From the NCBI RefSeq assembly GCF_019457635.1, contig NZ_CP080412.1, positions 744,001 through 808,000 on the forward strand: DNA of 64,000 nucleotides, given 5' to 3'. This document shows, piece after piece, positions 1 to 64,000 of the stretch (position 1 is the stretch's first letter; the number at the start of each line of letters is the position of its first letter). Below the pieces are notes generated by a model. That model was not told the DNA's origin, searched no databases, and saw only the letters and a list, made by a program, of their open reading frames with translations. This DNA is from Shewanella mangrovisoli (GTDB taxonomy: Bacteria; Pseudomonadota; Gammaproteobacteria; Enterobacterales; Shewanellaceae). The position numbers were made by a program, and so were the translations under genes.

Positions 1-1
1 C

Positions 2-433
2 TTCATCCCTGAAGGCGGCGGTTACTTCCTTGAGAAGCCAAACTTTGAAGCGGCTAACCCAATGAAGACACCAGAGCACATTGCGCCTGTATGGTACTTC
101 ACTCCGTTCTACGCCATCTTACGTGCTGTTCCCGATAAATTGGGCGGTGTGGTAATGATGGGTCTGTCGATTGCAGTGCTGTTCGTATTGCCTTGGTTAG
201 ACCGTTGTAAAGTGAAGTCAATTCGCTACCGCAGCACGCTGCACAAGTTGAACATCGCTCAGTTCGCTGTATCGTTCATCGTCTTAGGTTACTTAGGCGC
301 TGTACCTGCAACACCAGAGCTGACTATTGTTGCACGTATCTTCACTGTGACGTATTTCGGCTACTTCTTATTACTGTGGTTATACAGCAAAAATGAGAAA
401 ACTAAGCCTGTTCCAGCGAGGTTGACACACTAA
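2..433 (+). CDS. petB: cytochrome bc1 complex cytochrome b, C-terminal part (5' truncated by window)
   Basis: The reading frame is open from base 2 and encodes the last ~143 residues of cytochrome b, the quinol-oxidising membrane subunit of complex III in the inner membrane. The segment reads FIPEGGGYFLEKPNF and then EHIAPVWYFTPFYAILRAVPDK, followed by hydrophobic helices, as in the C-terminal domain of bacterial cytochrome b. The true start lies upstream of the window; the first ATG at 62 is internal. It overlaps petC by one base (TAATG), so the two are translationally coupled. The Rieske gene petA is expected just upstream but cannot be seen. Confidence 0.95.
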   Translation, partial: FIPEGGGYFLEKPNFEAANPMKTPEHIAPVWYFTPFYAILRAVPDKLGGVVMMGLSIAVLFVLPWLDRCKVKSIRYRSTLHKLNIAQFAVSFIVLGYLGAVPATPELTIVARIFTVTYFGYFLLLWLYSKNEKTKPVPARLTH

Positions 434-1131
434 TGAAAAAATTACTGATTGCATTAGTTACATTGCTCCCGACGCTGGCGATGGCCGCGAGTGGACACAA
501 TGTACATTTAGAAAAAGCCAATGTTGATCTGCATGATAAGGCTTCTTTAGAGCGTGGTCTGGACATGTTCCAACACTATTGCTCTGGTTGTCACAGCACT
601 CAGTATCAACGCTATGAGCGTGTGGCGAACGATATCGGTATTTCAGCCGATGATATGCGTAGCAAGTACATGTTTACCGATGCCAAAATCGGTGAGCTGA
701 TGCAAAACGCAATTCCACACAAAGATGCTGCTAAGTGGTTCGGTGCTACACCACCAGACTTAACCTTAGTCGCACGTGTTCGTGGCGAAGATTGGGTGTA
801 TTCATATCTCAAGGGCTTCTACAAAGACCCAAGCCGTCCATTCGGCGTAAACAACACTGTCTTCCCATCAGTGGGTATGCCACACGTTCTTGAAGAACTG
901 CAAGGCACACCTGTTAAGCAAGAAGATGGCACTATTGTGGTCTCTGGTGGTAAGTTAAATGCAGAAGAGTACGACCAAGCAGTTCGTGATATCACTGGCT
1001 TCTTAGTCTATTCGGCTGAACCTGTTAAGTTAGAGCGTCAAGCTTTAGGTTGGTGGGTACTTGGATTCCTGTTTATCTTCTTTATTGTGGCCTACCTCTT
1101 GAAGAAAGAGTACTGGAAAGATGTACACTAG
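433..1131 (+). CDS. petC: cytochrome c1, bc1 complex
   Basis: This is the membrane-anchored c-type cytochrome of complex III, carrying electrons from the Rieske protein to soluble cytochromes in the periplasm. A signal peptide (residues 1–18, ending AMA) is followed by one haem-binding motif CSGCH at 50–54. A single C-terminal transmembrane helix lies at about 204–225 and is followed by a basic tail (KKEYWKDVH). The 232-residue length is normal for proteobacterial cytochrome c1. The start overlaps the petB stop, and a strong terminator follows, so it closes the petABC operon. Confidence 0.96.
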   Translation: MKKLLIALVTLLPTLAMAASGHNVHLEKANVDLHDKASLERGLDMFQHYCSGCHSTQYQRYERVANDIGISADDMRSKYMFTDAKIGELMQNAIPHKDAAKWFGATPPDLTLVARVRGEDWVYSYLKGFYKDPSRPFGVNNTVFPSVGMPHVLEELQGTPVKQEDGTIVVSGGKLNAEEYDQAVRDITGFLVYSAEPVKLERQALGWWVLGFLFIFFIVAYLLKKEYWKDVH

Positions 1132-1167
1132 GCACCAATAACGGGTAAAATATAGTATCCGCATAGT

Positions 1168-1210
1168 GTAAACGGGGGGCTTTGCCCCTCGTTTACTTTT
1201 GTTTTATTTC
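1168..1210 (+). terminator. rho-independent terminator of petABC
   Basis: A 12-bp stem begins GTAAACGGGGGG and is closed by CCCCTCGTTTAC, with one G·U wobble and a CTTTG loop. It is followed by the T-rich run TTTTGTTTTATTT. Confidence 0.85.
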
Positions 1211-1227
1211 GACTCTGGAGGGTATCA

Positions 1228-1857
1228 ATGGCTGTTGCTGCCAACAAACGCTCTGTCATGACACTGTTTTCAGGTGCTGATGATCTGTATAGCCATCAAG
1301 TGCGTATCGTGTTAGCTGAGAAAGGGGTTACTGTTGATGTTTTACAGGTCGACCCAAACGAAATGCCTGAAGATTTACTTGAAGTAAATCCTTATAACTC
1401 AGTGCCAACCTTATTAGATCGTGAACTCGTTCTGTATGAATCACGTATCATCATGGAATACTTGGATGAGCGTTTCCCTCATCCGCCGTTGATGCCAGTT
1501 TACCCAGTATCTCGCGGCCAAAGCCGTTTGATGATGCACCGCATCGATACTGACTGGTACTCACTCGTAGACCGTATTCGCAAAGGCGACCGCGCCGAAG
1601 CGGCCCGTAAAGAACTGACTGAAAGTTTACTTTCAATCGCGCCAGTATTTGGTGAAATGCCTTACTTTATGAGCGAAGAATTCGGTTTAGCGGATTGCTA
1701 CCTCGGCCCATTATTATGGCGTTTACCTGTATTAGGTATCGAGTTAGACAGCCGCGTAGCGAAAGACATCAAAGCCTACATGACACGTATTTTCGAGCGT
1801 GAATCATTTAAAGCTTCGTTGACTGAAGCTGAACGCGAAATGCGCATGGGAATGTAA
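1228..1857 (+). CDS. sspA: stringent starvation protein A
   Basis: SspA is a glutathione-S-transferase-fold protein that binds RNA polymerase and alters transcription in starvation and stationary phase. The 209-residue product has the N-terminal thioredoxin-like domain (MTLFSGADDLYSHQVRIVL; VNPYNSVPTLLDRELVLYES) and an all-helical C-terminal domain. Its length matches E. coli SspA. The ATG is preceded by GGAGG. The stop overlaps the sspB start (TAATG), giving the usual sspAB operon downstream of petABC. Confidence 0.96.
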   Translation: MAVAANKRSVMTLFSGADDLYSHQVRIVLAEKGVTVDVLQVDPNEMPEDLLEVNPYNSVPTLLDRELVLYESRIIMEYLDERFPHPPLMPVYPVSRGQSRLMMHRIDTDWYSLVDRIRKGDRAEAARKELTESLLSIAPVFGEMPYFMSEEFGLADCYLGPLLWRLPVLGIELDSRVAKDIKAYMTRIFERESFKASLTEAEREMRMGM

Positions 1858-2294
1858 TGAAAGCGTTGACTCCAAATCGTCCTTATTTACTCAGGGCTTA
1901 CTACGATTGGTTGATGGACAACCAATTAACGCCTCACGTTGTCGTGGATGCCTTTGTGAAAGGCACCCAAGTACCACAGCAGTACGTGAAGGATGGCCAG
2001 ATCGTATTAAATATCGCGGCCAGCGCGGTGGGCAATTTGCAAATTGGTAATGAATTTGTGGAGTTCAATGCGCGTTTTGGTGGTGTACCTCAACAGGTAT
2101 TATTGCCAATGGCCTCTATTGTGGCCATTTACGCCCGTGAAAATGGCGCAGGGACTGTCTTCGATATTGAAGATGCGTACTTAGTCGAAGAGGAAGCCGA
2201 ATCGACTTTGTCTGTTATTGAGACAAACGAGAAGCCAACCGAGCCTACGGATGAGCCGCCTAAGCGTCGCAGTCATTTAACCTTAGTTAAATAG
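1857..2294 (+). CDS. sspB: ClpXP protease specificity-enhancing factor
   Basis: SspB tethers ssrA-tagged and other substrates to the ClpXP protease. The 145-residue product has the N-terminal substrate-binding domain (RPYLLRAYYDWLMDNQLTPH). A variable acidic linker rich in E, T and P follows. The basic C-terminal tail RRSHLTLVK corresponds to the ClpX-binding module of the family. It is coupled to sspA by a one-base overlap and followed by a terminator. Confidence 0.95.
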   Translation: MKALTPNRPYLLRAYYDWLMDNQLTPHVVVDAFVKGTQVPQQYVKDGQIVLNIAASAVGNLQIGNEFVEFNARFGGVPQQVLLPMASIVAIYARENGAGTVFDIEDAYLVEEEAESTLSVIETNEKPTEPTDEPPKRRSHLTLVK

Positions 2295-2322
2295 GTTAAT
2301 TACACCCTGTTCTATACTCTTG

Positions 2323-2350
2323 AAAGCCAGTCTATCGACTGGCTTTTTTA
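2323..2350 (+). terminator. rho-independent terminator of sspAB
   Basis: A perfect 10-bp stem AAAGCCAGTC/GACTGGCTTT with a TATC loop runs directly into a T tract. Confidence 0.88.
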
Positions 2351-2450
2351 TTGGATAAAGGTTTAATCCGCGCAAAGGCCTGTGGTAGCATTTGCGCCGC
2401 ATTTCAGCCGTGGAGTGCATCGACTTACCATTTGAGCCAATGGATTTTGT

Positions 2451-3032
2451 ATGTTGCTAATGATCGACAATTACGACTCTTTCACCTTTAACTTAGTGCA
2501 GTATTTTCAGCAGTTAGGGCAAGATATCGTGATTAAACGCAATGATGAAATCAGCTTAGCGGAAATCGAGGCGCTGGCACCGAGCCATTTAGTCATATCT
2601 CCTGGCCCCTGTTCGCCCAATGAGGCGGGGATTTCCCTCGCGGCGATTGAGCATTTTGCCGATCGTTTACCTATCCTCGGTGTGTGTTTAGGGCATCAAG
2701 CCATGGCGCAGGTGTTTGGTGCCAAGGTTGTGCGAGCGCAGCGGGTGATGCATGGTAAAGTCAGTGCGATTACTCATACAGGCGAGCGCCTATTTAAAGG
2801 GTTAAATCAGCCATTAACTGTAACCCGCTACCATTCACTGCTGGTCGATGCTATCCCTGAGGGATTTGTGCTGGACGCTTGGTTTGACGACCCAACCCAT
2901 GGTCGCGAAATCATGGCCATGAGCCATCAGCTGCTGCCACTCTTTGGCGTGCAATTTCACCCCGAGTCGATTTTGACCGAGCAAGGCCATGAATTATTGG
3001 CAAATTTCTTGTCGCAATCGGCTCTAGCTTAA
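2451..3032 (+). CDS. pabA: glutamine amidotransferase of aminodeoxychorismate/anthranilate synthase
   Basis: A class I glutamine amidotransferase that supplies ammonia to chorismate-using synthases. The 193-residue product begins [19 protein letters not shown], aligning with the start of PabA/TrpG. The catalytic triad is visible: Cys79 in GVCLGHQ, and His170 and Glu172 in FHPES. It stands alone, without trpE or trpD, which favours the folate-pathway name pabA over trpG. Dual use of one subunit is known in some bacteria and cannot be excluded. A second in-frame ATG at 2460 is less likely because family members carry about three residues before IDNYDSF. Confidence 0.88.
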
Positions 3033-3200
3033 TCGAAAAGATCCATTCAGCTCTAATCTTTGTTACAAGATTTCTCCTCCTTTTAAGCAAATATGTCGCC
3101 CAAGTGTGATATAACTGCCGCAAAACGACGCTTGCCCACTCGCGTTGGAGTCTACTCCATAGTGTTGCTAGGGTTGCGATAACAATAAAAGGAAGGACGA

Positions 3201-5681
3201 ATGAACTGCGTAATGCGAAATTTGGGTTTAAGTGCGTTAGCCGTTGCGGTATTGACGAGTTGCGCCGCCACCTCAACTGAAACGGCGACTCCCGCGACCA
3301 CACCACAGGCTTATCAAGTCCCTTTAGCTCAGCCTCCCCAAGTTTCACAACCTCTTACGCTGAATCAAATTATGGCGAACCCCGATTGGATGGGGATTTT
3401 CGCTAAGGAAGCCTACTGGAGTGATGACAGCCAGAGCGTTTTCTTTGCCCGCCAACCTAGCGCATCGCCGCTACGGAATTATTATCAGCAGGGCATTAAT
3501 GACAGCCGCGCCGTTGAACTGGCCATCGATAAACTACACGCGGCGGACCAACAATTTGGTGTGTTAGACAATGCTAAGGCCAACAAGGCGTATCTCTATC
3601 AAGGCAATATTTTTGTTAAGCATTTAAGCTCTGGCAAAATCACCCAGCTTACCCGTCAGCGCACTGCCATCAGTGGCCTGCGTTACCTTAATAATGGCGA
3701 TATCGCCTATTGGCAAGGGGATAATGTTTTTCAAATCCATCAAGACAGTGGATTAGTGGAACAGTTGGCTGAAATCAAAATGGTGAAAGCGCCGGAGGGT
3801 GTGAAAGAGCCGAGCAGCTACTTGGCCAAACAGCAGCACAGACTCATTCAATATGTGGCGTTGCAGCAAGAAAATGCCAAAGCCAAAGAACAGTTTAAGA
3901 ACGAACTGCAAAAGAGCGATCCGACCCTCGCCGCTAACACTTGGTATCTCGGTGATGCTGAGGTGGTGTCTGAGCTGAGTTTGTCACCAGACGGTCGCTA
4001 TCTGTTTGTGGCCTTAACCGATAAAAACTACACCGGCAGCAGTGAACACGACATCATGCCAAACTACCTCGGTAGCGAAGGCTATATCGACCCTGTGCCA
4101 GTCCGCGCCCGTGTTGCAGAAGATACGCCATCGGGGCAACGCTTTGTGGTACTTGATCTAAATGAGCATAAACAGATTGATGTGACTATCGAAGGCCTAA
4201 CAGGTTTCGATGAGGACGTTTTAGCTAAGGTGAAGAGTGAAAACGCCAAGGCAAAAGGTGAGTCGTATCAAAGTACTAAGGCACCTCGTAAAATCCAGCT
4301 GATGCAGGATTGGGGCTGGACTCAAAGTGCGATTCAATGGCATGAGTCTGAGGACAAGCTGGCGGTGATGGTCGAAGCGACCGATAACAAAGATCGCTGG
4401 ATTGCCAGTGTCGATCTGGCAAAGGGCAAGTTTATCACCGAGCACCGCCTCCATGATGATGCTTGGGTGAACTACGACTATAACCAATTTGGTTGGTTAC
4501 CTGGAACAGACACACTTTACTATCTCTCTGAAGAAACAGGCTATTCCCAGCTTTATATCAAGGCCCGTGGCGAAAAGCCCCGCGCCTTGACTCAAGGTAA
4601 GTTTGTGGTGAGCGATATTACTCTATCGCCCGATGCAAACTACATCTACTACAAGGCTAACCAAAGCCACCCTGGCATTTACAATGTTCATCGTGTGAAT
4701 ATCGCTTCGGGCAAAAATGAGCAATTAACCCAGTGGGACGGTAACTTAGATTACAGCTTAAGCCCCGATGGCACTAAGTTGCTGCTGAATGCGTCTCGCC
4801 GTACAGAGCCGAATGAGCTGTATGTTCAGCCGATTGGCGGTGAGTTAAAACAGCTCACGTCATACACCAGCGATGCCTTTAAGCAATATCCATGGCAAGC
4901 GCCTGAAGTGGTTGCAGTTCCTTCAAACCATGGCGCTGGCCAAGTATATGCGCGGGTTTATTTGCCGCAGGGTTATGACAAATCACGCGCTGAGAAATAC
5001 CCCGCCGTTATCTTTAACCATGGTGCGGGCTACTTACAGAATGCCGATTATGGTTTCAGTGGTTACTTCCGTGAGTTTATGTTCCACAACCTACTGACCC
5101 AGCAGGGTTATGTGGTGATGGACATGGATTACCGTGGTTCTAAAGGCTATGGTCGCGACTGGCGTACGGCGATTTATCGCAACATGGGTCACCCTGAGGT
5201 CGAAGACTTAAAAGACGGCGTGACTTGGATGGGCCAAAATGCCAACGTGGATATTAAGCGTGTCGGTACCTATGGTGGTTCTTACGGCGGCTTCTTAACC
5301 TTTATGTCCTTGTTTACTGAGCCTGAGTTATTCCAAGCAGGCGCTGCATTGCGCCCTGTGGCGGATTGGGCGCATTACAACGCGCCATACACCTCCAACA
5401 TCTTAAACACACCGGATGTTGACCCTATCGCCTACGAGCGTAGCTCGCCCATCGAGCACGCCCAAGGTCTGACTAAGCCATTACTGATCATGAGTGGCGT
5501 GATGGATGACAACGTGTTCTTCCAAGATAGCGTGCGTATGGTGCAGCACCTTATCGAGCTGGAAAAGCCTATGTTCGAAACCGCGATTTATCCGGTCGAG
5601 CCCCACGGCTTCCGTCAGCCATCGAGCTGGTTGGACGAATATCGCCGTATTTATAAGCTGTTTGAACAAGAGCTTAAGTAA
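3201..5681 (+). CDS. S9 family prolyl oligopeptidase-type lipoprotein peptidase
   Basis: A serine peptidase of the prolyl oligopeptidase/DPP IV class. An N-terminal signal with lipobox LTSC (about residue 21) indicates an exported lipoprotein. Residues ~60–560 hold repeated SPDG-type strands of a beta-propeller. The C-terminal alpha/beta-hydrolase domain has the nucleophile in GGSYGGF (Ser694), with Asp769/770 in MDDNVF and His802 in EPHGF. The full triad implies an active enzyme cleaving peptides in the periplasm or at the outer membrane. The ATG follows a GGAAGG site; a second ATG five codons in is possible. Another S9 peptidase starts at 62502. Confidence 0.9.
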   Translation: MNCVMRNLGLSALAVAVLTSCAATSTETATPATTPQAYQVPLAQPPQVSQPLTLNQIMANPDWMGIFAKEAYWSDDSQSVFFARQPSASPLRNYYQQGINDSRAVELAIDKLHAADQQFGVLDNAKANKAYLYQGNIFVKHLSSGKITQLTRQRTAISGLRYLNNGDIAYWQGDNVFQIHQDSGLVEQLAEIKMVKAPEGVKEPSSYLAKQQHRLIQYVALQQENAKAKEQFKNELQKSDPTLAANTWYLGDAEVVSELSLSPDGRYLFVALTDKNYTGSSEHDIMPNYLGSEGYIDPVPVRARVAEDTPSGQRFVVLDLNEHKQIDVTIEGLTGFDEDVLAKVKSENAKAKGESYQSTKAPRKIQLMQDWGWTQSAIQWHESEDKLAVMVEATDNKDRWIASVDLAKGKFITEHRLHDDAWVNYDYNQFGWLPGTDTLYYLSEETGYSQLYIKARGEKPRALTQGKFVVSDITLSPDANYIYYKANQSHPGIYNVHRVNIASGKNEQLTQWDGNLDYSLSPDGTKLLLNASRRTEPNELYVQPIGGELKQLTSYTSDAFKQYPWQAPEVVAVPSNHGAGQVYARVYLPQGYDKSRAEKYPAVIFNHGAGYLQNADYGFSGYFREFMFHNLLTQQGYVVMDMDYRGSKGYGRDWRTAIYRNMGHPEVEDLKDGVTWMGQNANVDIKRVGTYGGSYGGFLTFMSLFTEPELFQAGAALRPVADWAHYNAPYTSNILNTPDVDPIAYERSSPIEHAQGLTKPLLIMSGVMDDNVFFQDSVRMVQHLIELEKPMFETAIYPVEPHGFRQPSSWLDEYRRIYKLFEQELK

Positions 5682-5697
5682 ATTGCGCGATAATATG

Positions 5698-5722
5698 AAG
5701 GCCTCAATATGAGGCCTTTTTT
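5698..5722 (+). terminator. rho-independent terminator
   Basis: A perfect 8-bp stem AAGGCCTC/GAGGCCTT with loop AATAT is followed by a T run and closes the peptidase gene. Confidence 0.88.
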
Positions 5723-5881
5723 GTTGCGCGGATTTCGGCGGCTGTGAATCTAATCAGGGCTGTAAAATAGTCACCCGTTTGCTTATTGCCAAGATGTAAC
5801 CTATATGCTGAAATTGTCATGTTTTTAACGATTTTAGCGTATGCGCGCCACTTAGCACGGGCGAAATAGGAAAGATAAACT

Positions 5882-7027
5882 GTGGCGATATCGGTAGCGG
5901 GCGGCGTTAGACCCGGCAAAATTATAGAGATAGAACATAGGCTCTATCAGCAACTGATCCTCGGTAAGCAAAAGGCCGGCCCAACCTTATTGGATGATTT
6001 AGACCGAGAGCTTGAGGCCGATGCCAATAAACTCGATGTCGAGCGAGAGGCGATTCTGTCGCGGCTACTCAAACAAATTCAGGCCCGTGAAGTCTTTGAG
6101 GCCATTTCCAAGCAACTCATCGAAACGGTCAATAATGCCATTGAGCATCAACTGGCATCCCCAGAGTTAGTGCTGGCAAAGTCGGATATTAACGAGTCAC
6201 AGATCCTGTTACTCGAGCTGTTGCTGGCAAAAAACCTCGATGCGACCCGGTTAAAACCTTTAATCAGTAATTTAAGCTGGTTATGCCGCGATTTAACCAA
6301 TATGGTCAATAGTCCGGCATTTCGGGCGCGCCGCCCGCAGAGTTCCGATGTGCGCGTCACTGATATCAAATTAGTGATGAATTACATTGGCATCGAAAAC
6401 CTGCGTACTATTATTCCTTACTTTTGCCTACGTAATTGGCTACCAAGTGGCAACGCTAAGTTACTCTGGACCACCCGTAAGTTGTGGCGCTACAGCATCG
6501 TTAGCGGAATAGCTGCGAATGCGTTAGCGCAGCTTCATAATACTGACTCAGCCCTAGTTTATAGTGGCGCATTATTGAATCAGTTAGGCACCTCGGTTGT
6601 GCTGAGTCTCAGTGCACGTTTATTCGATAAAACTTGGGGCAATTGGATCCGCGAGGCTAGCTCGAGTCGCGATAAAGAAGTGTATGATGCGGTGATTGCC
6701 ACTGAGTTTCCGGCTAAGGCGGTATTTGAGCAAGTGCTGGCTCACGGGCACAAACTCAATTGGCAGCTATTAGAGTTACTGAAATTTGAGCATAGCCCCT
6801 TAACCCTGTTGTTAAAGGAACTAGACCAAACCTTAACTTACCGCGAACTCTCGATGCCGGCCGCATTAGTGGCACGGGCGAATTGTTATGCTAAGGTGCT
6901 GTTACTTGAAGAGATGCGCCAAATCGAACCTCAGGAGAGACGTCTGATGTTCGATTATTACGAGTTGAGCGAACAGGAAGTACTGCGCCTAAAAGCACAG
7001 AATTATCGGAAGTTGGATCTGCTGTGA
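5882..7027 (+). CDS. HDOD-domain signalling protein
   Basis: The 381-residue cytoplasmic protein has a helical N-terminal region (1–~130). An HDOD domain at about 130–300 follows (SNLSWLCRDLTNMVNSPAFRAR; VMNYIGIENLRTIIPYF; SGALLNQLGTSVVL). HDOD domains are degenerate HD hydrolase folds used in signalling; no catalytic HD pair is evident here. The start is GTG with GGAAAG upstream. The preceding terminator and a short gap to the hydrolase at 7083 suggest it may be cotranscribed with that gene. The signal it responds to cannot be read from the sequence. Confidence 0.82.
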   Translation: MAISVAGGVRPGKIIEIEHRLYQQLILGKQKAGPTLLDDLDRELEADANKLDVEREAILSRLLKQIQAREVFEAISKQLIETVNNAIEHQLASPELVLAKSDINESQILLLELLLAKNLDATRLKPLISNLSWLCRDLTNMVNSPAFRARRPQSSDVRVTDIKLVMNYIGIENLRTIIPYFCLRNWLPSGNAKLLWTTRKLWRYSIVSGIAANALAQLHNTDSALVYSGALLNQLGTSVVLSLSARLFDKTWGNWIREASSSRDKEVYDAVIATEFPAKAVFEQVLAHGHKLNWQLLELLKFEHSPLTLLLKELDQTLTYRELSMPAALVARANCYAKVLLLEEMRQIEPQERRLMFDYYELSEQEVLRLKAQNYRKLDLL

Positions 7028-7082
7028 TCTGCACGCCGTTCCCATCGGTGTCCAATTGCGGCACTGATGTGGAGGACGAGAA

Positions 7083-7994
7083 ATGCCAAGCTGGCAAGCA
7101 TCTGTATTAAATACTATTTTATCCTATGTGGCGCGTCCCTCTATCAGCCGTGGTAAGGCCAAACTCCCCCTAAATCAAGTGCGGCAACGCTTATTAGAGC
7201 TGGATAAGCGCTGGCTGCCGTGGCCCGAAAAACTCGTTACCGCCTCGATTCCCTTACAACATTCCACCCTGTTGCATTATGTGCTGCTCAATGACACGCC
7301 GCGTTTGGGTAATCTGTTTTACATTCGTGGCGGCGGATTTTGTTTTAAAACTCCCCATGCCCACGCAAGACTGGTGGCCGATATCAGTGAGCGTTGTCGC
7401 CTCGATGCGTTTATCCCGGATTATCGCTTAGCGCCGGAGCATCCGTATCCCGCGCCCTGTGACGATGTGCTTGAGGCTTATCTGCACTTAATTGAGTTGA
7501 AAGGCAGCGATAATCTGGTGCTAATGGGTGATTCTGCCGGCGGCAATTTAGCCTTAAGTCTGTTGCTCGAACTGAAAAAGCGCCATCTGCCCATGCCTAA
7601 AGCCTGTGTGTTGTTGTCACCCGCACTCGATTTAGCGATTACCGGCGATACCGAGCTGATTTTAGGCGCGGATGACCCGTTCTTTACCATTGAGTCGCTT
7701 TTGCGGCTGCGCGGCGCGTATCTTGCTGGGGCGAATCCCATGTCTGAACGGGTGTCACCTTTACAGGGGAACTTGGCTGACTTGCCGCCACTCTTAGTGA
7801 TTGCCGGTACGCGCGAGTTGCTTTTACAGGACTCAGAACGACTGGTTATGCAAATTAAGGCCTGTGGTGGCGCGGTCGAATCGCGTTTTTATCACAACAT
7901 GCCCCATGTTTTTCCTTTGTTCCATCTGTTGCCAGAAGCGCTTGAGGCGAGGGAACAAATTGCAAATTTTGTGCTTTCACAGCTGATTCGTTAA
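7083..7994 (+). CDS. HSL-family alpha/beta hydrolase (esterase/lipase-like)
   Basis: A 303-residue carboxylesterase-like protein of the hormone-sensitive-lipase family, without a clear signal peptide. The nucleophile elbow GDSAGGN places Ser151, and His275 lies in NMPHVF. YRLAPEHPYPAP is typical of the family. Two positions are unusual. The oxyanion-hole motif HGGGF reads RGGGF (82–86). The usual acidic residue in the G..D.L stretch is Glu245 (GTREL) rather than Asp. The enzyme may be altered in activity or use nearby Asp residues instead. It lies 55 bases after the HDOD gene. Confidence 0.82.
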   Translation: MPSWQASVLNTILSYVARPSISRGKAKLPLNQVRQRLLELDKRWLPWPEKLVTASIPLQHSTLLHYVLLNDTPRLGNLFYIRGGGFCFKTPHAHARLVADISERCRLDAFIPDYRLAPEHPYPAPCDDVLEAYLHLIELKGSDNLVLMGDSAGGNLALSLLLELKKRHLPMPKACVLLSPALDLAITGDTELILGADDPFFTIESLLRLRGAYLAGANPMSERVSPLQGNLADLPPLLVIAGTRELLLQDSERLVMQIKACGGAVESRFYHNMPHVFPLFHLLPEALEAREQIANFVLSQLIR

Positions 7995-9520
<1,526 letters not shown>

Positions 9521-9526
9521 GCGACC

Positions 9527-9561
9527 AAAGGAGTGCTGAATATTATTCGCACTCCTTTTTT
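9527..9561 (+). terminator. terminator between argD and astA
   Basis: A perfect 10-bp stem AAAGGAGTGC/GCACTCCTTT with a 12-base loop is followed by a T run. It lies inside the arginine catabolic cluster, so astAD either have their own promoter in the 90 bases that follow or depend on read-through. Confidence 0.82.
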
Positions 9562-9647
9562 GTCAGGGAATACTTGCGTGCATCCATCCTGTCTTTTTCA
9601 AGATAGGCGCCTTGTTGCACAGCAAGCTTAAGTGAGGAGACACTAAG

Positions 9648-10667
9648 ATGTTAATCATACGTCCTATTCAGGCAGGCGATTTTGAATCTCTATATCAAAT
9701 CGCCGAAGAATCTGGCCATGGCTTTACCTCATTGCCAGTCAATGCCGATTTGCTGAGGCATAAAATTGCCCGCGCAGAAGCCTCATTCGTTAAGGTGATT
9801 GATAAGCCCTTCGATGAAGGCTATTTGATGGTGCTTGAGGATACCGCGACCCGCGAAGTGGTCGGTACCTGTGCCATCGAAGCCGCCGTAGGTATGGAAG
9901 ATGCCTTCTACCACTATCGCCTCGGGACCGAGGTCTACCATTCTGAGCAAATCGAAGTTCGCAACGAGGTGGAAACCTTAACCCTGTGCCACGATTACAC
10001 TGGCGCCGCCGAGCTTTGTACCCTGTTTTTGCGCGAAGGTTATCGCAAAGGGAACAATGGCCGGATGTTGTCCCGCAGCCGTTTTCTGTTTTTGGCACAG
10101 CACGCTAAACGCTTTGGTGAGACAGTGATTGCCGAAATGCGTGGCGTGAGCGACACCGCTGGCAATTCTCCCTTCTACTGCTGGTTACAGAAAAACTTCT
10201 TAGGCATTGATTTTATTCAGGCGGATTACCTGTCGGGACTAGGCAAAAAAGCCTTTATGGCGGAGATGATGCCCCGTAACCCAGTGTATGTTTGCCTGCT
10301 GCCCGAAGAAGCGCAAAAAGTGATTGGCGAAGTGCACACCAATACGCGTCCTGCCTTGAGTTTGCTGCAGGCCGAAGGCTTTAGATGCCGTGGTTATGTG
10401 GATATTTTCGATGGCGGTCCAACGGTGGAATGCCGTCTCTCAGATATCCGCGCCGTGCGTGAAAGCCGTCTGCTGACCGTGGATATTGGTGAAATGCCTG
10501 AATCCGATAAGCAATTTATTGTCTCTAACACTCAATTAGCCAATTACCGTGCGACCTCTGCTTGTCTTGCTGTCGATGACAAAACTGAGCAGGTGGTAAT
10601 TAGTCCAGAACTCGCCGAGGGTTTGTTACTCGCAAAAGGCGATCAAATCCGTATTTTGGCAATGTAG
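9648..10667 (+). CDS. astA: arginine N-succinyltransferase
   Basis: First enzyme of the arginine succinyltransferase (AST) pathway, forming N2-succinylarginine from arginine and succinyl-CoA. The 339-residue protein begins MLIIRPIQAGDFESLYQIAEESGHGFTS and contains the family blocks VEVGTCAIEA-like, PFYCWLQKNFLGIDF, AEMMPRNPVYVCLLPEEAQ and IFDGGPTVECRL. Length and domain match single-subunit AstA. It is preceded by GAGGAG and lies 9 bases from astD, so the two form one operon. No astB or astE is seen next to them; they would have to be elsewhere. Confidence 0.95.
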   Translation: MLIIRPIQAGDFESLYQIAEESGHGFTSLPVNADLLRHKIARAEASFVKVIDKPFDEGYLMVLEDTATREVVGTCAIEAAVGMEDAFYHYRLGTEVYHSEQIEVRNEVETLTLCHDYTGAAELCTLFLREGYRKGNNGRMLSRSRFLFLAQHAKRFGETVIAEMRGVSDTAGNSPFYCWLQKNFLGIDFIQADYLSGLGKKAFMAEMMPRNPVYVCLLPEEAQKVIGEVHTNTRPALSLLQAEGFRCRGYVDIFDGGPTVECRLSDIRAVRESRLLTVDIGEMPESDKQFIVSNTQLANYRATSACLAVDDKTEQVVISPELAEGLLLAKGDQIRILAM

Positions 10668-10673
10668 GAATAG

Positions 10674-12140
<1,467 letters not shown>

Positions 12141-12148
12141 CATCATTG

Positions 12149-12175
12149 AGGAAGAACCTAGGTTCTTCCTTTTTC
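12149..12175 (+). terminator. rho-independent terminator of astAD
   Basis: A perfect stem AGGAAGAAC/GTTCTTCCT with loop CTAG is followed by TTTTT. Confidence 0.88.
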
Positions 12176-12304
12176 ATCACAAGCAGTAACGTTACTTGGG
12201 CTGCTACTGAGCGCCGTTGTGCAGCAAGTGGCTAGGGTCGTTACATTGAGTGCGAGCGGCAAAACAATACGCACTATAGTCGCAGCACAATAAAAGGAGT
12301 TTTT

Positions 12305-13108
12305 ATGCACACAGATATCAATGCGTTATTTGCCGCCCTCTGGCAAGACTATATTCAAATGACCCCATCTGCGGCCAAGGTGCACGAGCTACTCGGTCAC
12401 GGCAAGCCAATTATCAACGACCATATCGCCCTGCGTACTTTTAACATCGCTAAGGTGAATTTAGCCGTATTGGCCGAGCACTTTACCTCTTTAGGTTATG
12501 TGGCTTGTGGTGATTATAAGTTTGAACAGAAAAAACTGGTGGCTAAGCATTTTGAGCACCCTGATGCGACTCAGCCAAAGGTGTTTATTTCTGAGTTATT
12601 GGTGGAAGAATTTAGCCCATCACTGCAAAGCACCATCCAAGGTTTGATTGCCCAAGTGGATGAAGAGGCGACAAAAGCGGATAACTTTATCTATTCGGGT
12701 CGCCATTGGTCACTGGATGCTAAGACCTATGAGGCGCTGCTCGAAGAGAGCGAATATGCGGCTTGGGTGGCGGCCTTTGGCTACCGGGCTAATCATTTTA
12801 CAGTCTCTATCAATCACCTCGAGGGCTTCGAGACATTAGAGTCTGTGAACGATGCGCTTAAGCAAGCGGGCTTTGTGCTGAATAGTGCAGGTGGTGAGAT
12901 CAAAGGTTCGCCAGAGGTGTTACTGGAGCAATCATCGACCATGGCCGATAAAATCGCTGTGGCATTTAGCGATGCAACGGTTGAGATTCCAAGCTGCTTC
13001 TATGAATTTGCCCTGCGTTATCCCAAGGCGAATGGTGAGCTGTACACGGGTTTCGTGGCCGCATCAGCCGATAAGATTTTTGAGAGCACAAACGCGAAAA
13101 AGGCCTAA
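12305..13108 (+). CDS. DUF1338 family protein (2-oxoadipate dioxygenase/HglS-like)
   Basis: A 267-residue member of the DUF1338 family. Characterised relatives (HglS of Pseudomonas putida) are Fe(II) enzymes converting 2-oxoadipate to 2-hydroxyglutarate. Candidate metal ligands are His40 in DHIALRTF, the histidine of NHFTVSIN and the glutamate of FYEFALRYP. It is shorter than HglS, so substrate assignment is uncertain. It has its own AAAAGGAG site and terminator next to the AST genes, which hints at a role in amino-acid or dicarboxylate catabolism, but that is context only. Confidence 0.8.
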   Translation: MHTDINALFAALWQDYIQMTPSAAKVHELLGHGKPIINDHIALRTFNIAKVNLAVLAEHFTSLGYVACGDYKFEQKKLVAKHFEHPDATQPKVFISELLVEEFSPSLQSTIQGLIAQVDEEATKADNFIYSGRHWSLDAKTYEALLEESEYAAWVAAFGYRANHFTVSINHLEGFETLESVNDALKQAGFVLNSAGGEIKGSPEVLLEQSSTMADKIAVAFSDATVEIPSCFYEFALRYPKANGELYTGFVAASADKIFESTNAKKA

Positions 13109-13140
13109 TGAATTAAGGTAGTTGTTGACTCATCTTAAAC

Positions 13141-13168
13141 AAAAACGCCATCGATAGATGGCGTTTTT
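13141..13168. terminator. bidirectional terminator between DUF1338 gene and kinase gene
   Basis: A perfect stem AAAAACGCCATC/GATGGCGTTTTT with a GATA loop and T/A runs on both sides can serve the + strand gene and the − strand kinase operon. Confidence 0.88.
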
Positions 13169-13233
13169 ATTAGTAGCACTAGAGCAACACTCAGAGCAAA
13201 TAGTTAGCTTAACACTCGTTCGCTAAGCACTCG

Positions 13234-14562
13234 TTAGCTAAAGACCAGTTCAATACTGAGGCCTGATAAGTGGCTGCTGTGCTTAAACTTAAGCTCAATG
13301 CCGTATTGCTCGGCAATTTCTTTCACTATCGATAACCCTAGACCATGGCCCATCACAGATTCATCGAGTCGCGTACCCCTTTGGGTGAGTTTATCGAGTT
13401 CGTCGTCTGCAACACCTGGACCATCATCATCTATGCTGAGGCAGAGCTTGTTCTGTTCCTTCCACAGTTTAACCGTGACTTGGCTGCTCGCCCATTTAAA
13501 GGCGTTATCGAGCAGATTCCCTAAGAGCTCCATACCATCTTCCCTATGGATGGGCAGGCGCTGGATACTAGGGTCAAGCTCAAAGTTGCAGTCGATGCTT
13601 TTGCTTCTATGCACTTTGTTGAGGGTATTGGCGAGGCTGTGAAGATCCCTCGGTACCACTAACTGGGCGGCAGGTAACATATCACCGGTGATCCGCGCCG
13701 CAGCAAGTTTACGTTCGACCATTTTATGGATAGCGTCGAGCTGCTGTTGCAGCGCCATGGCGGTATCGGGATCTTTAAGCCCCAAGGCTTCAACCTGTTG
13801 TTGCATCACCGCCAGTGGGGTTTTTAGCCCATGGCTTAAGTTGCCTAAGTTGTTGCGACTACGCTCAATTTGCTTGGCGGTGTATTCCAATAACTCATTG
13901 TAGGTCTTCGCCAGTGGTTGCACTTCGGGCGGAATGTTATTCAGCTCTAAGGCGTTAATCTCGCCTTCTTGTAGGCGGGAGAGCGCATGTTGGATCTGTT
14001 TTACTGGTTTAAAGGATTGACGCAGGATCAAGAAGATCCCCGCGATCATAGCCACCAACATGGCGAGGTTAATCCCAAGCTTAGTGCCATAGACCTCACT
14101 AAACACGCGCCGGCCGATACTCAAATCCTGCGCTACTGTAAGTGTCGCGGTGACATTGGCGCTGCTGGAGTTTAACCCTAGGGATAATAGCTGCATATCA
14201 TTGTTTTTCGGCCCTTTTGCTTGCCATACGCGGGTCTGGTTTGGCGCTAAAGGTTCGATATCGAGCTGCATGTCCCATAGGGAGCGGGAGCGGATCACTT
14301 CATTGGGCAGGTTGAGCTGGAAATAACGCCCCGAATAGGCAGGGCGATAGAAGCTCGACAGTTGGCTCTGATCGATATGGATCTCCCCATTGTTGATATG
14401 GGTCGCCAACATGATGTGCTCAAGATCTTCTTCTAAGCGGTTGATAATGGAGTCGTGAAACGCTTGGCGCAGCATGGACTCAAACAATATGAGTCCAATC
14501 ACTGTGCCTAACACTAATAAGCCCGTTAACCATAAACTGAGCTTAGTGCGAATGGAGATCAT
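13234..14562 (-). CDS. sensor histidine kinase (PhoQ/QseC-like)
   Basis: A 442-residue inner-membrane kinase. Transmembrane helices lie at about 8–28 and 163–180 around a ~130-residue periplasmic sensor domain, followed by a HAMP-like segment. The phospho-acceptor is His244 in LSHGLKTPLAV, followed by the N box (LLGNLLDNAFKWA) and G boxes (DDDGPG, GHGLGLSI). It overlaps the response-regulator gene by 4 bases, so the pair is cotranscribed with the PepSY gene upstream. The stimulus is not known; PepSY-linked systems of this type often respond to envelope stress or cations. Confidence 0.9.
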   Translation of the reverse strand: MISIRTKLSLWLTGLLVLGTVIGLILFESMLRQAFHDSIINRLEEDLEHIMLATHINNGEIHIDQSQLSSFYRPAYSGRYFQLNLPNEVIRSRSLWDMQLDIEPLAPNQTRVWQAKGPKNNDMQLLSLGLNSSSANVTATLTVAQDLSIGRRVFSEVYGTKLGINLAMLVAMIAGIFLILRQSFKPVKQIQHALSRLQEGEINALELNNIPPEVQPLAKTYNELLEYTAKQIERSRNNLGNLSHGLKTPLAVMQQQVEALGLKDPDTAMALQQQLDAIHKMVERKLAAARITGDMLPAAQLVVPRDLHSLANTLNKVHRSKSIDCNFELDPSIQRLPIHREDGMELLGNLLDNAFKWASSQVTVKLWKEQNKLCLSIDDDGPGVADDELDKLTQRGTRLDESVMGHGLGLSIVKEIAEQYGIELKFKHSSHLSGLSIELVFS

Positions 14563-15233
14563 ACAGTCAGGCCGTGGAAGATATAACCTTGGCCGCGGCG
14601 GGTTTCAATCGCGGTTTTGCCGAGTTTTTTACGCAGGTGAGTCACGTAAACTTCAACCACGTTACTCTCTTTCTCATCGTCAAACTGATAGAGCTTGTCC
14701 GTCAGTTGTGCCTTAGATAACAGTTTCTTAGGCGACATGAGGAAGATTTTTAACAGCCTGAACTCCATGGCGGTCAACTCATACAAATGCTCGCCAACGC
14801 TTACAGTCTGCTCGGCTTCATCTAAGGTGACGCCACCATAGCTCAACTGTTTACTCGGATTATTTAATCGGCCATGCGCGCGGTGGATAAGCGCCTGGAT
14901 ACGCGCTAATAATTCCTGAGCATGGAAGGGTTTACCTAAATAATCATCGGCGCCGGCATTAAAGCCTTCGACCTTTTCATGCCATTGGCTGCGGGCGGTC
15001 AGCATGATAACCGGTGTGCTAATGCCTTGGTTACGCCAACCTTCGAGTAATTCCAGTCCATTGCCGTCGGGGAGGCCAATGTCTAAGATCACGCAGTCGT
15101 ATTGGGTTTCTTTAACGAGGTAATCGGCTTCAACTGCTTTGTCAGTAATATCGGTAACGTAGCCAGCCTGTTTGAGTTGTTTCTCCAGTTCGGAGACCAA
15201 CATCGGATTATCTTCAACGAGTAGCAGTTTCAT
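14559..15233 (-). CDS. OmpR-family response regulator
   Basis: A 224-residue transcriptional regulator. The receiver domain (1–~115) has phospho-acceptor Asp51 (VILDIGLPDG) and the conserved Lys in YLGKPF. A C-terminal winged helix follows (ELTAMEFRLLKIFL; VVEVYVTHLRKKLG). The start was set at 15233 because MKLLLVEDNPML is the normal beginning of the family; the frame stays open upstream through 20 more codons that belong to the PepSY gene in another frame. It overlaps both neighbours, indicating a tightly coupled PepSY–RR–HK operon. Confidence 0.9.
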   Translation of the reverse strand: MKLLLVEDNPMLVSELEKQLKQAGYVTDITDKAVEADYLVKETQYDCVILDIGLPDGNGLELLEGWRNQGISTPVIMLTARSQWHEKVEGFNAGADDYLGKPFHAQELLARIQALIHRAHGRLNNPSKQLSYGGVTLDEAEQTVSVGEHLYELTAMEFRLLKIFLMSPKKLLSKAQLTDKLYQFDDEKESNVVEVYVTHLRKKLGKTAIETRRGQGYIFHGLTV

Positions 15234-15561
15234 GTTTTCGACATTCGCTCGGTAGTGCGGTGGAGTGTTCGAGCTGACCATTGGTGGCATCAATACTCAG
15301 ATTCACTATTTGGCCGCGTTGCACTTTGATTTGTAAATCATAGCGCCATTTATGATCTTCTTGATAGAGATGGGCGTCAATTAGTTCGCCTTGGCAAAAT
15401 TGATTCACCACGGCAAGGGTGCCATTGAGGGATAAAATTTGCCCGGAATTGACTAAAGCCTTGGCTTGATAATGTTCTAATTCAATCGGTTCGGCGTGAA
15501 TTATTGTTGGATGCACCAGCGTAAACAGACTGAAAAAACAGATAAAAAACAGCCGTTTCAT
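15214..15561 (-). CDS. PepSY-like periplasmic protein
   Basis: A 115-residue exported protein with a signal peptide (MKRLFFICFFSLFTLVHPTI..HA, cleavage near residue 23). A single PepSY-like alpha/beta fold follows, recognised from YQAKALVNSGQILSL and VQRGQIVNLSIDATNGQL. Such small proteins commonly precede PhoPQ/QseBC-type two-component genes and are thought to bind or modulate the sensor. Its 3' end overlaps the response-regulator start by 20 bases. One Cys pair (Cys56, Cys107) could form a disulfide in the periplasm. Confidence 0.8.
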   Translation of the reverse strand: MKRLFFICFFSLFTLVHPTIIHAEPIELEHYQAKALVNSGQILSLNGTLAVVNQFCQGELIDAHLYQEDHKWRYDLQIKVQRGQIVNLSIDATNGQLEHSTALPSECRKHETATR

Positions 15562-15573
15562 TTATGCTCCCCA

Positions 15574-15608
15574 ATAAAAAATGGCCTAGATTTTATGCTA
15601 GGCCACTT
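15574..15608 (-). terminator. rho-independent terminator of crp
   Basis: Read on the − strand, TGGCCTAG and CTAGGCCA form an 8-bp perfect stem followed by TTTTTTATT, just downstream of the crp stop. Confidence 0.85.
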
Positions 15609-15643
15609 TAATGAAACAGGCTTAAATCAAGCTGAAGTCTATC

Positions 15644-16279
15644 TTAACGGGTACCATATACCACAATGGTTTTACCGTGTGCTTGGATCAAATTCTGCTC
15701 TTCAAGCATCTTTAAGATACGACCCACAGTTTCGCGGGAGCAACCGACGATCTGACCAATTTCTTGGCGAGTGATCTTAATTTGCATGCCGTCTGGGTGA
15801 GTCATGGCATCGGGTTGCTTAGCTAAGTGCAACAATGTCTGGGCAATACGGCCAGCCACATCGAGGAACGCTAAATTACCCACTTTCTGGCTAGTGCTTT
15901 GTAGGCGATACGCCATTTGAGCCGATAGCTTCATCAGAATTTCGGGGTTAACTTGGATTAATTGCTTGAACTTCTTATAAGAGATTTCAGCAATTTCACA
16001 TGCTTGTTTCGCACGAACCCAAGCAGTACGTTCAGCTTGTTCTTCGAACAATCCTAACTCACCGATAAAGTCGCCTTGATTAAGATAAGAAAGGATCATC
16101 TCCTTACCTTCTTCATCTTTAATCAATACCGCTACAGAACCTTTTACGATGTAATAAAGGGTATCAGAGTCTTCACCAGCATGGATCAAGGTGCTTTTAG
16201 CGGGATACTTATGAATGTGACAGTGTGATAAAAACCATTCCAAAGTTGGGTCCGGTTTTGGCTTACCAATCAGAGCCAT
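15644..16279 (-). CDS. crp: cAMP receptor protein
   Basis: Global cAMP-dependent regulator; in Shewanella CRP is known to control anaerobic respiration genes rather than only carbon use. The 211-residue product has the cyclic-nucleotide-binding beta-roll with [20 protein letters not shown]. The C-helix contains [16 protein letters not shown]. The C-terminal helix-turn-helix is [20 protein letters not shown]. Length and sequence match enterobacterial CRP closely. It is monocistronic, with its own terminator, and sits between the two-component operon and a Sel1-like gene in divergent orientation. Confidence 0.97.
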
Positions 16280-16701
16280 GTCGATGTTCCTCGATTGATT
16301 AAAACGAAAGTAAGAATATTCTAAATAAGCATTTTACGTCAATTACACTCATAAAAACTTGATACACCTCTTAGTTTAGAATGAGTGAATAAATGCAATT
16401 AACCACCTAAAATTAGAGCTTATTTTGCTACTTTAGTGATATTAGTCAACTAAATCGGTGCCAAACTCACTGGATTCACTTAACTCTGTAGAGTTAATCA
16501 CATCTTATAAAGGCTTTTAAGGTTTTTTGCGAAGAAAATAACCTCAATTGCGACTAATGAATCAAAGGAATGGGATAATTGCGGCCCCTTAAGGGTTATT
16601 TCTATTTAATATAGGTTCGATTACGCCGATTTAGGCTCGACTTATGGGAATAATTCAGGCTAACTTGAGGGCGCGGTTGTTTTTCGTAAAGAGGTTACCA
16701 G
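16280..16701. promoter_or_regulatory. divergent intergenic region crp / Sel1-like gene
   Basis: A 422-base AT-rich region with no credible ORF. A perfect inverted repeat TTAACTC-TGTA-GAGTTAA lies at 16480–16497, and a CCCTTAAGGG palindrome near 16588. These could be operators or short hairpins. It should hold the crp promoter and the promoter of the gene at 16702; no CRP consensus (TGTGA-N6-TCACA) was found by eye. Confidence 0.4.
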
Positions 16702-17481
16702 GTGAAATACAGACAATGGGTTTTAGGCGCCGGATTCACTTTATCCCTAGGGATGAGTGCTGCCGCGCACGCATTTTCTATTCCACAACCAGCCAATGAA
16801 GTTGCGGCGAGTAAATTTGTGCACATTCAAGTGCAGGCAGAGCAGGGCGATGCCGACGCGCAATTTTTACTGGGGTTGATGTTTCTCTCTGGACGTTACG
16901 TACAGCAAGAAGTGCCGACCGGATTACATTGGATGACCCTTGCCGCCGAACAGCAACACGAAAAGGCGCAGCAAACCTTAGCTGATCTCTCCTTTGAAGG
17001 GCAATTAGTGAAGCGTGACTTAGCTGTGGCCGAACGTTGGTATAAGGACATGGGGGAGCGCGGTAATCGCTGGGCGCAGTTCCGGTTAGGCTTTATTTAT
17101 GCCTCGGGTGGCGATGGCATTGCGCGTAACTGCGGTAAAGCCGTAGAGCAATTTACTCGCGTTGGGGATGATATTGCCCTTGGCAATGTGGCGTGGATTT
17201 TAGCGACTTGCCCCGAAGCCGAATATCGCGACGGTAATAAAGCGCTCGAGTTATCCTTGCAGCTGCTGAAAGTGAACGAGAACGACCCTACTAACCTTGA
17301 TAACTTGGCGGCCGCCTATGCCGAAGTCGGTGATTTTGGCGCCGCGGTATCGACCCAGCAAAAAGCGATAGCCGCCTTAAAGATGACGGCCGAAGCCACC
17401 AAGACCGATGAGTTTCAGCAGCGCCTGCACAGCTATGAGCAAAAGCGCGCCTACCGTGAGACTTTGCGTTTACTCGATTAA
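16702..17481 (+). CDS. periplasmic Sel1/TPR-repeat protein
   Basis: A 259-residue exported protein with a signal peptide (residues 1–~24, ending AHA). Sel1-like repeats span ~40–150 (AEQGDADAQFLLGLMFLSG; LAAEQQHEKAQQTLADLSFEG; ERGNRWAQFRLGFIYASGGDG). A TPR-like stretch follows at ~185–230 (NLDNLAAAYAEVGDFGAAVSTQQKAI). Such solenoids mediate protein contacts; the partner is unknown. The start is GTG with GAGG 8 bases upstream. It is followed by a strong terminator. Confidence 0.82.
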   Translation: MKYRQWVLGAGFTLSLGMSAAAHAFSIPQPANEVAASKFVHIQVQAEQGDADAQFLLGLMFLSGRYVQQEVPTGLHWMTLAAEQQHEKAQQTLADLSFEGQLVKRDLAVAERWYKDMGERGNRWAQFRLGFIYASGGDGIARNCGKAVEQFTRVGDDIALGNVAWILATCPEAEYRDGNKALELSLQLLKVNENDPTNLDNLAAAYAEVGDFGAAVSTQQKAIAALKMTAEATKTDEFQQRLHSYEQKRAYRETLRLLD

Positions 17482-17510
17482 CTTCGTCTGTGGTTGCTTG
17501 TATTGTTATC

Positions 17511-17540
17511 AGCCCGAGCCATGCTCGGGCTGATTGTTTT
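17511..17540 (+). terminator. rho-independent terminator
   Basis: A perfect 9-bp stem AGCCCGAGC/GCTCGGGCT with a CAT loop is followed by GATTGTTTTT. Confidence 0.85.
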
Positions 17541-17613
17541 TATGGATTGCTTTTACGGATTATTTTTGCGGATTGCTTCTGGCGCAATGCTTATTCGCGT
17601 GAGCGGATTGGGC

Positions 17614-18186
17614 TTATGCGAGCGGCCAAGAATGTAAGATCTGATATTCCACGCCGCGTCCGCCATTGGTGGAAAGATACAAATGCAGCTGCTCGGGTGC
17701 TAGCGTGAGTTCAAGCATCGAAGCTTGGATGACTTTCTGCTGTACGAACTCCTTGAGCGTTAGCTCACTCGCCAAGATGCCTGACGGTTTTGCCTTTCTA
17801 AACAAGCTGATATGGGGCCGAAATGGATGCTCACTGAGATGTAATTGCAACTTCTGTGCTAAATCTTGCGCTTGGGATGCGAGTAAAGCCAACTCAGGAC
17901 TTATGCTATCGCCCTTTAAACAACAGACCTGCGCCTTAGGCCACACGGCGATGCTATCCAGCGTGACGCTAAATTGGGGTTTAGCCAGCTTCTCGACGCT
18001 GTCGAGCAACAGTGCCACTTGAGTTGGATTGGCGAGCCCTAAAAAGGCGAGGGTTAAGTGCAAATTGTTTTGCGTCACAGCTTTGGCATTAGGCGCTAAC
18101 TGCGACCTTAAGCTTTGCTGTAATTGCAGCAGTTGTTGCCGCTGTATGCTCGTGGGGGCAAATCCAAGGAAGAGTCGTTGTAACAC
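17614..18186 (-). CDS. thpR: RNA 2',3'-cyclic phosphodiesterase (LigT/ThpR)
   Basis: A 190-residue 2H phosphoesterase that opens RNA 2',3'-cyclic phosphates and was first described as a 2'-5' RNA ligase. The two catalytic HxTx motifs are HLTL (43–46) and HISL (125–128, a serine variant), at the spacing expected for the family. The start codon is GTG with GGGG eight bases upstream. It is a single gene convergent with the Sel1-like gene. Confidence 0.88.
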   Translation of the reverse strand: MLQRLFLGFAPTSIQRQQLLQLQQSLRSQLAPNAKAVTQNNLHLTLAFLGLANPTQVALLLDSVEKLAKPQFSVTLDSIAVWPKAQVCCLKGDSISPELALLASQAQDLAQKLQLHLSEHPFRPHISLFRKAKPSGILASELTLKEFVQQKVIQASMLELTLAPEQLHLYLSTNGGRGVEYQILHSWPLA

Positions 18187-18358
18187 CTGTTTATCCCCAT
18201 CACCTACTCAAACGCCAAACATAAGCTATGCTTTTGTTTGGTATTACAGAAATTCCCGCTGTAATGGTTAATGATAGACTTTAGACGACTTGAGATTCAT
18301 CGCGGGAAGTGTAGAAATAATACCTTAAATGGACTTGTAGGTAAGGAAATCCCTTTTC

Positions 18359-20548
18359 ATGTCAGATGGTTTAGCAAATCCACTCCAACAGGCATTAGTG
18401 ACGATTTTTAGCGAAACGCCACTAGAAACCCTAGAGCAAAATGTTGATCAAGCCTTAGAAGCTATCACATTACAACTCCACTGTGATGGGGTATTTGTGC
18501 TGACGGGCAGTTTAGCCTTAGATCATCTGCGTACCCGCAATTTGTACTTAAAACCGCAATTTAGTCAGGGCCAACAGACGCGAGTCTGGCCATTGGCGCG
18601 TATGCCGTTTTTTCGCTCCTTGGTCAGAACTCCTACGCTGCTGAATCTGCCCGATGTCGATACCTTGCCTGCGGAGGCCCAAGCGGAGCGGGCATTACTG
18701 CGGGATTGGAACGTTAAAAGCCTATTGGTGTTACCGCCTGTGGTATTTGGCGAAACCCGTATTGCCCTCGGCGCGGTCAATTGCTCCGAATGCTGCGAGT
18801 GGAGCGAGGAGTTTATTCAGGAATTTCAACATGCGGCGGTGATGATTGGTTCGGCGATGGAACTCACCCGTATCGCCCACGATATGCTGGCCAGTGAGCA
18901 CAGATACCGCGAAGTCTTTAATCAGCTGCCTTTAGCCTGCGCCTTGCTCGATAAACAGAACCAACTGACCATGCTGAACAAAGTGGCGTTGCAAACCCTG
19001 CCTGTGCAGCATGGATACGATTTATTTAGCATGGTGCGCGAAGAGGAGCATGCCATGCTCACCGACACGCTGCACATGGTGCGCGAAGGCGTATTGGGGC
19101 AAGCCTGGTGTGAGTTACCCCTAAAATCGAATCAACAGCTAGATTGGCTGAGGCTGAGCTTTAGCCAAATCCACGGCAATAAAGACACCCTAGTGATGAT
19201 TGCCGAAGATGTCAGTGAAAAATATCGCCTCGCCGATGAGCTGTCCTTCCATGCGAATTATGATGCCTTGACTGGGTTGCCTAATCGGCTGCATTTTGAG
19301 GCCTTGCTCGAAAACCTGCTGCAAACCAAAGATGATATGCCCACCTGCGTGGCCTTTATCGATGTAGACCAGTTTCAGGTGATCAATAATGTGAGCGGCC
19401 ATCAGGCCGGTGATAAGCTATTGTGTCAGTTAGCATTACGTCTTAAACAACTGGTGCGTAAGGGCGATATTGTCGCGCGCTTGGGCGGCGATGAGTTTGG
19501 GATTTTAATGCATTATTGCAATGTGGATTCGGCGCAGCATATCGCGAATCGGATCTGCACTCAGTTAGCAACCCACGAGTTTATTTGGGAAAACCGTTGC
19601 CACAATGTCAGTGTCAGCATGGGGATCGCTAAGCTCGAAAAGTCCGCAACGGATATTTATACGGTAATGAGTCAGGCCGATGCGGCCTGTCGTCTTGCGA
19701 AGGATAAGGGCCGCAACGGCTGGCACTTGTATAGTGCCAAAGATCCTAAAATGACTCGCCTCTATACTGAGATGATGGCGTCGGTCGATATCGTCAGCGC
19801 CCTCGCACTCAATCAATTTGAGCTTTATTTCCAAAGCATTGCCCCGCTCAATCGCGAAGAGTCCGGCCTGCATTTAGAGGTGCTGCTGCGGATGGTGCAG
19901 GCCAATGGCACTATTGTTTCTCCGGCGATCTTTCTCCCTGCGGCGGAGCGTTACAACTTGGCGGCTAAGGTCGACTTATGGGTGATAGATAATCTGCTGA
20001 AGTGGGGCAGTAGCCATTTGGATATTTGGCAACAGCTGGAGTTGGTCTCGGTCAACCTGTCGGCGACCTCGTTAGGTGACAGCGAGTTTATGAATTGGCT
20101 CGAAATGCGCTTGATGACCGAACCTGAGCTGGTGGACAAGCTCTGCATCGAGATCACCGAAACCGCAGCAGTGAGCCAATTAGATCAAGCCACTAAACTG
20201 ATTGAAGTGCTGCGGCCGTTAAACTGCCAACTGGCGCTGGATGACTTTGGCGCGGGCTTCTCAAGCTTTGCCTACCTTAAACGCTTGAACGTGGATTATG
20301 TCAAAATTGATGGTCAGTTCGTGATTAACCTGTGCGAGGATGAGGCTGACCAAGCCATCATCAAAGCCATTTGTCAGTTAGGGCAAGATATGGGCTTCGA
20401 TGTGGTGGCAGAGTTTGTTGAATCAAAAGAAATCGCATTAAAGTTGAAAAGCTTAGGCGTGGATTATGCGCAGGGCTATGCCATCAATAAGCCCGCGCCG
20501 CTGCTGAGCCTGACCTCAGGACTCGCTAGGCCTTGGATGCTGGATTAG
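18359..20548 (+). CDS. GAF-PAS-GGDEF-EAL c-di-GMP turnover protein
   Basis: A 729-residue cytoplasmic composite. A GAF-like domain at ~15–170 contains a Cys pair (NCSECCEW) that might bind metal or sense redox. A PAS-like domain lies at ~180–290. The GGDEF domain has the intact signature RLGGDEF (376–380). The EAL domain has EVL at 507–509, DDFGAG at 628–633 and VKID. All major catalytic residues of both domains look present, so it could make or break c-di-GMP, with one domain possibly regulatory. No transmembrane segment is seen. It has a good AAGGAAA site and no obvious operon partner. Confidence 0.88.
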   Translation: MSDGLANPLQQALVTIFSETPLETLEQNVDQALEAITLQLHCDGVFVLTGSLALDHLRTRNLYLKPQFSQGQQTRVWPLARMPFFRSLVRTPTLLNLPDVDTLPAEAQAERALLRDWNVKSLLVLPPVVFGETRIALGAVNCSECCEWSEEFIQEFQHAAVMIGSAMELTRIAHDMLASEHRYREVFNQLPLACALLDKQNQLTMLNKVALQTLPVQHGYDLFSMVREEEHAMLTDTLHMVREGVLGQAWCELPLKSNQQLDWLRLSFSQIHGNKDTLVMIAEDVSEKYRLADELSFHANYDALTGLPNRLHFEALLENLLQTKDDMPTCVAFIDVDQFQVINNVSGHQAGDKLLCQLALRLKQLVRKGDIVARLGGDEFGILMHYCNVDSAQHIANRICTQLATHEFIWENRCHNVSVSMGIAKLEKSATDIYTVMSQADAACRLAKDKGRNGWHLYSAKDPKMTRLYTEMMASVDIVSALALNQFELYFQSIAPLNREESGLHLEVLLRMVQANGTIVSPAIFLPAAERYNLAAKVDLWVIDNLLKWGSSHLDIWQQLELVSVNLSATSLGDSEFMNWLEMRLMTEPELVDKLCIEITETAAVSQLDQATKLIEVLRPLNCQLALDDFGAGFSSFAYLKRLNVDYVKIDGQFVINLCEDEADQAIIKAICQLGQDMGFDVVAEFVESKEIALKLKSLGVDYAQGYAINKPAPLLSLTSGLARPWMLD

Positions 20549-20644
20549 TCATATTTTCGATAGGCAATTTTTTAAAATCCGCAACTCTTAATCTATAAGT
20601 GATTAATTTATCAATATTAATCCGATTGTGACCCCACGCAATTT

Positions 20645-20668
20645 GGGCTGCGACAGATTGTCGCGCCC
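20645..20668 (+). other. strong hairpin upstream of copper receptor
   Basis: GGGC-GCGACA pairs with TGTCGC-GCCC around a GAT loop with one bulged T, giving a 10-bp stem. No T run follows, so it is not a clear terminator. It lies about 85 bases before the receptor start and may be an mRNA leader structure. Confidence 0.45.
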
Positions 20669-20751
20669 AGCCGAGTTTTGATTGCGCTTCCTTCGCGAGT
20701 AACAACAATACCCCCACAAAAATCATTAAAAACAATATGTAGGGGAATATC

Positions 20752-22758
20752 GTGCTGTATCAACCTATCAAATTAGCCGTTATTTTAGCGGGAGTGCTCG
20801 GCACCGCTGTACCTCAATTGGCTTGGTCTGCTGAGGCGAGCGATTGTGGTGAAGATAAAAAATGTCAGGATTATCTGCGGGTTTCCGGCGATGTAATGCG
20901 CCAGCCCGTTCATCTTGTGAGCGATCCGAAACAGAACCGTTTGCCATTGCCGGCCTACGATGGCTCGGGATTTTTACGTTCTATCCCCGGATTTAATATC
21001 ACTCGCAAAGGCGGCTCAGGTGGCGATCCTATGTTTCGGGGGCTGGGCGGTTCGCGTTTAAACATAGTCGATGATGGTCAGCATGTGTATGGCGCCTGTG
21101 GTGGGCGTATGGACCCACCGACAAACTATATTTATCCCGAAAGCTACGATCAGATAACTGTGATCAAAGGGCCGCAAACCGTGAAGTACGGTCCCGTCGG
21201 CAGCGCGGGCACGATTTTGTTTGAGAAAAACCGCCATCGCTTTAACCAAGCGGATCTTGAAGGACGAGCCAGCGCGACGGGCGGCAGTTTCGATAGACGA
21301 GATGCCATGGTGGAGCTGAGTGCCGGAGACAAGAATTACTATCTTGATTTCGATATGAATCAATCCAGTAGTGACCATTATGAAGACGGTAATGGCAATA
21401 AAGTGCAATCGAGTTACGATCGTCAAAACGCGAACCTCGCCTTGGGGTGGACACCGACAGAGCGCACGGTTCTTGAGTTGGCCTATGGTGAATCGAGCGG
21501 CGAAGCCGAATATGCCGACAGGTTAAACAAGGCACGTCAAATCGATAACCGTGATGCGGCGTTACTGCTACAACACGAGTTTGAGTCGAGCTGGTTGGCC
21601 GCAGTCGAGTTACAAGCCTTTAGCAATAAAAACGACCACATTATGGATAGGTTCGATGAAGGGGTTAATTCGGGCGCCAATGTGCGGCGGATGACCGACG
21701 GTGGCCATTTGTGGTTTGAGTTAGCGCCACTCGATGCTCTGGATGTCACTCTTGGGCTGGATTATATGTCGAGCAAACACGATGGCCGCAGCATGGCTGC
21801 GGGTGATGTCGGGCTAAACGACTTACTCAATAAACCTTTTAAAGAGGATATGCGCTATCAAAACTATGGTCTGTTTGCCGAGTCGCGCTATCGTTTTGAA
21901 GAGGGTGAGTTTGGGCGCAGTAGTTTGCACGCAGGATTGAGGCTTGACGATTGGAATAGCGAGCTTTTGATTGCTCAGCAGGGTGAGCGGGACGATACCC
22001 TCTTCAGTGGATACCTGCGTTATGAGTTTCAAACCGCGCAGCATCAATACTACGCAGGCTTTGGCTCGGCGCAGCGGATGCCGGATTACTGGGAGATTAT
22101 GAAGGCTAGCGCCGATAACCCCGCACAAAAAGCCTTTGACCTTAAAGCGGAAACCACCAATCAGTTCGATATAGGTTGGATTTATCAGGGGCCTGTCGAG
22201 GCTTCGGTGTCACTCTTCTATGGTGAGATTGCGGACTATATTCTGATTGATTCCAGCGGCTCAACCACCCTTGCCCGTAATATCGATGCTAGTCTCTACG
22301 GTGGTGAGGCCAGCCTAGATTATGCGCTAAATGAGCAATGGTCTAGCCAACTCACCGTAAGTTATACCCATGGTGAAAACGACACCGACAAGGTCGCGCT
22401 TGGGCAAATATCGCCGTTAGAGGCCAGATTAACCATTAACTATCAATGGCAAGCTTGGACAATGGCGGCGCAGTGGCGGCTGGTTGCATCACAGGATCGT
22501 TACACCTTAGGCCATGGCAACATCGTGGGCCAAGATTTAGGCCCGAGCAGCGGTTTTGGTACACTGGCGCTTAATGCATCTTGGTCATACAACAAGGATT
22601 TATCCTTAATTTTGGGTATCGAAAACCTGTTTGATGCAACCTACGCCGAGCATGTGAGTAAGGCTGGCACGGGGAACGATTTGCCCGGCAGTGAGGCCAT
22701 GTTTAGGGTCAACGAGCCGGGCCGTAATTTGTGGGCTAAGCTGACCTATCAGTTCTAA
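20752..22758 (+). CDS. TonB-dependent copper receptor (OprC/NosA-like)
   Basis: A 668-residue outer-membrane beta-barrel receptor. A signal peptide (to about residue 26, WSA) precedes a plug domain with PGFNITRKGGSGGDPMFRG. The GACGGRMDPPTNYI segment is characteristic of the OprC/NosA copper-receptor family, and IKGPQTVKYGPVGSAGTI is a typical plug motif. The barrel ends in YQF with terminal Phe, as required for BAM insertion. It would take up copper in a TonB-dependent way, in line with needs of respiratory copper enzymes. The start is GTG with AGGGGA upstream; a terminator-like hairpin follows. Confidence 0.9.
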   Translation: MLYQPIKLAVILAGVLGTAVPQLAWSAEASDCGEDKKCQDYLRVSGDVMRQPVHLVSDPKQNRLPLPAYDGSGFLRSIPGFNITRKGGSGGDPMFRGLGGSRLNIVDDGQHVYGACGGRMDPPTNYIYPESYDQITVIKGPQTVKYGPVGSAGTILFEKNRHRFNQADLEGRASATGGSFDRRDAMVELSAGDKNYYLDFDMNQSSSDHYEDGNGNKVQSSYDRQNANLALGWTPTERTVLELAYGESSGEAEYADRLNKARQIDNRDAALLLQHEFESSWLAAVELQAFSNKNDHIMDRFDEGVNSGANVRRMTDGGHLWFELAPLDALDVTLGLDYMSSKHDGRSMAAGDVGLNDLLNKPFKEDMRYQNYGLFAESRYRFEEGEFGRSSLHAGLRLDDWNSELLIAQQGERDDTLFSGYLRYEFQTAQHQYYAGFGSAQRMPDYWEIMKASADNPAQKAFDLKAETTNQFDIGWIYQGPVEASVSLFYGEIADYILIDSSGSTTLARNIDASLYGGEASLDYALNEQWSSQLTVSYTHGENDTDKVALGQISPLEARLTINYQWQAWTMAAQWRLVASQDRYTLGHGNIVGQDLGPSSGFGTLALNASWSYNKDLSLILGIENLFDATYAEHVSKAGTGNDLPGSEAMFRVNEPGRNLWAKLTYQF

Positions 22759-22780
22759 CTGGGCTTATTTGTACTATTGC

Positions 22781-22818
22781 CGCCCCGAGAGCCTTGCTGT
22801 CGGGGCGATGCTATTTTT
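22781..22818 (+). terminator. probable terminator of copper receptor gene
   Basis: An 8-bp stem CGCCCCGA/TCGGGGCG with an 11-base loop is followed, after a few bases, by TATTTTTAG. Confidence 0.65.
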
Positions 22819-22927
22819 AGCAAGGCAATGCCAAACTGCGACGTGTCAAAGCTAAGGCCTCAGGAGGGACACTGCCTGAGGCCTATGTTAAACTGCCCCA
22901 TCATTTTTCCCTGTTGATACTGTTGCA

Positions 22928-25435
22928 TTGAACAATCTACCCATTCATTCCTTATTGCCATCCCTGCGCGATGCCTTTGCGAAACATGCGCAAGTGATCC
23001 TCGAAGCGCCAACGGGTGCGGGTAAATCGACTGCATTGCCCTTAGCCATGCTGGATTGGCCTGAGATTTCGGGGCGGATTTTAATGCTGGAACCTAGGCG
23101 TGTGGCTGCCCGTAGCGTGGCGCAATTTATTGCCAGTTGTCGGCAACAGACGGTGGGGCAAGAGGTAGGTTATCGCGTGCGCGGCGAGTCAAAGGTTAGC
23201 GGTGAGACTCGGCTTGAGATTGTCACCGAAGGGGTTTTAACTCGAATGATCCAGCAAGATCCTGAATTAACAGGCATCGAGATGATCATTTTCGACGAGA
23301 TCCACGAGCGGCATTTGACCACAGATCTGGGTTTAGCCTTGGCGCTCGAAGTGCAAAGTTCACTGCGGGATGACTTAAAAATCCTCGCCATGTCGGCAAC
23401 CTTATCTGGCCTCTCATTAGCCGAGTTGATGCCCGATGCCGTACTGCTACAGAGTGAGGGACGCAGTTTCCCGGTCGAAATTCGCTATCGCCCGGTTGCA
23501 GGGCAGCAGCATTGGCTCGATCATTTAAGCCGCGTTGTGCTCGATGCCGCAACGTCACTCAGTGATAACGGTCCGCAGGATATTTTGGTGTTTTTGCCAG
23601 GTAAGGCTGAAATCCTTAGAGTGGCGCAGTATCTAGAAGAGCGCCTCGATAGCAGTCGCGTAGCCGTGTGCCCACTCTATGGCGAGCTATCGGCGCAGGA
23701 ACAGGATAAGGCGATAAAGGCCGACAGCAGCAGGCGCAAGATAGTGCTTTCCACCAACGTGGCCGAGTCTAGCCTGACTATCGAAGGCATTGGCCTAGTT
23801 ATCGACAGCGGTTATAAACGCCAAGCCAGCTTTAATCCTAAAACCGGCGTCACGCGTTTAAGCCTTAAGCGCATCAGCCAAGCCTCGGCAACCCAGCGTG
23901 CAGGCCGTGCGGGGCGTTTGGCGGCGGGCGAGTGTATCCGTTTATGGGGCCAAGAGGAGCATCAGCGTCTGCTCAAGGCCGATGAGCCCGAAATCAGCCA
24001 AGCCGACTTAGTCGCCATGGCTCATGACTGTGCTTACTGGGGCGCGAAATCCTTCAGCGACTTACTGTTATTGACTGTGCCGCCGACAGTGAACGAGGCA
24101 TTAGCTTGGCAATTGCTTCAGCGTTTAGGCATGGTCGATGAACAAAACAAGCTGACTGCGCATGGCAAAGCGGCCTATGAGCTGGGGTGCCATCCGCGCC
24201 TCGCCCATATGTTATTAGTGGCCAAATCCCGCGATGAACATCAACTGGCAGTCTTAGCCTGTTTACTGGCGGGGATTTTAGAGGCGCGGGGATTGCCACG
24301 AAAAGGCGCCGATATCATGAATTACCTGCACTTTGCCACCCAAGGCAGTGCGGGGCAGCAGGCCAAACAATGGCTTAAAAAGCTGGCGCTCGATAAGCAA
24401 TTCTCTCAGGCCGATTTAGTAGCCATCGCCTCCCATGCCCATCATCAGGATGTCGGTTTGCTGTTGGCGCTGGCTTATCCCGACCGCATTGCCAAATCCC
24501 GTGGCGTTGAGGGCTATCAATTGGCTAATGGTACGGGTGTGGTGCTTAGCGCCGAAGATGCTTTAGCGCAAACGCCTTGGCTGGTGGTGGCGGATTTTCA
24601 AGAAACCGAAGGCAAGAATGCCGGGCGGATTTATCTCGCCAGTCCATTATCGCCAAGTCTGTTCGATAAGGAATTGGCCGAGCTGGTGGAGCGCCATGAC
24701 CAATGTGGCTGGGATGAAACTAAAGGCCGCGCTGTGGCTGAACGTCAAATGAAAGTCGGGCAGATATTGCTGAAATCCGAGACGATTGCTAATCCGAATC
24801 GCGGCCAAATTGTAGCGGCATTACTGAGTTACATTCGCCAGCAGGGGTTACAAATCCTCAATTGGCACGATAACTTAGCGCAGTTTCAAGCGAGGTTAAA
24901 GTTAGCGAATGATTTAGATCCGAATGCCGATTGGCCGGAGATGAGCGATACCGCACTGCTGGCAAACCTTGAAACATGGCTGGCGCCCTACCTTGAAAAT
25001 GTGAATAATCTGCCGCAATTACAAAAACTCGATTGCTTTAGTTTGCTGGTAAACCAATTAACTTGGTCACAGCAACAGGCGCTCGATGCACTGTTGCCCA
25101 CCTCATGGCCGTTAGCCACGGGGACTTCGGCGCCGATATTGTACGATGCCTCGGGGCGAGCCTTGCTGCGGGTACGTTTGCAAGAAACCTTTGGCATGGC
25201 AGACTGCCCGCTACTGGCCCAAGGCAAGCTTAAGGTGACGATGGAATTGCTGTCACCGGCGCAGCGCCCCTTGGCGCTGACGGCGGATCTCGCCAGTTTT
25301 TGGCAAGGGCCCTATGTGGAAGTGAAAAAAGAAATGCGTGGGCGTTATCCTAAACACCTGTGGCCGGACGATCCTGCCAATACCCAGCCCACAAAATTTA
25401 CCAAGAAGAAAACCTTAGGTTTATCTCAGTCATAG
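22928..25435 (+). CDS. hrpB: ATP-dependent helicase HrpB
   Basis: A DEAH-box helicase of 835 residues. Walker A is APTGAGKST and Walker B/motif II is FDEIHERH. Motif III is SATLSG, motif V is STNVAESSLTIEG and motif VI is QRAGRAGR. The HrpB-type C-terminal domain follows. The cellular RNA target of HrpB is not firmly known. The predicted start is a rare TTG (NNLPIHSLLPSLRDAF matches the family N-terminus). A short gap to mrcB follows, as in other gammaproteobacteria where hrpB precedes mrcB. Confidence 0.94.
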   Translation: MNNLPIHSLLPSLRDAFAKHAQVILEAPTGAGKSTALPLAMLDWPEISGRILMLEPRRVAARSVAQFIASCRQQTVGQEVGYRVRGESKVSGETRLEIVTEGVLTRMIQQDPELTGIEMIIFDEIHERHLTTDLGLALALEVQSSLRDDLKILAMSATLSGLSLAELMPDAVLLQSEGRSFPVEIRYRPVAGQQHWLDHLSRVVLDAATSLSDNGPQDILVFLPGKAEILRVAQYLEERLDSSRVAVCPLYGELSAQEQDKAIKADSSRRKIVLSTNVAESSLTIEGIGLVIDSGYKRQASFNPKTGVTRLSLKRISQASATQRAGRAGRLAAGECIRLWGQEEHQRLLKADEPEISQADLVAMAHDCAYWGAKSFSDLLLLTVPPTVNEALAWQLLQRLGMVDEQNKLTAHGKAAYELGCHPRLAHMLLVAKSRDEHQLAVLACLLAGILEARGLPRKGADIMNYLHFATQGSAGQQAKQWLKKLALDKQFSQADLVAIASHAHHQDVGLLLALAYPDRIAKSRGVEGYQLANGTGVVLSAEDALAQTPWLVVADFQETEGKNAGRIYLASPLSPSLFDKELAELVERHDQCGWDETKGRAVAERQMKVGQILLKSETIANPNRGQIVAALLSYIRQQGLQILNWHDNLAQFQARLKLANDLDPNADWPEMSDTALLANLETWLAPYLENVNNLPQLQKLDCFSLLVNQLTWSQQQALDALLPTSWPLATGTSAPILYDASGRALLRVRLQETFGMADCPLLAQGKLKVTMELLSPAQRPLALTADLASFWQGPYVEVKKEMRGRYPKHLWPDDPANTQPTKFTKKKTLGLSQS

Positions 25436-25513
25436 CCTTTAGACTGCTTTGATTTACAACCTCAGTGTTGTGCCTGTGACTGATGCCGTTAACGCATAAA
25501 TGATGAAGTAGAT

Positions 25514-27808
25514 ATGACAACTAAGACGACAAAAAAAGCGAAAGCGAAGCGCAGCCGTGGCCTGTTTGGGCAAATTTGGTCGCTCACTTGGAAGCTCGCC
25601 TTAATCGGGCTAGCCGTTGTGACTTTCTACAGTATTTACCTCGATCAAATTATTGCCCGCAAGTTTGAGGGGCAAAAATGGCACTTACCCGCGCAGGTAT
25701 TTAGTCGCTCGATGGCCTTATATCCCGGCGCTGCCGTGAGTCATCCACAGTTAATGGCCGAACTCAAACTCTTAGGTTATCGCAAGGTCGCCAATCCCCG
25801 CGAAGTGGGTGAGTTTTCGGCATCCAGCACCAAAATCGAATTATGGCGTCGCCCCTTCTTACATCCCGAGGGCGATCAAGCTGAGCAACGGGTGATGATT
25901 AGCTTCGACAGCGATGGGATCAGCTCGATTGCGCGTATGTCAGATAAGCGCCAGTTGGCGGTGTTCCATTTAGAACCCGTCTTGCTCGACCGCATTATAG
26001 CGGGTGATGGCGAAGACAGATTGTTTGTCCCCACAGAAGAAATGCCCAAGGCGATCGTAAAAGCCTTGCTGCTGGTGGAAGACCGCAGTTTTTACGAGCA
26101 TCATGGGGTCAATCCCTTCGCGATTCTGCGCGCGGCTTTTGTGAATATCAGCGCGGGTCGTACTGTACAGGGCGGCTCGACACTGACCCAGCAGTTGGCG
26201 AAAAACTTCTTCCTCTCCAGCGAGCGCTCTTTGCTGCGTAAAATTCGCGAAGCCTTAATGGCGGTGATTATCGATTTTCGTTACAGCAAGGAAGAAATCC
26301 TCGAGGCCTACCTCAACGAAGTGTATATGGGGCAAGATAAATCTCGCGCCGTGCATGGGATGGGCTTGGCTTCACAGTTCTATTTTGGTCGTCCGATCGG
26401 CGAGCTAACCACGGCGCAGCAAGCGTTTTTAGTGGCCGCGATTAAGGGACCTTCCTATTACAACCCTTGGCGTTATCCTGAGCGCAGCCAAGAGCGTCGC
26501 GATTTAGTGCTGCGTCTCTTGATGGAGTCGGGTGAGCTGACTACCGCGCAATACAAGGTTGCGGTAGAGTCGCCCTTAGGCTTGCGTAATGCCAATAAAC
26601 CAGTGCATCAAAAGCTACCTGCGTTTTATGCCTTGGTTAAACAAGAGCTTAACGAGCGCTATGGTGACGAATTATTAAAACAATCTGGGGTGAAGATTTA
26701 CACCACACTCGATCCAATGGCGCAGGAAGTCGCCGAAATCGCCGTGACTCAAACCTTTAAGAGCTTAGATAAAGGCAATAAGTCATTGCAGATTGGTATG
26801 GTGGTCACCGATAAATACACTGGCGGTATCGCGGCTATGGTGGGCGATAAGACGCCAGGCTTTGACGGCTATAACCGCGCGGTTGAGATCCGCAGACCTA
26901 TAGGCTCGCTCATCAAGCCATTTGTATATGCGACCGCATTGGCGCCGAATAGCCAATTCACCTTGGCTTCGCCACTTAAAGATCAGCCTATTACCCTAAA
27001 GAATGAGCAGGGCAAAACCTGGTCACCGCAGAACTTCGATAAGAAGTTTAGCGGTCAAGTCTCGTTATTAACGGCGCTTAAAAAGTCGATGAACGTACCT
27101 ACGGTGAACCTAGGGATTGCCGTGGGTGTGGATGCGGTGGCAACTACGCTGGCTAAGTCGGGCTGGCAAGAGCCACTTAACGAATATCCGTCTATGCTAC
27201 TGGGCGCCGTGAATGGCTCGCCTCTAATGGTGGCGCAGGTTTATCAGACGCTGGCCGATTATGGTGCCTATCGTAAACTCACAACAGTGACGGCGGTGCT
27301 CGACAGTCACAATCAGCCATTACCTGTGACCCGCTCACCGAAGGAGCAAGCTATCGCGCCAGATACTGATTTCCTGGTGCAATATGCTATGCAGCAAGTG
27401 GTGCGCTCGGGTACGGCAACGCGTTTAGGTAATGCCTTCCCAGGCGTTGCACTAGCGGGTAAAACCGGTACCAGTAACGATAGTCGCGACTCTTGGTTCG
27501 CCGGTTTTGACGAGCGTAACGTCGCGGCGATTTGGGTCGGACGCGACGATAACGGTAAGACGACTCTTTACGGTAGCAGTGGTGCCATGGCGGTGTATCA
27601 GGCCTTCTTGAAGGAACGTCCACCTATTGGGCTGCGCTCGATTCCGCCAACGGGCGTGATCCAAGGTTATTTTGACCGTGATACCGGTGAAGCTAAGGAG
27701 GCGGGATGCCGCAATACCGAAGCATTACCCGCCCTGCGTGGCACCTATAACCCTGCGAAAAACTGCGGCGAGCCGTTGCAGTGGTGGCAGAAGATTTTAG
27801 GTCAGTAA
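25514..27808 (+). CDS. mrcB: penicillin-binding protein 1B
   Basis: A bifunctional class A PBP making cross-linked peptidoglycan at the inner membrane. The 764-residue chain has a basic N-terminus, one transmembrane helix (~25–45) and a UB2H-like region. A GT51 glycosyltransferase domain follows, with catalytic Glu189 in LLVEDRSFYEHHG and GGSTLTQQLAKN. The transpeptidase domain has nucleophile Ser465 in GSLIK, SMN and KTGTS. The C-terminus lacks a long disordered tail. It lies 78 bases downstream of hrpB, with no terminator visible between them. Confidence 0.95.
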   Translation: MTTKTTKKAKAKRSRGLFGQIWSLTWKLALIGLAVVTFYSIYLDQIIARKFEGQKWHLPAQVFSRSMALYPGAAVSHPQLMAELKLLGYRKVANPREVGEFSASSTKIELWRRPFLHPEGDQAEQRVMISFDSDGISSIARMSDKRQLAVFHLEPVLLDRIIAGDGEDRLFVPTEEMPKAIVKALLLVEDRSFYEHHGVNPFAILRAAFVNISAGRTVQGGSTLTQQLAKNFFLSSERSLLRKIREALMAVIIDFRYSKEEILEAYLNEVYMGQDKSRAVHGMGLASQFYFGRPIGELTTAQQAFLVAAIKGPSYYNPWRYPERSQERRDLVLRLLMESGELTTAQYKVAVESPLGLRNANKPVHQKLPAFYALVKQELNERYGDELLKQSGVKIYTTLDPMAQEVAEIAVTQTFKSLDKGNKSLQIGMVVTDKYTGGIAAMVGDKTPGFDGYNRAVEIRRPIGSLIKPFVYATALAPNSQFTLASPLKDQPITLKNEQGKTWSPQNFDKKFSGQVSLLTALKKSMNVPTVNLGIAVGVDAVATTLAKSGWQEPLNEYPSMLLGAVNGSPLMVAQVYQTLADYGAYRKLTTVTAVLDSHNQPLPVTRSPKEQAIAPDTDFLVQYAMQQVVRSGTATRLGNAFPGVALAGKTGTSNDSRDSWFAGFDERNVAAIWVGRDDNGKTTLYGSSGAMAVYQAFLKERPPIGLRSIPPTGVIQGYFDRDTGEAKEAGCRNTEALPALRGTYNPAKNCGEPLQWWQKILGQ

Positions 27809-27886
27809 TACTTATTCTTGATAGGTAAAGCGATAACGGCGGTGCGGCAAGATGGCACCGCTGTCTTTGATAAAAGAGAGTACCAG

Positions 27887-28165
27887 ATGTATAAAACCGC
27901 AGCCGCAGTGCATATCCTTGTTAAACACAAAGAGCAGGCGGAAGATATTATTAAGCAATTGAATAAAGGCGCGAATTTTGGCGCGTTAGCCAAGCGCTAT
28001 TCCTCATGTCCGTCGGCGAAAAAGGGCGGTGATCTCGGTGAATTCAAGCGTGGGCAAATGGTGCCGCAGTTCGATAAAGTCGCTTTTTCTGGTGAGTTAT
28101 TAGTGCCACATCTCGTTAAAACCAAATTTGGCTGGCATGTGGTGAAGGTGTTGTATCGCACTTAA
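27887..28165 (+). CDS. ppiC: parvulin-type peptidyl-prolyl isomerase
   Basis: A 92-residue cytoplasmic parvulin. The single domain is recognised from [50 protein letters not shown] and [12 protein letters not shown]. The start was placed at the internal ATG at 27887, after AAAGAGAG, because PpiC proteins begin directly with the domain; the frame is open further upstream. It is the last core gene before the cassette array. Confidence 0.92.
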
Positions 28166-28253
28166 ACAGGTTGCGTTAATTGAGTCAATAAGCTGACCTA
28201 TCGACGCATTAAGCTGCATCTAAACACCAATCTAAACGCTTATTTTCAAAAAA

Positions 28254-28322
28254 TAGTTAACCGTGCGCGTTTCCTGTGTTCTCACGGGATAAACGCGCAA
28301 ATGCACGAATAAGACGTTAGCT
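28254..28322 (+). repeat. attC-like site 1 (left end of array)
   Basis: AGTTAAC at the left and GTTAGCT at the right are complementary apart from one base. Inside, GTGCGCGTTT pairs with AAACGCGC, and CCTGTG with CACGGG. The spacer between R'' and L'' is shorter than normal, so it is less certain than the sites downstream. It shares the block AGTTAACCGTGCGCGTTT with site 2. Confidence 0.5.
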
Positions 28323-28336
28323 TCTGGTATGTGTAA

Positions 28337-28774
28337 ATGGATTTAAAACAAACAAATTTGCAGAGCATTCTCGACAGACTTTATAAGACTGCGTTGTCAC
28401 TACTCCTCCCACAATTAGGATTACTCACCATAGTTGGTTCAAAAAGTGACCAATATACTTTTTTACTGATGTTTATTGTTTTTCTAGCTGTGAATATTCT
28501 CATTCCCGTATGGTTACTCCTCTTCAACACTGGTAAATCAAAAATTGATTCATTTTCAATCACAATAGACGACCAGAAAATGCTTGTTTCGACCTATGGT
28601 GAAGTCCAGCAGATAAATAGAGCTTCATATTGTGGCTATAAAGTTACTTCGCAGTATCCAAAGCAAATACAACTATTAGAGGCTAACGGCGAACATATAG
28701 AGTTTAGTTACTACGCGTTAAATAAAGAGCAAAGGAACCGCTTGTTTGATTATTTGGGACCCGCGAAAAGCTAA
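28337..28774 (+). CDS. cassette-encoded membrane protein, unknown function
   Basis: A 145-residue product I do not recognise. Two hydrophobic segments lie at ~20–36 and ~42–62. A ~75-residue soluble C-terminal part follows, with strand-rich character (SFSITIDDQKMLVSTYGEVQQI; ASYCGYKVTSQYPKQIQLL), resembling small membrane-anchored PH-like domain proteins. Its ATG lies 20 bases after the GTTA core of attC-like site 1 and its stop codon TAA falls in an AGCTAAC sequence, the usual cassette arrangement. Base composition is lower in GC than the neighbouring core genes. Confidence 0.7.
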   Translation: MDLKQTNLQSILDRLYKTALSLLLPQLGLLTIVGSKSDQYTFLLMFIVFLAVNILIPVWLLLFNTGKSKIDSFSITIDDQKMLVSTYGEVQQINRASYCGYKVTSQYPKQIQLLEANGEHIEFSYYALNKEQRNRLFDYLGPAKS

Positions 28775-29247
28775 CAATCTGATCTAATCGCTCCCTTCGA
28801 ACGCAGGGACAAAATATGGGGCCGCTGGGCGAATACGGCCCATGTACTTACCCCTAAGTGTGGATGTTATCCATAAAAGTCTAAAGCTAAAGCCAACGAC
28901 TTAGAGTAAAAACTAACGCGTTTTTGCCCCATTCCGTGTTTCGGTTCGTTAGCTCAATCTAAAATTCCCTCTCCTGCTGCCATACATATTCTTATCTATT
29001 TGCCTATGTTTGGCCTTACCAGAAATCGGCTAACAATGTATGGGCATACAGTCGTATTTAAATTTAGGTGTTTTGGTGTGATTTTCAGATAAAATCAGTG
29101 CGCACTAATTCTATCCGCAATAATTAAAGCTCTATAAAATCAGGTGAATATAGTAACTGAATTTTAGTTAATAGGTTTGGAAAACGCGCATGCGCGTTTT
29201 TCCAGATGGTGTATTTGGCAGAAAGCTGATAAATTCTTTGCATACAG
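28775..29247 (+). other. non-coding part of cassette 1, with hairpins and a CGCGC palindrome
   Basis: About 470 bases without an ORF. The ORF stop sits in AGCTAAC (28770–28776) and a matching GTTAGCT occurs at 28948–28954; a GTTATCC is at 28866. Either could be the right end of a degraded attC, but L boxes do not pair well. GGGCCG/CGGCCC and TCCCT/AGGGA hairpins lie at ~28800–28850. A nearly perfect 25-base palindrome with GCGCATGCGC at its centre is at 29179–29203, and shares its CGCGC/GCGTTT arms with attC-like sites 1 and 2. Confidence 0.5.
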
Positions 29248-29317
29248 ATAGTTAACCGTGCGCGTTTTCACTGGTCCAACGAGGTAAACGCGCATGCACA
29301 CTAATCAAATGTTATGT
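29248..29317 (+). repeat. attC-like site 2
   Basis: It begins ATAGTTAACCGTGCGCGTTT, as in site 1, and the arm pairs with AAACGCGCATGCAC. The right end is GTTATGT at 29311–29317, with TTAAC as the left partner. The box spacing is atypical. Confidence 0.5.
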
Positions 29318-29332
29318 GAGCAAAAGGAAATT

Positions 29333-29800
29333 ATGACCATTCATCAATTTGATATTTTTGCAGACTATTTTCAGCTTTATCTCATGGATGATGAAGCTGA
29401 CGATGATACGTCGGAAATATGGACGGATGATGCGCTAGATATAAAACTAGCAATAGCAAAGAATACGGTTGCTGTCGGTACTTATCGGAATGTCGATGTT
29501 AAATTCGAACTTGAGATAGTCGATAATGAGCCAAAAGTGGATTTGCAATTATGGGATCATGCATCTTTGGGCTTTGTAAGCTTTCCTTCGGGTAAGTGTG
29601 CTGTTTTTGGTTGTACAGATTATTTGCCTGATGCAAAGCGTATCGAACTGCCTAAAGGTAATTATGCTGTGTTATCTCTGGCTAAGGGGCTCGATTCAAT
29701 AACTGTTGAATGGGAGCCAGCTGACGATTTTTATAAGGTTATTTTATGGCCGTCTAATGTTAAAGAGTTTAGGTCGTTAAAGCGGTATGAAATCACATAA
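29333..29800 (+). CDS. cassette-encoded ComJ/Nin-like protein
   Basis: A 155-residue acidic soluble protein. The layout HQFDIF … WTD.AL … LPKGNYAV recalls the ComJ/Nin family, whose Bacillus member inhibits the DNA-entry nuclease NucA. This is recognised from memory of the family pattern only and needs a profile search. The start was placed at the ATG at 29333, preceded by AAAAGGAAA, rather than at an upstream ATG inside the attC arm. Its stop TAA overlaps the next attC site, and no partner nuclease is adjacent. Confidence 0.72.
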   Translation: MTIHQFDIFADYFQLYLMDDEADDDTSEIWTDDALDIKLAIAKNTVAVGTYRNVDVKFELEIVDNEPKVDLQLWDHASLGFVSFPSGKCAVFGCTDYLPDAKRIELPKGNYAVLSLAKGLDSITVEWEPADDFYKVILWPSNVKEFRSLKRYEIT

Positions 29801-29899
29801 CAAACGGCTCAACCGGACAAATATTTGCTGTCACCTTTTTTGCAAAGGGCCGCAAAAAAGCAGCCATCAAACATTTGCGCGGTTAACCGGGCGTTAGAG
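29795..29899 (+). repeat. attC site 3
   Basis: The left end ACATAAC-AAACGG-CTCAACCG pairs with the right end CGGTTAA-CCGGGC-GTTAGAG, giving matched R and L boxes with extra unpaired bases on one strand, as in attC hairpins. The core GTTAG is at 29893–29897. The stop codon of the preceding ORF lies inside R''. Confidence 0.88.
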
Positions 29900-29904
29900 C
29901 ACCT

Positions 29905-30297
29905 ATGAAATACGTACTACTTTTCACGCTAATGTTAATTTCTGGGTGCGATACGCTCCACGGTTTGCGCCTACCGGTAAAGCCAGCGTATGAAGGGAGT
30001 TGGGATTGTGTATATGACAATATTGCCTCTATCAATCTTAAGGCTGAGCCTAGTAACGAAAACCAACTATCAATATCTAGCAATGAAAGCGGTAAGTATT
30101 TGTTCTCGGTAATGCCAAAAAATGGAAACAAAATGGAGCTGTACTTTATGCAAATGCATGCTGCCCCCAGCTGTGAAGAGGCCAACGTTTCACTTATAAA
30201 AATGAAAGAGTTTTTACAATTAATGGAGCAGCATTGCGGCTATAACTCATCGTCCTACGAAACAAGTATGGAGTGCAGCTCTAACAAGGCAATTTAG
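29905..30297 (+). CDS. cassette-encoded small lipoprotein, unknown function
   Basis: A 130-residue exported lipoprotein. The signal MKYVLLFTLMLISGC has a lipobox with Cys15. The mature part is strand-rich, contains four further Cys residues (WDC, PSCEE, HCGY, MECSS) that could form disulfides, and shows no recognised domain. The ATG lies 12 bases after the GTTA core of attC site 3 and the stop falls inside attC site 4. No clear ribosome-binding site is present, as is common for cassette ORFs. Confidence 0.75.
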   Translation: MKYVLLFTLMLISGCDTLHGLRLPVKPAYEGSWDCVYDNIASINLKAEPSNENQLSISSNESGKYLFSVMPKNGNKMELYFMQMHAAPSCEEANVSLIKMKEFLQLMEQHCGYNSSSYETSMECSSNKAI

Positions 30298-30410
30298 CTC
30301 GCACCAGCAAGCTGGTGCTGGACAAATTTTCCGTGGCTCGTTTTGCGCTTTAACGCTACGCTAGCACAAAACAATCCACTCCAAATTTGCCGCTAATTGC
30401 GGCGTTAGAT
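30279..30410 (+). repeat. attC site 4
   Basis: The left end CTCTAAC-AAGG-CAATTTAGC pairs with the right end GCTAATTGCGGC-GTTAGAT. The right core GTTAGAT fits the GTTRRRY consensus exactly. The 132-base site has a long central stem (CACCAGC/GCTGGTG). The last codons of the lipoprotein ORF overlap its left end. Confidence 0.9.
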
Positions 30411-30425
30411 GTCATGGAGGAAACC

Positions 30426-31049
30426 GTGCACATATTCGTAAGCAGACCTACTTGGGTTTCCTCTGATTTTGAGGCAGGCCTAGACACGTTCTTGAAATCT
30501 CTAGCGCATATGGGAATAACACCTAGAACGCTAGGCTCAAGTGACTACCCAAGTAAAGCACCTCTTGATGAAGTAATTGCGATTATGGACGAATGCCAAG
30601 GTGCAATCGTTCTTGGTTATCCTCAAATACAAATTACAGGAGGAAGCATCAAAGAATCCTCGCTTGAGAATGAATTAACTTTGGGCACCGAATGGAATCA
30701 TATAGAAGCTGCTTTGGCATATTCGAAAGGGCTACCACTGCTAGTTGTTCACCATACAACAGTATCAAGAGGCGTGTTTGATCGAGGCGTCATGAATGCA
30801 TTCCTCCACAGCGTCGATCTAAAATCCCCAACTTGGTGCATGAATACATCTTTCGATGGTGCACTTACAAAATGGAAGGAACACTGCAAGTCTGGAAACT
30901 CAAATTTCATTGCAGGCGTTACCATTGACCCAACCAAACCTACATGTCCAAACTGCACAACAAAAGCAAAGGCAATATACCTTAGTAAGCTGCCAAAAGG
31001 TTTCAGCCTCGGAAAGTGGCGGTGCCCAGTCTGTAACTACCTTGAGTAG
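30426..31049 (+). CDS. cassette-encoded TIR/deoxyribosyltransferase-like protein with zinc ribbon
   Basis: A 207-residue soluble protein. Residues ~1–145 have an alternating strand/helix pattern with VHIFVSRPTW, GAIVLGYPQ and EWNHIEAALAYSKGLPLLVV. This recalls the flavodoxin-like nucleotide-binding folds of TIR-like and nucleoside 2-deoxyribosyltransferase-like proteins, where the conserved Glu before A.A acts in glycosidic bond cleavage. The C-terminus holds a zinc ribbon: CPNC at ~174–177 and CPVC near the end. The chosen start is GTG at 30426, nine bases after GGAGG; an ATG at 30414 is the alternative. Family assignment is an inference from pattern only. Confidence 0.7.
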   Translation: MHIFVSRPTWVSSDFEAGLDTFLKSLAHMGITPRTLGSSDYPSKAPLDEVIAIMDECQGAIVLGYPQIQITGGSIKESSLENELTLGTEWNHIEAALAYSKGLPLLVVHHTTVSRGVFDRGVMNAFLHSVDLKSPTWCMNTSFDGALTKWKEHCKSGNSNFIAGVTIDPTKPTCPNCTTKAKAIYLSKLPKGFSLGKWRCPVCNYLE

Positions 31050-31055
31050 CATGAC

Positions 31056-31132
31056 GTCTAACTATGCGCTCAAATCGTTCGCTTCGCTCACTGGGACTGG
31101 CTAAAGCCAGCCCCTTAGCTTAAACGTTATGC
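31056..31132 (+). repeat. attC site 5
   Basis: GTCTAAC (exact RYYYAAC) at 31056–31062 and GTTATGC at 31126–31132 bound a 77-base hairpin whose centre is CTGGCTAAAGCCAG. The stretch GCCAGCCCCTTAGC resembles the right half of Vibrio VCR repeats. L-box pairing is weaker than in sites 3, 4 and 6. Confidence 0.75.
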
Positions 31133-31151
31133 ATTTTGGGGTAATCACATA

Positions 31152-31511
31152 GTGATTCGGGCAATTAAAAGTCAGTTAAACTTACAACCTCATTTCTACG
31201 CTGAATCAGCGAGAGTTGGCGGTTTCGGTTGCATACTTGGTGGAGTATTAGCGTTTTACCTTTTCCAATATATTTCATCGTTCTTTGGTATAGCCACTGA
31301 TGTCCCTATCCGGCAGTATGATCAAACGATAGTTGTTTTTATGTTCGCAAGCTGCCTCTTAACGCTTATTCTCTGTGTGTACATATTTTGTGTTTTATCA
31401 GCTTTCATTTACTACGGAATTAAGTACCAAAATGGACTCATTAGTAAAGACGAGTTTATAAATATCTCTTTTAAAGGTGTTTACCCAAAGCGCTGGCAGA
31501 AAGGCTATTGA
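31152..31511 (+). CDS. cassette-encoded two-helix membrane protein
   Basis: A 119-residue protein with two transmembrane segments (~24–48 and ~62–88). A short basic C-terminal tail carries GIKYQNGLISKDEFINISFKGVYPKRWQK. I do not recognise the family. The start codon is GTG with GGGG about ten bases upstream. It begins 20 bases after attC site 5 and its stop lies seven bases before attC site 6. Confidence 0.7.
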   Translation: MIRAIKSQLNLQPHFYAESARVGGFGCILGGVLAFYLFQYISSFFGIATDVPIRQYDQTIVVFMFASCLLTLILCVYIFCVLSAFIYYGIKYQNGLISKDEFINISFKGVYPKRWQKGY

Positions 31512-31517
31512 AAAATG

Positions 31518-31594
31518 CATAACAAACGCCATCAAACGCCGCTTTGCAGCTCGACTCGCAACAAGTTGCTCGCGTTTGTGGTGGGCGTTATCTC
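31518..31594 (+). repeat. attC site 6 (right end of array)
   Basis: The left end GCATAAC-AAACGCC-ATCAAACGC pairs with the right end GCGTTTGTGGTGGGC-GTTATCT. R and L boxes match and there is an unpaired extra base, as in canonical attC hairpins. It is 77 bases long. The sequence AACAAACGCC is also the start of Vibrio VCR repeats. Confidence 0.9.
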
Positions 31595-32081
31595 CATAGA
31601 TATTTTTATCTAAAACAGACTCGTTAGAGTTAAGGTTTTAACTCGAAAATGTCCCTTTTCTTTTACGTACGTATCGAAAATGGGGAGTAAAAATTGGCAT
31701 TGGGGCACCAGTGACCGTTGGCGACATGGATGTCGCCGTCGAGCCTATAGGGATATATTCACGGCGAGTCACTGGGGAAACAATGACAATAAACTCCATA
31801 AATAGATAAAAAGATTAATCGCTTTCGTCCCCAAACGAGTTACTCATCTTCCTTCAAAACAAACAGGCGACATCGATGCTAAACAGGAGAACCATGGCGA
31901 TTAGCGAGACCACAGTCCACCTCAAGGCAGCTTTTGGCTGCCATGCTATCGCGACCTTTAAGGTGTTAGCCTGCGCATTAAAAACGCAATTGAAGTTGCA
32001 TCAATCGGTAAATTTTTACGGGGTTAGATTTGCTTATTCGATGTGCGATGATGATTTGCCGTGAAATCACCTGGAGGCGCG
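31595..32081. other. intergenic region right of array, nested inverted repeats
   Basis: About 490 bases without a credible gene. GAGTTAA-GGTT-TTAACTC is a perfect hairpin at 31627–31644. CCAGTGAC (from 31708) and GTCACTGG (31768–31775) enclose a second perfect hairpin, GGCGACA-TGGA-TGTCGCC at 31720–31737. The whole looks like a folded element of ~75 bases, repeat or RNA. A 62-codon ORF at 31876–32064 has no ribosome-binding site or recognisable product and was left out. Confidence 0.5.
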
Positions 32082-32492
32082 ATGAGCTTTAACTTTGATA
32101 CCTACCGTTTTAACACTGAAGATGCGATTCAAGTGTGTGTCGGCGCCTTTGCGCTCGCCGTGCCTATTGGGTTTTCGGAGGAGGCGTGGCAACTCGGGGA
32201 GACCTTGCCGCTGCTGAATCTGTTGATGTTGTTTAGCTTGTCGTTACTGTTCCTCGGGGTATTTACTTACCAGAGTGTGTTCCAACAGAATATTCGTTAC
32301 CGTCTGCCAGTATTTATTTTTCGGATTGTTATGGCCTATCTGATTAGCGCCTGTGTGGTGAGTTTGGTGCTCCTTTGCCTCGATAAATTGCCCTTTATTG
32401 ACGACCCTCTGACCTCCATTAAACGGATTATCGTGATTACCATGCCAGCCTCTATGGGGGCGATTGTGGTGGATAGTTTCGATAAGGAGTAG
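32082..32492 (+). CDS. DUF2391-like integral membrane protein
   Basis: A 136-residue inner-membrane protein with about four transmembrane helices. It begins MSFNFDTYRF and continues VCVGAFALAVPIGFSEEAWQLGETLP, typical of the DUF2391 group of putative integral membrane proteins of unknown function. The start was placed at 32082, after GGAGGCGCG; the frame is open seven codons further upstream. It may share a transcript with the PspB-like gene 120 bases downstream. Confidence 0.75.
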   Translation: MSFNFDTYRFNTEDAIQVCVGAFALAVPIGFSEEAWQLGETLPLLNLLMLFSLSLLFLGVFTYQSVFQQNIRYRLPVFIFRIVMAYLISACVVSLVLLCLDKLPFIDDPLTSIKRIIVITMPASMGAIVVDSFDKE

Positions 32493-32612
32493 CGCGGGAC
32501 TTCGTAAAGAATCGCTCAACTGCTTGGGTGGCAACTCATGACTTTTGTCACTGGTGCATTTAGGTTATGTTGCACATACTGGATTAAGAGACAAATTCGA
32601 AAAGGACCCGTT

Positions 32613-32843
32613 ATGAACGCAGCAACGCTTGCATTACTTATCCCTATTTTTGCCATCGTCGGCGGATATACAGTCGCAATTATGAAGATCCGCGAGCGCG
32701 GCAATTCGGTCAGTAATAAGCTGCAGGCCGAAAACCAACTGTTACGCATTGAGCTTGATAAACTGCGCGAGCGGGTTGAGGTGTTAGAACAACTGGTGAC
32801 TGACGAGAGTTTTCAGTTAAAGCGCGAATTTAAGCGAGTTTAG
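32613..32843 (+). CDS. PspB-like membrane/coiled-coil protein
   Basis: A 76-residue protein with one N-terminal transmembrane helix (~4–24, LALLIPIFAIVGGYTVAIM). A heptad-rich coiled coil of ~45 residues follows (LQAENQLLRIELDKLRERVEVLEQLV). This is the architecture of phage-shock protein B, a membrane partner in envelope stress signalling. No pspA or pspC is adjacent, so its link to the Psp response is an inference from shape. The start at 32613 follows AAAAGGA; the frame is open upstream. A perfect terminator follows. Confidence 0.78.
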   Translation: MNAATLALLIPIFAIVGGYTVAIMKIRERGNSVSNKLQAENQLLRIELDKLRERVEVLEQLVTDESFQLKREFKRV

Positions 32844-32869
32844 TCGCTGTGGTTGTTGATAGATGATTT

Positions 32870-32903
32870 ACAAGGGCAAACTGTGTTTGCCCTTGTTCGT
32901 TTT
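32870..32903. terminator. bidirectional terminator
   Basis: A perfect 12-bp stem ACAAGGGCAAAC/GTTTGCCCTTGT with a TGT loop ends the PspB-like gene. It also lies just downstream of the − strand receptor gene, whose stop is at 32912. Confidence 0.88.
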
Positions 32904-32911
32904 ACGAGAGA

Positions 32912-35095
32912 TTAAAATTTATAGCTGTAACCGAGTGTGACCGTTTGAGGCTTTCCGGCAAAAATAGAGCCGTGTACTCGCGTCGTCATATAGGTTTCAT
33001 CTAAGAGGTTGTCTACGGTTAAGTACACTTCCTGACTGTGAGTGACAAAGTAACGCGCCGATAAGTCCACTAAGGTTTTAGCCTCAATCACTTCATCTGC
33101 GGGAATGGCGCCTGCTCCTGCTTTTGTTCGCATCTCATCGGTATAACGCGCCGCCACTGTGATTTGCCAGTTTTGCGATTGCACGCCTGCTGAAATATAC
33201 AATTGGTTTTCAGGTAGATAGGTTAACTTGTAACCCGCTTCAACTTTATCCCAAGTTTCAAACTCAGATTCGAAACTATTGCCAAACTCGGCATCCGTGT
33301 AGGTGTAGGCGAGTTTGACTGGAAAACTCATCGCTCCTGAGCGGTTAAACTCGTGGGCGAGGCTGAGTTCGAGGCCTTTGACTTCCACTTCGCCTGCGTT
33401 GTACTGGTTGTCGAGTTTAGTGTCATCACAACCCTGCGCCGCCGTGCAGTTACCGTGCATGTTACTGTAATCGCTATAGAAACCGATTAACTCAGCATTA
33501 AATGCATCTTGATGGTAGCGAATGCCAGCCTCATAGTTCCAGCTCTGTTCTTCTTGCCCCTTAGCATTGCCGGGCGCGGCGGGCGAGAAGCCTTTCTGTA
33601 CCCCAGCCAGAAGTAATACTTGCTCATTAATCTGGTAAGTTGCTGATAACGAAGGCAGTAGCGCATTGAACTGGCTTTCAACCTGTTTATCGGGATTCCC
33701 CTCGCGGCCCGGGTTCTTCTTACCCCAATCGCGGCGTTGGGTTTCGACATCTTCCCAACGCAGGCCGGCGGTAATGGTGAGCGCGTCTAGGCTGATTTTA
33801 TCCTGCATATAGGCCGCAAATGCCGTGGCGCTATCGACACGGTTAGAGTCGGTGCCCGGGACACCACTCTTAGTGCGTAACATGACACTGTTGGCATCCA
33901 TTGCATAACTGTCGGCCCATTGGTATCTGTCCATTTCATCTACATGGTAGCGAAGACCAAAGGCGAGGTCGTGATCCCCGAGTAACCAATTGAGTTCCGT
34001 TTGTATGCCTTGGGCGAGGTAACTGCGATTATTGGCTTTGACATTGACCTCAAGCTCAGAGAGCAGACCCGCGTCAAAGTCGGCAGCATTTTGGATCCCT
34101 TTGCCACTTAATGATTCACCACCAACCTTGTCGGCTTTATACCAATTTCGATGAAAATCATTGTAATAGCCAATGCTGCTAAGGCTTAGCGTGTCGCTAA
34201 AATCGATAATATGGTTGAGCTGTACTTGCTTATGCTCTGTGGTCATCTGATCTTTTTGCGAGGCAGAATAGCGACGATAGGGTGAGGCCTGATAATCCGC
34301 ATCGGTCAGACCCATATAGGTTTCGTTAGAGGTCTCATCAGCAAATTTCAATTTAAGTTCAAGGGATTGCTGGTATGCAGCCGTGCTGTCGGTGTTAACT
34401 CTGACCTTGGCTAAGGCATCATTTTTAGTAAAGCCAGTGTCGCCGCCGACCGTGTTTATCTCCCTAAATCCGTCGGCTTGATAGCGATAAATCTCGGCCA
34501 CTGCGCCAATCCGCTCGCCTTGTCCACCCGCATAGGTGTGTAATTTACCGAAGCCATCTTGGCCTAAGGCAAGATCAATTTTGCCGGCTAATGCCTCTTG
34601 AGGAATTTGCCGAGACAGCATGTTAATCACGCCACCTGTGGTGCGGGGGCCATATTTTACCGTTGAGCTTCCCTTAAGTATTTCAACCGATTGCATTCTG
34701 CCTGAAGTGGGGAAGTAGTAAGCCGCAGGGGAGGCATAGGGGGCGGGAGCGGCGAGAACACCATCTTCCATCACGGTAATCTTTTCAGAACGATTTTGCC
34801 CAGTGCCACGCATACCAATATTTGGGCGCAGACCATAACCATCTTCTTCTTGAATATAAACACCGGGCACAGAGGCCAAGGTGCGCATAATATCGGAATA
34901 TTTAAAGGTTTCTAATTCGGCTTCGGTAATTTGATGGGCGCTACCAGGCGTGGTATCGAGGGGATTTTTACTGCCGAAAATACTGATCTGTTCTATTTTT
35001 GCGGGGGCTTGGGTAGGCGAATTGGCTTGTGCATTGAAGGCGGTAGTTAATGCGCAGGCCAATAAGCTAAGGCGCATTGGGCTAAGTTGGGTCAT
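32912..35095 (-). CDS. TonB-dependent siderophore-type receptor (FecA-like)
   Basis: A 727-residue outer-membrane receptor. It has a signal peptide (~1–25, ending NAQA) and a plug (KIEQISIFGSK; VPGVYIQEEDGYGLRPNIGMRG; MEDGVLAAPAPYASPAAYYFP; EILKGSSTVKYGPRTTGG). A 22-strand barrel follows, ending in YSYKF. This plug resembles FecA/ferric-citrate and related iron receptors. The start was set at 35095, seven codons inside the longest frame, because GGAG lies six bases before this ATG. A weak Fur-box-like sequence lies upstream. No regulator or ABC transporter is adjacent. Confidence 0.9.
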   Translation of the reverse strand: MTQLSPMRLSLLACALTTAFNAQANSPTQAPAKIEQISIFGSKNPLDTTPGSAHQITEAELETFKYSDIMRTLASVPGVYIQEEDGYGLRPNIGMRGTGQNRSEKITVMEDGVLAAPAPYASPAAYYFPTSGRMQSVEILKGSSTVKYGPRTTGGVINMLSRQIPQEALAGKIDLALGQDGFGKLHTYAGGQGERIGAVAEIYRYQADGFREINTVGGDTGFTKNDALAKVRVNTDSTAAYQQSLELKLKFADETSNETYMGLTDADYQASPYRRYSASQKDQMTTEHKQVQLNHIIDFSDTLSLSSIGYYNDFHRNWYKADKVGGESLSGKGIQNAADFDAGLLSELEVNVKANNRSYLAQGIQTELNWLLGDHDLAFGLRYHVDEMDRYQWADSYAMDANSVMLRTKSGVPGTDSNRVDSATAFAAYMQDKISLDALTITAGLRWEDVETQRRDWGKKNPGREGNPDKQVESQFNALLPSLSATYQINEQVLLLAGVQKGFSPAAPGNAKGQEEQSWNYEAGIRYHQDAFNAELIGFYSDYSNMHGNCTAAQGCDDTKLDNQYNAGEVEVKGLELSLAHEFNRSGAMSFPVKLAYTYTDAEFGNSFESEFETWDKVEAGYKLTYLPENQLYISAGVQSQNWQITVAARYTDEMRTKAGAGAIPADEVIEAKTLVDLSARYFVTHSQEVYLTVDNLLDETYMTTRVHGSIFAGKPQTVTLGYSYKF

Positions 35096-35141
35096 TGGGC
35101 TCTCCGAATCGGACATGGTGTTTGTCTTTATTTTTTTTGCA

Positions 35142-35163
35142 AACAGGAATTGTTCTCGTTTGC
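35142..35163 (-). promoter_or_regulatory. candidate Fur-box-like sequence
   Basis: On the − strand, ACGAGAACAATTCCTGTTTG partly matches the Fur pattern GATAATGAGAATNATT. It lies about 50 bases upstream of the receptor start. The match is imperfect. Confidence 0.3.
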
Positions 35164-35354
35164 GGCCGCGGAGCTTAGTTTTATTAACTTAAAACCAACT
35201 TAAAATTCTTTATCTTTACAAATGTGAGTCAGATGTTACTTTGTTCGTTACCTTAAGAGGATAAGTCATCGGGTGAGTGAAATGCCGAAACTGAGGTAGA
35301 CTCGTTGCACCTTTGTTATTCGCCCAATATTGAGCCAGTTAAGATCGAGTTTAT

Positions 35355-36056
35355 ATGTTCCTATCGCCGTATTTTTCTAAGCAAAATCAATCAATTTCTG
35401 TATCTGCACAACAAGCCAGTGACTTCGCCAAGAAAATCGCCCAAGACTTTAACCCTATTCACGATGTGGGTGCTAAGCGCTTTTGTGTGCCCGGTGACTT
35501 GCTGTTTGCCCTCGTCTTAACCCAATACGGTTTAAGCCAGAACATGAAGTTTACCTTTGCTGGCATGGTCGGTGATGGCGTCGAGCTGCAATTTCCCGAG
35601 CAGGTGAACGACAGTTTTTCGATTTGCGATAACCGCGAGAAAACCTATTTGCAGGTCAGTCGTGAGGGCGATGTGAGTCGCTGTGACGCGCAAACCGAAT
35701 CCTTTATTCGCAATTATGTGGCGTTTTCGGGGCACAATTTTATCGATATCTTGGTGCCTTTGATGAAACAGCATCAAGTGATGATCAATCCCGAGCGCCC
35801 CTTAGTGATCTACGAGAGCATGTCATTCGACTTAACCAGTCTCGACTTTGTGGAAGTAAAATTATCGCTAGTACAACAAGAGCTTAAGATTGATGGCAAG
35901 CGTGGTGATGTGACACTGCACTTCGAGCTGCATAGCGGCGATACCTTAGTCGGCACTGGGATTAAAACCTTAGTCATGAGCGGCCTGCGCCCCTACGAAG
36001 AGGCGCAAATGCAGCAAATGTGCGCCGCCTATGAAGGGCGCAAAACTGATTTTTAA
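35355..36056 (+). CDS. DUF3581 family protein
   Basis: A 233-residue soluble protein of the gammaproteobacterial DUF3581 family, of unknown function. The N-terminal half resembles hotdog-fold dehydratases: SQQASDFAKKIAQDFNPIHDVGAKRFCVPGDLLFALVLTQYG has the FNPIHD motif in which Asp and His are catalytic in MaoC-like enzymes. That likeness suggests a thioester-related activity but is not proof. It stands alone, divergent from the TonB receptor. Confidence 0.8.
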   Translation: MFLSPYFSKQNQSISVSAQQASDFAKKIAQDFNPIHDVGAKRFCVPGDLLFALVLTQYGLSQNMKFTFAGMVGDGVELQFPEQVNDSFSICDNREKTYLQVSREGDVSRCDAQTESFIRNYVAFSGHNFIDILVPLMKQHQVMINPERPLVIYESMSFDLTSLDFVEVKLSLVQQELKIDGKRGDVTLHFELHSGDTLVGTGIKTLVMSGLRPYEEAQMQQMCAAYEGRKTDF

Positions 36057-36371
36057 GCGGTATTTTGAGTCAGACCTATCTCGAGTAAGGCTTATTTCGA
36101 GTCAGAACTATTTTGAGTCAGACCTGAGTGATTCGGTAAGTATGGCGCCAAGGGAAAACTAAGGCGCCGATAACGGGATGTGACTCAATTCAAACCACAT
36201 GGGATAACAACAGCTTTAAAGCCTGTTATCCCAAGGGTTTAGCTAGGTTATTTAACTTAACTTGCTAACCTCGCTCTCCAGCCGTTTTCCCACTTCACAT
36301 ATCAACTCTGCCTTTCTGTTTAGCCATAGGTTAAGCCTCTCGCTTATCCATTAACGCTTAGCCAAAATAGG
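36057..36371. repeat. intergenic region with short tandem repeats and a hairpin
   Basis: Three imperfect copies of a unit containing TTTGAGTCAGACCT lie at ~36063–36129, two of them exact. GGGATAACA/TGTTATCCC forms a 9-bp hairpin at 36201–36232, a possible terminator of the DUF3581 gene without a strong T run. No gene is seen. Confidence 0.55.
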
Positions 36372-37670
36372 TTAATCAATAGACAGTTGCGAGACTGTCT
36401 CGGCGACATTCTCTGCGCCGGTGCGAATATCACCCATCACGGCGGTGACTTCCGCTAATTGCTGTTTGCCTTCCTCGGCGATGCGCTCAACCTCGTTCAT
36501 CATGCTGGTGGCACTGGCCGTCAGTTGGCTGTTCTTATCAACCACGGCAGCAATTTCGCCAGTCGATTTACTGGTTCTCGCCGCTAATTGGCGTACCTCA
36601 TCGGCCACCACGGCAAAGCCTCGACCTTGTTCGCCCGCGCGGGCGGCTTCGATGGCGGCATTGAGGGCCAGTAGATTGGTTTGATCGGCAATCGCACTGA
36701 TGGTTGCCACAATCGCTTGAATACTTTGGGATTGCTCGTTGAGCTTCACCATAGACTCAGTGGTTTTGTGGGTCTGCGCCGCAATAGCATTAGAGGTGTT
36801 TACCGTCGCGTCGAGCAATTGCACGCCGCGGTTAGCCTGTTCCACCGTGCTCTGCGAGGTGGCATGGGCGATATTGGCCGCATCCCGAATCGCATGACTC
36901 TTGATGATCCTTTGGGTAATGTCACTGGCAAACTTGATCACCTTCACCACTTTGCCGTGATCATCCATCACGGGGTTGTAGACGGCCTCAAGCCAAATCG
37001 AATCCCCGTAGGCATTTTTACGTTGGAATAGGCCTTTCTTGTATTGCCCGCGTCGTAGGTCATCCCAAAAATGCGGATTATCCTGATAGAAGTTATCGAA
37101 GCAGAACAGACGGTGATGCTTGCCCTGCAGTTGCTCCTTGCTATACCCCATGGTTCTGAGGAAGTTGGCATTGGCATTGAGGACATTACCCTCGGGGCTG
37201 AACTCGATAATCGCCTGGGATTTTTGCAGGGCGGTAAACAGTGCCGCCTGAGCATCCAGTTGGTATTTATCCTCAGTGATCACCGCTGCGGTTTTCATGA
37301 TCTTAGTGATTTTGCCATCCAGCTTGATGGGGAAATAGGTCGCCCTAAGCCAGATCTCTTGGCCATTCTTATGCACGCGGGGGAATTTGCCTTCCTTCGC
37401 CTGTCCTTGCTTTAACTCGCGCCAAAACTGTTGATACTCAGAGGAGTTTACATAGTCTGCGGCACAAAATAATTTGTGGTGTTTACCGACAATTTCGTCC
37501 AGTGAGTAGCCTACAGCCTTTAAAAACAGCGGATTCGCGTCGAGGATGATGCCATCGGGAGTAAACTCAATCGTTGCGATACTCGCCTTGATTGAATCGA
37601 CAACGGCTTCGGCTTCCCTGCGCTTTATTTCGCTTTCTGCTAGGTCTTTACGTAGTGAAGAATTAAACAC
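36372..37670 (-). CDS. soluble chemoreceptor-like protein with two PAS domains (BdlA-like)
   Basis: A 432-residue protein with no transmembrane segment. Two tandem PAS domains lie at ~20–140 and ~142–262 (each with [20 protein letters not shown]-type start and GKHHKLFC). A short methyl-accepting signalling domain has the conserved tip [25 protein letters not shown]. This layout, and the length, match BdlA of Pseudomonas aeruginosa, which controls biofilm dispersal. A PAS domain with a bound haem or flavin is possible. The signalling domain is truncated relative to full receptors and no CheW-binding pentapeptide is seen. Confidence 0.88.
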
Positions 37671-37840
37671 TGAATACTCCTGATGAGTGGGTTAACTCAA
37701 AAACGGCGTTGAGTGCCTAAGCTGCTGATTTAGGCATAGTGTAAATATAGCCATGATTTTACGCGTAAGTGGCTTTTCAACGAAACTTAATGCTGTGAGA
37801 TAGATACCAATTATCGTCAAAATAAGATCACGCTGAGGAT

Positions 37841-37910
37841 AAAAAAGAGCGACATGTGTCGCGCTTCAAAGGCGGGTTATTTATCCAAGGCGCCGCTGCA
37901 AGCGCCTTGG
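37841..37910 (-). terminator. terminator and second hairpin of ttr operon
   Basis: Read on the − strand, the hairpin GCGACA-CA-TGTCGC at ~37848–37862 is followed by CTTTTTTATCC, a normal terminator. Just before it, 37885–37910 holds a perfect 9-bp stem CCAAGGCGC/GCGCCTTGG without a T run. Confidence 0.75.
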
Positions 37911-37924
37911 ATGGCGAGCCTAGG

Positions 37925-40900
37925 TTAAGCGATTTTCTCTATCTTGGCGGGCAGTCCTTGCCGCGCCGATGCGCCGCTGGCCCAGTCCACCAGCGGATAG
38001 CGACCATGGCGGCTTGGATCGAACAGATTCAAGTCGTTCATATTGATTCCGACGCGGATCAGCTGATTGGCGGCGATTATTTTGTCATCGATAACTATGT
38101 CCCGTGCGCCTAACTCCTTATGGCCATAGCCGTGCTCGATGGCAATGCAGTCGGGATGCACGCCCGCCACACATTCCACTAAAGCCACCACGCTGCCATT
38201 AGGTGTGCTGATCTTAACCGTATCACCGGTTTTAATGCCAAAGCGCTTGGCAGTTTGCTCATTGATGCGCACCGGATTATTGGGGTGCACTTGGCGTAAA
38301 CGATCCGAACCTATGCTCATCGAACTCATGGTATGCGACTTATAACTGCTGATCAGCAGCGGCCACTGTGACTTATCGAATGCTTGCTCCAAGGGCGTGC
38401 CGTCGGCGAGCGCTGGGTGATAACGTCGTGGACAGCCACTCATATATTCACCACTTAAACTGTTGCGCCGACTGCCCACCTCTGGGTTCCACAGCATTAA
38501 GGGTTTTGGCCAAACCTTGCTAGGGTTGCCCGCCTCGTCGCGACCCGCGCTGATATTCTCAAAGCGGCCGCCACGGGCAAATAAGTAACTGACTTTTTTG
38601 ACTTCTTCGGGTTTGAGTCTGGCATTCAGTTCCGCTTGAATGCGCCCAACCCCACTGAAGTACATATCCTCGGCATTGATATCGGCAACGGGTTTACCTA
38701 GGTAGGCCACGTTTGCCGCGCCGTAGAGCGAGAAGTCCGCCGCACGACTCAGAGGATGCAGACTGCCATCGGCGGCCTTGACCGCATTGTCACCGAAGCC
38801 GGGCAGATTGAGTTTTATCGCCACTTGGCTAAGGAAAGATTCCATACAAATCACATCGCCGTCGGCGGTTTTGGCGACCCTAGGTTCGACAATCGGCCAG
38901 CGCCCCGTAGCCTCTTTAGTGAGCGTGCCGTGCCACGCGGCGCTCCAGCCCCAAGATTCATAGGTTAAGGTGTCGGGGACTATGTAGTCCGACAGCGCCG
39001 AGGTCTCATTGATAAAGCTGTCGATGCTGATAAATAGCGGTAAGACTTTGGGATCTTTTAATTGTTCACCAATGGCTTCGCCGAGGCCCGCTTGACCATA
39101 AATCGGGTTACCCATATGGTTGATCCACGCCTTGAGTCGATAAGGATAACCATGCACCGCCGCGGTTAAATGTTCGCCCAGTAAGGGCGATGAGATGGGG
39201 AACCAAGGCTCCTTTGACGGATAGGGTGATTCTCCCGCCTCGACTTTTCGGCGGTACTCAGAGGTTTTTTCGTAGGGGAACTTAGAGCGGGAAAGGAATA
39301 CGCCCTTAGGTTCGACCATGCCGTCAAAGTCCTGCAAATTGTACCTTGGGCCCGCACCAAAGACGGGGAAAGTGCCGCCCTTAGCTATCGCGCCGCCCTT
39401 AAGATTTAGGTTACCTATCATAGCGTTGAGCATCATGATCGCCCATGCGCTGTAAAAACCGTTAGCACTCATAGTGCCGCCGTGGGAAATCACCGCCGCC
39501 TTAGTGCCATGGCTAGTAAACTTGTGGGCGAGTGCGGCAATTTGCGCCTCGCTGATATCACACTCCTTGGCGTAGTCGGCCATCTCGACGCTGCGCGCGG
39601 CTTCACTAAGCAGCTGAAAACTGGATTTCACGCTCAGCTCGCCCTTTGGCGTATTCACGCTTTGCTCAACCGCAAGTTGTGCCTTGGCGCATTGTCCTGC
39701 CGGTAGGATTTGCCCAGTAGCGGCATCGACAACCAGTGGAGAGTCTTGCTCGCCATAGGCTTTGCCTTCGAAGGGGAGACCGAGATCGCTGGCATACAAG
39801 TATTGGCCGTATCTGGGGTGATTTGGCGTGCTGATGATTAAGAAGCTGGCATTACTAAACCCGCGATAACCCGCCGCTTTCGCCGCTTCGGCATTGGGTG
39901 CGGTTAAAAACGCACTGGCGTAGCGCTGGTTATCGATAATCCAGCGCAGCATGCCCATGGCGAGGGCGGAGTCGGTTGCAGGGCGGATCGGCAGCCAAGT
40001 ATTGTTACCTGCACAGGGTTGGTTCGAGGCGTTGGGCAGCATGGGCGACACCACCACATAACTGAATTCCCGCCCGTCGACCCGAGCGTTGGCCAATTGC
40101 CGCGCTTGGCGTTTAAAAGGGTTGCCCGACTGCTGTGGCGAGGTACCGATAAACAGCAGAAACTCGCTATTGTCCCAATCGGGTTTAAGGTGAGCGTATT
40201 TCTTTAAATCGTCGAGCAGGGCACCCGCCCCTGCGCGATAAGTAAAGCCGCAATAGGCGCCGTGGTTGGCAAAATTTCGCGTGCCGAAGCTATTGAAGGT
40301 AAAACGTTTAATAATGACATCTCGGCCTTCATCCGAGGCGTTCGACACCAATAATTGGTTGGCCTTGGGGCCATATTCAGGATTATTGGCATCGAGTGGC
40401 GTGCTGATATCGCGAATTGCCCTTAAGCCTTCGACATGCCCCTCGCCAAATAAGTCACCGCCATCGACGACCTCGCTCAGCAGTTGCTCGAAACTGATGC
40501 TTTGCCATTGCCCACTGCCACGCGGCCCGACCCGTTTAAGGCATTGGGTGACGCGATAGGGACTATCTAATTGTTCTAACATGGCATTGCCACGGGCGCA
40601 GGCGGTTGAGCGCCCCTGTAAGCCCTGCTCTTTATAGGCACTTAAGCCGACTAAGGCGGTTTTGATCGGGGTATCGAAGTCAATATGTTCCCGCGCCGAG
40701 AGCGGATGATAGGGATTGCCGCTGATGCGGAGGATTTTATCTGTCTTATTGTCGATACGGGCGCGCACGCCGCACTTGGTCCAGCAGCCGAGACACATGG
40801 TATTGGCGATCCGTTGGTCATCGTTGCCAATCAGCTGGCCTGAGGTTAAATCTACTTTATATTCAGGGGCTAGTGAATTGCCATGGATGGGATTTTGGGT

Positions 40901-41032
40901 GTTTTTTCCCGAACTGCAATTCACCACACCTTTGCCCATTTGCGCTAAGGTATGGCTGTAACCTGCGGCAAATAATCCCACGCCACCCGTCACAGCAGCG
41001 CCTTTGATAAAACGACGTTTACTCTTATCCAT
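37925..41032 (-). CDS. ttrA: tetrathionate reductase catalytic subunit A
   Basis: Molybdenum bis-MGD enzyme of the DMSO reductase family that reduces tetrathionate to thiosulfate in the periplasm. The 1035-residue chain starts with a Tat signal (SKRRFIKGAAVTGGVG). It contains the [4Fe-4S] motif CLGCWTKCG, with a later Cys in ACARGNAMLEQL, and large Mo-cofactor domains. The length matches known TtrA (about 1020). The start was set at 41032, after AAGGAG; the frame stays open to 41086. It is the last gene of ttrBCA. The 50-base gap after ttrC is normal. Confidence 0.93.
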   Translation of the reverse strand: MDKSKRRFIKGAAVTGGVGLFAAGYSHTLAQMGKGVVNCSSGKNTQNPIHGNSLAPEYKVDLTSGQLIGNDDQRIANTMCLGCWTKCGVRARIDNKTDKILRISGNPYHPLSAREHIDFDTPIKTALVGLSAYKEQGLQGRSTACARGNAMLEQLDSPYRVTQCLKRVGPRGSGQWQSISFEQLLSEVVDGGDLFGEGHVEGLRAIRDISTPLDANNPEYGPKANQLLVSNASDEGRDVIIKRFTFNSFGTRNFANHGAYCGFTYRAGAGALLDDLKKYAHLKPDWDNSEFLLFIGTSPQQSGNPFKRQARQLANARVDGREFSYVVVSPMLPNASNQPCAGNNTWLPIRPATDSALAMGMLRWIIDNQRYASAFLTAPNAEAAKAAGYRGFSNASFLIISTPNHPRYGQYLYASDLGLPFEGKAYGEQDSPLVVDAATGQILPAGQCAKAQLAVEQSVNTPKGELSVKSSFQLLSEAARSVEMADYAKECDISEAQIAALAHKFTSHGTKAAVISHGGTMSANGFYSAWAIMMLNAMIGNLNLKGGAIAKGGTFPVFGAGPRYNLQDFDGMVEPKGVFLSRSKFPYEKTSEYRRKVEAGESPYPSKEPWFPISSPLLGEHLTAAVHGYPYRLKAWINHMGNPIYGQAGLGEAIGEQLKDPKVLPLFISIDSFINETSALSDYIVPDTLTYESWGWSAAWHGTLTKEATGRWPIVEPRVAKTADGDVICMESFLSQVAIKLNLPGFGDNAVKAADGSLHPLSRAADFSLYGAANVAYLGKPVADINAEDMYFSGVGRIQAELNARLKPEEVKKVSYLFARGGRFENISAGRDEAGNPSKVWPKPLMLWNPEVGSRRNSLSGEYMSGCPRRYHPALADGTPLEQAFDKSQWPLLISSYKSHTMSSMSIGSDRLRQVHPNNPVRINEQTAKRFGIKTGDTVKISTPNGSVVALVECVAGVHPDCIAIEHGYGHKELGARDIVIDDKIIAANQLIRVGINMNDLNLFDPSRHGRYPLVDWASGASARQGLPAKIEKIA

Positions 41033-41082
41033 TACGGACTCCTTAATGCGGTAACTTCTCTTGATATGGACGATGCTGTGTC

Positions 41083-42183
41083 TCAAGAGGCCAACTTAGT
41101 TGAGCTGGGTTGATAGCGAATAAATTCAGACACTAACACCATCAGTGCGAGCCACAGGCCGAAGGTGCCCGCGATACCTAATAGTCCCTCTGGCCCCCAT
41201 GGCAGTTGATAGAAATAAGTGCCCGCGCCGTATTTAGGGTCGGTTTGCGCTTGGATAAGTACAATCCAGCGAAATCCCCATGCCAGATGCACCGCCGTTA
41301 AACTGACGACTAACATCAATACCGAGGGGAGGCGGCGCACTGCTAATACCAAGGCCAGAAGGGCGAGGGTAACCAATACCCAAATGGCGGCCAGTTGCCA
41401 GCTTGGGCTGGTGTCTAATAACAGCGCCGCTTCGTGCGCCGAGCTGTTATCGAATAAGGCCCAGCCGATAAGACACAGGGCGAAGAGACCAAAGCTTGCC
41501 CTGACCCATTGCAGCAACCTGTCTTGGGTACTTGCTTGATAACCGTGCAAAATGCGATTGAGTAGGGCGAGTGTGCCGCAGGCGGCGAGCAGGGCACTGG
41601 TCGCCATCAATGGCGGTAACCAATAGGTATGCCAGAGCGGCCGCGCTTTGATCGCCATGGTCTCCATTCCGGTATAAAGCGCAATGGAACACGCACTCAA
41701 TGTAGCGATGAGCGCAATGGGTTTTAACAACTTGTCGCTGCTCCAATTACCGAATCTAAGCCATTGGCCGATACGGTTTAACCAATCCGCGTCTTCAGCC
41801 GAACTTGTAAGAGAAGACTGCGCCTGAGGTAGGTAAGGCCGCAGTAATAACCAAGCAAACACTAGACTCGTGCCAGAAAATATCGGCAGTAAAAAGGCGC
41901 CGTACCACATCCACGAATGCGGTCTGATTTGGGCATAGAAATGCCATGCCCGCAGCGGTTGGTGAAGGTCTGCAAGCAGTGCAATCGGCGCGACTATACC
42001 TGCGGTGAGCATCAAGCAGGCGCAGAGCTTGAGCAATCTGGCGTCGGTTTGTTTTGCACTAAATAAATGAATGGTCGCCACCCACACACTGGCGTAGGCC
42101 AAACCCATTAAAAAGAAGTATTGCACTGCCCAAGGTAGCCAAGTGATGGCGATATCTGGGGTAAAGATTTCTTTAATGATCAT
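41083..42183 (-). CDS. ttrC: tetrathionate reductase membrane subunit C
   Basis: NrfD-family integral membrane protein (366 residues, about nine transmembrane helices) that oxidises quinol and passes electrons to TtrB. Seen in sequence: repeated hydrophobic helices, PWAVQYFFLMGLAYASVW at the N-terminus, and HFYAQIRPHSWMWYGAFLLP. It overlaps the end of ttrB by 11 bases, so the two are coupled. With TtrA and TtrB it forms the membrane-bound enzyme. Confidence 0.92.
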   Translation of the reverse strand: MIIKEIFTPDIAITWLPWAVQYFFLMGLAYASVWVATIHLFSAKQTDARLLKLCACLMLTAGIVAPIALLADLHQPLRAWHFYAQIRPHSWMWYGAFLLPIFSGTSLVFAWLLLRPYLPQAQSSLTSSAEDADWLNRIGQWLRFGNWSSDKLLKPIALIATLSACSIALYTGMETMAIKARPLWHTYWLPPLMATSALLAACGTLALLNRILHGYQASTQDRLLQWVRASFGLFALCLIGWALFDNSSAHEAALLLDTSPSWQLAAIWVLVTLALLALVLAVRRLPSVLMLVVSLTAVHLAWGFRWIVLIQAQTDPKYGAGTYFYQLPWGPEGLLGIAGTFGLWLALMVLVSEFIRYQPSSTKLAS

Positions 42184-42928
42184 GGTGGATCTCCTCGCCA
42201 GTGTCTGTCAGTAGGGTGCGAACGGGGGCTTGGCCGCTGATCCTATGTTCAAAGGCGCTGTTCATGCCGATGTAAAACACTCTAGGTGCCGTATTGGCAT
42301 CGGGCTTGAGTACCTTGATATCCGCTTGATTCGCTTTGAGTAGTTGGCTGATGTGGCTGTGAGGATCGTTCAGATCGCCAATCACCCTCGCTTCGCCGAC
42401 ACAGGTTTCGACACAGGCGGGTAAGAGTCCTGCTTCGAGCCTGTGGGCGCAGAAGGTGCATTTATCGGCGGTGTTGGTGTCATGGTTGATAAAGCGCGCA
42501 TCGTAGGGGCAAGCCTGCACACAGTATCCGCAGCCGACGCACCATTCGTTGTTGACGACCACAATGCCATCTGGGCGTTGGAAGGTCGCACCCGTGGGGC
42601 AAATCGGGATGCAAGGCGGGTTTTCGCAGTGATTACACAGTCTTGGCAACATCAAAAATGCGGGTGGCGTGGCTGCATCCTGTTGCGACACTTCATATTG
42701 CTGCACTGTGGTACGAAATTGCCCCAAGGGCGGCAGGTTTTCGAAGGTGCACGCCACGGTGCAGGCCTGACAGCCGACGCAGCGGCGCAGGTCAATCACC
42801 ATGCCGTAGCGTTTGCCCGTAGCTGCAGTTTGAGCCAGTTGGGCTTGCACTTGCACGACGGGAATGAGTGCGGCGCCGACACTCACACTGGCCATTTTTC
42901 CGAGAAACTGACGTTTACTCTTGTCCAT
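42173..42928 (-). CDS. ttrB: tetrathionate reductase iron-sulfur subunit B
   Basis: A 251-residue ferredoxin-like subunit with 16 clustered Cys for four [4Fe-4S] clusters: CVGCQACTVAC, CNHCENPPCIPIC, CVGCGYCVQAC, and CTFC…CVETC. The N-terminal Tat-like signal reads SKRQFLGK, with Lys-Arg in place of the twin Arg. The same lysine substitution is known for Salmonella TtrB, so this is a family trait. The start at 42928 follows AAGGAAA; a GTG five codons earlier is the alternative. First gene of ttrBCA, divergent from ttrSR. Confidence 0.94.
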   Translation of the reverse strand: MDKSKRQFLGKMASVSVGAALIPVVQVQAQLAQTAATGKRYGMVIDLRRCVGCQACTVACTFENLPPLGQFRTTVQQYEVSQQDAATPPAFLMLPRLCNHCENPPCIPICPTGATFQRPDGIVVVNNEWCVGCGYCVQACPYDARFINHDTNTADKCTFCAHRLEAGLLPACVETCVGEARVIGDLNDPHSHISQLLKANQADIKVLKPDANTAPRVFYIGMNSAFEHRISGQAPVRTLLTDTGEEIHHDH

Positions 42929-43118
42929 AGGAATTTCCTTCACTCTTACAGATAAAACGGGTCGAAAGACTTAAGGTTTAGCGTTAGGCGCATTCTGTAA
43001 AAGGCGGGGTGGCATCTCTATAGTGGTTTTCCACATATCCGATAGGGACTTGATCTAGCGCAACAAATATCAGTTAGAATGACCTCTCAAAAATTAGGGT
43101 TTATGATTTAGCAACAAA
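42929..43118. promoter_or_regulatory. ttrBCA/ttrSR divergent promoter region
   Basis: A 190-base region between divergent genes. The short palindrome GTGGTTTTCCAC at 43023–43034 is a candidate TtrR operator. TTGATCTAGCGCAAC at 43050–43064 resembles an FNR/EtrA half-site (TTGAT-N4-ATCAA) with two mismatches. Both are by-eye matches and unproven. Confidence 0.35.
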
Positions 43119-45146
43119 ATGGATCTCATCCTAGGGCTAAGGAGTATGGGCACAGTGTTGAGTGTTGTCGTATCAACTATCGTATCAATCAAGAGTTGGC
43201 GAACGGGATTCACATTCGTCATCGTCTTATTTAGCCTGCTGAGTCTCTCAGTCATGGCTGAAGTTTCGGCTGCTCAAGCTACTGAGCTAGGTGCATTAAC
43301 GGTTGCGCCCGCGGGAGAGCTGATGGATGAAGCTGGTGCTAACTATCAAGTAGTCGATGTGGGCGTATTGGCCATTCGAGGCTATAAGGGCACCATCAAT
43401 CGTTGGCAACCGCTGATGGGCTGGCTTGAGTCACAGATTCCCAATAGTTACTTTAGGTTGCATCCCTTAAGCCTCGAAGAGCTAGCCAAAGGGGTCGAAA
43501 CCGAGGGCCTCGATTTTGTAATCACTAACCCCGGGCAGTCGGTGATGTTAGCGCGGCAGTATTCCCTGTCTTGGCTCGCCACCCTACGAAGCCCAATCAA
43601 CAATGGCGCGGCCATGCAGGTGGGCTCGGCGCTGGTGGTCAGGGCCGACTCACCCTATCAAACCTTGCAGGATCTCAAGGGCAAGCGCCTTGGTATTGTC
43701 TCCAAAAATGCCTTCGGTGGTTATCTCACTATGGTCTACGAGGCGCAGCTAAAGGGCATAGATTTACCTGATTTGGCTGGGGAAATTGTTCCCTTAGGCT
43801 TTCCGCTCGATAACCTGGTTTATCAGCTCGGCGCTACAGCTCATCTGGGGGGGACAAATGAGCTTAGTGGTACAGATGCACCAAGCGGTAAAGCACTAAG
43901 CGTCAAAGCTCTAGGCCTAGATGCGGCGATTGTGCCCGTCTGCCAGCTTGAGCAAATGCAGGCTGAAGGCTTGATCAACATAAAGGATTATCGGGTACTC
44001 GATAATCAGGCGCCCGTTGGGTTCCATTGCCAAGTGTCGAGTCGACTCTATCCCAACTGGTCGATGGCTAAGACCAATCGTGCGACACAAACCTTAGCCA
44101 AGCAGGTGACTCAAGCACTACTGGCCTTACCCGAGGACAGTCCCGCCGCGAGAGCCGCCGAATCTGCGGGTTGGACCACGGCCGTGAGCCAACTCGCGAT
44201 TGATCAACTGCTTAAAGATCTCGATATGCATCCCCTACAAACTCCGTGGTGGCAGCGAGCATGGCAATGGGTGAAGCTGCATCAGCATTGGGCTTGGCTA
44301 GCGTTGGCGATTTTAGTGCTGCTCAACGTGTACCATTTCTGGCTCGAATATCGCTTTAGCCGCCGTGGCCGCGAGTTGATAAACACCCAGCGACAACTCA
44401 GTGAAAACCGCGCCCTGTTGGAGCATGCCCAGCGCATCGCGATTGCCGGGGAGTTAGGGGCGAGTCTATCCCATGAACTCAATCAACCGCTGGCGGCGAT
44501 TGGCCATTACTGCCATGGCGCCGAGGTGCGTTTGCAGCGTGGGACGAGTCCTGAAGAATTACAAGCTGTGCTGAATTTGATTCAGCAAGAGGTCAGTCGC
44601 GCCGACAGCATTATCAGCCGTTTGCGTAATTTATTGAAAAAACGGTCGGTCTCCAAACAACCCTTATATTTGCACCAGCTTGTGAACGACACTGCGCCGC
44701 TGCTCGCCTATGAGCTGGAGCAGCATCAGATCCTGCTTTCCACCAATATTAGCGGCGAAGCCTATCCTTTGCCCTTGGACGAAGTCGGCATGCAGCAGCT
44801 ACTGCTCAACCTATTGAAAAATGCCGCCGATGCCTGTGTGCTGCGTCAGCAGAGCGAGGTCGATGCGGCAAAAAACTATCTGCCCACTATCGATATCGAC
44901 CTTAGGTATCAGGACCGTAAGATACTGCTCACGGTCACAGACAATGGTACTGGGCTGACCGAGGATGCCAATCTGCTGATGCAGGCCTTTTATTCGACTA
45001 AGTCTGAGGGGTTAGGGCTGGGACTGGTGATCTGCCGTGATATTGCCGAGAGTCATGGTGGCCGCTTTAGCCTCGAAACTGCCCTAGGTGGCGGCTGCCA
45101 AGCACAGGTTTCCTTACCCCGTAAGCTTGAGGGAGCACCAGCATGA
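43119..45146 (+). CDS. ttrS: tetrathionate sensor histidine kinase TtrS
   Basis: Inner-membrane sensor (675 residues). An N-terminal helix/signal (~20–48) is followed by a PhnD-like periplasmic binding domain (~75–365: GTINRWQPLMGWL; LDFVITNPGQSVMLA; ADSPYQTLQDLKGKRLGIVS). A transmembrane helix (~385–410) leads to HisKA with SLSHELNQPLAAIGHY, then HATPase with NLLKNAADAC and LGLGLVICRDI. TtrSR pairs from related Shewanella are established tetrathionate sensors. The start may be the ATG at 43146 instead. A short Gly/Ser/Thr-rich stretch (~246–266) sits inside the periplasmic domain. The 3' end overlaps ttrR (ATGA). Confidence 0.92.
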   Translation: MDLILGLRSMGTVLSVVVSTIVSIKSWRTGFTFVIVLFSLLSLSVMAEVSAAQATELGALTVAPAGELMDEAGANYQVVDVGVLAIRGYKGTINRWQPLMGWLESQIPNSYFRLHPLSLEELAKGVETEGLDFVITNPGQSVMLARQYSLSWLATLRSPINNGAAMQVGSALVVRADSPYQTLQDLKGKRLGIVSKNAFGGYLTMVYEAQLKGIDLPDLAGEIVPLGFPLDNLVYQLGATAHLGGTNELSGTDAPSGKALSVKALGLDAAIVPVCQLEQMQAEGLINIKDYRVLDNQAPVGFHCQVSSRLYPNWSMAKTNRATQTLAKQVTQALLALPEDSPAARAAESAGWTTAVSQLAIDQLLKDLDMHPLQTPWWQRAWQWVKLHQHWAWLALAILVLLNVYHFWLEYRFSRRGRELINTQRQLSENRALLEHAQRIAIAGELGASLSHELNQPLAAIGHYCHGAEVRLQRGTSPEELQAVLNLIQQEVSRADSIISRLRNLLKKRSVSKQPLYLHQLVNDTAPLLAYELEQHQILLSTNISGEAYPLPLDEVGMQQLLLNLLKNAADACVLRQQSEVDAAKNYLPTIDIDLRYQDRKILLTVTDNGTGLTEDANLLMQAFYSTKSEGLGLGLVICRDIAESHGGRFSLETALGGGCQAQVSLPRKLEGAPA

Positions 45147-45763
45147 GCCAACAATTGCCCGTGTATTTAATCGATGACGATGAGTCGGTGCGCCGCTCGC
45201 TGCGGTTTATGCTCGAAAGCTATAGCCTGAATATCCACGATTTTGATAGTGCCGAGGCATTTTTTGCCGCCATCGACTTGAGTGAACCGGGCTGCGCCTT
45301 AGTCGATGTGCGTATGCCGGGCCTCAGTGGGCCGCAATTACATGCGCAATTAGTGCAATACAATAGTCCGCTGGCGGTGATTTATCTTACTGGACACGGC
45401 GATGTGCCCATGGCAGTGGAGGCGCTAAAACTCGGGGCGGTGGATTTTTTCCAAAAGCCCGCCGATGGCGCTAAGCTCGCCGACGCGGTCGTTAAAGCGC
45501 TAGAACATGCCAAGGCGCATTATCAAGATAATCAATATGTAAAAACCTATCTGGCGCTTACGCCGCGTGAGCGGGAAATCCTTAACCTCATCGCCAAAGG
45601 TTATAAAAATCAGGAGATTGCCGATACGCTGTGCATCGCTATGCGCACGGTCGAAATTCACCGTTCCAATCTCATGCGGGGCATGCAGGTTGGCTCGCTC
45701 GCCGAGATGATCTTAATCTATGGCCGCATCGCCGAACATTTAAAGGTCTTGGACTCTGATTAA
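45143..45763 (+). CDS. ttrR: tetrathionate response regulator TtrR
   Basis: FixJ/NarL-type regulator of 206 residues. The receiver domain has Asp55 in VDVRMPG and the conserved Lys in FFQKPADG. The C-terminal LuxR-type helix-turn-helix (LTPREREILNLIAKGYKNQEIADTL; MRTVEIHRSNLMRGM) binds DNA. It is expected to activate ttrBCA when phosphorylated by TtrS. It overlaps the end of ttrS by four bases and is followed by a terminator. Confidence 0.94.
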   Translation: MSQQLPVYLIDDDESVRRSLRFMLESYSLNIHDFDSAEAFFAAIDLSEPGCALVDVRMPGLSGPQLHAQLVQYNSPLAVIYLTGHGDVPMAVEALKLGAVDFFQKPADGAKLADAVVKALEHAKAHYQDNQYVKTYLALTPREREILNLIAKGYKNQEIADTLCIAMRTVEIHRSNLMRGMQVGSLAEMILIYGRIAEHLKVLDSD

Positions 45764-45790
45764 TGGCGCGAGAAGCCTCAGCTTGCCGCC

Positions 45791-45818
45791 AAGCCTTTAC
45801 AACCAAGCCTTTGCAACC
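45791..45818 (+). repeat. 14-bp tandem repeat
   Basis: Two copies of AAGCCTTTACAACC, differing by one base, lie directly in tandem between ttrR and its terminator. Confidence 0.6.
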
Positions 45819-45833
45819 AAAGATTTAATAGGA

Positions 45834-45858
45834 AAAAGCGCATCGAAAGATGCGCTTT
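45834..45858. terminator. bidirectional terminator ttrR / intradiol dioxygenase
   Basis: A perfect 11-bp stem AAAAGCGCATC/GATGCGCTTTT with a GAAA tetraloop and A/T runs on both sides serves the two convergent genes. Confidence 0.9.
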
Positions 45859-45904
45859 TCTATCATGCTCAATCATGCATATCGAATGAGTTCTTTCAAC
45901 TCGA

Positions 45905-46804
45905 TTAATTCAACTGGAGTGTGCGCCACGCTAGGAGTGAGCCATCGTCATTTTGGCTGGTATTAAATAGAAACGCGCTGTAATTGCTACCAAAAATATT
46001 GTCGCGACTCAGGCTGGTATCTTGCTGGCCACGGGTCAGATATTCGGGATGGCTGGTGCAAATCTCGGTCGTCAAACTCTCGCTAAAGCCCAGTTGGGAG
46101 ACCAACTGGTCGTTATTGTTGTTTCGTATCCGAAAGTGCACATGGATAGTGCGCCCCGAGTACCAGCCCGGAAAGCAGGATTTAAAGTTAACTCGCCCCT
46201 CGCTGTCGGTCACTTGGGTGCCCCTAAACCACTGGGATTGCAGCGCCTTACTCGAATTTCCGGTGCAATAGCCACTGTTAAAGCGACTCTTATCCGCACT
46301 GCCACTGGTGTCGCCTGAGTAAACGCCAGCGACATTACAATGCCAGACTTCCACCTCTAATCCGCTCAATGGATTGCAATCTTTATCAATCACTTGAAAG
46401 CAAATCTGCATAGGCAAACCCGATTCGGCATCCGAAATATCATCCCGATTATCGACTTGGAAATAGCAAGGCCCTTCCACCGCCGATTGGGTTAATGCCA
46501 AGGCACAGGCACCACTGGCGGTGAAGAGGCTGGTGTCGGGGAAGTTGACCGTCATGCTGGCGGTGCCACCACTGGCCCAATCGCTCGGGGTCGTCACATC
46601 GGCACCTGAGCCGGTATCAGTGTTGCTATTGCTACTGTCGTTGGTACTTTCTTCGGACTCCGAACCGCAGCCGACTAAGCCGACCAAGGGACTCGCGACC
46701 AATGTCCAGCCAATGGCTTTGAGTAAGGTGCGGCGCGGGGCGTTGTCTATCGTGGTGTTTAGCGCCGTTTTAAGCGCTGAAGATGGGCGGGTATTTTTTG
46801 TCAT
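45905..46804 (-). CDS. exported intradiol dioxygenase-like lipoprotein
   Basis: A 299-residue protein. The N-terminus has an RR pair (APRRTLLKAIGWTLVASPLVGLVGC) resembling a Tat signal and ending in lipobox LVGC, so it is likely exported and lipidated. An S/T/N-rich linker (~50–75) follows. The mature domain has the intradiol dioxygenase fold and iron ligands: the Tyr in GVYSG after EVWHCN, and Tyr, His, His in FPGWYSGRTIHVHFRI. Such secreted members exist but their natural substrates are unknown; catechol cleavage is inferred. No other aromatic catabolism gene is adjacent. Confidence 0.82.
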   Translation of the reverse strand: MTKNTRPSSALKTALNTTIDNAPRRTLLKAIGWTLVASPLVGLVGCGSESEESTNDSSNSNTDTGSGADVTTPSDWASGGTASMTVNFPDTSLFTASGACALALTQSAVEGPCYFQVDNRDDISDAESGLPMQICFQVIDKDCNPLSGLEVEVWHCNVAGVYSGDTSGSADKSRFNSGYCTGNSSKALQSQWFRGTQVTDSEGRVNFKSCFPGWYSGRTIHVHFRIRNNNNDQLVSQLGFSESLTTEICTSHPEYLTRGQQDTSLSRDNIFGSNYSAFLFNTSQNDDGSLLAWRTLQLN

Positions 46805-47346
46805 TTGGGCTACTCACTTAGCTGGGTTTTATTGTTAACGCTTGCAGTGATTAGTGAATGAAATGTGATTTTGGTTCGGCTTTGATCCCGAGTATTTCAC
46901 TGTTTTACCCAAGTTGACAGTTGCTGAAAATGTTAACGGCCGCTAATGCCTCTATATCGGCTCGGAGCGCCGACATTGGCCTTTTTCCCCTGAGCTTTTA
47001 TACCCAATTGTGATCTACTGACGTTTTGTTAACCGTTAAATGGATGGGAATTGAGGTAACATTGAGCAGACTTGTTTTGCGAAGGTGAAAGACTCCGGTG
47101 CTCGATTGCTTATGCCCCCTATTTGCCTTATTTTAGGGGCACAAAATGGGACTTTACCTCGCAATTTTCGCAAAGATGATTTCGCAAGGATGATTACCCG
47201 TCACATGCTTTTGTCCATTGAGACTGACCGCCCCTTTATTGTGTTGAGCTTAGGTTGTGCGCCTCGGCGTTTAATCTTGAGTCATGGTCTCGATTTGGGC
47301 TCGATTTATCTGGGTTAGCTTTGACCCCGTTTGGATAAGGAATGAA
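46805..47346. promoter_or_regulatory. intergenic region upstream of SMC-like operon
   Basis: About 540 bases between divergent genes. It should hold two promoters. A 77-codon frame at 47085–47318 has no recognisable product and is not called. No strong repeat or RNA was found. Confidence 0.4.
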
Positions 47347-50300
47347 ATGCCAAGCTTGATTCGTATTGTGCTGATTGATACGCACCTTCCGGGCGTTGTG
47401 GAACTCGCCCTCAATGGCCATACCAATATTTGTGGTACTAACGCCTCGGGTAAAACCACTCTACAACGTTTAGTGCCTGTATTTTATGGCGAATATCCTA
47501 GCCGCGTGGTGCCTTCAACCCGTGACAGTTTCGAGCGTTGGTACTTGCCACACGATTCAAGCTACATCATTTACGAATATCAAAAGGCCGATGGCTTGCT
47601 CTACCAAGCCGTGCTGGCGTCGGCGGGCGATGGTAAAGGGGTGAACTACCGTTTTATCGGCAAAGGTTTCGAGTTAAGCGATTACATTAAAACCCAAAAT
47701 GGTGACACCATTTTATGCCACACCATGGCAGAACTGGGGCGCGAATTAAAACGCCAAGGCGTAGCCACCACTAACCTGCTGAATACCCGCGAATACCGCG
47801 CGATTATTCAAAACGATCGCACTCTGTTAAGCACGGGCAGCAACCGCAGCGAACTGCGAGCCTATGCGCACCAATTCGCCCTGTGTGAAGGTGAGCATTC
47901 ACTGCGCCATATCGAAAAACTCGCCAAGGCGGTGCACTCCAAAGAAGGCAAAATGGAAACGGTCAAATCCATGATTGCCGCCATTTTGGAAGAAGACGGG
48001 GTTAATCCACCTAGTTCACGCCTCAATCCGCAACGCGTCGAGGCGTGGATCCGCGAGAGTCAATTAATTCAAGGCTTTGAAGTGATCCGCCCCGAGTTTG
48101 AAAAGCTCGAGCAGGAATTTAACCAATTGCTCAGCGCAGAAATGCGTCTCTCGAGCCTGTCCCGTGGTTATCGCAACGACGAAAGCCTAGAGGCCGATCG
48201 TTTAGAGATCCAACAAACCCTATCTAAGGAGCTGAATTTAAAGCTTCGAATGTTGGACGACGAATGGAAAGAAGTGCGTGACGAGCTTAACCTCGACCTA
48301 TCCGCCGCCAAGGGCGACGTGGCTAAGTGCGAGTACGAGCTAGATGCGATTGAAGATCAGCACGGCGCCTTTTTAGATGCCAATATCGAGCAAGCCAAGG
48401 CCGACCTGGACATGCTGCCAAACTGGCGCGCGGACATGGAAAACTTAAGCGAGCGCCATAAATTACAAACCGAAAAACACCAAGATATTGAAGCGGCTTA
48501 CAATGCCCGCCGCAGCAAAATTGGCGAGCAGTTAAACCGCGAGCTCGAAGGCTTACACGCGGATCAGGATAAACAACGTGAAGCGCGCGACAAACAGCGT
48601 GAAGTGGCAAGAGCCGATCTTGATGCCCTCGAAGCCCAATGGCGTAGCCAAATGGATGCGGGTAAGGCGAGCTTTAGCGAGCAGGAATATCAATTCAAAC
48701 TCAATGCCGCCGAGCTTAAATTACGTGTCGATGGCGTGACCTACACCGAGGAAGAAAAGTTAAGCCTCGCAATTTTCGACGAGCGCATTCACCGCGCCGA
48801 CGAAGAGCAAGAAAGCTGCAATGCTAAGGTTGAACGTTTAAGTAACGATGAGCGTAAGCTGCGCGCCAAACGCGAGCAAGCCAACGAAGCCCTACGTATC
48901 GCTAGCCTGCGGGTTAACGAGCGCCAAACCGCGCTCGATGAACTGCACCATATGCTGTTCCCGCAGTCCCATACCTTGCTCGAATTCCTGCGTAAGGAAG
49001 CCCAAGGTTGGGAGCAGAGTCTGGGTAAAGTGATTGCGCCCGAGTTACTGCATCGCACCGATTTGCATCCGAGCGTGACGGGGACGAGCGACACCCTGTT
49101 TGGGGTGCATTTGGATCTTAAAGCCATTGATGTGCCTGAATATGCCGCCTCCGAGCAGGAACTGCGCATTCGTTTAAGCAAGGCCGAAGAAGCACTGCAA
49201 AGCGCGCAGGAATTACAGGCCGAGGCCGAATCTCAGCTGGTGGCGATTAACGGCGAGCTGGATAAACTCAGCCGTGAACTGACCTTTGCCCGCACGGCTT
49301 ACAAGAATAGCCGCGATGATTTACGTCGTCTGTTCGATGAAAAACGCAGTGAGCAGGACAAGATCAACAAGGCGCTGGCCGAGCGTAAAGCCTTTGCCCA
49401 GCAGCGCTTAACTCAACTCGATGGCGAGTTGAAGCAGCTTAAGCATCAACACCAGCTCTGGCTCGAAGAGCAAAAAGAGCAGGCGCTCGAAGCGCGGATG
49501 GAAAAACAAGCCTACTGGCAGGAAGTGATTGGCGCGCTCGACAATCAACTCGGGCAAATCAAGGCCACCATCGACGCTCGCCGCGAAAGCGCTAAGGCCG
49601 AGCAGAAAGCCTGCGAAACCTGGTACAAAAACGAGCTTAAATCCCGCGGTGTGGATGAGGACAATATCCTTAAACTCAAGCAACAAATCCGTGAGCTTGA
49701 AACCAAAATCAGCCGCGCCGAGCAGCGCCGCAGCGAAGTACTGCGCTTCGACGATTGGTATCAACACACTTGGTTGCTGCGTAAGCCTAAGTTGCAGACC
49801 CAATTGAGCGATGTGAAACGTGCCGCCTCGGAAATCGATCAGCAGCTTAAAGCTAAGACTCAAGAGGTGAAGACCCGCCGTCAACAACTCGAGACCGACC
49901 GTAAGGCCTCGGATGCGGCGCAGATTGAAGCCTCTGAAAACTTAACCAAACTGCGCGCCGTGATGCGTAAGTTGGCCGAGCTGAAACTGCCCGCCAACAA
50001 TGAAGAAGCTCAGGGTAGCCTCGGTGAGCGTTTGCGTCAGGGCGAAGACTTACTGCTAAAACGCGATTATTTGATGGGCTCGGTTAAGCAATATGTGGAG
50101 CATTTCGACTCTGTGATTGCCAGCAAGTCAGGCTCAGGTTTAGCCGAGACTTGGGAGCGTGCCCGCGAAGAGTCGAGCTTTATTAACGACAAAGGTATTC
50201 GCCTGCTGGATTACCGCAAGCTAGTGCCACAGCTAGAACAGTTACTCAATGTGATTGTGCCGCAATCGATTATGGCGCTGCGTGAACAGGGGCGGATCTT

Positions 50301-51018
50301 CGGAGTCGACTTAACCGCCTTCTACGATGTGCTTGCCGATATCGATCGTCGCATCGCCTCCCAGAGTGCACGTATTACCCGCGAAGTGGGCGAGGAGTTA
50401 TTCCTCGATGGCGTATCCGAGTCTGCGGTCCGTATTCGCTCTAAGATCAGTGAATTAGAGTTTTGGCCTGAGCTTGAACAGTTCGTTAAAGCCTTTAAAC
50501 AGTGGAAGGCCGACGGCTTTAATGGTCTGCCCGATGAGGAATACACCAACAGCATGCGCCGCGCCTTAGACATTATTGGTCGCGCGGCCTTAACTGGCGG
50601 CATTGCTAAGTTGCTGGAAATCGAGCTGCGTCTCAAAGAGGGCAATAGCGACCTGATTATCCGCACCGACAGACAGCTGAACGAATCCTCCAGCCACGGT
50701 ATGGCTTATCTGATCTTGTGTAAGTTCCTGTTGGCATTCACGCGCTTGCTACGTGGCCGTGCCGATGTGACCATTCACTGGCCGATCGACGAGCTGGGCA
50801 CGCTGCACCACACCAACGTGAAGAAGATTTTCGATGCCTGTGGTAACAACAATATCAGCGTGTTAGGCGCCTTCCCGAACCCTGAGTCAGAAGTGCTGAA
50901 CCTATTCGAGAACCGTTACATTATCAATAAACAAACCAAGAAGTTGCAGGTGGTGAAGCCCAAAGCCAATCCGATTGCCGATATGTTGAGTAAACGCCTG
51001 AGCAAGGAGGCCATCTAA
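47347..51018 (+). CDS. MksB/JetC-like SMC ATPase
   Basis: A 1223-residue SMC-type ATPase. Walker A is GTNASGKT (30–37). A long coiled coil spans about 240–900, rich in heptads and E/K/Q, with an interruption near 560–640 that may be the hinge. The C-terminal head has signature-like LNESSSHGMAYLI and Walker B WPIDELGTL. The size and the two small genes behind it match MukB/MksB/JetC, the ATPase of condensin-like complexes that load on DNA. The start at 47347 follows AAGGA; a longer frame from 47284 is less likely. It overlaps the next gene by one base. Confidence 0.85.
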   Translation: MPSLIRIVLIDTHLPGVVELALNGHTNICGTNASGKTTLQRLVPVFYGEYPSRVVPSTRDSFERWYLPHDSSYIIYEYQKADGLLYQAVLASAGDGKGVNYRFIGKGFELSDYIKTQNGDTILCHTMAELGRELKRQGVATTNLLNTREYRAIIQNDRTLLSTGSNRSELRAYAHQFALCEGEHSLRHIEKLAKAVHSKEGKMETVKSMIAAILEEDGVNPPSSRLNPQRVEAWIRESQLIQGFEVIRPEFEKLEQEFNQLLSAEMRLSSLSRGYRNDESLEADRLEIQQTLSKELNLKLRMLDDEWKEVRDELNLDLSAAKGDVAKCEYELDAIEDQHGAFLDANIEQAKADLDMLPNWRADMENLSERHKLQTEKHQDIEAAYNARRSKIGEQLNRELEGLHADQDKQREARDKQREVARADLDALEAQWRSQMDAGKASFSEQEYQFKLNAAELKLRVDGVTYTEEEKLSLAIFDERIHRADEEQESCNAKVERLSNDERKLRAKREQANEALRIASLRVNERQTALDELHHMLFPQSHTLLEFLRKEAQGWEQSLGKVIAPELLHRTDLHPSVTGTSDTLFGVHLDLKAIDVPEYAASEQELRIRLSKAEEALQSAQELQAEAESQLVAINGELDKLSRELTFARTAYKNSRDDLRRLFDEKRSEQDKINKALAERKAFAQQRLTQLDGELKQLKHQHQLWLEEQKEQALEARMEKQAYWQEVIGALDNQLGQIKATIDARRESAKAEQKACETWYKNELKSRGVDEDNILKLKQQIRELETKISRAEQRRSEVLRFDDWYQHTWLLRKPKLQTQLSDVKRAASEIDQQLKAKTQEVKTRRQQLETDRKASDAAQIEASENLTKLRAVMRKLAELKLPANNEEAQGSLGERLRQGEDLLLKRDYLMGSVKQYVEHFDSVIASKSGSGLAETWERAREESSFINDKGIRLLDYRKLVPQLEQLLNVIVPQSIMALREQGRIFGVDLTAFYDVLADIDRRIASQSARITREVGEELFLDGVSESAVRIRSKISELEFWPELEQFVKAFKQWKADGFNGLPDEEYTNSMRRALDIIGRAALTGGIAKLLEIELRLKEGNSDLIIRTDRQLNESSSHGMAYLILCKFLLAFTRLLRGRADVTIHWPIDELGTLHHTNVKKIFDACGNNNISVLGAFPNPESEVLNLFENRYIINKQTKKLQVVKPKANPIADMLSKRLSKEAI

Positions 51019-51683
51019 TGAGTGCTGCCATGAATGAGTCAAACCAAACCGTATTAGTCGGCACGGGCGCCATTATCGAACTCTTGCTAAAAGGTGAGTT
51101 TATTTGCCGCACCACCAATGAAGATGGCTGGCGCGCATTGAAAAATAACAGTACCCGCGAGCGAGTCGAGGCTTATCTGAATCAAATCAATCGCACCGTG
51201 GCTTCGGCCGCCGAGGGCGATGTGTTTTTCTGCGGTTATTTGCAGTTAGGCGAAAGCGAACGCAAGGTGATTTCATCGCAGTTTAAGGATATTTGTCAGG
51301 CACTTATCCCTATGGTGGAGTGGCTGGTATTAGTGCAGGAAGCCAGTGGTCAAGATGCCCCCTTAAGCGAAGGCGCGCCAGTGCGATTAACCGAGCTGCA
51401 AAGCCGAATTGAAGATACCCCCGCGTTTCGTGAGCAGTTGGCCAAACTCAGCCAATACCGTTTATTCGGTTCAACCAGTACCAATAGCGATGCACAAATT
51501 AAGTTAGTGTTCAAACGCTTAGTGGAGCTTGGTTATCTGGTGCGCCCCAACGTTGAAAAACAGATTTATATCGCCACCGGCAAGCTGGATTACCTGTACG
51601 AAGTGATCCGCTTTATCGACGAAACCGAAGGCCTAAGCCTAGAAGCTCAGGCGGAAACGGCGACGCAGCGGGATTTACTATGA
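51018..51683 (+). CDS. MksE/JetB-like subunit
   Basis: A 221-residue soluble protein, mostly helical with winged-helix character (LVFKRLVELGYLVRPNVEKQIYIATGKLDYLYEVIRFIDETE). This is the expected size and position for the MukE/MksE (DUF4194-like) subunit that binds the kleisin. The ATG overlaps the SMC stop (TAATG), preceded by AAGGAGG. Assignment rests mainly on operon position and size. Confidence 0.72.
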   Translation: MSAAMNESNQTVLVGTGAIIELLLKGEFICRTTNEDGWRALKNNSTRERVEAYLNQINRTVASAAEGDVFFCGYLQLGESERKVISSQFKDICQALIPMVEWLVLVQEASGQDAPLSEGAPVRLTELQSRIEDTPAFREQLAKLSQYRLFGSTSTNSDAQIKLVFKRLVELGYLVRPNVEKQIYIATGKLDYLYEVIRFIDETEGLSLEAQAETATQRDLL

Positions 51684-51725
51684 TGCCTTGGACGATAACG
51701 CATAGCATCAACCAAGGAGGCCATG

Positions 51726-52946
51726 ATGAGCAGTAACTTACATCAGGCTGGGGTTAAGCTACTCAAGCAGTTAGGTCGCCATGCTGACATCATTATGGAT
51801 GCCTATCTGGCCGGTTCGCTTAAGGAAGAGAGCCATGACCCCGCCGTGGTTGAAAAACTCAAGCAGGCGGGGATTTTATGGCGCCCAGAGCCAGACCAAG
51901 AGTTGCGCCTTAAACGCTCGGTGCGTGCCTTGCTCGAAGAGGGCTTAAGTGATGAGCGCAATCGCCAAATCGACTCCAACGTCGGCTCGGCGCTCGCCAC
52001 CATTAAGACCTTGGCCGACCACTATAAAGAAGCGCGCCACAGCTCAGATTACAGCGCCGCCGAGGCGTATCTGTCTGATTTAAGTGAGCATGTATATAGC
52101 TTTGCCGATAGTTTACGCTACTCCATCCGCGTGTTGTGGGGGCGCATCAACAACGAGTTCGGTTATGTCGGCACCATTAATGCTAAGATCCGTGAAAACG
52201 AACTTGCCCAGAGCCAAGTATCTGAATTACTCAATGGCTTGGAGATGTTCCAGTTCAGCGAATTAGGTGAAATCGCCGGTGATATCCGTGAGCTGCGTAA
52301 GTTGCTGGTAACCACCTTGCAGGAAACCATGAGCGACTGCGCCCAGGAACTCAGTGTGGTACAGGGCAGGTTGCTGGAACTCCTCGGCCGCTTTAGGCAA
52401 ATTCGCGGCCGTACCCGCTTGCTTAAGGGCTGGTTGCTATACACAGATTTGCATCCGGATTATCGCCCTGCGGACCATGTGTCCCACAAGGAAATCCCGA
52501 GTCTTTTCAATCGCGCCGAAGTGTTATTGGCCCCAGCGTCTGTGGATGTGCATAACGCCAGCCAAGAGTTTGAGCTGATGAATATCGTCGCCCATATCAA
52601 GGCGATTAGCCGTCAGGGCATAGTCGAGACTGTGCGCGAGCAGGATGTGGCCGTGCCGCTGACGCAGAATGAAGACTTTGATATTCCTGATAATCCACTC
52701 AAGCAAGCGGTCGACACTTACTTTGTCGACGTGATTGAGTCGGGCTTACGCCAGTCGGCGCTCGATTACTTAGCCGAAAAAGCCCTACCTTGGGATGCCG
52801 AAAGCTGGATTTATCAAGTGATTGGTGGCTACGAAGGTTTACCCGATGAGCATAAGGCTTACTTCGAGCTGGAGCCCTTAGGCGAACCGCACCCCATCTA
52901 CAGTGGTAACTTTATTATCCGCGATGTGGAATTATGGCTCGCCTAG
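51726..52946 (+). CDS. MksF/JetA-like kleisin subunit
   Basis: A 406-residue soluble, largely helical protein with coiled-coil character (~60–215: SVRALLEEGLSDERNRQI; ALATIKTLADHYKEARH; NELAQSQVSELLNGLEM). It is the third gene of the operon and corresponds in size to MukF/MksF, the kleisin bridging the SMC heads. The start at 51726 lies five bases after AAGGAGG; an ATG three bases earlier would be too close. No JetD-like nuclease gene follows, unlike complete Wadjet systems. Relation to a defined family needs a profile search. Confidence 0.72.
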   Translation: MSSNLHQAGVKLLKQLGRHADIIMDAYLAGSLKEESHDPAVVEKLKQAGILWRPEPDQELRLKRSVRALLEEGLSDERNRQIDSNVGSALATIKTLADHYKEARHSSDYSAAEAYLSDLSEHVYSFADSLRYSIRVLWGRINNEFGYVGTINAKIRENELAQSQVSELLNGLEMFQFSELGEIAGDIRELRKLLVTTLQETMSDCAQELSVVQGRLLELLGRFRQIRGRTRLLKGWLLYTDLHPDYRPADHVSHKEIPSLFNRAEVLLAPASVDVHNASQEFELMNIVAHIKAISRQGIVETVREQDVAVPLTQNEDFDIPDNPLKQAVDTYFVDVIESGLRQSALDYLAEKALPWDAESWIYQVIGGYEGLPDEHKAYFELEPLGEPHPIYSGNFIIRDVELWLA

Positions 52947-52965
52947 GCAAGCTGCAATTGCAACT

Positions 52966-52998
52966 CTTGGAGAGTGTTTATCTTAACCGCTCTCCAAG
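52966..52998 (+). terminator. hairpin after SMC operon
   Basis: A perfect 9-bp stem CTTGGAGAG/CTCTCCAAG with a 15-base loop, 20 bases after the last stop. It has no T run, so it may be a weak or Rho-assisted end. Confidence 0.5.
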
Positions 52999-53692
52999 GG
53001 TTACATTTAGTCTCAATCCCTAATGGGCGAGTCATTTACCCGAGTAGCAGTACAAGCAAAAGTGCAAGCAAATACACTGGAAAATATGGAATAGCCGTTC
53101 TGGCCATCGTCTAGTCGCTCGTCATGCATTTTAATTCCTAAGTGTTTCACCTCAATAAGTCTCGTCAGTTTAATCTTTACCTTCTGCCGACTTAAAAAAT
53201 TGGCGGCAATTAAGCCTTTGGTTAACTCAGCAGCGCATTAGCATTAAACAGCAGCACCTGCTGGCTCATCGGCTCGAGCTAGTGCTACTGGCATATTGTT
53301 AGTCGTTATCCTTCCCCATCTCTCTGTAAATATCACAATTTATAGTTTTTAATTCTAATTAAGCTGTTTATTTGGATTTTAAATCTAGCGTTATTCAGGC
53401 TTAATCGATTAATTGTGTTTATTTGGTTTAAATACTGTTTAAATTTTGATTTTTTAACTTGCATCTTTATAGCGTGATTATTAACCGATAATTTTATTTT
53501 TAATAAAAATCAGATAAATACAAATTTTTTGTGATGGGTTTGGCTTAATTGAAAATGAAATAAGTAAATTTATTCATTGAATTTACTGCCAGCATGTTTC
53601 ACTATCCCCGCCTGAACCGAAAAGGGAATGGCGATTTTGCTCATCAAGGAAGATGAAGAATAAAAGATGAGCTATTTGGGGAAACCATAAGC
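52999..53692. promoter_or_regulatory. long AT-rich region before symporter gene
   Basis: About 690 bases without a gene and very AT-rich from 53330 on, with runs such as TTTTATTTTTAATAAAAAT. It is likely to carry the promoter of the symporter gene. A CRP half-site-like TTTTGTGATG is at ~53530. No ORF or repeat family was found. Confidence 0.4.
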
Positions 53693-54943
53693 ATGATTAA
53701 ATCACTTTCGACACGGATCTTTATCGGTCTGTTTGCGGGACTCATTCTTGGCACCTTAGTGCAATATTTTCTAAACGATATTGGCTTTTTTTCTGGCAAT
53801 TTAGTCGAACTGGCTGGCGGCGTCGGCACTATGTTCGTCAATATGATCATGATGTTGGTCGTGCCTCTAGTGTTTGTCAGTATCGTTTGTGGCGTGTGTG
53901 AGCTGCAGGACTTAAAAAGCTTTGGCCGCCTTGGCGGCAAAACCTTCGGCTTTTACATCGTTAATACCCTGGTCGCTATCTCAACCGCCCTGTTAGTGGT
54001 GCTATTGCTCGACCCAGGTAAAGGCGTCGATATGAGCAGCACCGATGGTGTGGCCATTACCGCGACCGAACTCCCCAGCTTGATGGCGCTGCTGATTGAT
54101 ATAGTGCCGCGCAACCCGGTGGCGGCTTTTATGTCGGGCAATATGCTGCAAGTGATCTTTATGGCACTGATGTTGGGCGGGGTGATTAAATCCCTCGGCG
54201 AGCATGTGGCTGGCGCGGTACAAGGTTTTCAAACCGCCAATAAAATCATGATGAAACTGATTTCTGTGGTGATGAGTCTTGCGCCTTATGGCGTGTTTGC
54301 GCTGATGTTTAAGTTAGGCGCCACCTTAGATGCGGCGGTATTTATCAGTGTGCTCGAATATGTCGTGATCATTCTGGCGCTGTTATTACTGTGGATTTTT
54401 GTGGTCTATCCGCTGGCAGTAGGGTTCTTCACACCGATTTCGGCCAAGAGCTTTCGCGAGAAAACCCAAGAGCAAGTGCTGTTTTCCCTGTCTACCGCCA
54501 GCTCTAATGCCACGATTCCTGTGACTATGCGCACCCTAACGGAAAAGCTTGGGGTTAACCGCGCCGTGGCAGGCTTTGGTGTGCCGCTCGGGGCGACCAT
54601 GAATATGGGCGGTGTGGCGATTTATATCACGATTGCGATTTTCTTTGTTGCCAATGCCTTCGGTATGCCAATCACCAGCGAGCAGCTGCCATCGCTGCTG
54701 TTTAGTATCTTTTTGTTATCTGTTGGCGCGGGTGGTGTACCCGGTGGCGGCATGGTGATGATCGGGGTGTTAATCCATCAAATGGGCTTGCCGATTGAAG
54801 CCTTTGCGATTGTGGCCGCACTGGATCGCATCATCGACATGGTGCTGACCTCTTGCAACGTGGTGGGGGATACGGCGGTATTGACCATAGTCGATCAAAC
54901 CGAAAAGGCCCATCAAGTCGAGCTGGCCGATAGCGAGTCTTAA
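53693..54943 (+). CDS. dicarboxylate/amino acid:cation symporter
   Basis: A 416-residue inner-membrane transporter of the DAACS (GltP/DctA) family, importing acidic amino acids or C4-dicarboxylates with Na+ or H+. Seen: about eight transmembrane helices plus re-entrant loops, the serine-rich FSLSTASSNATIPVTMRT hairpin, and the MNMGGVAIYITIAI motif. The later GAGGVPGGGMVMIGV and DRIIDMVLTSCNVVGD motifs are also present. The exact substrate cannot be read. It is a single gene ending in a strong terminator. Confidence 0.9.
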   Translation: MIKSLSTRIFIGLFAGLILGTLVQYFLNDIGFFSGNLVELAGGVGTMFVNMIMMLVVPLVFVSIVCGVCELQDLKSFGRLGGKTFGFYIVNTLVAISTALLVVLLLDPGKGVDMSSTDGVAITATELPSLMALLIDIVPRNPVAAFMSGNMLQVIFMALMLGGVIKSLGEHVAGAVQGFQTANKIMMKLISVVMSLAPYGVFALMFKLGATLDAAVFISVLEYVVIILALLLLWIFVVYPLAVGFFTPISAKSFREKTQEQVLFSLSTASSNATIPVTMRTLTEKLGVNRAVAGFGVPLGATMNMGGVAIYITIAIFFVANAFGMPITSEQLPSLLFSIFLLSVGAGGVPGGGMVMIGVLIHQMGLPIEAFAIVAALDRIIDMVLTSCNVVGDTAVLTIVDQTEKAHQVELADSES

Positions 54944-54952
54944 ATCGCATAA

Positions 54953-54985
54953 CTAAAAAAGCCACTGATAACAGTGGCTTTTTTG
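54953..54985. terminator. bidirectional terminator
   Basis: A perfect stem AAAAAAGCCACTG/CAGTGGCTTTTTT with loop ATAA lies between the symporter gene and a convergent − strand gene. Confidence 0.9.
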
Positions 54986-54995
54986 TATCATTGCC

Positions 54996-55466
54996 TTACT
55001 TACTACACTGCTGTTTTAGCTGGCTGACCGCTTCACTAAATCCCACGGCCACTAAGGTTGAGCTAGTATATTTGCTTGAGCGAAACGAAACCGCCTCAAG
55101 GCTTAATTCTTGGGTTTGCAGCTCAGCCAACGCCTGCCACAGATCGTCATCCGCCTTTGGCAGACTGGTAAAGTTCATCAAGGTCGCGGTGCCGCGAAAT
55201 TTCACACTGTGCTGCTTGTCGCTGCGAATTATCAACACGCTCGGATCGCTACCAAATGCAAAGGATTCGCCCATAGTCACGTTTAAAATGGGTTGGGTTT
55301 CGCCTATGGAGCAGCTTAAGCTCAGCTTGAGGCCTTTATCGATAAAGTCGATGCTATGGCTCTTAGGGGCGGGCTCTGCGATATCTAAGGTTGTGGCTAA
55401 ATCTTCCTTGGCATATGCGTAGCCTAAATGACTAACAAGCATGAGGGCCAGTAACTGTGTTTTCAC
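54996..55466 (-). CDS. exported protein, unknown function
   Basis: A 156-residue protein with a clear signal peptide (MKTQLLALMLVSHLGYAYA, cleavage near 19). The mature part is predicted strand-rich with two Cys (SCSIGE and the C-terminal QQCSK) that could form a disulfide. I do not recognise the family. It is a single gene with its terminator at 54953–54985. Confidence 0.78.
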   Translation of the reverse strand: MKTQLLALMLVSHLGYAYAKEDLATTLDIAEPAPKSHSIDFIDKGLKLSLSCSIGETQPILNVTMGESFAFGSDPSVLIIRSDKQHSVKFRGTATLMNFTSLPKADDDLWQALAELQTQELSLEAVSFRSSKYTSSTLVAVGFSEAVSQLKQQCSK

Positions 55467-55902
55467 TTTACTACCTTGTTAATTGTGCGGACGAATACCG
55501 ATGATGATGTGTAGCTCTTTGTCAAAATGTTGGCGATTATAAAGAATTTTGACACGTTTGAATAACCCTTTTGGGCTATTTAGTCTTGAATTTGATTCAA
55601 AAGCTTAGCCTTTGGTATCAAGCGCCGTTTAGGTTAAGACTCGGGCTATTATCTCAAGCAATAATTTCAATTTAAACATGAGGTTATGTAGCTCAGCTTA
55701 AATTAATACCAAAGTACGAGGCACAGTTTTTATTCAGAAAATAAAAAAGCCACTATTATCAGTGGCTTGTTTTGAACTTAGGTCATCGGCTATTGTTTGG
55801 TACTGGTTGAGTTAATGCCGCTTAGCATTCACATTTAAACAGCACTGATACTTAGACAGCACAGATACTTAAACAGCGCAGGCGCCTACGGGCGATGCCG
55901 CA
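55467..55902. terminator. intergenic region with terminator and tandem repeat
   Basis: An AAGCCACT/AGTGGCTT stem at ~55748–55769 followed on the − strand by TTTTTTATTTT is a plausible terminator for the UPF0114 gene. A 17-bp unit (AGCACTGATACTTAGAC) is repeated imperfectly at ~55841–55876. No gene is seen. Confidence 0.6.
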
Positions 55903-56391
55903 TTACTTACGTGTCAGTTTATCCAAGTAGCCCATGGCAAAGGCCGACAGCACAAAGGTGATATGGATAAGCAAGTACCACATGATTTTGTCGTTATCGA
56001 TATTCTTCACATCCATAAAGATTTTTAGCAGGTGGATAGACGAAATCGCCACAATGGATGCAGCCACTTTGTTTTTCAGTGAACCCGAATCCAATTTACC
56101 CAACCAAGCGAGCTTCTCACTGTCTTCACCGACATCTAGCTGTGAGACAAAATTCTCATAGCCAGAAAACATCACCATCACAATCAGACCGCCTACTAGG
56201 GTGATATCAATCAAGGACAGGGTGACCAGCACTAGATCGACTTCGGTCATCTCAAAAATAATCGGCAAAATATGGAAGATCTCTTGGAAGAATTTAATGC
56301 CTAAACCCAACAACACTAGACTCAGCCCCAAGTAGATGGGCGCCATAATCCAGCGTGATGCGTACATTAGCCTTTCAAATATTTGTTCCAT
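55903..56391 (-). CDS. yqhA: UPF0114 (YqhA-like) membrane protein
   Basis: A 162-residue inner-membrane protein with four transmembrane helices. It begins [23 protein letters not shown] and contains [26 protein letters not shown] and MAFAIMWYL-type segments, as in UPF0114/YqhA proteins of unknown function. The start was set at 56391 because family members begin MEQ..E; an upstream in-frame extension of 21 codons was not used. Confidence 0.85.
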
Positions 56392-56542
56392 ATAGAGTGA
56401 ACCCTTAGTGGTTAAAGCTTGATAATCGAATCTATGAAACCAAAACAATAACATACTGGGTTAACACCGCGCTATCGGCCAATCGCAAAGGCGTGAGGTA
56501 TATGCAACTAAGCCCAAGTTGCGGGCTTAGCTGATTTGGTTT

Positions 56543-56600
56543 TGCGGCCTTACAGCCTAAGTCAGTTAGGTTAGTGGGGTTTCATCCCACACCCGATAAT
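56543..56600 (+). repeat. partial copy of structured repeat
   Basis: GCGGCCTTACAGCC and the hairpin GTGGGGTTTCATCCCACACC match the left end of the full repeat that starts at 56660, but the rest is missing. Confidence 0.6.
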
Positions 56601-56659
56601 CGTGCTGGTTTGTTTGGCGTTTGAATGGGCAAAGTTATCGCTGTGGGTATATTAGTCAT

Positions 56660-56940
56660 TGCGGCCTTACGGCCGAGGTGAATCAAAGTCGTGGGTCTTC
56701 AACCCACACCCGACCAAAAAGGGAAAAACGCCTGTTCCCCTTTTGGATATCCCCCGGCGTCCCCAACGGAGTTGAAAGCCCCTTGGGCATTTAGCGTCCT
56801 TATGCTACCGCGTCAGACGCTCGTCCCTGATTCGACTGACGCTATCTCGGCATCCATGCCTCGCTCACGCAACGAACGTAAATGCCCTACGGCAACTCCG
56901 AGGGGAGGTGAACTCCTGTGGGTTCGCTGTTGGCTGCTAA
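56660..56940 (+). repeat. ~270-bp structured repeat, copy R1
   Basis: It begins GCGGCCTTACGGCCGAG and ends near CTCCTGTGGGTTCGCTGTTGGC. It folds as nested stems: CCCC-CGGAGTTG (56761–56774) with CAACTCCG-GGGG (56893–56904), GGGCATTTA with TAAATGCCC, GCGTCAG with CTGACGC, and GGCA with TGCC. It also has a GTGGGT/ACCCAC hairpin at the left. Related to R2 and, inverted, R3. A 98-codon frame crossing it is judged spurious. Confidence 0.85.
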
Positions 56941-57095
56941 TCCCAAAAGAGTTATGCCAGTGCCATTCTTCCTTCTCATTTTCCTAAGAAATTTGCCATT
57001 GATGACATTTGTCATCCGTAACTGCTGACAACTCACACTGCCGTGATTTAGCGGATGCAGAGATACTTAAACCATACCAACAAGGAGGCTTAATC

Positions 57096-57665
57096 ATGCA
57101 ATATCAATCACTGGATCAACAACTTATCGAATACCGCCAAAAACGTGCTTTAGCTATGCCCTTATCTGGCATGATGGTCTGGGGACTATTGTTTATCTTG
57201 AGTTTTATGCTTCCAGCATCGCAAATGGTGATGGTAACATTTATCGGCACGGGTTCTATTGTCTATCTTGCTATGGGAGTCTCGCGTCTCACCGGTGAGA
57301 ATATCTCCTTCAAGAAAAGCGCTGATCGTAATTGGTTTGAGACTGTGTTTCTGGCTGCGGTGGGGATGAGCTTTTTAACCTTTAGCATCAGTATTCCCTT
57401 TTTTATGGAAAACTATTTAGCCTTGCCCTTCGCCCTTGCAGTACAAACAGGATTAATGTGGTTGGTTTTCGGCGTGTTAGCGGCGCAAAAGGTGGCGATT
57501 GTACATGCGATTGTGCGCACTGTGGCTTGCGTGGCTGCCTTTCTGTTATGGCCTGAGTTGAGTTTTCAGCTTCAACCTTTGATTGTGGTGGTATGTTATG
57601 GGTTTTCGATTCCACTCATGGAACGTCGTTGGAAGATTCAGCAAAATCTTTGTGTTGCCAGTTAG
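57096..57665 (+). CDS. DUF7010-like integral membrane protein
   Basis: A 189-residue protein with about six transmembrane helices (MMVWGLLFILSFMLP; MVMVTFIGTGSIVYLAMG; ETVFLAAVGMSFLTFSIS; AVQTGLMWLVFGVLAA; AIVRTVACVAAFLLW; PLIVVVCYGFSIPL). It is a small membrane protein of the DUF7010 type, function unknown. The start at 57096 follows AAGGAGG; the frame is open 29 codons upstream. It lies between repeats R1 and R2. Confidence 0.75.
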   Translation: MQYQSLDQQLIEYRQKRALAMPLSGMMVWGLLFILSFMLPASQMVMVTFIGTGSIVYLAMGVSRLTGENISFKKSADRNWFETVFLAAVGMSFLTFSISIPFFMENYLALPFALAVQTGLMWLVFGVLAAQKVAIVHAIVRTVACVAAFLLWPELSFQLQPLIVVVCYGFSIPLMERRWKIQQNLCVAS

Positions 57666-57679
57666 TTGTCAGTCGGTTT

Positions 57680-57955
57680 TGCGGCCTTACGGCCGAGAAA
57701 GTCGTGGGGCTTCACCCCACACCCGACCAAGAGGGGATCAACAGCAATTCCCTTTTGGATCTCCCTTGCCGCCCCCAACGGAGTTGAAAGCCCCTTGTGC
57801 TCATCGACAAATTTGCTATCGCTTCCGAAGGATGCATCCCTGCACCTGCGAAAGCTAGCTCGCCATCCATGGCGAGACTCACGCAATTTGTCTATTCGCC
57901 CTGCGGCAACTCCGAGGGGAGGGGGGAACTTCTGTTGCCTCTGTGTTAGCTGTTA
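57680..57955 (+). repeat. ~270-bp structured repeat, copy R2
   Basis: Same orientation as R1. Both ends match R1 (GCGGCCTTACGGCCGAG; CCCCCAACGGAGTTGAAAGCCCC; GGCAACTCCGAGGGG), but the middle differs while keeping the stems: GACAAATT/AATTTGTC, GCTATCGC/GCGAAAGC and CTCGCCA-TCCA-TGGCGAG. The left hairpin is GTGGGG/CCCCAC. Confidence 0.85.
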
Positions 57956-57998
57956 GTCTTAAATATTTGTACTTATCCCACCTTTTCAATTCTACAAT

Positions 57999-58502
57999 TT
58001 AAAGCTTACAGACTTCCGAATATAATTTTTTTATTATTGGATAGACTTTTTGTAATCTTCCTAAAGTGATCGAAGGTGCTGGATAGCTTTTAGTTGCTCC
58101 TTTAACCCATGTATGTGCAGCACTGTTTCTATCTTTTTTAATTGCTGATAACTCACTAGTAAAAACAGTTATATCACCATTCTTGTTTAAATTTAGTTCA
58201 ATTTTTTCAGTCTTATCTAATCCAATAGTTTTAATTAACATGCTTCTTAAATGCTGTTTGTACTGAAATCCATAATTATTATCTATTACTTCAGTTATTA
58301 ATCTTTCAAATTCAACGGTTTTTAACTTTCCTTTTGAAGCCCGTCTTACTACTATGTCGAAGCATTCTTCAATCCATCCACAATATTCTAATAAAGCAAG
58401 CTTTGAAAAGTAGATAGCATCATTTTGATTAGTTGATAATGCATTGTTATACTTGTTATTTAAGTCGCATAATGTAATCTGAATATGTTTTTTTATTATC
58501 AT
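57999..58502 (-). CDS. HEPN-like protein (partner of DUF262 protein)
   Basis: A 167-residue helical protein. The motif RNSAAH (R-x4-H) at about 130–135 is the catalytic signature of HEPN ribonucleases. The protein resembles the small HEPN-family partners (MAE_28990/MAE_18760 type) found next to DUF262 genes. Its ATG comes one base after the DUF262 stop (TAAAATG), so the pair is translationally coupled. Strongly AT-rich, unlike the neighbouring core genes, which suggests horizontal transfer. RNase activity is inferred from the motif only. Confidence 0.78.
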   Translation of the reverse strand: MIIKKHIQITLCDLNNKYNNALSTNQNDAIYFSKLALLEYCGWIEECFDIVVRRASKGKLKTVEFERLITEVIDNNYGFQYKQHLRSMLIKTIGLDKTEKIELNLNKNGDITVFTSELSAIKKDRNSAAHTWVKGATKSYPAPSITLGRLQKVYPIIKKLYSEVCKL

Positions 58503-58503
58503 T

Positions 58504-59586
58504 TTATGAAAAAATCTCTATGCCTTTAAGTATTCTCGATTTGACCTTTTCTGTTGCAGCTATACCTTCGCTCAAGTTTATAACTGAAAAGTTTGAATCG
58601 TTTCTTAAAATGCTAAATCTTTCTTTTAGTTTTTCTTCTGGTTCTAAAATTAGATTCTCTATATTCAAATACATACCAACTAGGGTCGCCTCCAATGTTG
58701 CCTTACTAAGCTTTGGTAATGCTCTACCTGATTGTATTTTATGGTAAAATATGTTTATAGCCATCATCATTTTAGTTAGCTTATCTTGATATTCTTCATC
58801 ACTAATGTCTCTTTTTATTGACATGTATGTATTCAAGAACTTAGCAAGTTTTCCATTGTAACTATTAATCATTTCAGTGAATGTGAATACTCTTAGAAAA
58901 AGTTCTTCATAACTAAATCGATAAGACTTTCCTTCTTCAAGGTTAAATAATAAACGTACATCTTTTTCTGATACAATTTCTTTTAAAAGTTTATTGAAAC
59001 TCCCTGAGTAAATGCAATTTCGAATTTCTTGATTGCTTAGTTTGTTACCTCCAGTATTAAGTCTGTGAAAAATTGTAAATAAATAGTTTTGATGACTTTT
59101 TTTAGAGTAATCACATCTTAATACTGTTATTGGTATTGTTAAATTTTGAATCCTGCTGTATATGTCAGGATGCTTTTGCTTAATGTATTCAGCTGTTTTT
59201 CCAGATATTCTGGCATCAATATCCTCTAAGTTTGATAAGCGCCAGTCATCATCATTTAGAAATTTAATTATGCTCGATATTCTTTGTAAGCCATCAATCA
59301 TTTGACGCTTTTCTGTTTTATAGTCAAGGCTTAAACACATACTTGGTATTGGCAACTGTTTAACCAATGAATCAATAAATCTTGTTTGTGAAGGTGCTGT
59401 CCAGACAACATCTCTTTGGAAATCAGGTTTTATAACTAATTGTTTAGCTTCGTACATTCTCACTAAATCAGCACAAGAGCGAAGTTCATTGAAGGCTACA
59501 ATGTCTGATGGTGGAGTTTCACTAGAATCTTCGGAGTCTTCCAATAATGTTTCAGCCATTTCTATATCATCATTATATTCAATCAT
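58504..59586 (-). CDS. DUF262 (GmrSD/ParB-like) protein
   Basis: A 360-residue protein with an N-terminal DUF262 domain. Its ParB/Srx-like motif is IDGLQRISSI, preceded by KPDFQRDVVWTAPSQTRFI and followed by FHRLNTGGNKLSNQEIRNCIY. DUF262 is the NTP-binding part of GmrS and is common in defence-related genes. The C-terminal ~150 residues are helical with no recognised nuclease motif, so the effector would be the downstream HEPN protein. The start at 59586 lies six bases after AAGGA; an ATG two codons earlier overlaps the ribosome-binding site. AT-rich. Confidence 0.85.
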   Translation of the reverse strand: MIEYNDDIEMAETLLEDSEDSSETPPSDIVAFNELRSCADLVRMYEAKQLVIKPDFQRDVVWTAPSQTRFIDSLVKQLPIPSMCLSLDYKTEKRQMIDGLQRISSIIKFLNDDDWRLSNLEDIDARISGKTAEYIKQKHPDIYSRIQNLTIPITVLRCDYSKKSHQNYLFTIFHRLNTGGNKLSNQEIRNCIYSGSFNKLLKEIVSEKDVRLLFNLEEGKSYRFSYEELFLRVFTFTEMINSYNGKLAKFLNTYMSIKRDISDEEYQDKLTKMMMAINIFYHKIQSGRALPKLSKATLEATLVGMYLNIENLILEPEEKLKERFSILRNDSNFSVINLSEGIAATEKVKSRILKGIEIFS

Positions 59587-59633
59587 TTTCATTCCTTTTT
59601 ATTTAGTTGTATAAAAAATGTCACTCAATAACT

Positions 59634-60623
59634 TTATGCTATTTTGATAACGTGTAAACAATCCTGGCATCGAAGTGTATAGGTCTCTTTTGCCTTCATT
59701 ACTCTTGTTTGCGTGCTTTTGCACTGTGGGCATGCTTGTTTCATTGGCGTGTTTTTAGTGCATTGATTGCATTTTATGTAGTAACCAAACTTACCGTACA
59801 TCGGGGTGTAGTTTGTTGATTCTCCACAATGTTTGCAGCGAAGGATGCTGTTAGTTGTGGTTTGTGCTATTGCTGGGTTTTTCGCTTCCGCCACTTTGTT
59901 AACGGCAAAGGAGGCAACAGGTTCTTTGACTTGTGGTGTTTGTACGGACGTTATTTCGGTCGTAGCTTGAGATGGGTCTATATGACGATCGATTAAGAAC
60001 TTAGCGATTGAATTCAGTTCTTCTTGATTAAAGTCTGGGCGGGTATCACTCACATTAATAATTCGGAAGAATTTGCTTTTAAGATTCATGATCTTTTCAA
60101 GCTTCTCGACTAAAAACTCTGTCTTAACTAACTGCTCTGAAACTGCCGCAGGCATAGTTTCTCTGTTGATGACCGCATCGCTTGAGACCGCGCATAAATG
60201 ATCCCAGCAACGCATACCGAAACCTTGCTGTTTTATCCCGAGTAACTTACCGAGAATTTCACTTCTATGCTGTTTTAGCATTTCTTTAAGCAGCGATTGT
60301 TGTAGTTCAACCTGTTTGATTGGTGATGGCATACCAAACCAGTTATTGCCGTGACTGCGAGTCCATTCGCCATGTTGGTTTACATCTACATGACCTTTTA
60401 TGCTTTTAGACTCAATTAAAACAAAGCCGTAGGGATAAATAATTAAGTGATCAATTTGAGCTGTTTCACCGTTAAAGGTGAATCGAAAATCATTGATAAC
60501 GAGTACTTCGGGATGATCTTTGAAAGCGCGGCGTAGATAGAAGGCAACGTCCTGTTCTTGTTTTTGACCCGCAATCGTTTGTGGTGTTTGGGTATTTTGC
60601 AGTGTTTTAGTTTTCAGAATCAT
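59634..60623 (-). CDS. NERD-domain protein with C-terminal zinc ribbons
   Basis: A 329-residue protein. The N-terminal NERD (nuclease-related) domain has catalytic-like residues in TAQIDHLIIYPYGFVLIESKSI (D…E-x-K). A low-complexity linker (~215–260, APTQ-rich) follows. The C-terminus has two zinc-ribbon pairs: CKHC…CNQC and CPQC…CQDC, similar to topoisomerase-type ribbons that bind DNA. It lies upstream of, and in the same direction as, the DUF262–HEPN pair, with a 47-base gap. A role in nucleic acid processing is plausible; it is not known to be part of the pair. Confidence 0.8.
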   Translation of the reverse strand: MILKTKTLQNTQTPQTIAGQKQEQDVAFYLRRAFKDHPEVLVINDFRFTFNGETAQIDHLIIYPYGFVLIESKSIKGHVDVNQHGEWTRSHGNNWFGMPSPIKQVELQQSLLKEMLKQHRSEILGKLLGIKQQGFGMRCWDHLCAVSSDAVINRETMPAAVSEQLVKTEFLVEKLEKIMNLKSKFFRIINVSDTRPDFNQEELNSIAKFLIDRHIDPSQATTEITSVQTPQVKEPVASFAVNKVAEAKNPAIAQTTTNSILRCKHCGESTNYTPMYGKFGYYIKCNQCTKNTPMKQACPQCKSTQTRVMKAKETYTLRCQDCLHVIKIA

Positions 60624-60774
60624 TTATCAACAGCGTCCATTCATAACTTGATAATAATCGGTTTCATAATACCCACTGTGCCATTGAAAGATAAAGATAA
60701 AAATCGCTAAAGGTTAACGTTGATCAATGATGGGAAAGTGCAAATCTTTGGAGATTTACAGCCAACACAGAAGT

Positions 60775-61033
60775 TACAGGAGTTCATCATCCCCTCGGAG
60801 TTGCCGCAGGGCATTTGCGTTCGTTGCGTGGGCGAGGCATGGATGCCGAGATAGCGTCAGTCGAATCAGGGACGAGCGTCTGACGCGATAGCATAAGAAC
60901 GCTTAATGCCCAAGGGGCTTTCAACTCCGTTGGGGCGTCTTGGAGCATCCAAGGAGGATAGGACGAGCAGTCCTCCTTGGTCGGGTGTGGGGTGAAACCC
61001 CACGATCTTGATTTATCTCGGCCGTCAGGCCGC
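60775..61033 (-). repeat. ~270-bp structured repeat, copy R3 (inverted)
   Basis: Inverted relative to R1 and R2. Its middle is nearly identical to R1 (the GCGTCAG/CTGACGC and GGCA-TCCA-TGCC stems) and both ends match (CGGAGTTG and CAACTCCG, GTGGGG/CCCCAC hairpin, GGCCGAG). It bounds the NERD–DUF262–HEPN block on the right, opposite R2 on the left. Confidence 0.85.
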
Positions 61034-61076
61034 AATAAATATAGCATTGTGCTAAACAGCACGAATATCAGGCAGA

Positions 61077-61122
61077 GGGTTGAAGACCCACGACTTTGAT
61101 TCACCTCGGCAGTTAGGCCGCA
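61077..61122 (-). repeat. partial copy of structured repeat
   Basis: GGGTTGAAGACCCACGACTT followed by TGATTCACCTCGGC…GGCCGC matches the left end of R1 in inverted orientation. Confidence 0.65.
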
Positions 61123-61152
61123 TTTTAAAATGAATGTCGCATTCTGCGACAA

Positions 61153-61185
61153 CAAAAAAGCCACTGTGGTCAGTGGCTTTTATAA
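61153..61185 (-). terminator. rho-independent terminator of fbp
   Basis: Stem AAAAGCCACTG/CAGTGGCTTTT with loop TGGT; on the − strand it is followed by TTTTTTGTTG. Same stem as the terminators at 54953 and 55748. Confidence 0.88.
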
Positions 61186-61212
61186 TAAAAATCAAAACCT
61201 AAGCGATTCGGC

Positions 61213-62205
61213 TTAGTCCAGACTTGGTTCTTCGCTGTAATCGATACCATGGTAGCTTAGGCAAGCGTCCACTTCATTGGCGCTACCAAGGATAACCGCC
61301 ACGCGTTGGTGAATTTGTGTCGGTTGAATATCCAAAATGGTCTCATAACCCGTAGAGGCTTTACCACCAGCTTGCTCGACTAATAAGGCCATTGGGTTGG
61401 CTTCGTACATTAAACGCAGCTTGTATGGCTTTTTCGGATCTTTATTGTCGGTTGGATAAGTAAAAATACCGCCGCGAGAAAGTACGCGGTGCACGTCACC
61501 CACCATGGCGGCAATCCAGCGCATGTTGAAGGATTTTTCGCGCGGGCCAATTTTGCCTAGCAGTAAATCGGCGATATAGGTCTGCATTGGCGCTTCCCAA
61601 AAACGTTGGTTCGACATGTTAATGGCGAATTCTTGGGTGTCAGGGCTGATGCTCATGGCCGCGTTGGTCAGTAAAAATTCGTTAGTTTCTGGGTGCAGGG
61701 TAAAGAGTTGCACGCCTTGGCCTGTGGTGAGCGCGAGCATGGTTGATGGGCCGTAGAGCACATAACCTGCTGCTAACTGATTGCGGCCAGATTGCAAAAA
61801 GCTTGTTTCAGTTAACTCACCCTGTGGTGCAGGTAAAACAGAGAAAATCGTGCCGACTAGCGAGTTGATATCGATATTCGATGAACCATCTAAGGGGTCG
61901 AAACATACCAGATATTGACCATTGGCGCTGACTTCAACCACATGATCTTCTTCCTCTGAGGCTAAGCCGCGCACTGTACCGTCGGCTTTTAATGCATCTT
62001 TGAGCATATCGTTGGTGATGATATCCAGTTTTTTCTGGGTTTCACCTTGCACGTTTTCCTGTTCGGTCGCGCCTAACACACCAGCTAAGGCACCGTGGCG
62101 CACGGCATGACTGATGGCTTTGGAGGTGTCGGCTAAGGTCAAAATCAGTTGCGAGAGGGATTCGTTCACTGCCTTTGAGGTTAAGTGCTGGGCAAGAGTC
62201 TGCAT
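61213..62205 (-). CDS. fbp: fructose-1,6-bisphosphatase class I
   Basis: Gluconeogenic enzyme hydrolysing fructose-1,6-bisphosphate to fructose-6-phosphate. The 330-residue chain has the metal- and substrate-binding motif [22 protein letters not shown], and the C-terminal [22 protein letters not shown]. The start follows AAAGGA. It is a single gene whose terminator is at 61153, with the DPP IV-like gene divergent upstream. Confidence 0.96.
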
Positions 62206-62501
62206 GTTAGGTCCTTTAGGGGTTCAACATTGAGGTCAATTTCATTATTTGCCGCGAATAATAACTCAGTTAGTCGACAATTTCAGCGATGTTGCTGTGG
62301 GTTTTAATCAATTTAAGCCAAGAGGGTTATCCCTTTGTGTCAGACTGAGTGGGTTATCTTGAAAATTGAGCTAACCGCAGGAGTTCGCCAGCTAATTTGT
62401 ATCTGCATATTGCCTGCGCTTTTTATTTAGGCTTTGCCTTGGCACAATGACGGCAGTTTTTGATCGCCACCTTAAGGCGAATATGCTTCCAAGGAATAAT
62501 A
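62206..62501. promoter_or_regulatory. divergent promoter region fbp / peptidase
   Basis: About 300 bases between divergent genes, with no ORF and no clear operator. Both promoters must lie here. Confidence 0.4.
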
Positions 62502-64000
62502 ATGACTAAAAATGGGTTAGCTTCTTCCCTGCGCTCGGTGACATTGGGCGCCTCATCCCTACTGATAGCGAGTCAACTGGCCATGGTTTCTAGCGCGATA
62601 TTGACCCCCGCCTACGCGCTTGAGGGCGGCACAACGCCGCTGACTATCGAGCGCATGAATGCGTCGCCTGCCTTAGCGGGCACCAGCCCCCGTGGATTAA
62701 AATTATCCCCCGATGGTCAAAGGGTGACCTACCTTGCGGGACGTAAAGACAACCAAAACTTTTACGATCTCTGGCAGATGGATGTGAAGACGGGCAAATC
62801 TAGTCTGTTGCTGAACGCCGATAAGCTGGCGAGCAATGAGTTATCCGATGAAGAAAAGGCCCGCCGCGAGCGCCAACGTATTTATGGCGAAGGCATTATG
62901 GAATATTTCTGGGCGGACGATAGCAAGGCGCTGTTGATCCCTGCCTCGGGTAATCTGTATTACTTCTCCTTAGCGGATAACAGCGTTAGCCAACTGCCGA
63001 TAGGCGAGGGCTTTGCCACCGATGCGCGCCTATCGCCCAAGGGTAATTTTGTGTCCTTCGTGCGGGACCAAAATCTGTATGTGCTCAATTTAGCGACTAA
63101 AAAGCTTGAGGCCATGACCACTGACGGTGGCGGCGCGATTAAAAATGCCATGGCGGAATTTGTCGCCCAGGAAGAAATGGATCGCATGACAGGTTACTGG
63201 TGGGCGCCCGATGAGTCGGCCATCGCCTTTACCCGTATCGATGAGTCGGGCGTTGAGTTAGTTACTCGCAATGAAATCTACGCCGATGGCATTAAGCTTA
63301 CCGAGCAGCGTTATCCGGCTGCGGGCAAAAACAATGTCGAGATCCAACTGGGCGTGGTGACGTTAAGCAATAAAGCCATCAATTGGGTGACCTTAAGTGA
63401 TGATAAAAATAAGGATATTTACCTGCCTCGCGTCGATTGGTTGCCCGATAGCAAGCATTTATCCTTCCAGTGGCAGAGCCGCGATCAGCAAAAATTAGAT
63501 CTGCAACTGGTGGCTCTCGATGCGCTGACCAAGCCGAAAACCTTAGTTAAAGAGCGTAGCGATGCTTGGGTGAATCTTAACAATGACCCGCACTTCTTAA
63601 AGCAGCAATCGGCGTTTATCTGGGCCTCGGAGCGTGACGGCTTTAATCATCTTTATTTGTTTGACCTAAAAGGTAAGCTGAAGACGCAACTGACCAAGGG
63701 CAATTGGGCGGTCGATGAGCTGGAATATATCGATGAAACCGCAGGTTGGGTGTATTTCACTGGCCGTAAAGATACCCCAATCGAAAAACACCTCTACCGT
63801 GTGCCGTTAGAGGGTGGCAAAGTTGAGCGCGTGAGCAGCGAGGCGGGGATGCACAATCCGGTATTTGCCGATAGTCAAAGCGTGTATCTAGATTATTTCA
63901 ATAGCTTATCTCAGCCACCACAGATCAGTTTGCACGGCGATAAGGGCCAACACTTGGCGTGGGTGGAGCAGAACCAAGTCAAAGCGGGTCATCCTTTGTA
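62502..64000 (+). CDS. dipeptidyl-peptidase IV-like S9 peptidase, N-terminal part (3' truncated by window)
   Basis: The frame is open from the ATG at 62502 to the window end (~499 codons). A signal-like N-terminus (to ~40, PAYA) is followed by the beta-propeller of a DPP IV-type serine peptidase: SPRGLKLSPDGQRVTYLAGR, EGIMEYFWADDSKALLIP, AMAEFVAQEEMDRMTGYWWAPDESAIAFTR. The EEMDR stretch contains the paired Glu that bind the substrate N-terminus in DPP IV, which supports aminodipeptidase activity. The catalytic domain lies beyond the window. AAGGAATAAT precedes the ATG. Confidence 0.88.
   Translation, partial: MTKNGLASSLRSVTLGASSLLIASQLAMVSSAILTPAYALEGGTTPLTIERMNASPALAGTSPRGLKLSPDGQRVTYLAGRKDNQNFYDLWQMDVKTGKSSLLLNADKLASNELSDEEKARRERQRIYGEGIMEYFWADDSKALLIPASGNLYYFSLADNSVSQLPIGEGFATDARLSPKGNFVSFVRDQNLYVLNLATKKLEAMTTDGGGAIKNAMAEFVAQEEMDRMTGYWWAPDESAIAFTRIDESGVELVTRNEIYADGIKLTEQRYPAAGKNNVEIQLGVVTLSNKAINWVTLSDDKNKDIYLPRVDWLPDSKHLSFQWQSRDQQKLDLQLVALDALTKPKTLVKERSDAWVNLNNDPHFLKQQSAFIWASERDGFNHLYLFDLKGKLKTQLTKGNWAVDELEYIDETAGWVYFTGRKDTPIEKHLYRVPLEGGKVERVSSEAGMHNPVFADSQSVYLDYFNSLSQPPQISLHGDKGQHLAWVEQNQVKAGHPL

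Follow-up and report, generated by a model that had tools for sequence, protein, structure and literature searches.

How did a series of gene cassettes come to lie in a part of the Shewanella chromosome that has no integrase beside it? Integrons are usually described as one integrase, one attI site, and one array, and arrays without an integrase (CALINs) are usually understood as headless remnants without an insertion site of their own, although this is not part of the software definition. The array examined here lies in a window of 64,000 bp (C1:744001-808000) of a complete 4,712,843-bp Shewanella genome (G000), whose closest relatives include Shewanella sp. ANA-3 (G112; NC_008577.1) and the genomes G083 (4,706,287 bp), G082, and G113. 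It is flanked on the left by an ORF for a ppiC-like peptidyl-prolyl isomerase (27887..28165, + strand) and on the right by the gene of a DUF2391 membrane protein (32082..32492, + strand; PF09622, E 1.7e-9). These genes adjoin or nearly adjoin in several other Shewanella, and the inserts between them differ among strains of the same clade. This bears out the initial annotation, which had read the region as an integrase-less cassette array inserted after ppiC. No tyrosine recombinase was found in the window, as it had also stated.

We searched for attC sites with a profile built from 42 attC sites of intI-adjacent arrays in other Shewanella genomes and with a covariance model (CM) built from 27 attC sites of intI-proximal arrays, also from other Shewanella. 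A scan for RYYYAAC...GTTRRRY boxes with complementary arms proved too noisy and was dropped in favor of these models. Across both strands of the window (128 kb), the profile yielded four sites, all on the + strand, and nothing else. Three are significant, at 29795..29899 (profile score 53.0; CM E 9.8e-8), 30279..30410 (51.8; 4.9e-6), and 31517..31593 (40.0; 4e-6), where 2 Mb of Markov-random sequence gave best scores of 38.5, 27.5, and 24.4 and seven scores of at least 20.3. The fourth, 31056..31132, was missed by the CM and scored 20.3, a value expected by chance about once per 300 kb; the main support for its assignment as attC, which is weak, is that it lies between two ORFs. Rfam models at gathering thresholds had no match in the window. 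The array is real and three of its attC sites are secure, so that the earlier description of ORFs separated by attC sites, for which a model search had been proposed, holds for the three strong sites and more weakly for the fourth. It does not extend to two "looser" sites placed further left, 28253-28320 and 29250-29314, which neither model recognizes as attC and which belong to a repeat that is dispersed and shares homology with the intI-adjacent attI segment. With at least two attC sites and no nearby intI, the array has what defines a CALIN.

The first cassette ORF, c1 (28337..28774, + strand; 145 aa), encodes a membrane protein with weak similarity to PspB and is present in five of the five strains compared. 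The four that follow on the + strand are c3 (29333..29800; 155 aa, no known family), c4 (29905..30297; 130 aa, a putative lipoprotein of no known family), c5 (30414..31049; 211 aa, with weak similarity to nucleotide-binding proteins and a C-terminal zinc ribbon that rests on weak Pfam matches), and c6 (31152..31511; 119 aa, a membrane protein). None of the cassettes could be given a confident function by searches with PADLOC, NCBIfam, and Pfam, and the AlphaFold model of c5 is poor (pLDDT 43). Moreover, c3-c6 did not occur at any other locus that was fetched.

attI copies and the arrays they head

The segment that precedes c3 (29161..29314, + strand) resembles the stretch that runs from intI to the first cassette in many Shewanella genomes (85-92% identity for the closest); it is 88-92% identical to intI-adjacent attI segments of Shewanella and 88% identical to the intI-proximal copy of its own genome. 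The homology ends at the GTT where cassettes start, placing the crossover at G29311|TT. In addition, attI2 of the class 2 integron on R721 aligns with the segment along its length (score 48, against a maximum of 35 in 500 shuffles). The minimum attI2 core, AATAAAATGTT (PMC12901181), is exact in 39 of 55 attI copies, and the window copy carries AATCAAATGTT, one base off. On the strength of this homology we identify 29161-29314 as an attI; that it is a repeated attI segment had been overlooked. A second, diverged copy (28253..28320, + strand) corresponds to the last 67 bp of the attI segment, and is 74-81% identical to attI copies; four related strains conserve it along with ppiC and c1. The array therefore resembles a complete integron in being headed by an attI and in having its four attC sites in a single orientation on the + strand, and departs from one in that no intI adjoins the attI.

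Nor is this attI alone. Nine strong copies, including those of the window and of intI, and one weak copy are present on the chromosome. Among eight genomes searched in depth, the counts were 10 (G000), 11 (G083, G052, and G040 each), 18 (G113 and G112 each), 4 (G064), and 7 (G074), and 64 of 127 genomes in a sample of the genus had at least one copy. Copies within one genome are 88-98% identical but not identical, and a tree of the copies did not clearly separate clustering by locus from clustering by genome: in 11 of 26 cases the nearest copy came from the same locus. We found no account of dispersed attI copies in a literature search whose scope left out most subscription papers and all preprints, and we regard their novelty as provisional.

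These copies stand at the beginning of arrays. Each of the eight strong copies of the same genome that are not next to intI is followed by one to four attC sites on the same strand. Among 40 copies from ten other genomes, 38 are likewise followed by one to seven, and none of the 40 has an attC on the reverse strand or in the roughly 600 bases available upstream. When the CM was run genome-wide in three genomes, 10/14, 12/15, and 18/34 attC sites lay within 6 kb downstream of an attI on the same strand, compared with 0.09, 0.11, and 0.24 expected by chance, and none lay upstream of or opposed to an attI copy. Most attC arrays in two of these genomes, and about half in the third, are therefore headed by a dispersed attI. 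Most copies on the chromosome studied here lead a different small gene set. Exceptions to the association also exist, e.g. three attC sites at C1:2733593-2734781 that have no listed attI copy nearby.

The copies bear on whether the locus is an ordinary CALIN, formed either by cassettes seeded at a non-canonical attG site after ppiC or by the decay of an integron into one without an integrase. No intI is nearby, CALINs and single cassettes are reported to be common in Shewanella (PMC9229058), and attG insertion is discussed in other papers. This origin is nevertheless highly improbable: rather than a host sequence that resembles the core site alone, the left border is a recognizable 154-bp attI with a leader that is common to dispersed units and unlike the region upstream of intI, and the decay of one integron does not give about ten attI copies. 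The attI at 29161-29314 also contradicts the notion of a headless remnant without its own insertion site. What remains of the earlier label of a "sedentary CALIN" is the lack of a nearby intI; the array is headed by an attI and is one of about ten attI-led platforms in the chromosome.

The integrase and the exchange of first cassettes

A genome-wide search for intI, proposed along with the initial annotation, returned a single strong gene at C1:4634494-4635375, some 850 kb from the window on the circular chromosome. Its product is 64% identical to IntI2, and the gene has a one-base frameshift at codon 26, as does its counterpart in G082; barring slippage in translation, the integrase is therefore probably inactive. 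In G083 and ANA-3, no gene passes the intI cut-off. Among 29 genomes having four or more scored attI copies, 15 had no intI above the family cut-off, several intI-less genomes have 11 attI copies each, and many related strains have kept about a dozen copies without any intI. Contig C2 of G113 has strong intI matches. With the own intI frameshifted and G083 and ANA-3 lacking one, we infer that the integrase behind the arrays was a past gene, one on a plasmid (as the matches on C2 of G113 would allow), or one of another strain.

Comparisons between strains suggest that dispersed attI copies have served as recombination sites. At locus 1054k, our strain and G113 have 3.9 kb of left flank, the leader, and the attI in common, differ from the attI crossover to an attC R' (one cassette versus two), and again share the remainder of the array. 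Locus 2651k has the same pattern between our strain and ANA-3, with flank, leader, attI, and later array in common. At both loci the exchanged interval runs from the GTT of attI to the GTT of attC, and the comparisons show an exact exchange of the first cassette at two dispersed attI copies. Each of the 18 comparisons made at the same locus gave a shared block that ran through attI and ended at most eight bases from the crossover, but most of these share the attI segment alone and so end there by construction, and few share the leader or a long left flank. The earlier suggestion that a distant IntI could still move the window array fits the comparisons at 1054k and 2651k, which indirectly support the dispersed attI as a site of recombination.

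Cassette exchange between strains could also come from homologous recombination of arrays, for which leaders and right ends offer homology and which would suit the several strains that have no intI at all. As the general source of strain-to-strain differences, in place of IntI acting at dispersed attI, recombination of whole arrays is decidedly unlikely in view of the two cases that break exactly at the attI crossover and the attC R' crossover with the remaining cassettes in common.

The explanation that we prefer, and hold with good confidence, is that the locus comprises two tandem integrase-less, attI-led platforms among about ten in the chromosome, which share at most one intI and whose dispersed attI sites are used by IntI in trans. 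An IntI of the Shewanella/IntI2 type, encoded at one locus, on a plasmid, or by a formerly resident gene, would recombine attC circles into any attI copy, and the integron would thereby be spread over the chromosome and not limited to one array. The only chromosomal intI being frameshifted, the arrays of this strain are probably frozen at present unless an integrase arrives.

Borders and possible mobility of the attI unit

Dispersed attI copies have more in common than the attI itself. The sequence that precedes the window attI (28931..29160, + strand) is a leader found in six copies in its own genome and, across genomes, a single leader type that is unlike the region upstream of intI precedes 43 of 55 attI copies; ten have an intI-type upstream region. 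A sigma-70 consensus scan of 28900-29345, which covers the leader and candidate Pc region, had no match, such scans being weak evidence. On the left, 12 attI copies of the same clade begin directly after T(n)GCCCC. On the right, about 70 bp are conserved after the last attC in many dispersed arrays and end in TGTCC(C/A); in the window this right end is at 31588..31655 (+ strand), ending AAAATGTCCC, and had not been noticed before. Another repeat, at 31687-31790, was considered as an element end, as it lies inverted beside other arrays, and was rejected as a general intergenic repeat of about 30 copies.

The sequence immediately left of the leader (28868..28930, + strand; ending TTTTTGCCCC) aligns to the right-end consensus as well, with a score of 25 against a maximum of 16 in 2000 shuffles. 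Hence the locus is read as a tandem of two units. Unit 1 (28253-28930) has a single cassette between the diverged attI copy and a right end; unit 2 (28931-31655) consists of the leader, attI, four cassettes (c3-c6) with four attC, and a right end. The initial annotation had counted c1 as part of the same array; it belongs to a separate, older unit.

The common borders suggest insertion at TTTTGYCCC and mobility of the attI unit itself. The platform that carries intI occurs, 99% identical, at two loci, between rsmJ and cyoE in our genome and after ppiC in G082, and both instances close with the identical right border CTTTTGTCCC, beyond which the flanks differ. Joining the flanks of units did not reveal a clean empty site, and we infer mobility from the repeated borders for this reason. 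With less assurance than for the use of attI in trans, we hypothesize that the attI unit, about 460 bp long in its empty form, is mobile and joins the chromosome at TTTTGYCCC. Its targets would include the right end of a unit already in place, and the tandem in the window could have arisen in this way. The fuller proposal, that a miniature recombinase-less platform of leader, attI, and right end multiplies through chromosomes and plasmids, gathers cassettes via a trans integrase, and outlasts intI, is a serious possibility that we place a little short of even.

Alternatively, the units may be immobile and the attI copies relics of integrons that were acquired independently many times and subsequently lost intI. 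The 88-98% identity of copies within a genome would accord with this history, as would the few attI copies in intI-less genomes that keep intI-type upstream sequence. We regard it as unlikely, given that the dedicated leader in 43 of 55 copies is not derived from intI, that the borders are constant, and that units follow one another in tandem at the same border.

Plasmids carry the attI segment too, on 30 records from eight genera. On a conjugative plasmid of Moellerella it precedes dfrA1, and on the IncC plasmid pN069_1 (Enterobacter) it lies ahead of fosG and directly after the last genes, for a 634-aa tyrosine recombinase and a 132-aa protein, of an element resembling the strand-biased circularizing integrative elements (SEs). 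Match coordinates put the segment at the same place on plasmids of Citrobacter and E. coli, and related SE-like genes occur in intact order on Vibrio plasmids. SEs copy out and leave no empty site (PMC9345347), have imperfect terminal repeats with a 6-bp spacer (PMC9345347, PMC10214605), and are most frequent in Shewanella (PMC10214605). Such behavior would fit a unit that multiplies. The units could be non-autonomous derivatives that depend for their movement on a tyrosine-recombinase integrative element of the SE/Tn554 kind; this sub-hypothesis is compatible with the preferred reading of dispersed attI used in trans. We treat it as doubtful and an SE-like mobilizer as a lead only: the right end aligned to the ends of Vibrio SE elements below significance, a PF00589 search of our genome found no such integrase, and neither the unit nor the window contains the tyrosine recombinase genes that an SE or Tn554 element has of its own.

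Significance and comparison with known systems

Here about ten attI-led arrays share a chromosome that has no more than one integrase, and half of the sampled Shewanella genomes that are rich in attI lack an integrase altogether. Dispersed attI provides a possible origin for many integrase-less arrays. If our reading is correct, many Shewanella "CALINs" would be attI-led platforms, the landing site itself would be the mobile unit of the integron, and both trans-acting IntI and the spread of attI would become directly testable. The finding also concerns the surveillance of resistance, as screens based on intI would overlook the intI-free attI units that carry dfrA1 or fosG cassettes on conjugative plasmids.

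Among known systems, the nearest are the attI2 of class 2 integrons and SonIntIA of the Shewanella oneidensis type, which the present sites resemble in lengthwise attI homology, in the core AATAAAATGTT, in an IntI 64% identical to IntI2, and in cassettes that start at the GTT crossover. They differ in that about ten dispersed attI copies are present here, all but one without intI and most with a different leader. CALIN and SALIN arrays likewise have two or more attC and no nearby intI, and arrays of the window type would be reported as such, whereas the window array has its own attI. IntegronFinder 2 detects no attI outside class 1 (PMC9024848), and because attI is sought in class 1 only, standard software is blind to attI-led integrase-less arrays. 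Insertions seeded at attG also place cassettes remote from intI; the left border here is an attI and not a chance attG site. SE and Tn554-like elements share with the attI units their occurrence in Shewanella and inserts between short repeated borders, and on an IncC plasmid one of them immediately precedes an attI unit, but the orphan units have no recombinase genes. Finally, Delta-attI gene cassettes (PMC12901181) are similar in having attI sequence outside its usual place; theirs is a truncated attI that replaces attC at the 3' end of a cassette inside mobile integrons, whereas here a whole attI heads the array.

Attachment sites and first inserts on the S. mangrovisoli chromosome

Three clustered attC sites lie at C1:2733593-2734781, where a nearby attI copy was not detected; this cluster is a CALIN in the strict sense. 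At C1:2190.7 kb (L196, about 8169-9246), a dispersed attI copy is followed directly by an IS110-family-like transposase ORF, and the copy lacks the GTT crossover at which cassettes begin (AATAATGAA). Because the ORF follows attI directly and the GTT is lost, we suggest that the IS110-family-like element inserted at the attI crossover. The first insert of the intI-proximal attI contains a type I restriction-modification-like gene pair (721 and 500 aa; L015 4416-8086), and the block with this pair also occurs in the close relative G082, there at the ppiC locus.

Repeats beside attI units and repeats matching ppiC

The intergenic repeat at 31687-31790 of the window, to the right of the array, has about 30 copies genome-wide. 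Inverted copies of it often adjoin attI units, and its end resembles the border TTTTGCCCC. In two other genomes, additional tandem copies, about 95 bp long, match the 3' part of ppiC; they lie at G039:C1:4016094-4016465 and G072:C1:5158377-5158904.

Plasmid-borne attI units and SE-like elements

On the Moellerella conjugative plasmid pNX2019-MW2 (L278 6001-7195), a dfrA1 cassette lies directly 3' of an intI-free attI unit. The IncC plasmid pN069_1 (L273 2820-7443) carries recombinase genes like those of SEs (strand-biased circularizing integrative elements), followed by an attI unit with fosG and acetyltransferase cassettes. An SE-like element on the Vibrio furnissii plasmid pMT14 (L279 11290-14936) has qnrS2 as cargo together with a group II intron; TTTGCCC and TTGTCC lie close to the borders of this cargo.
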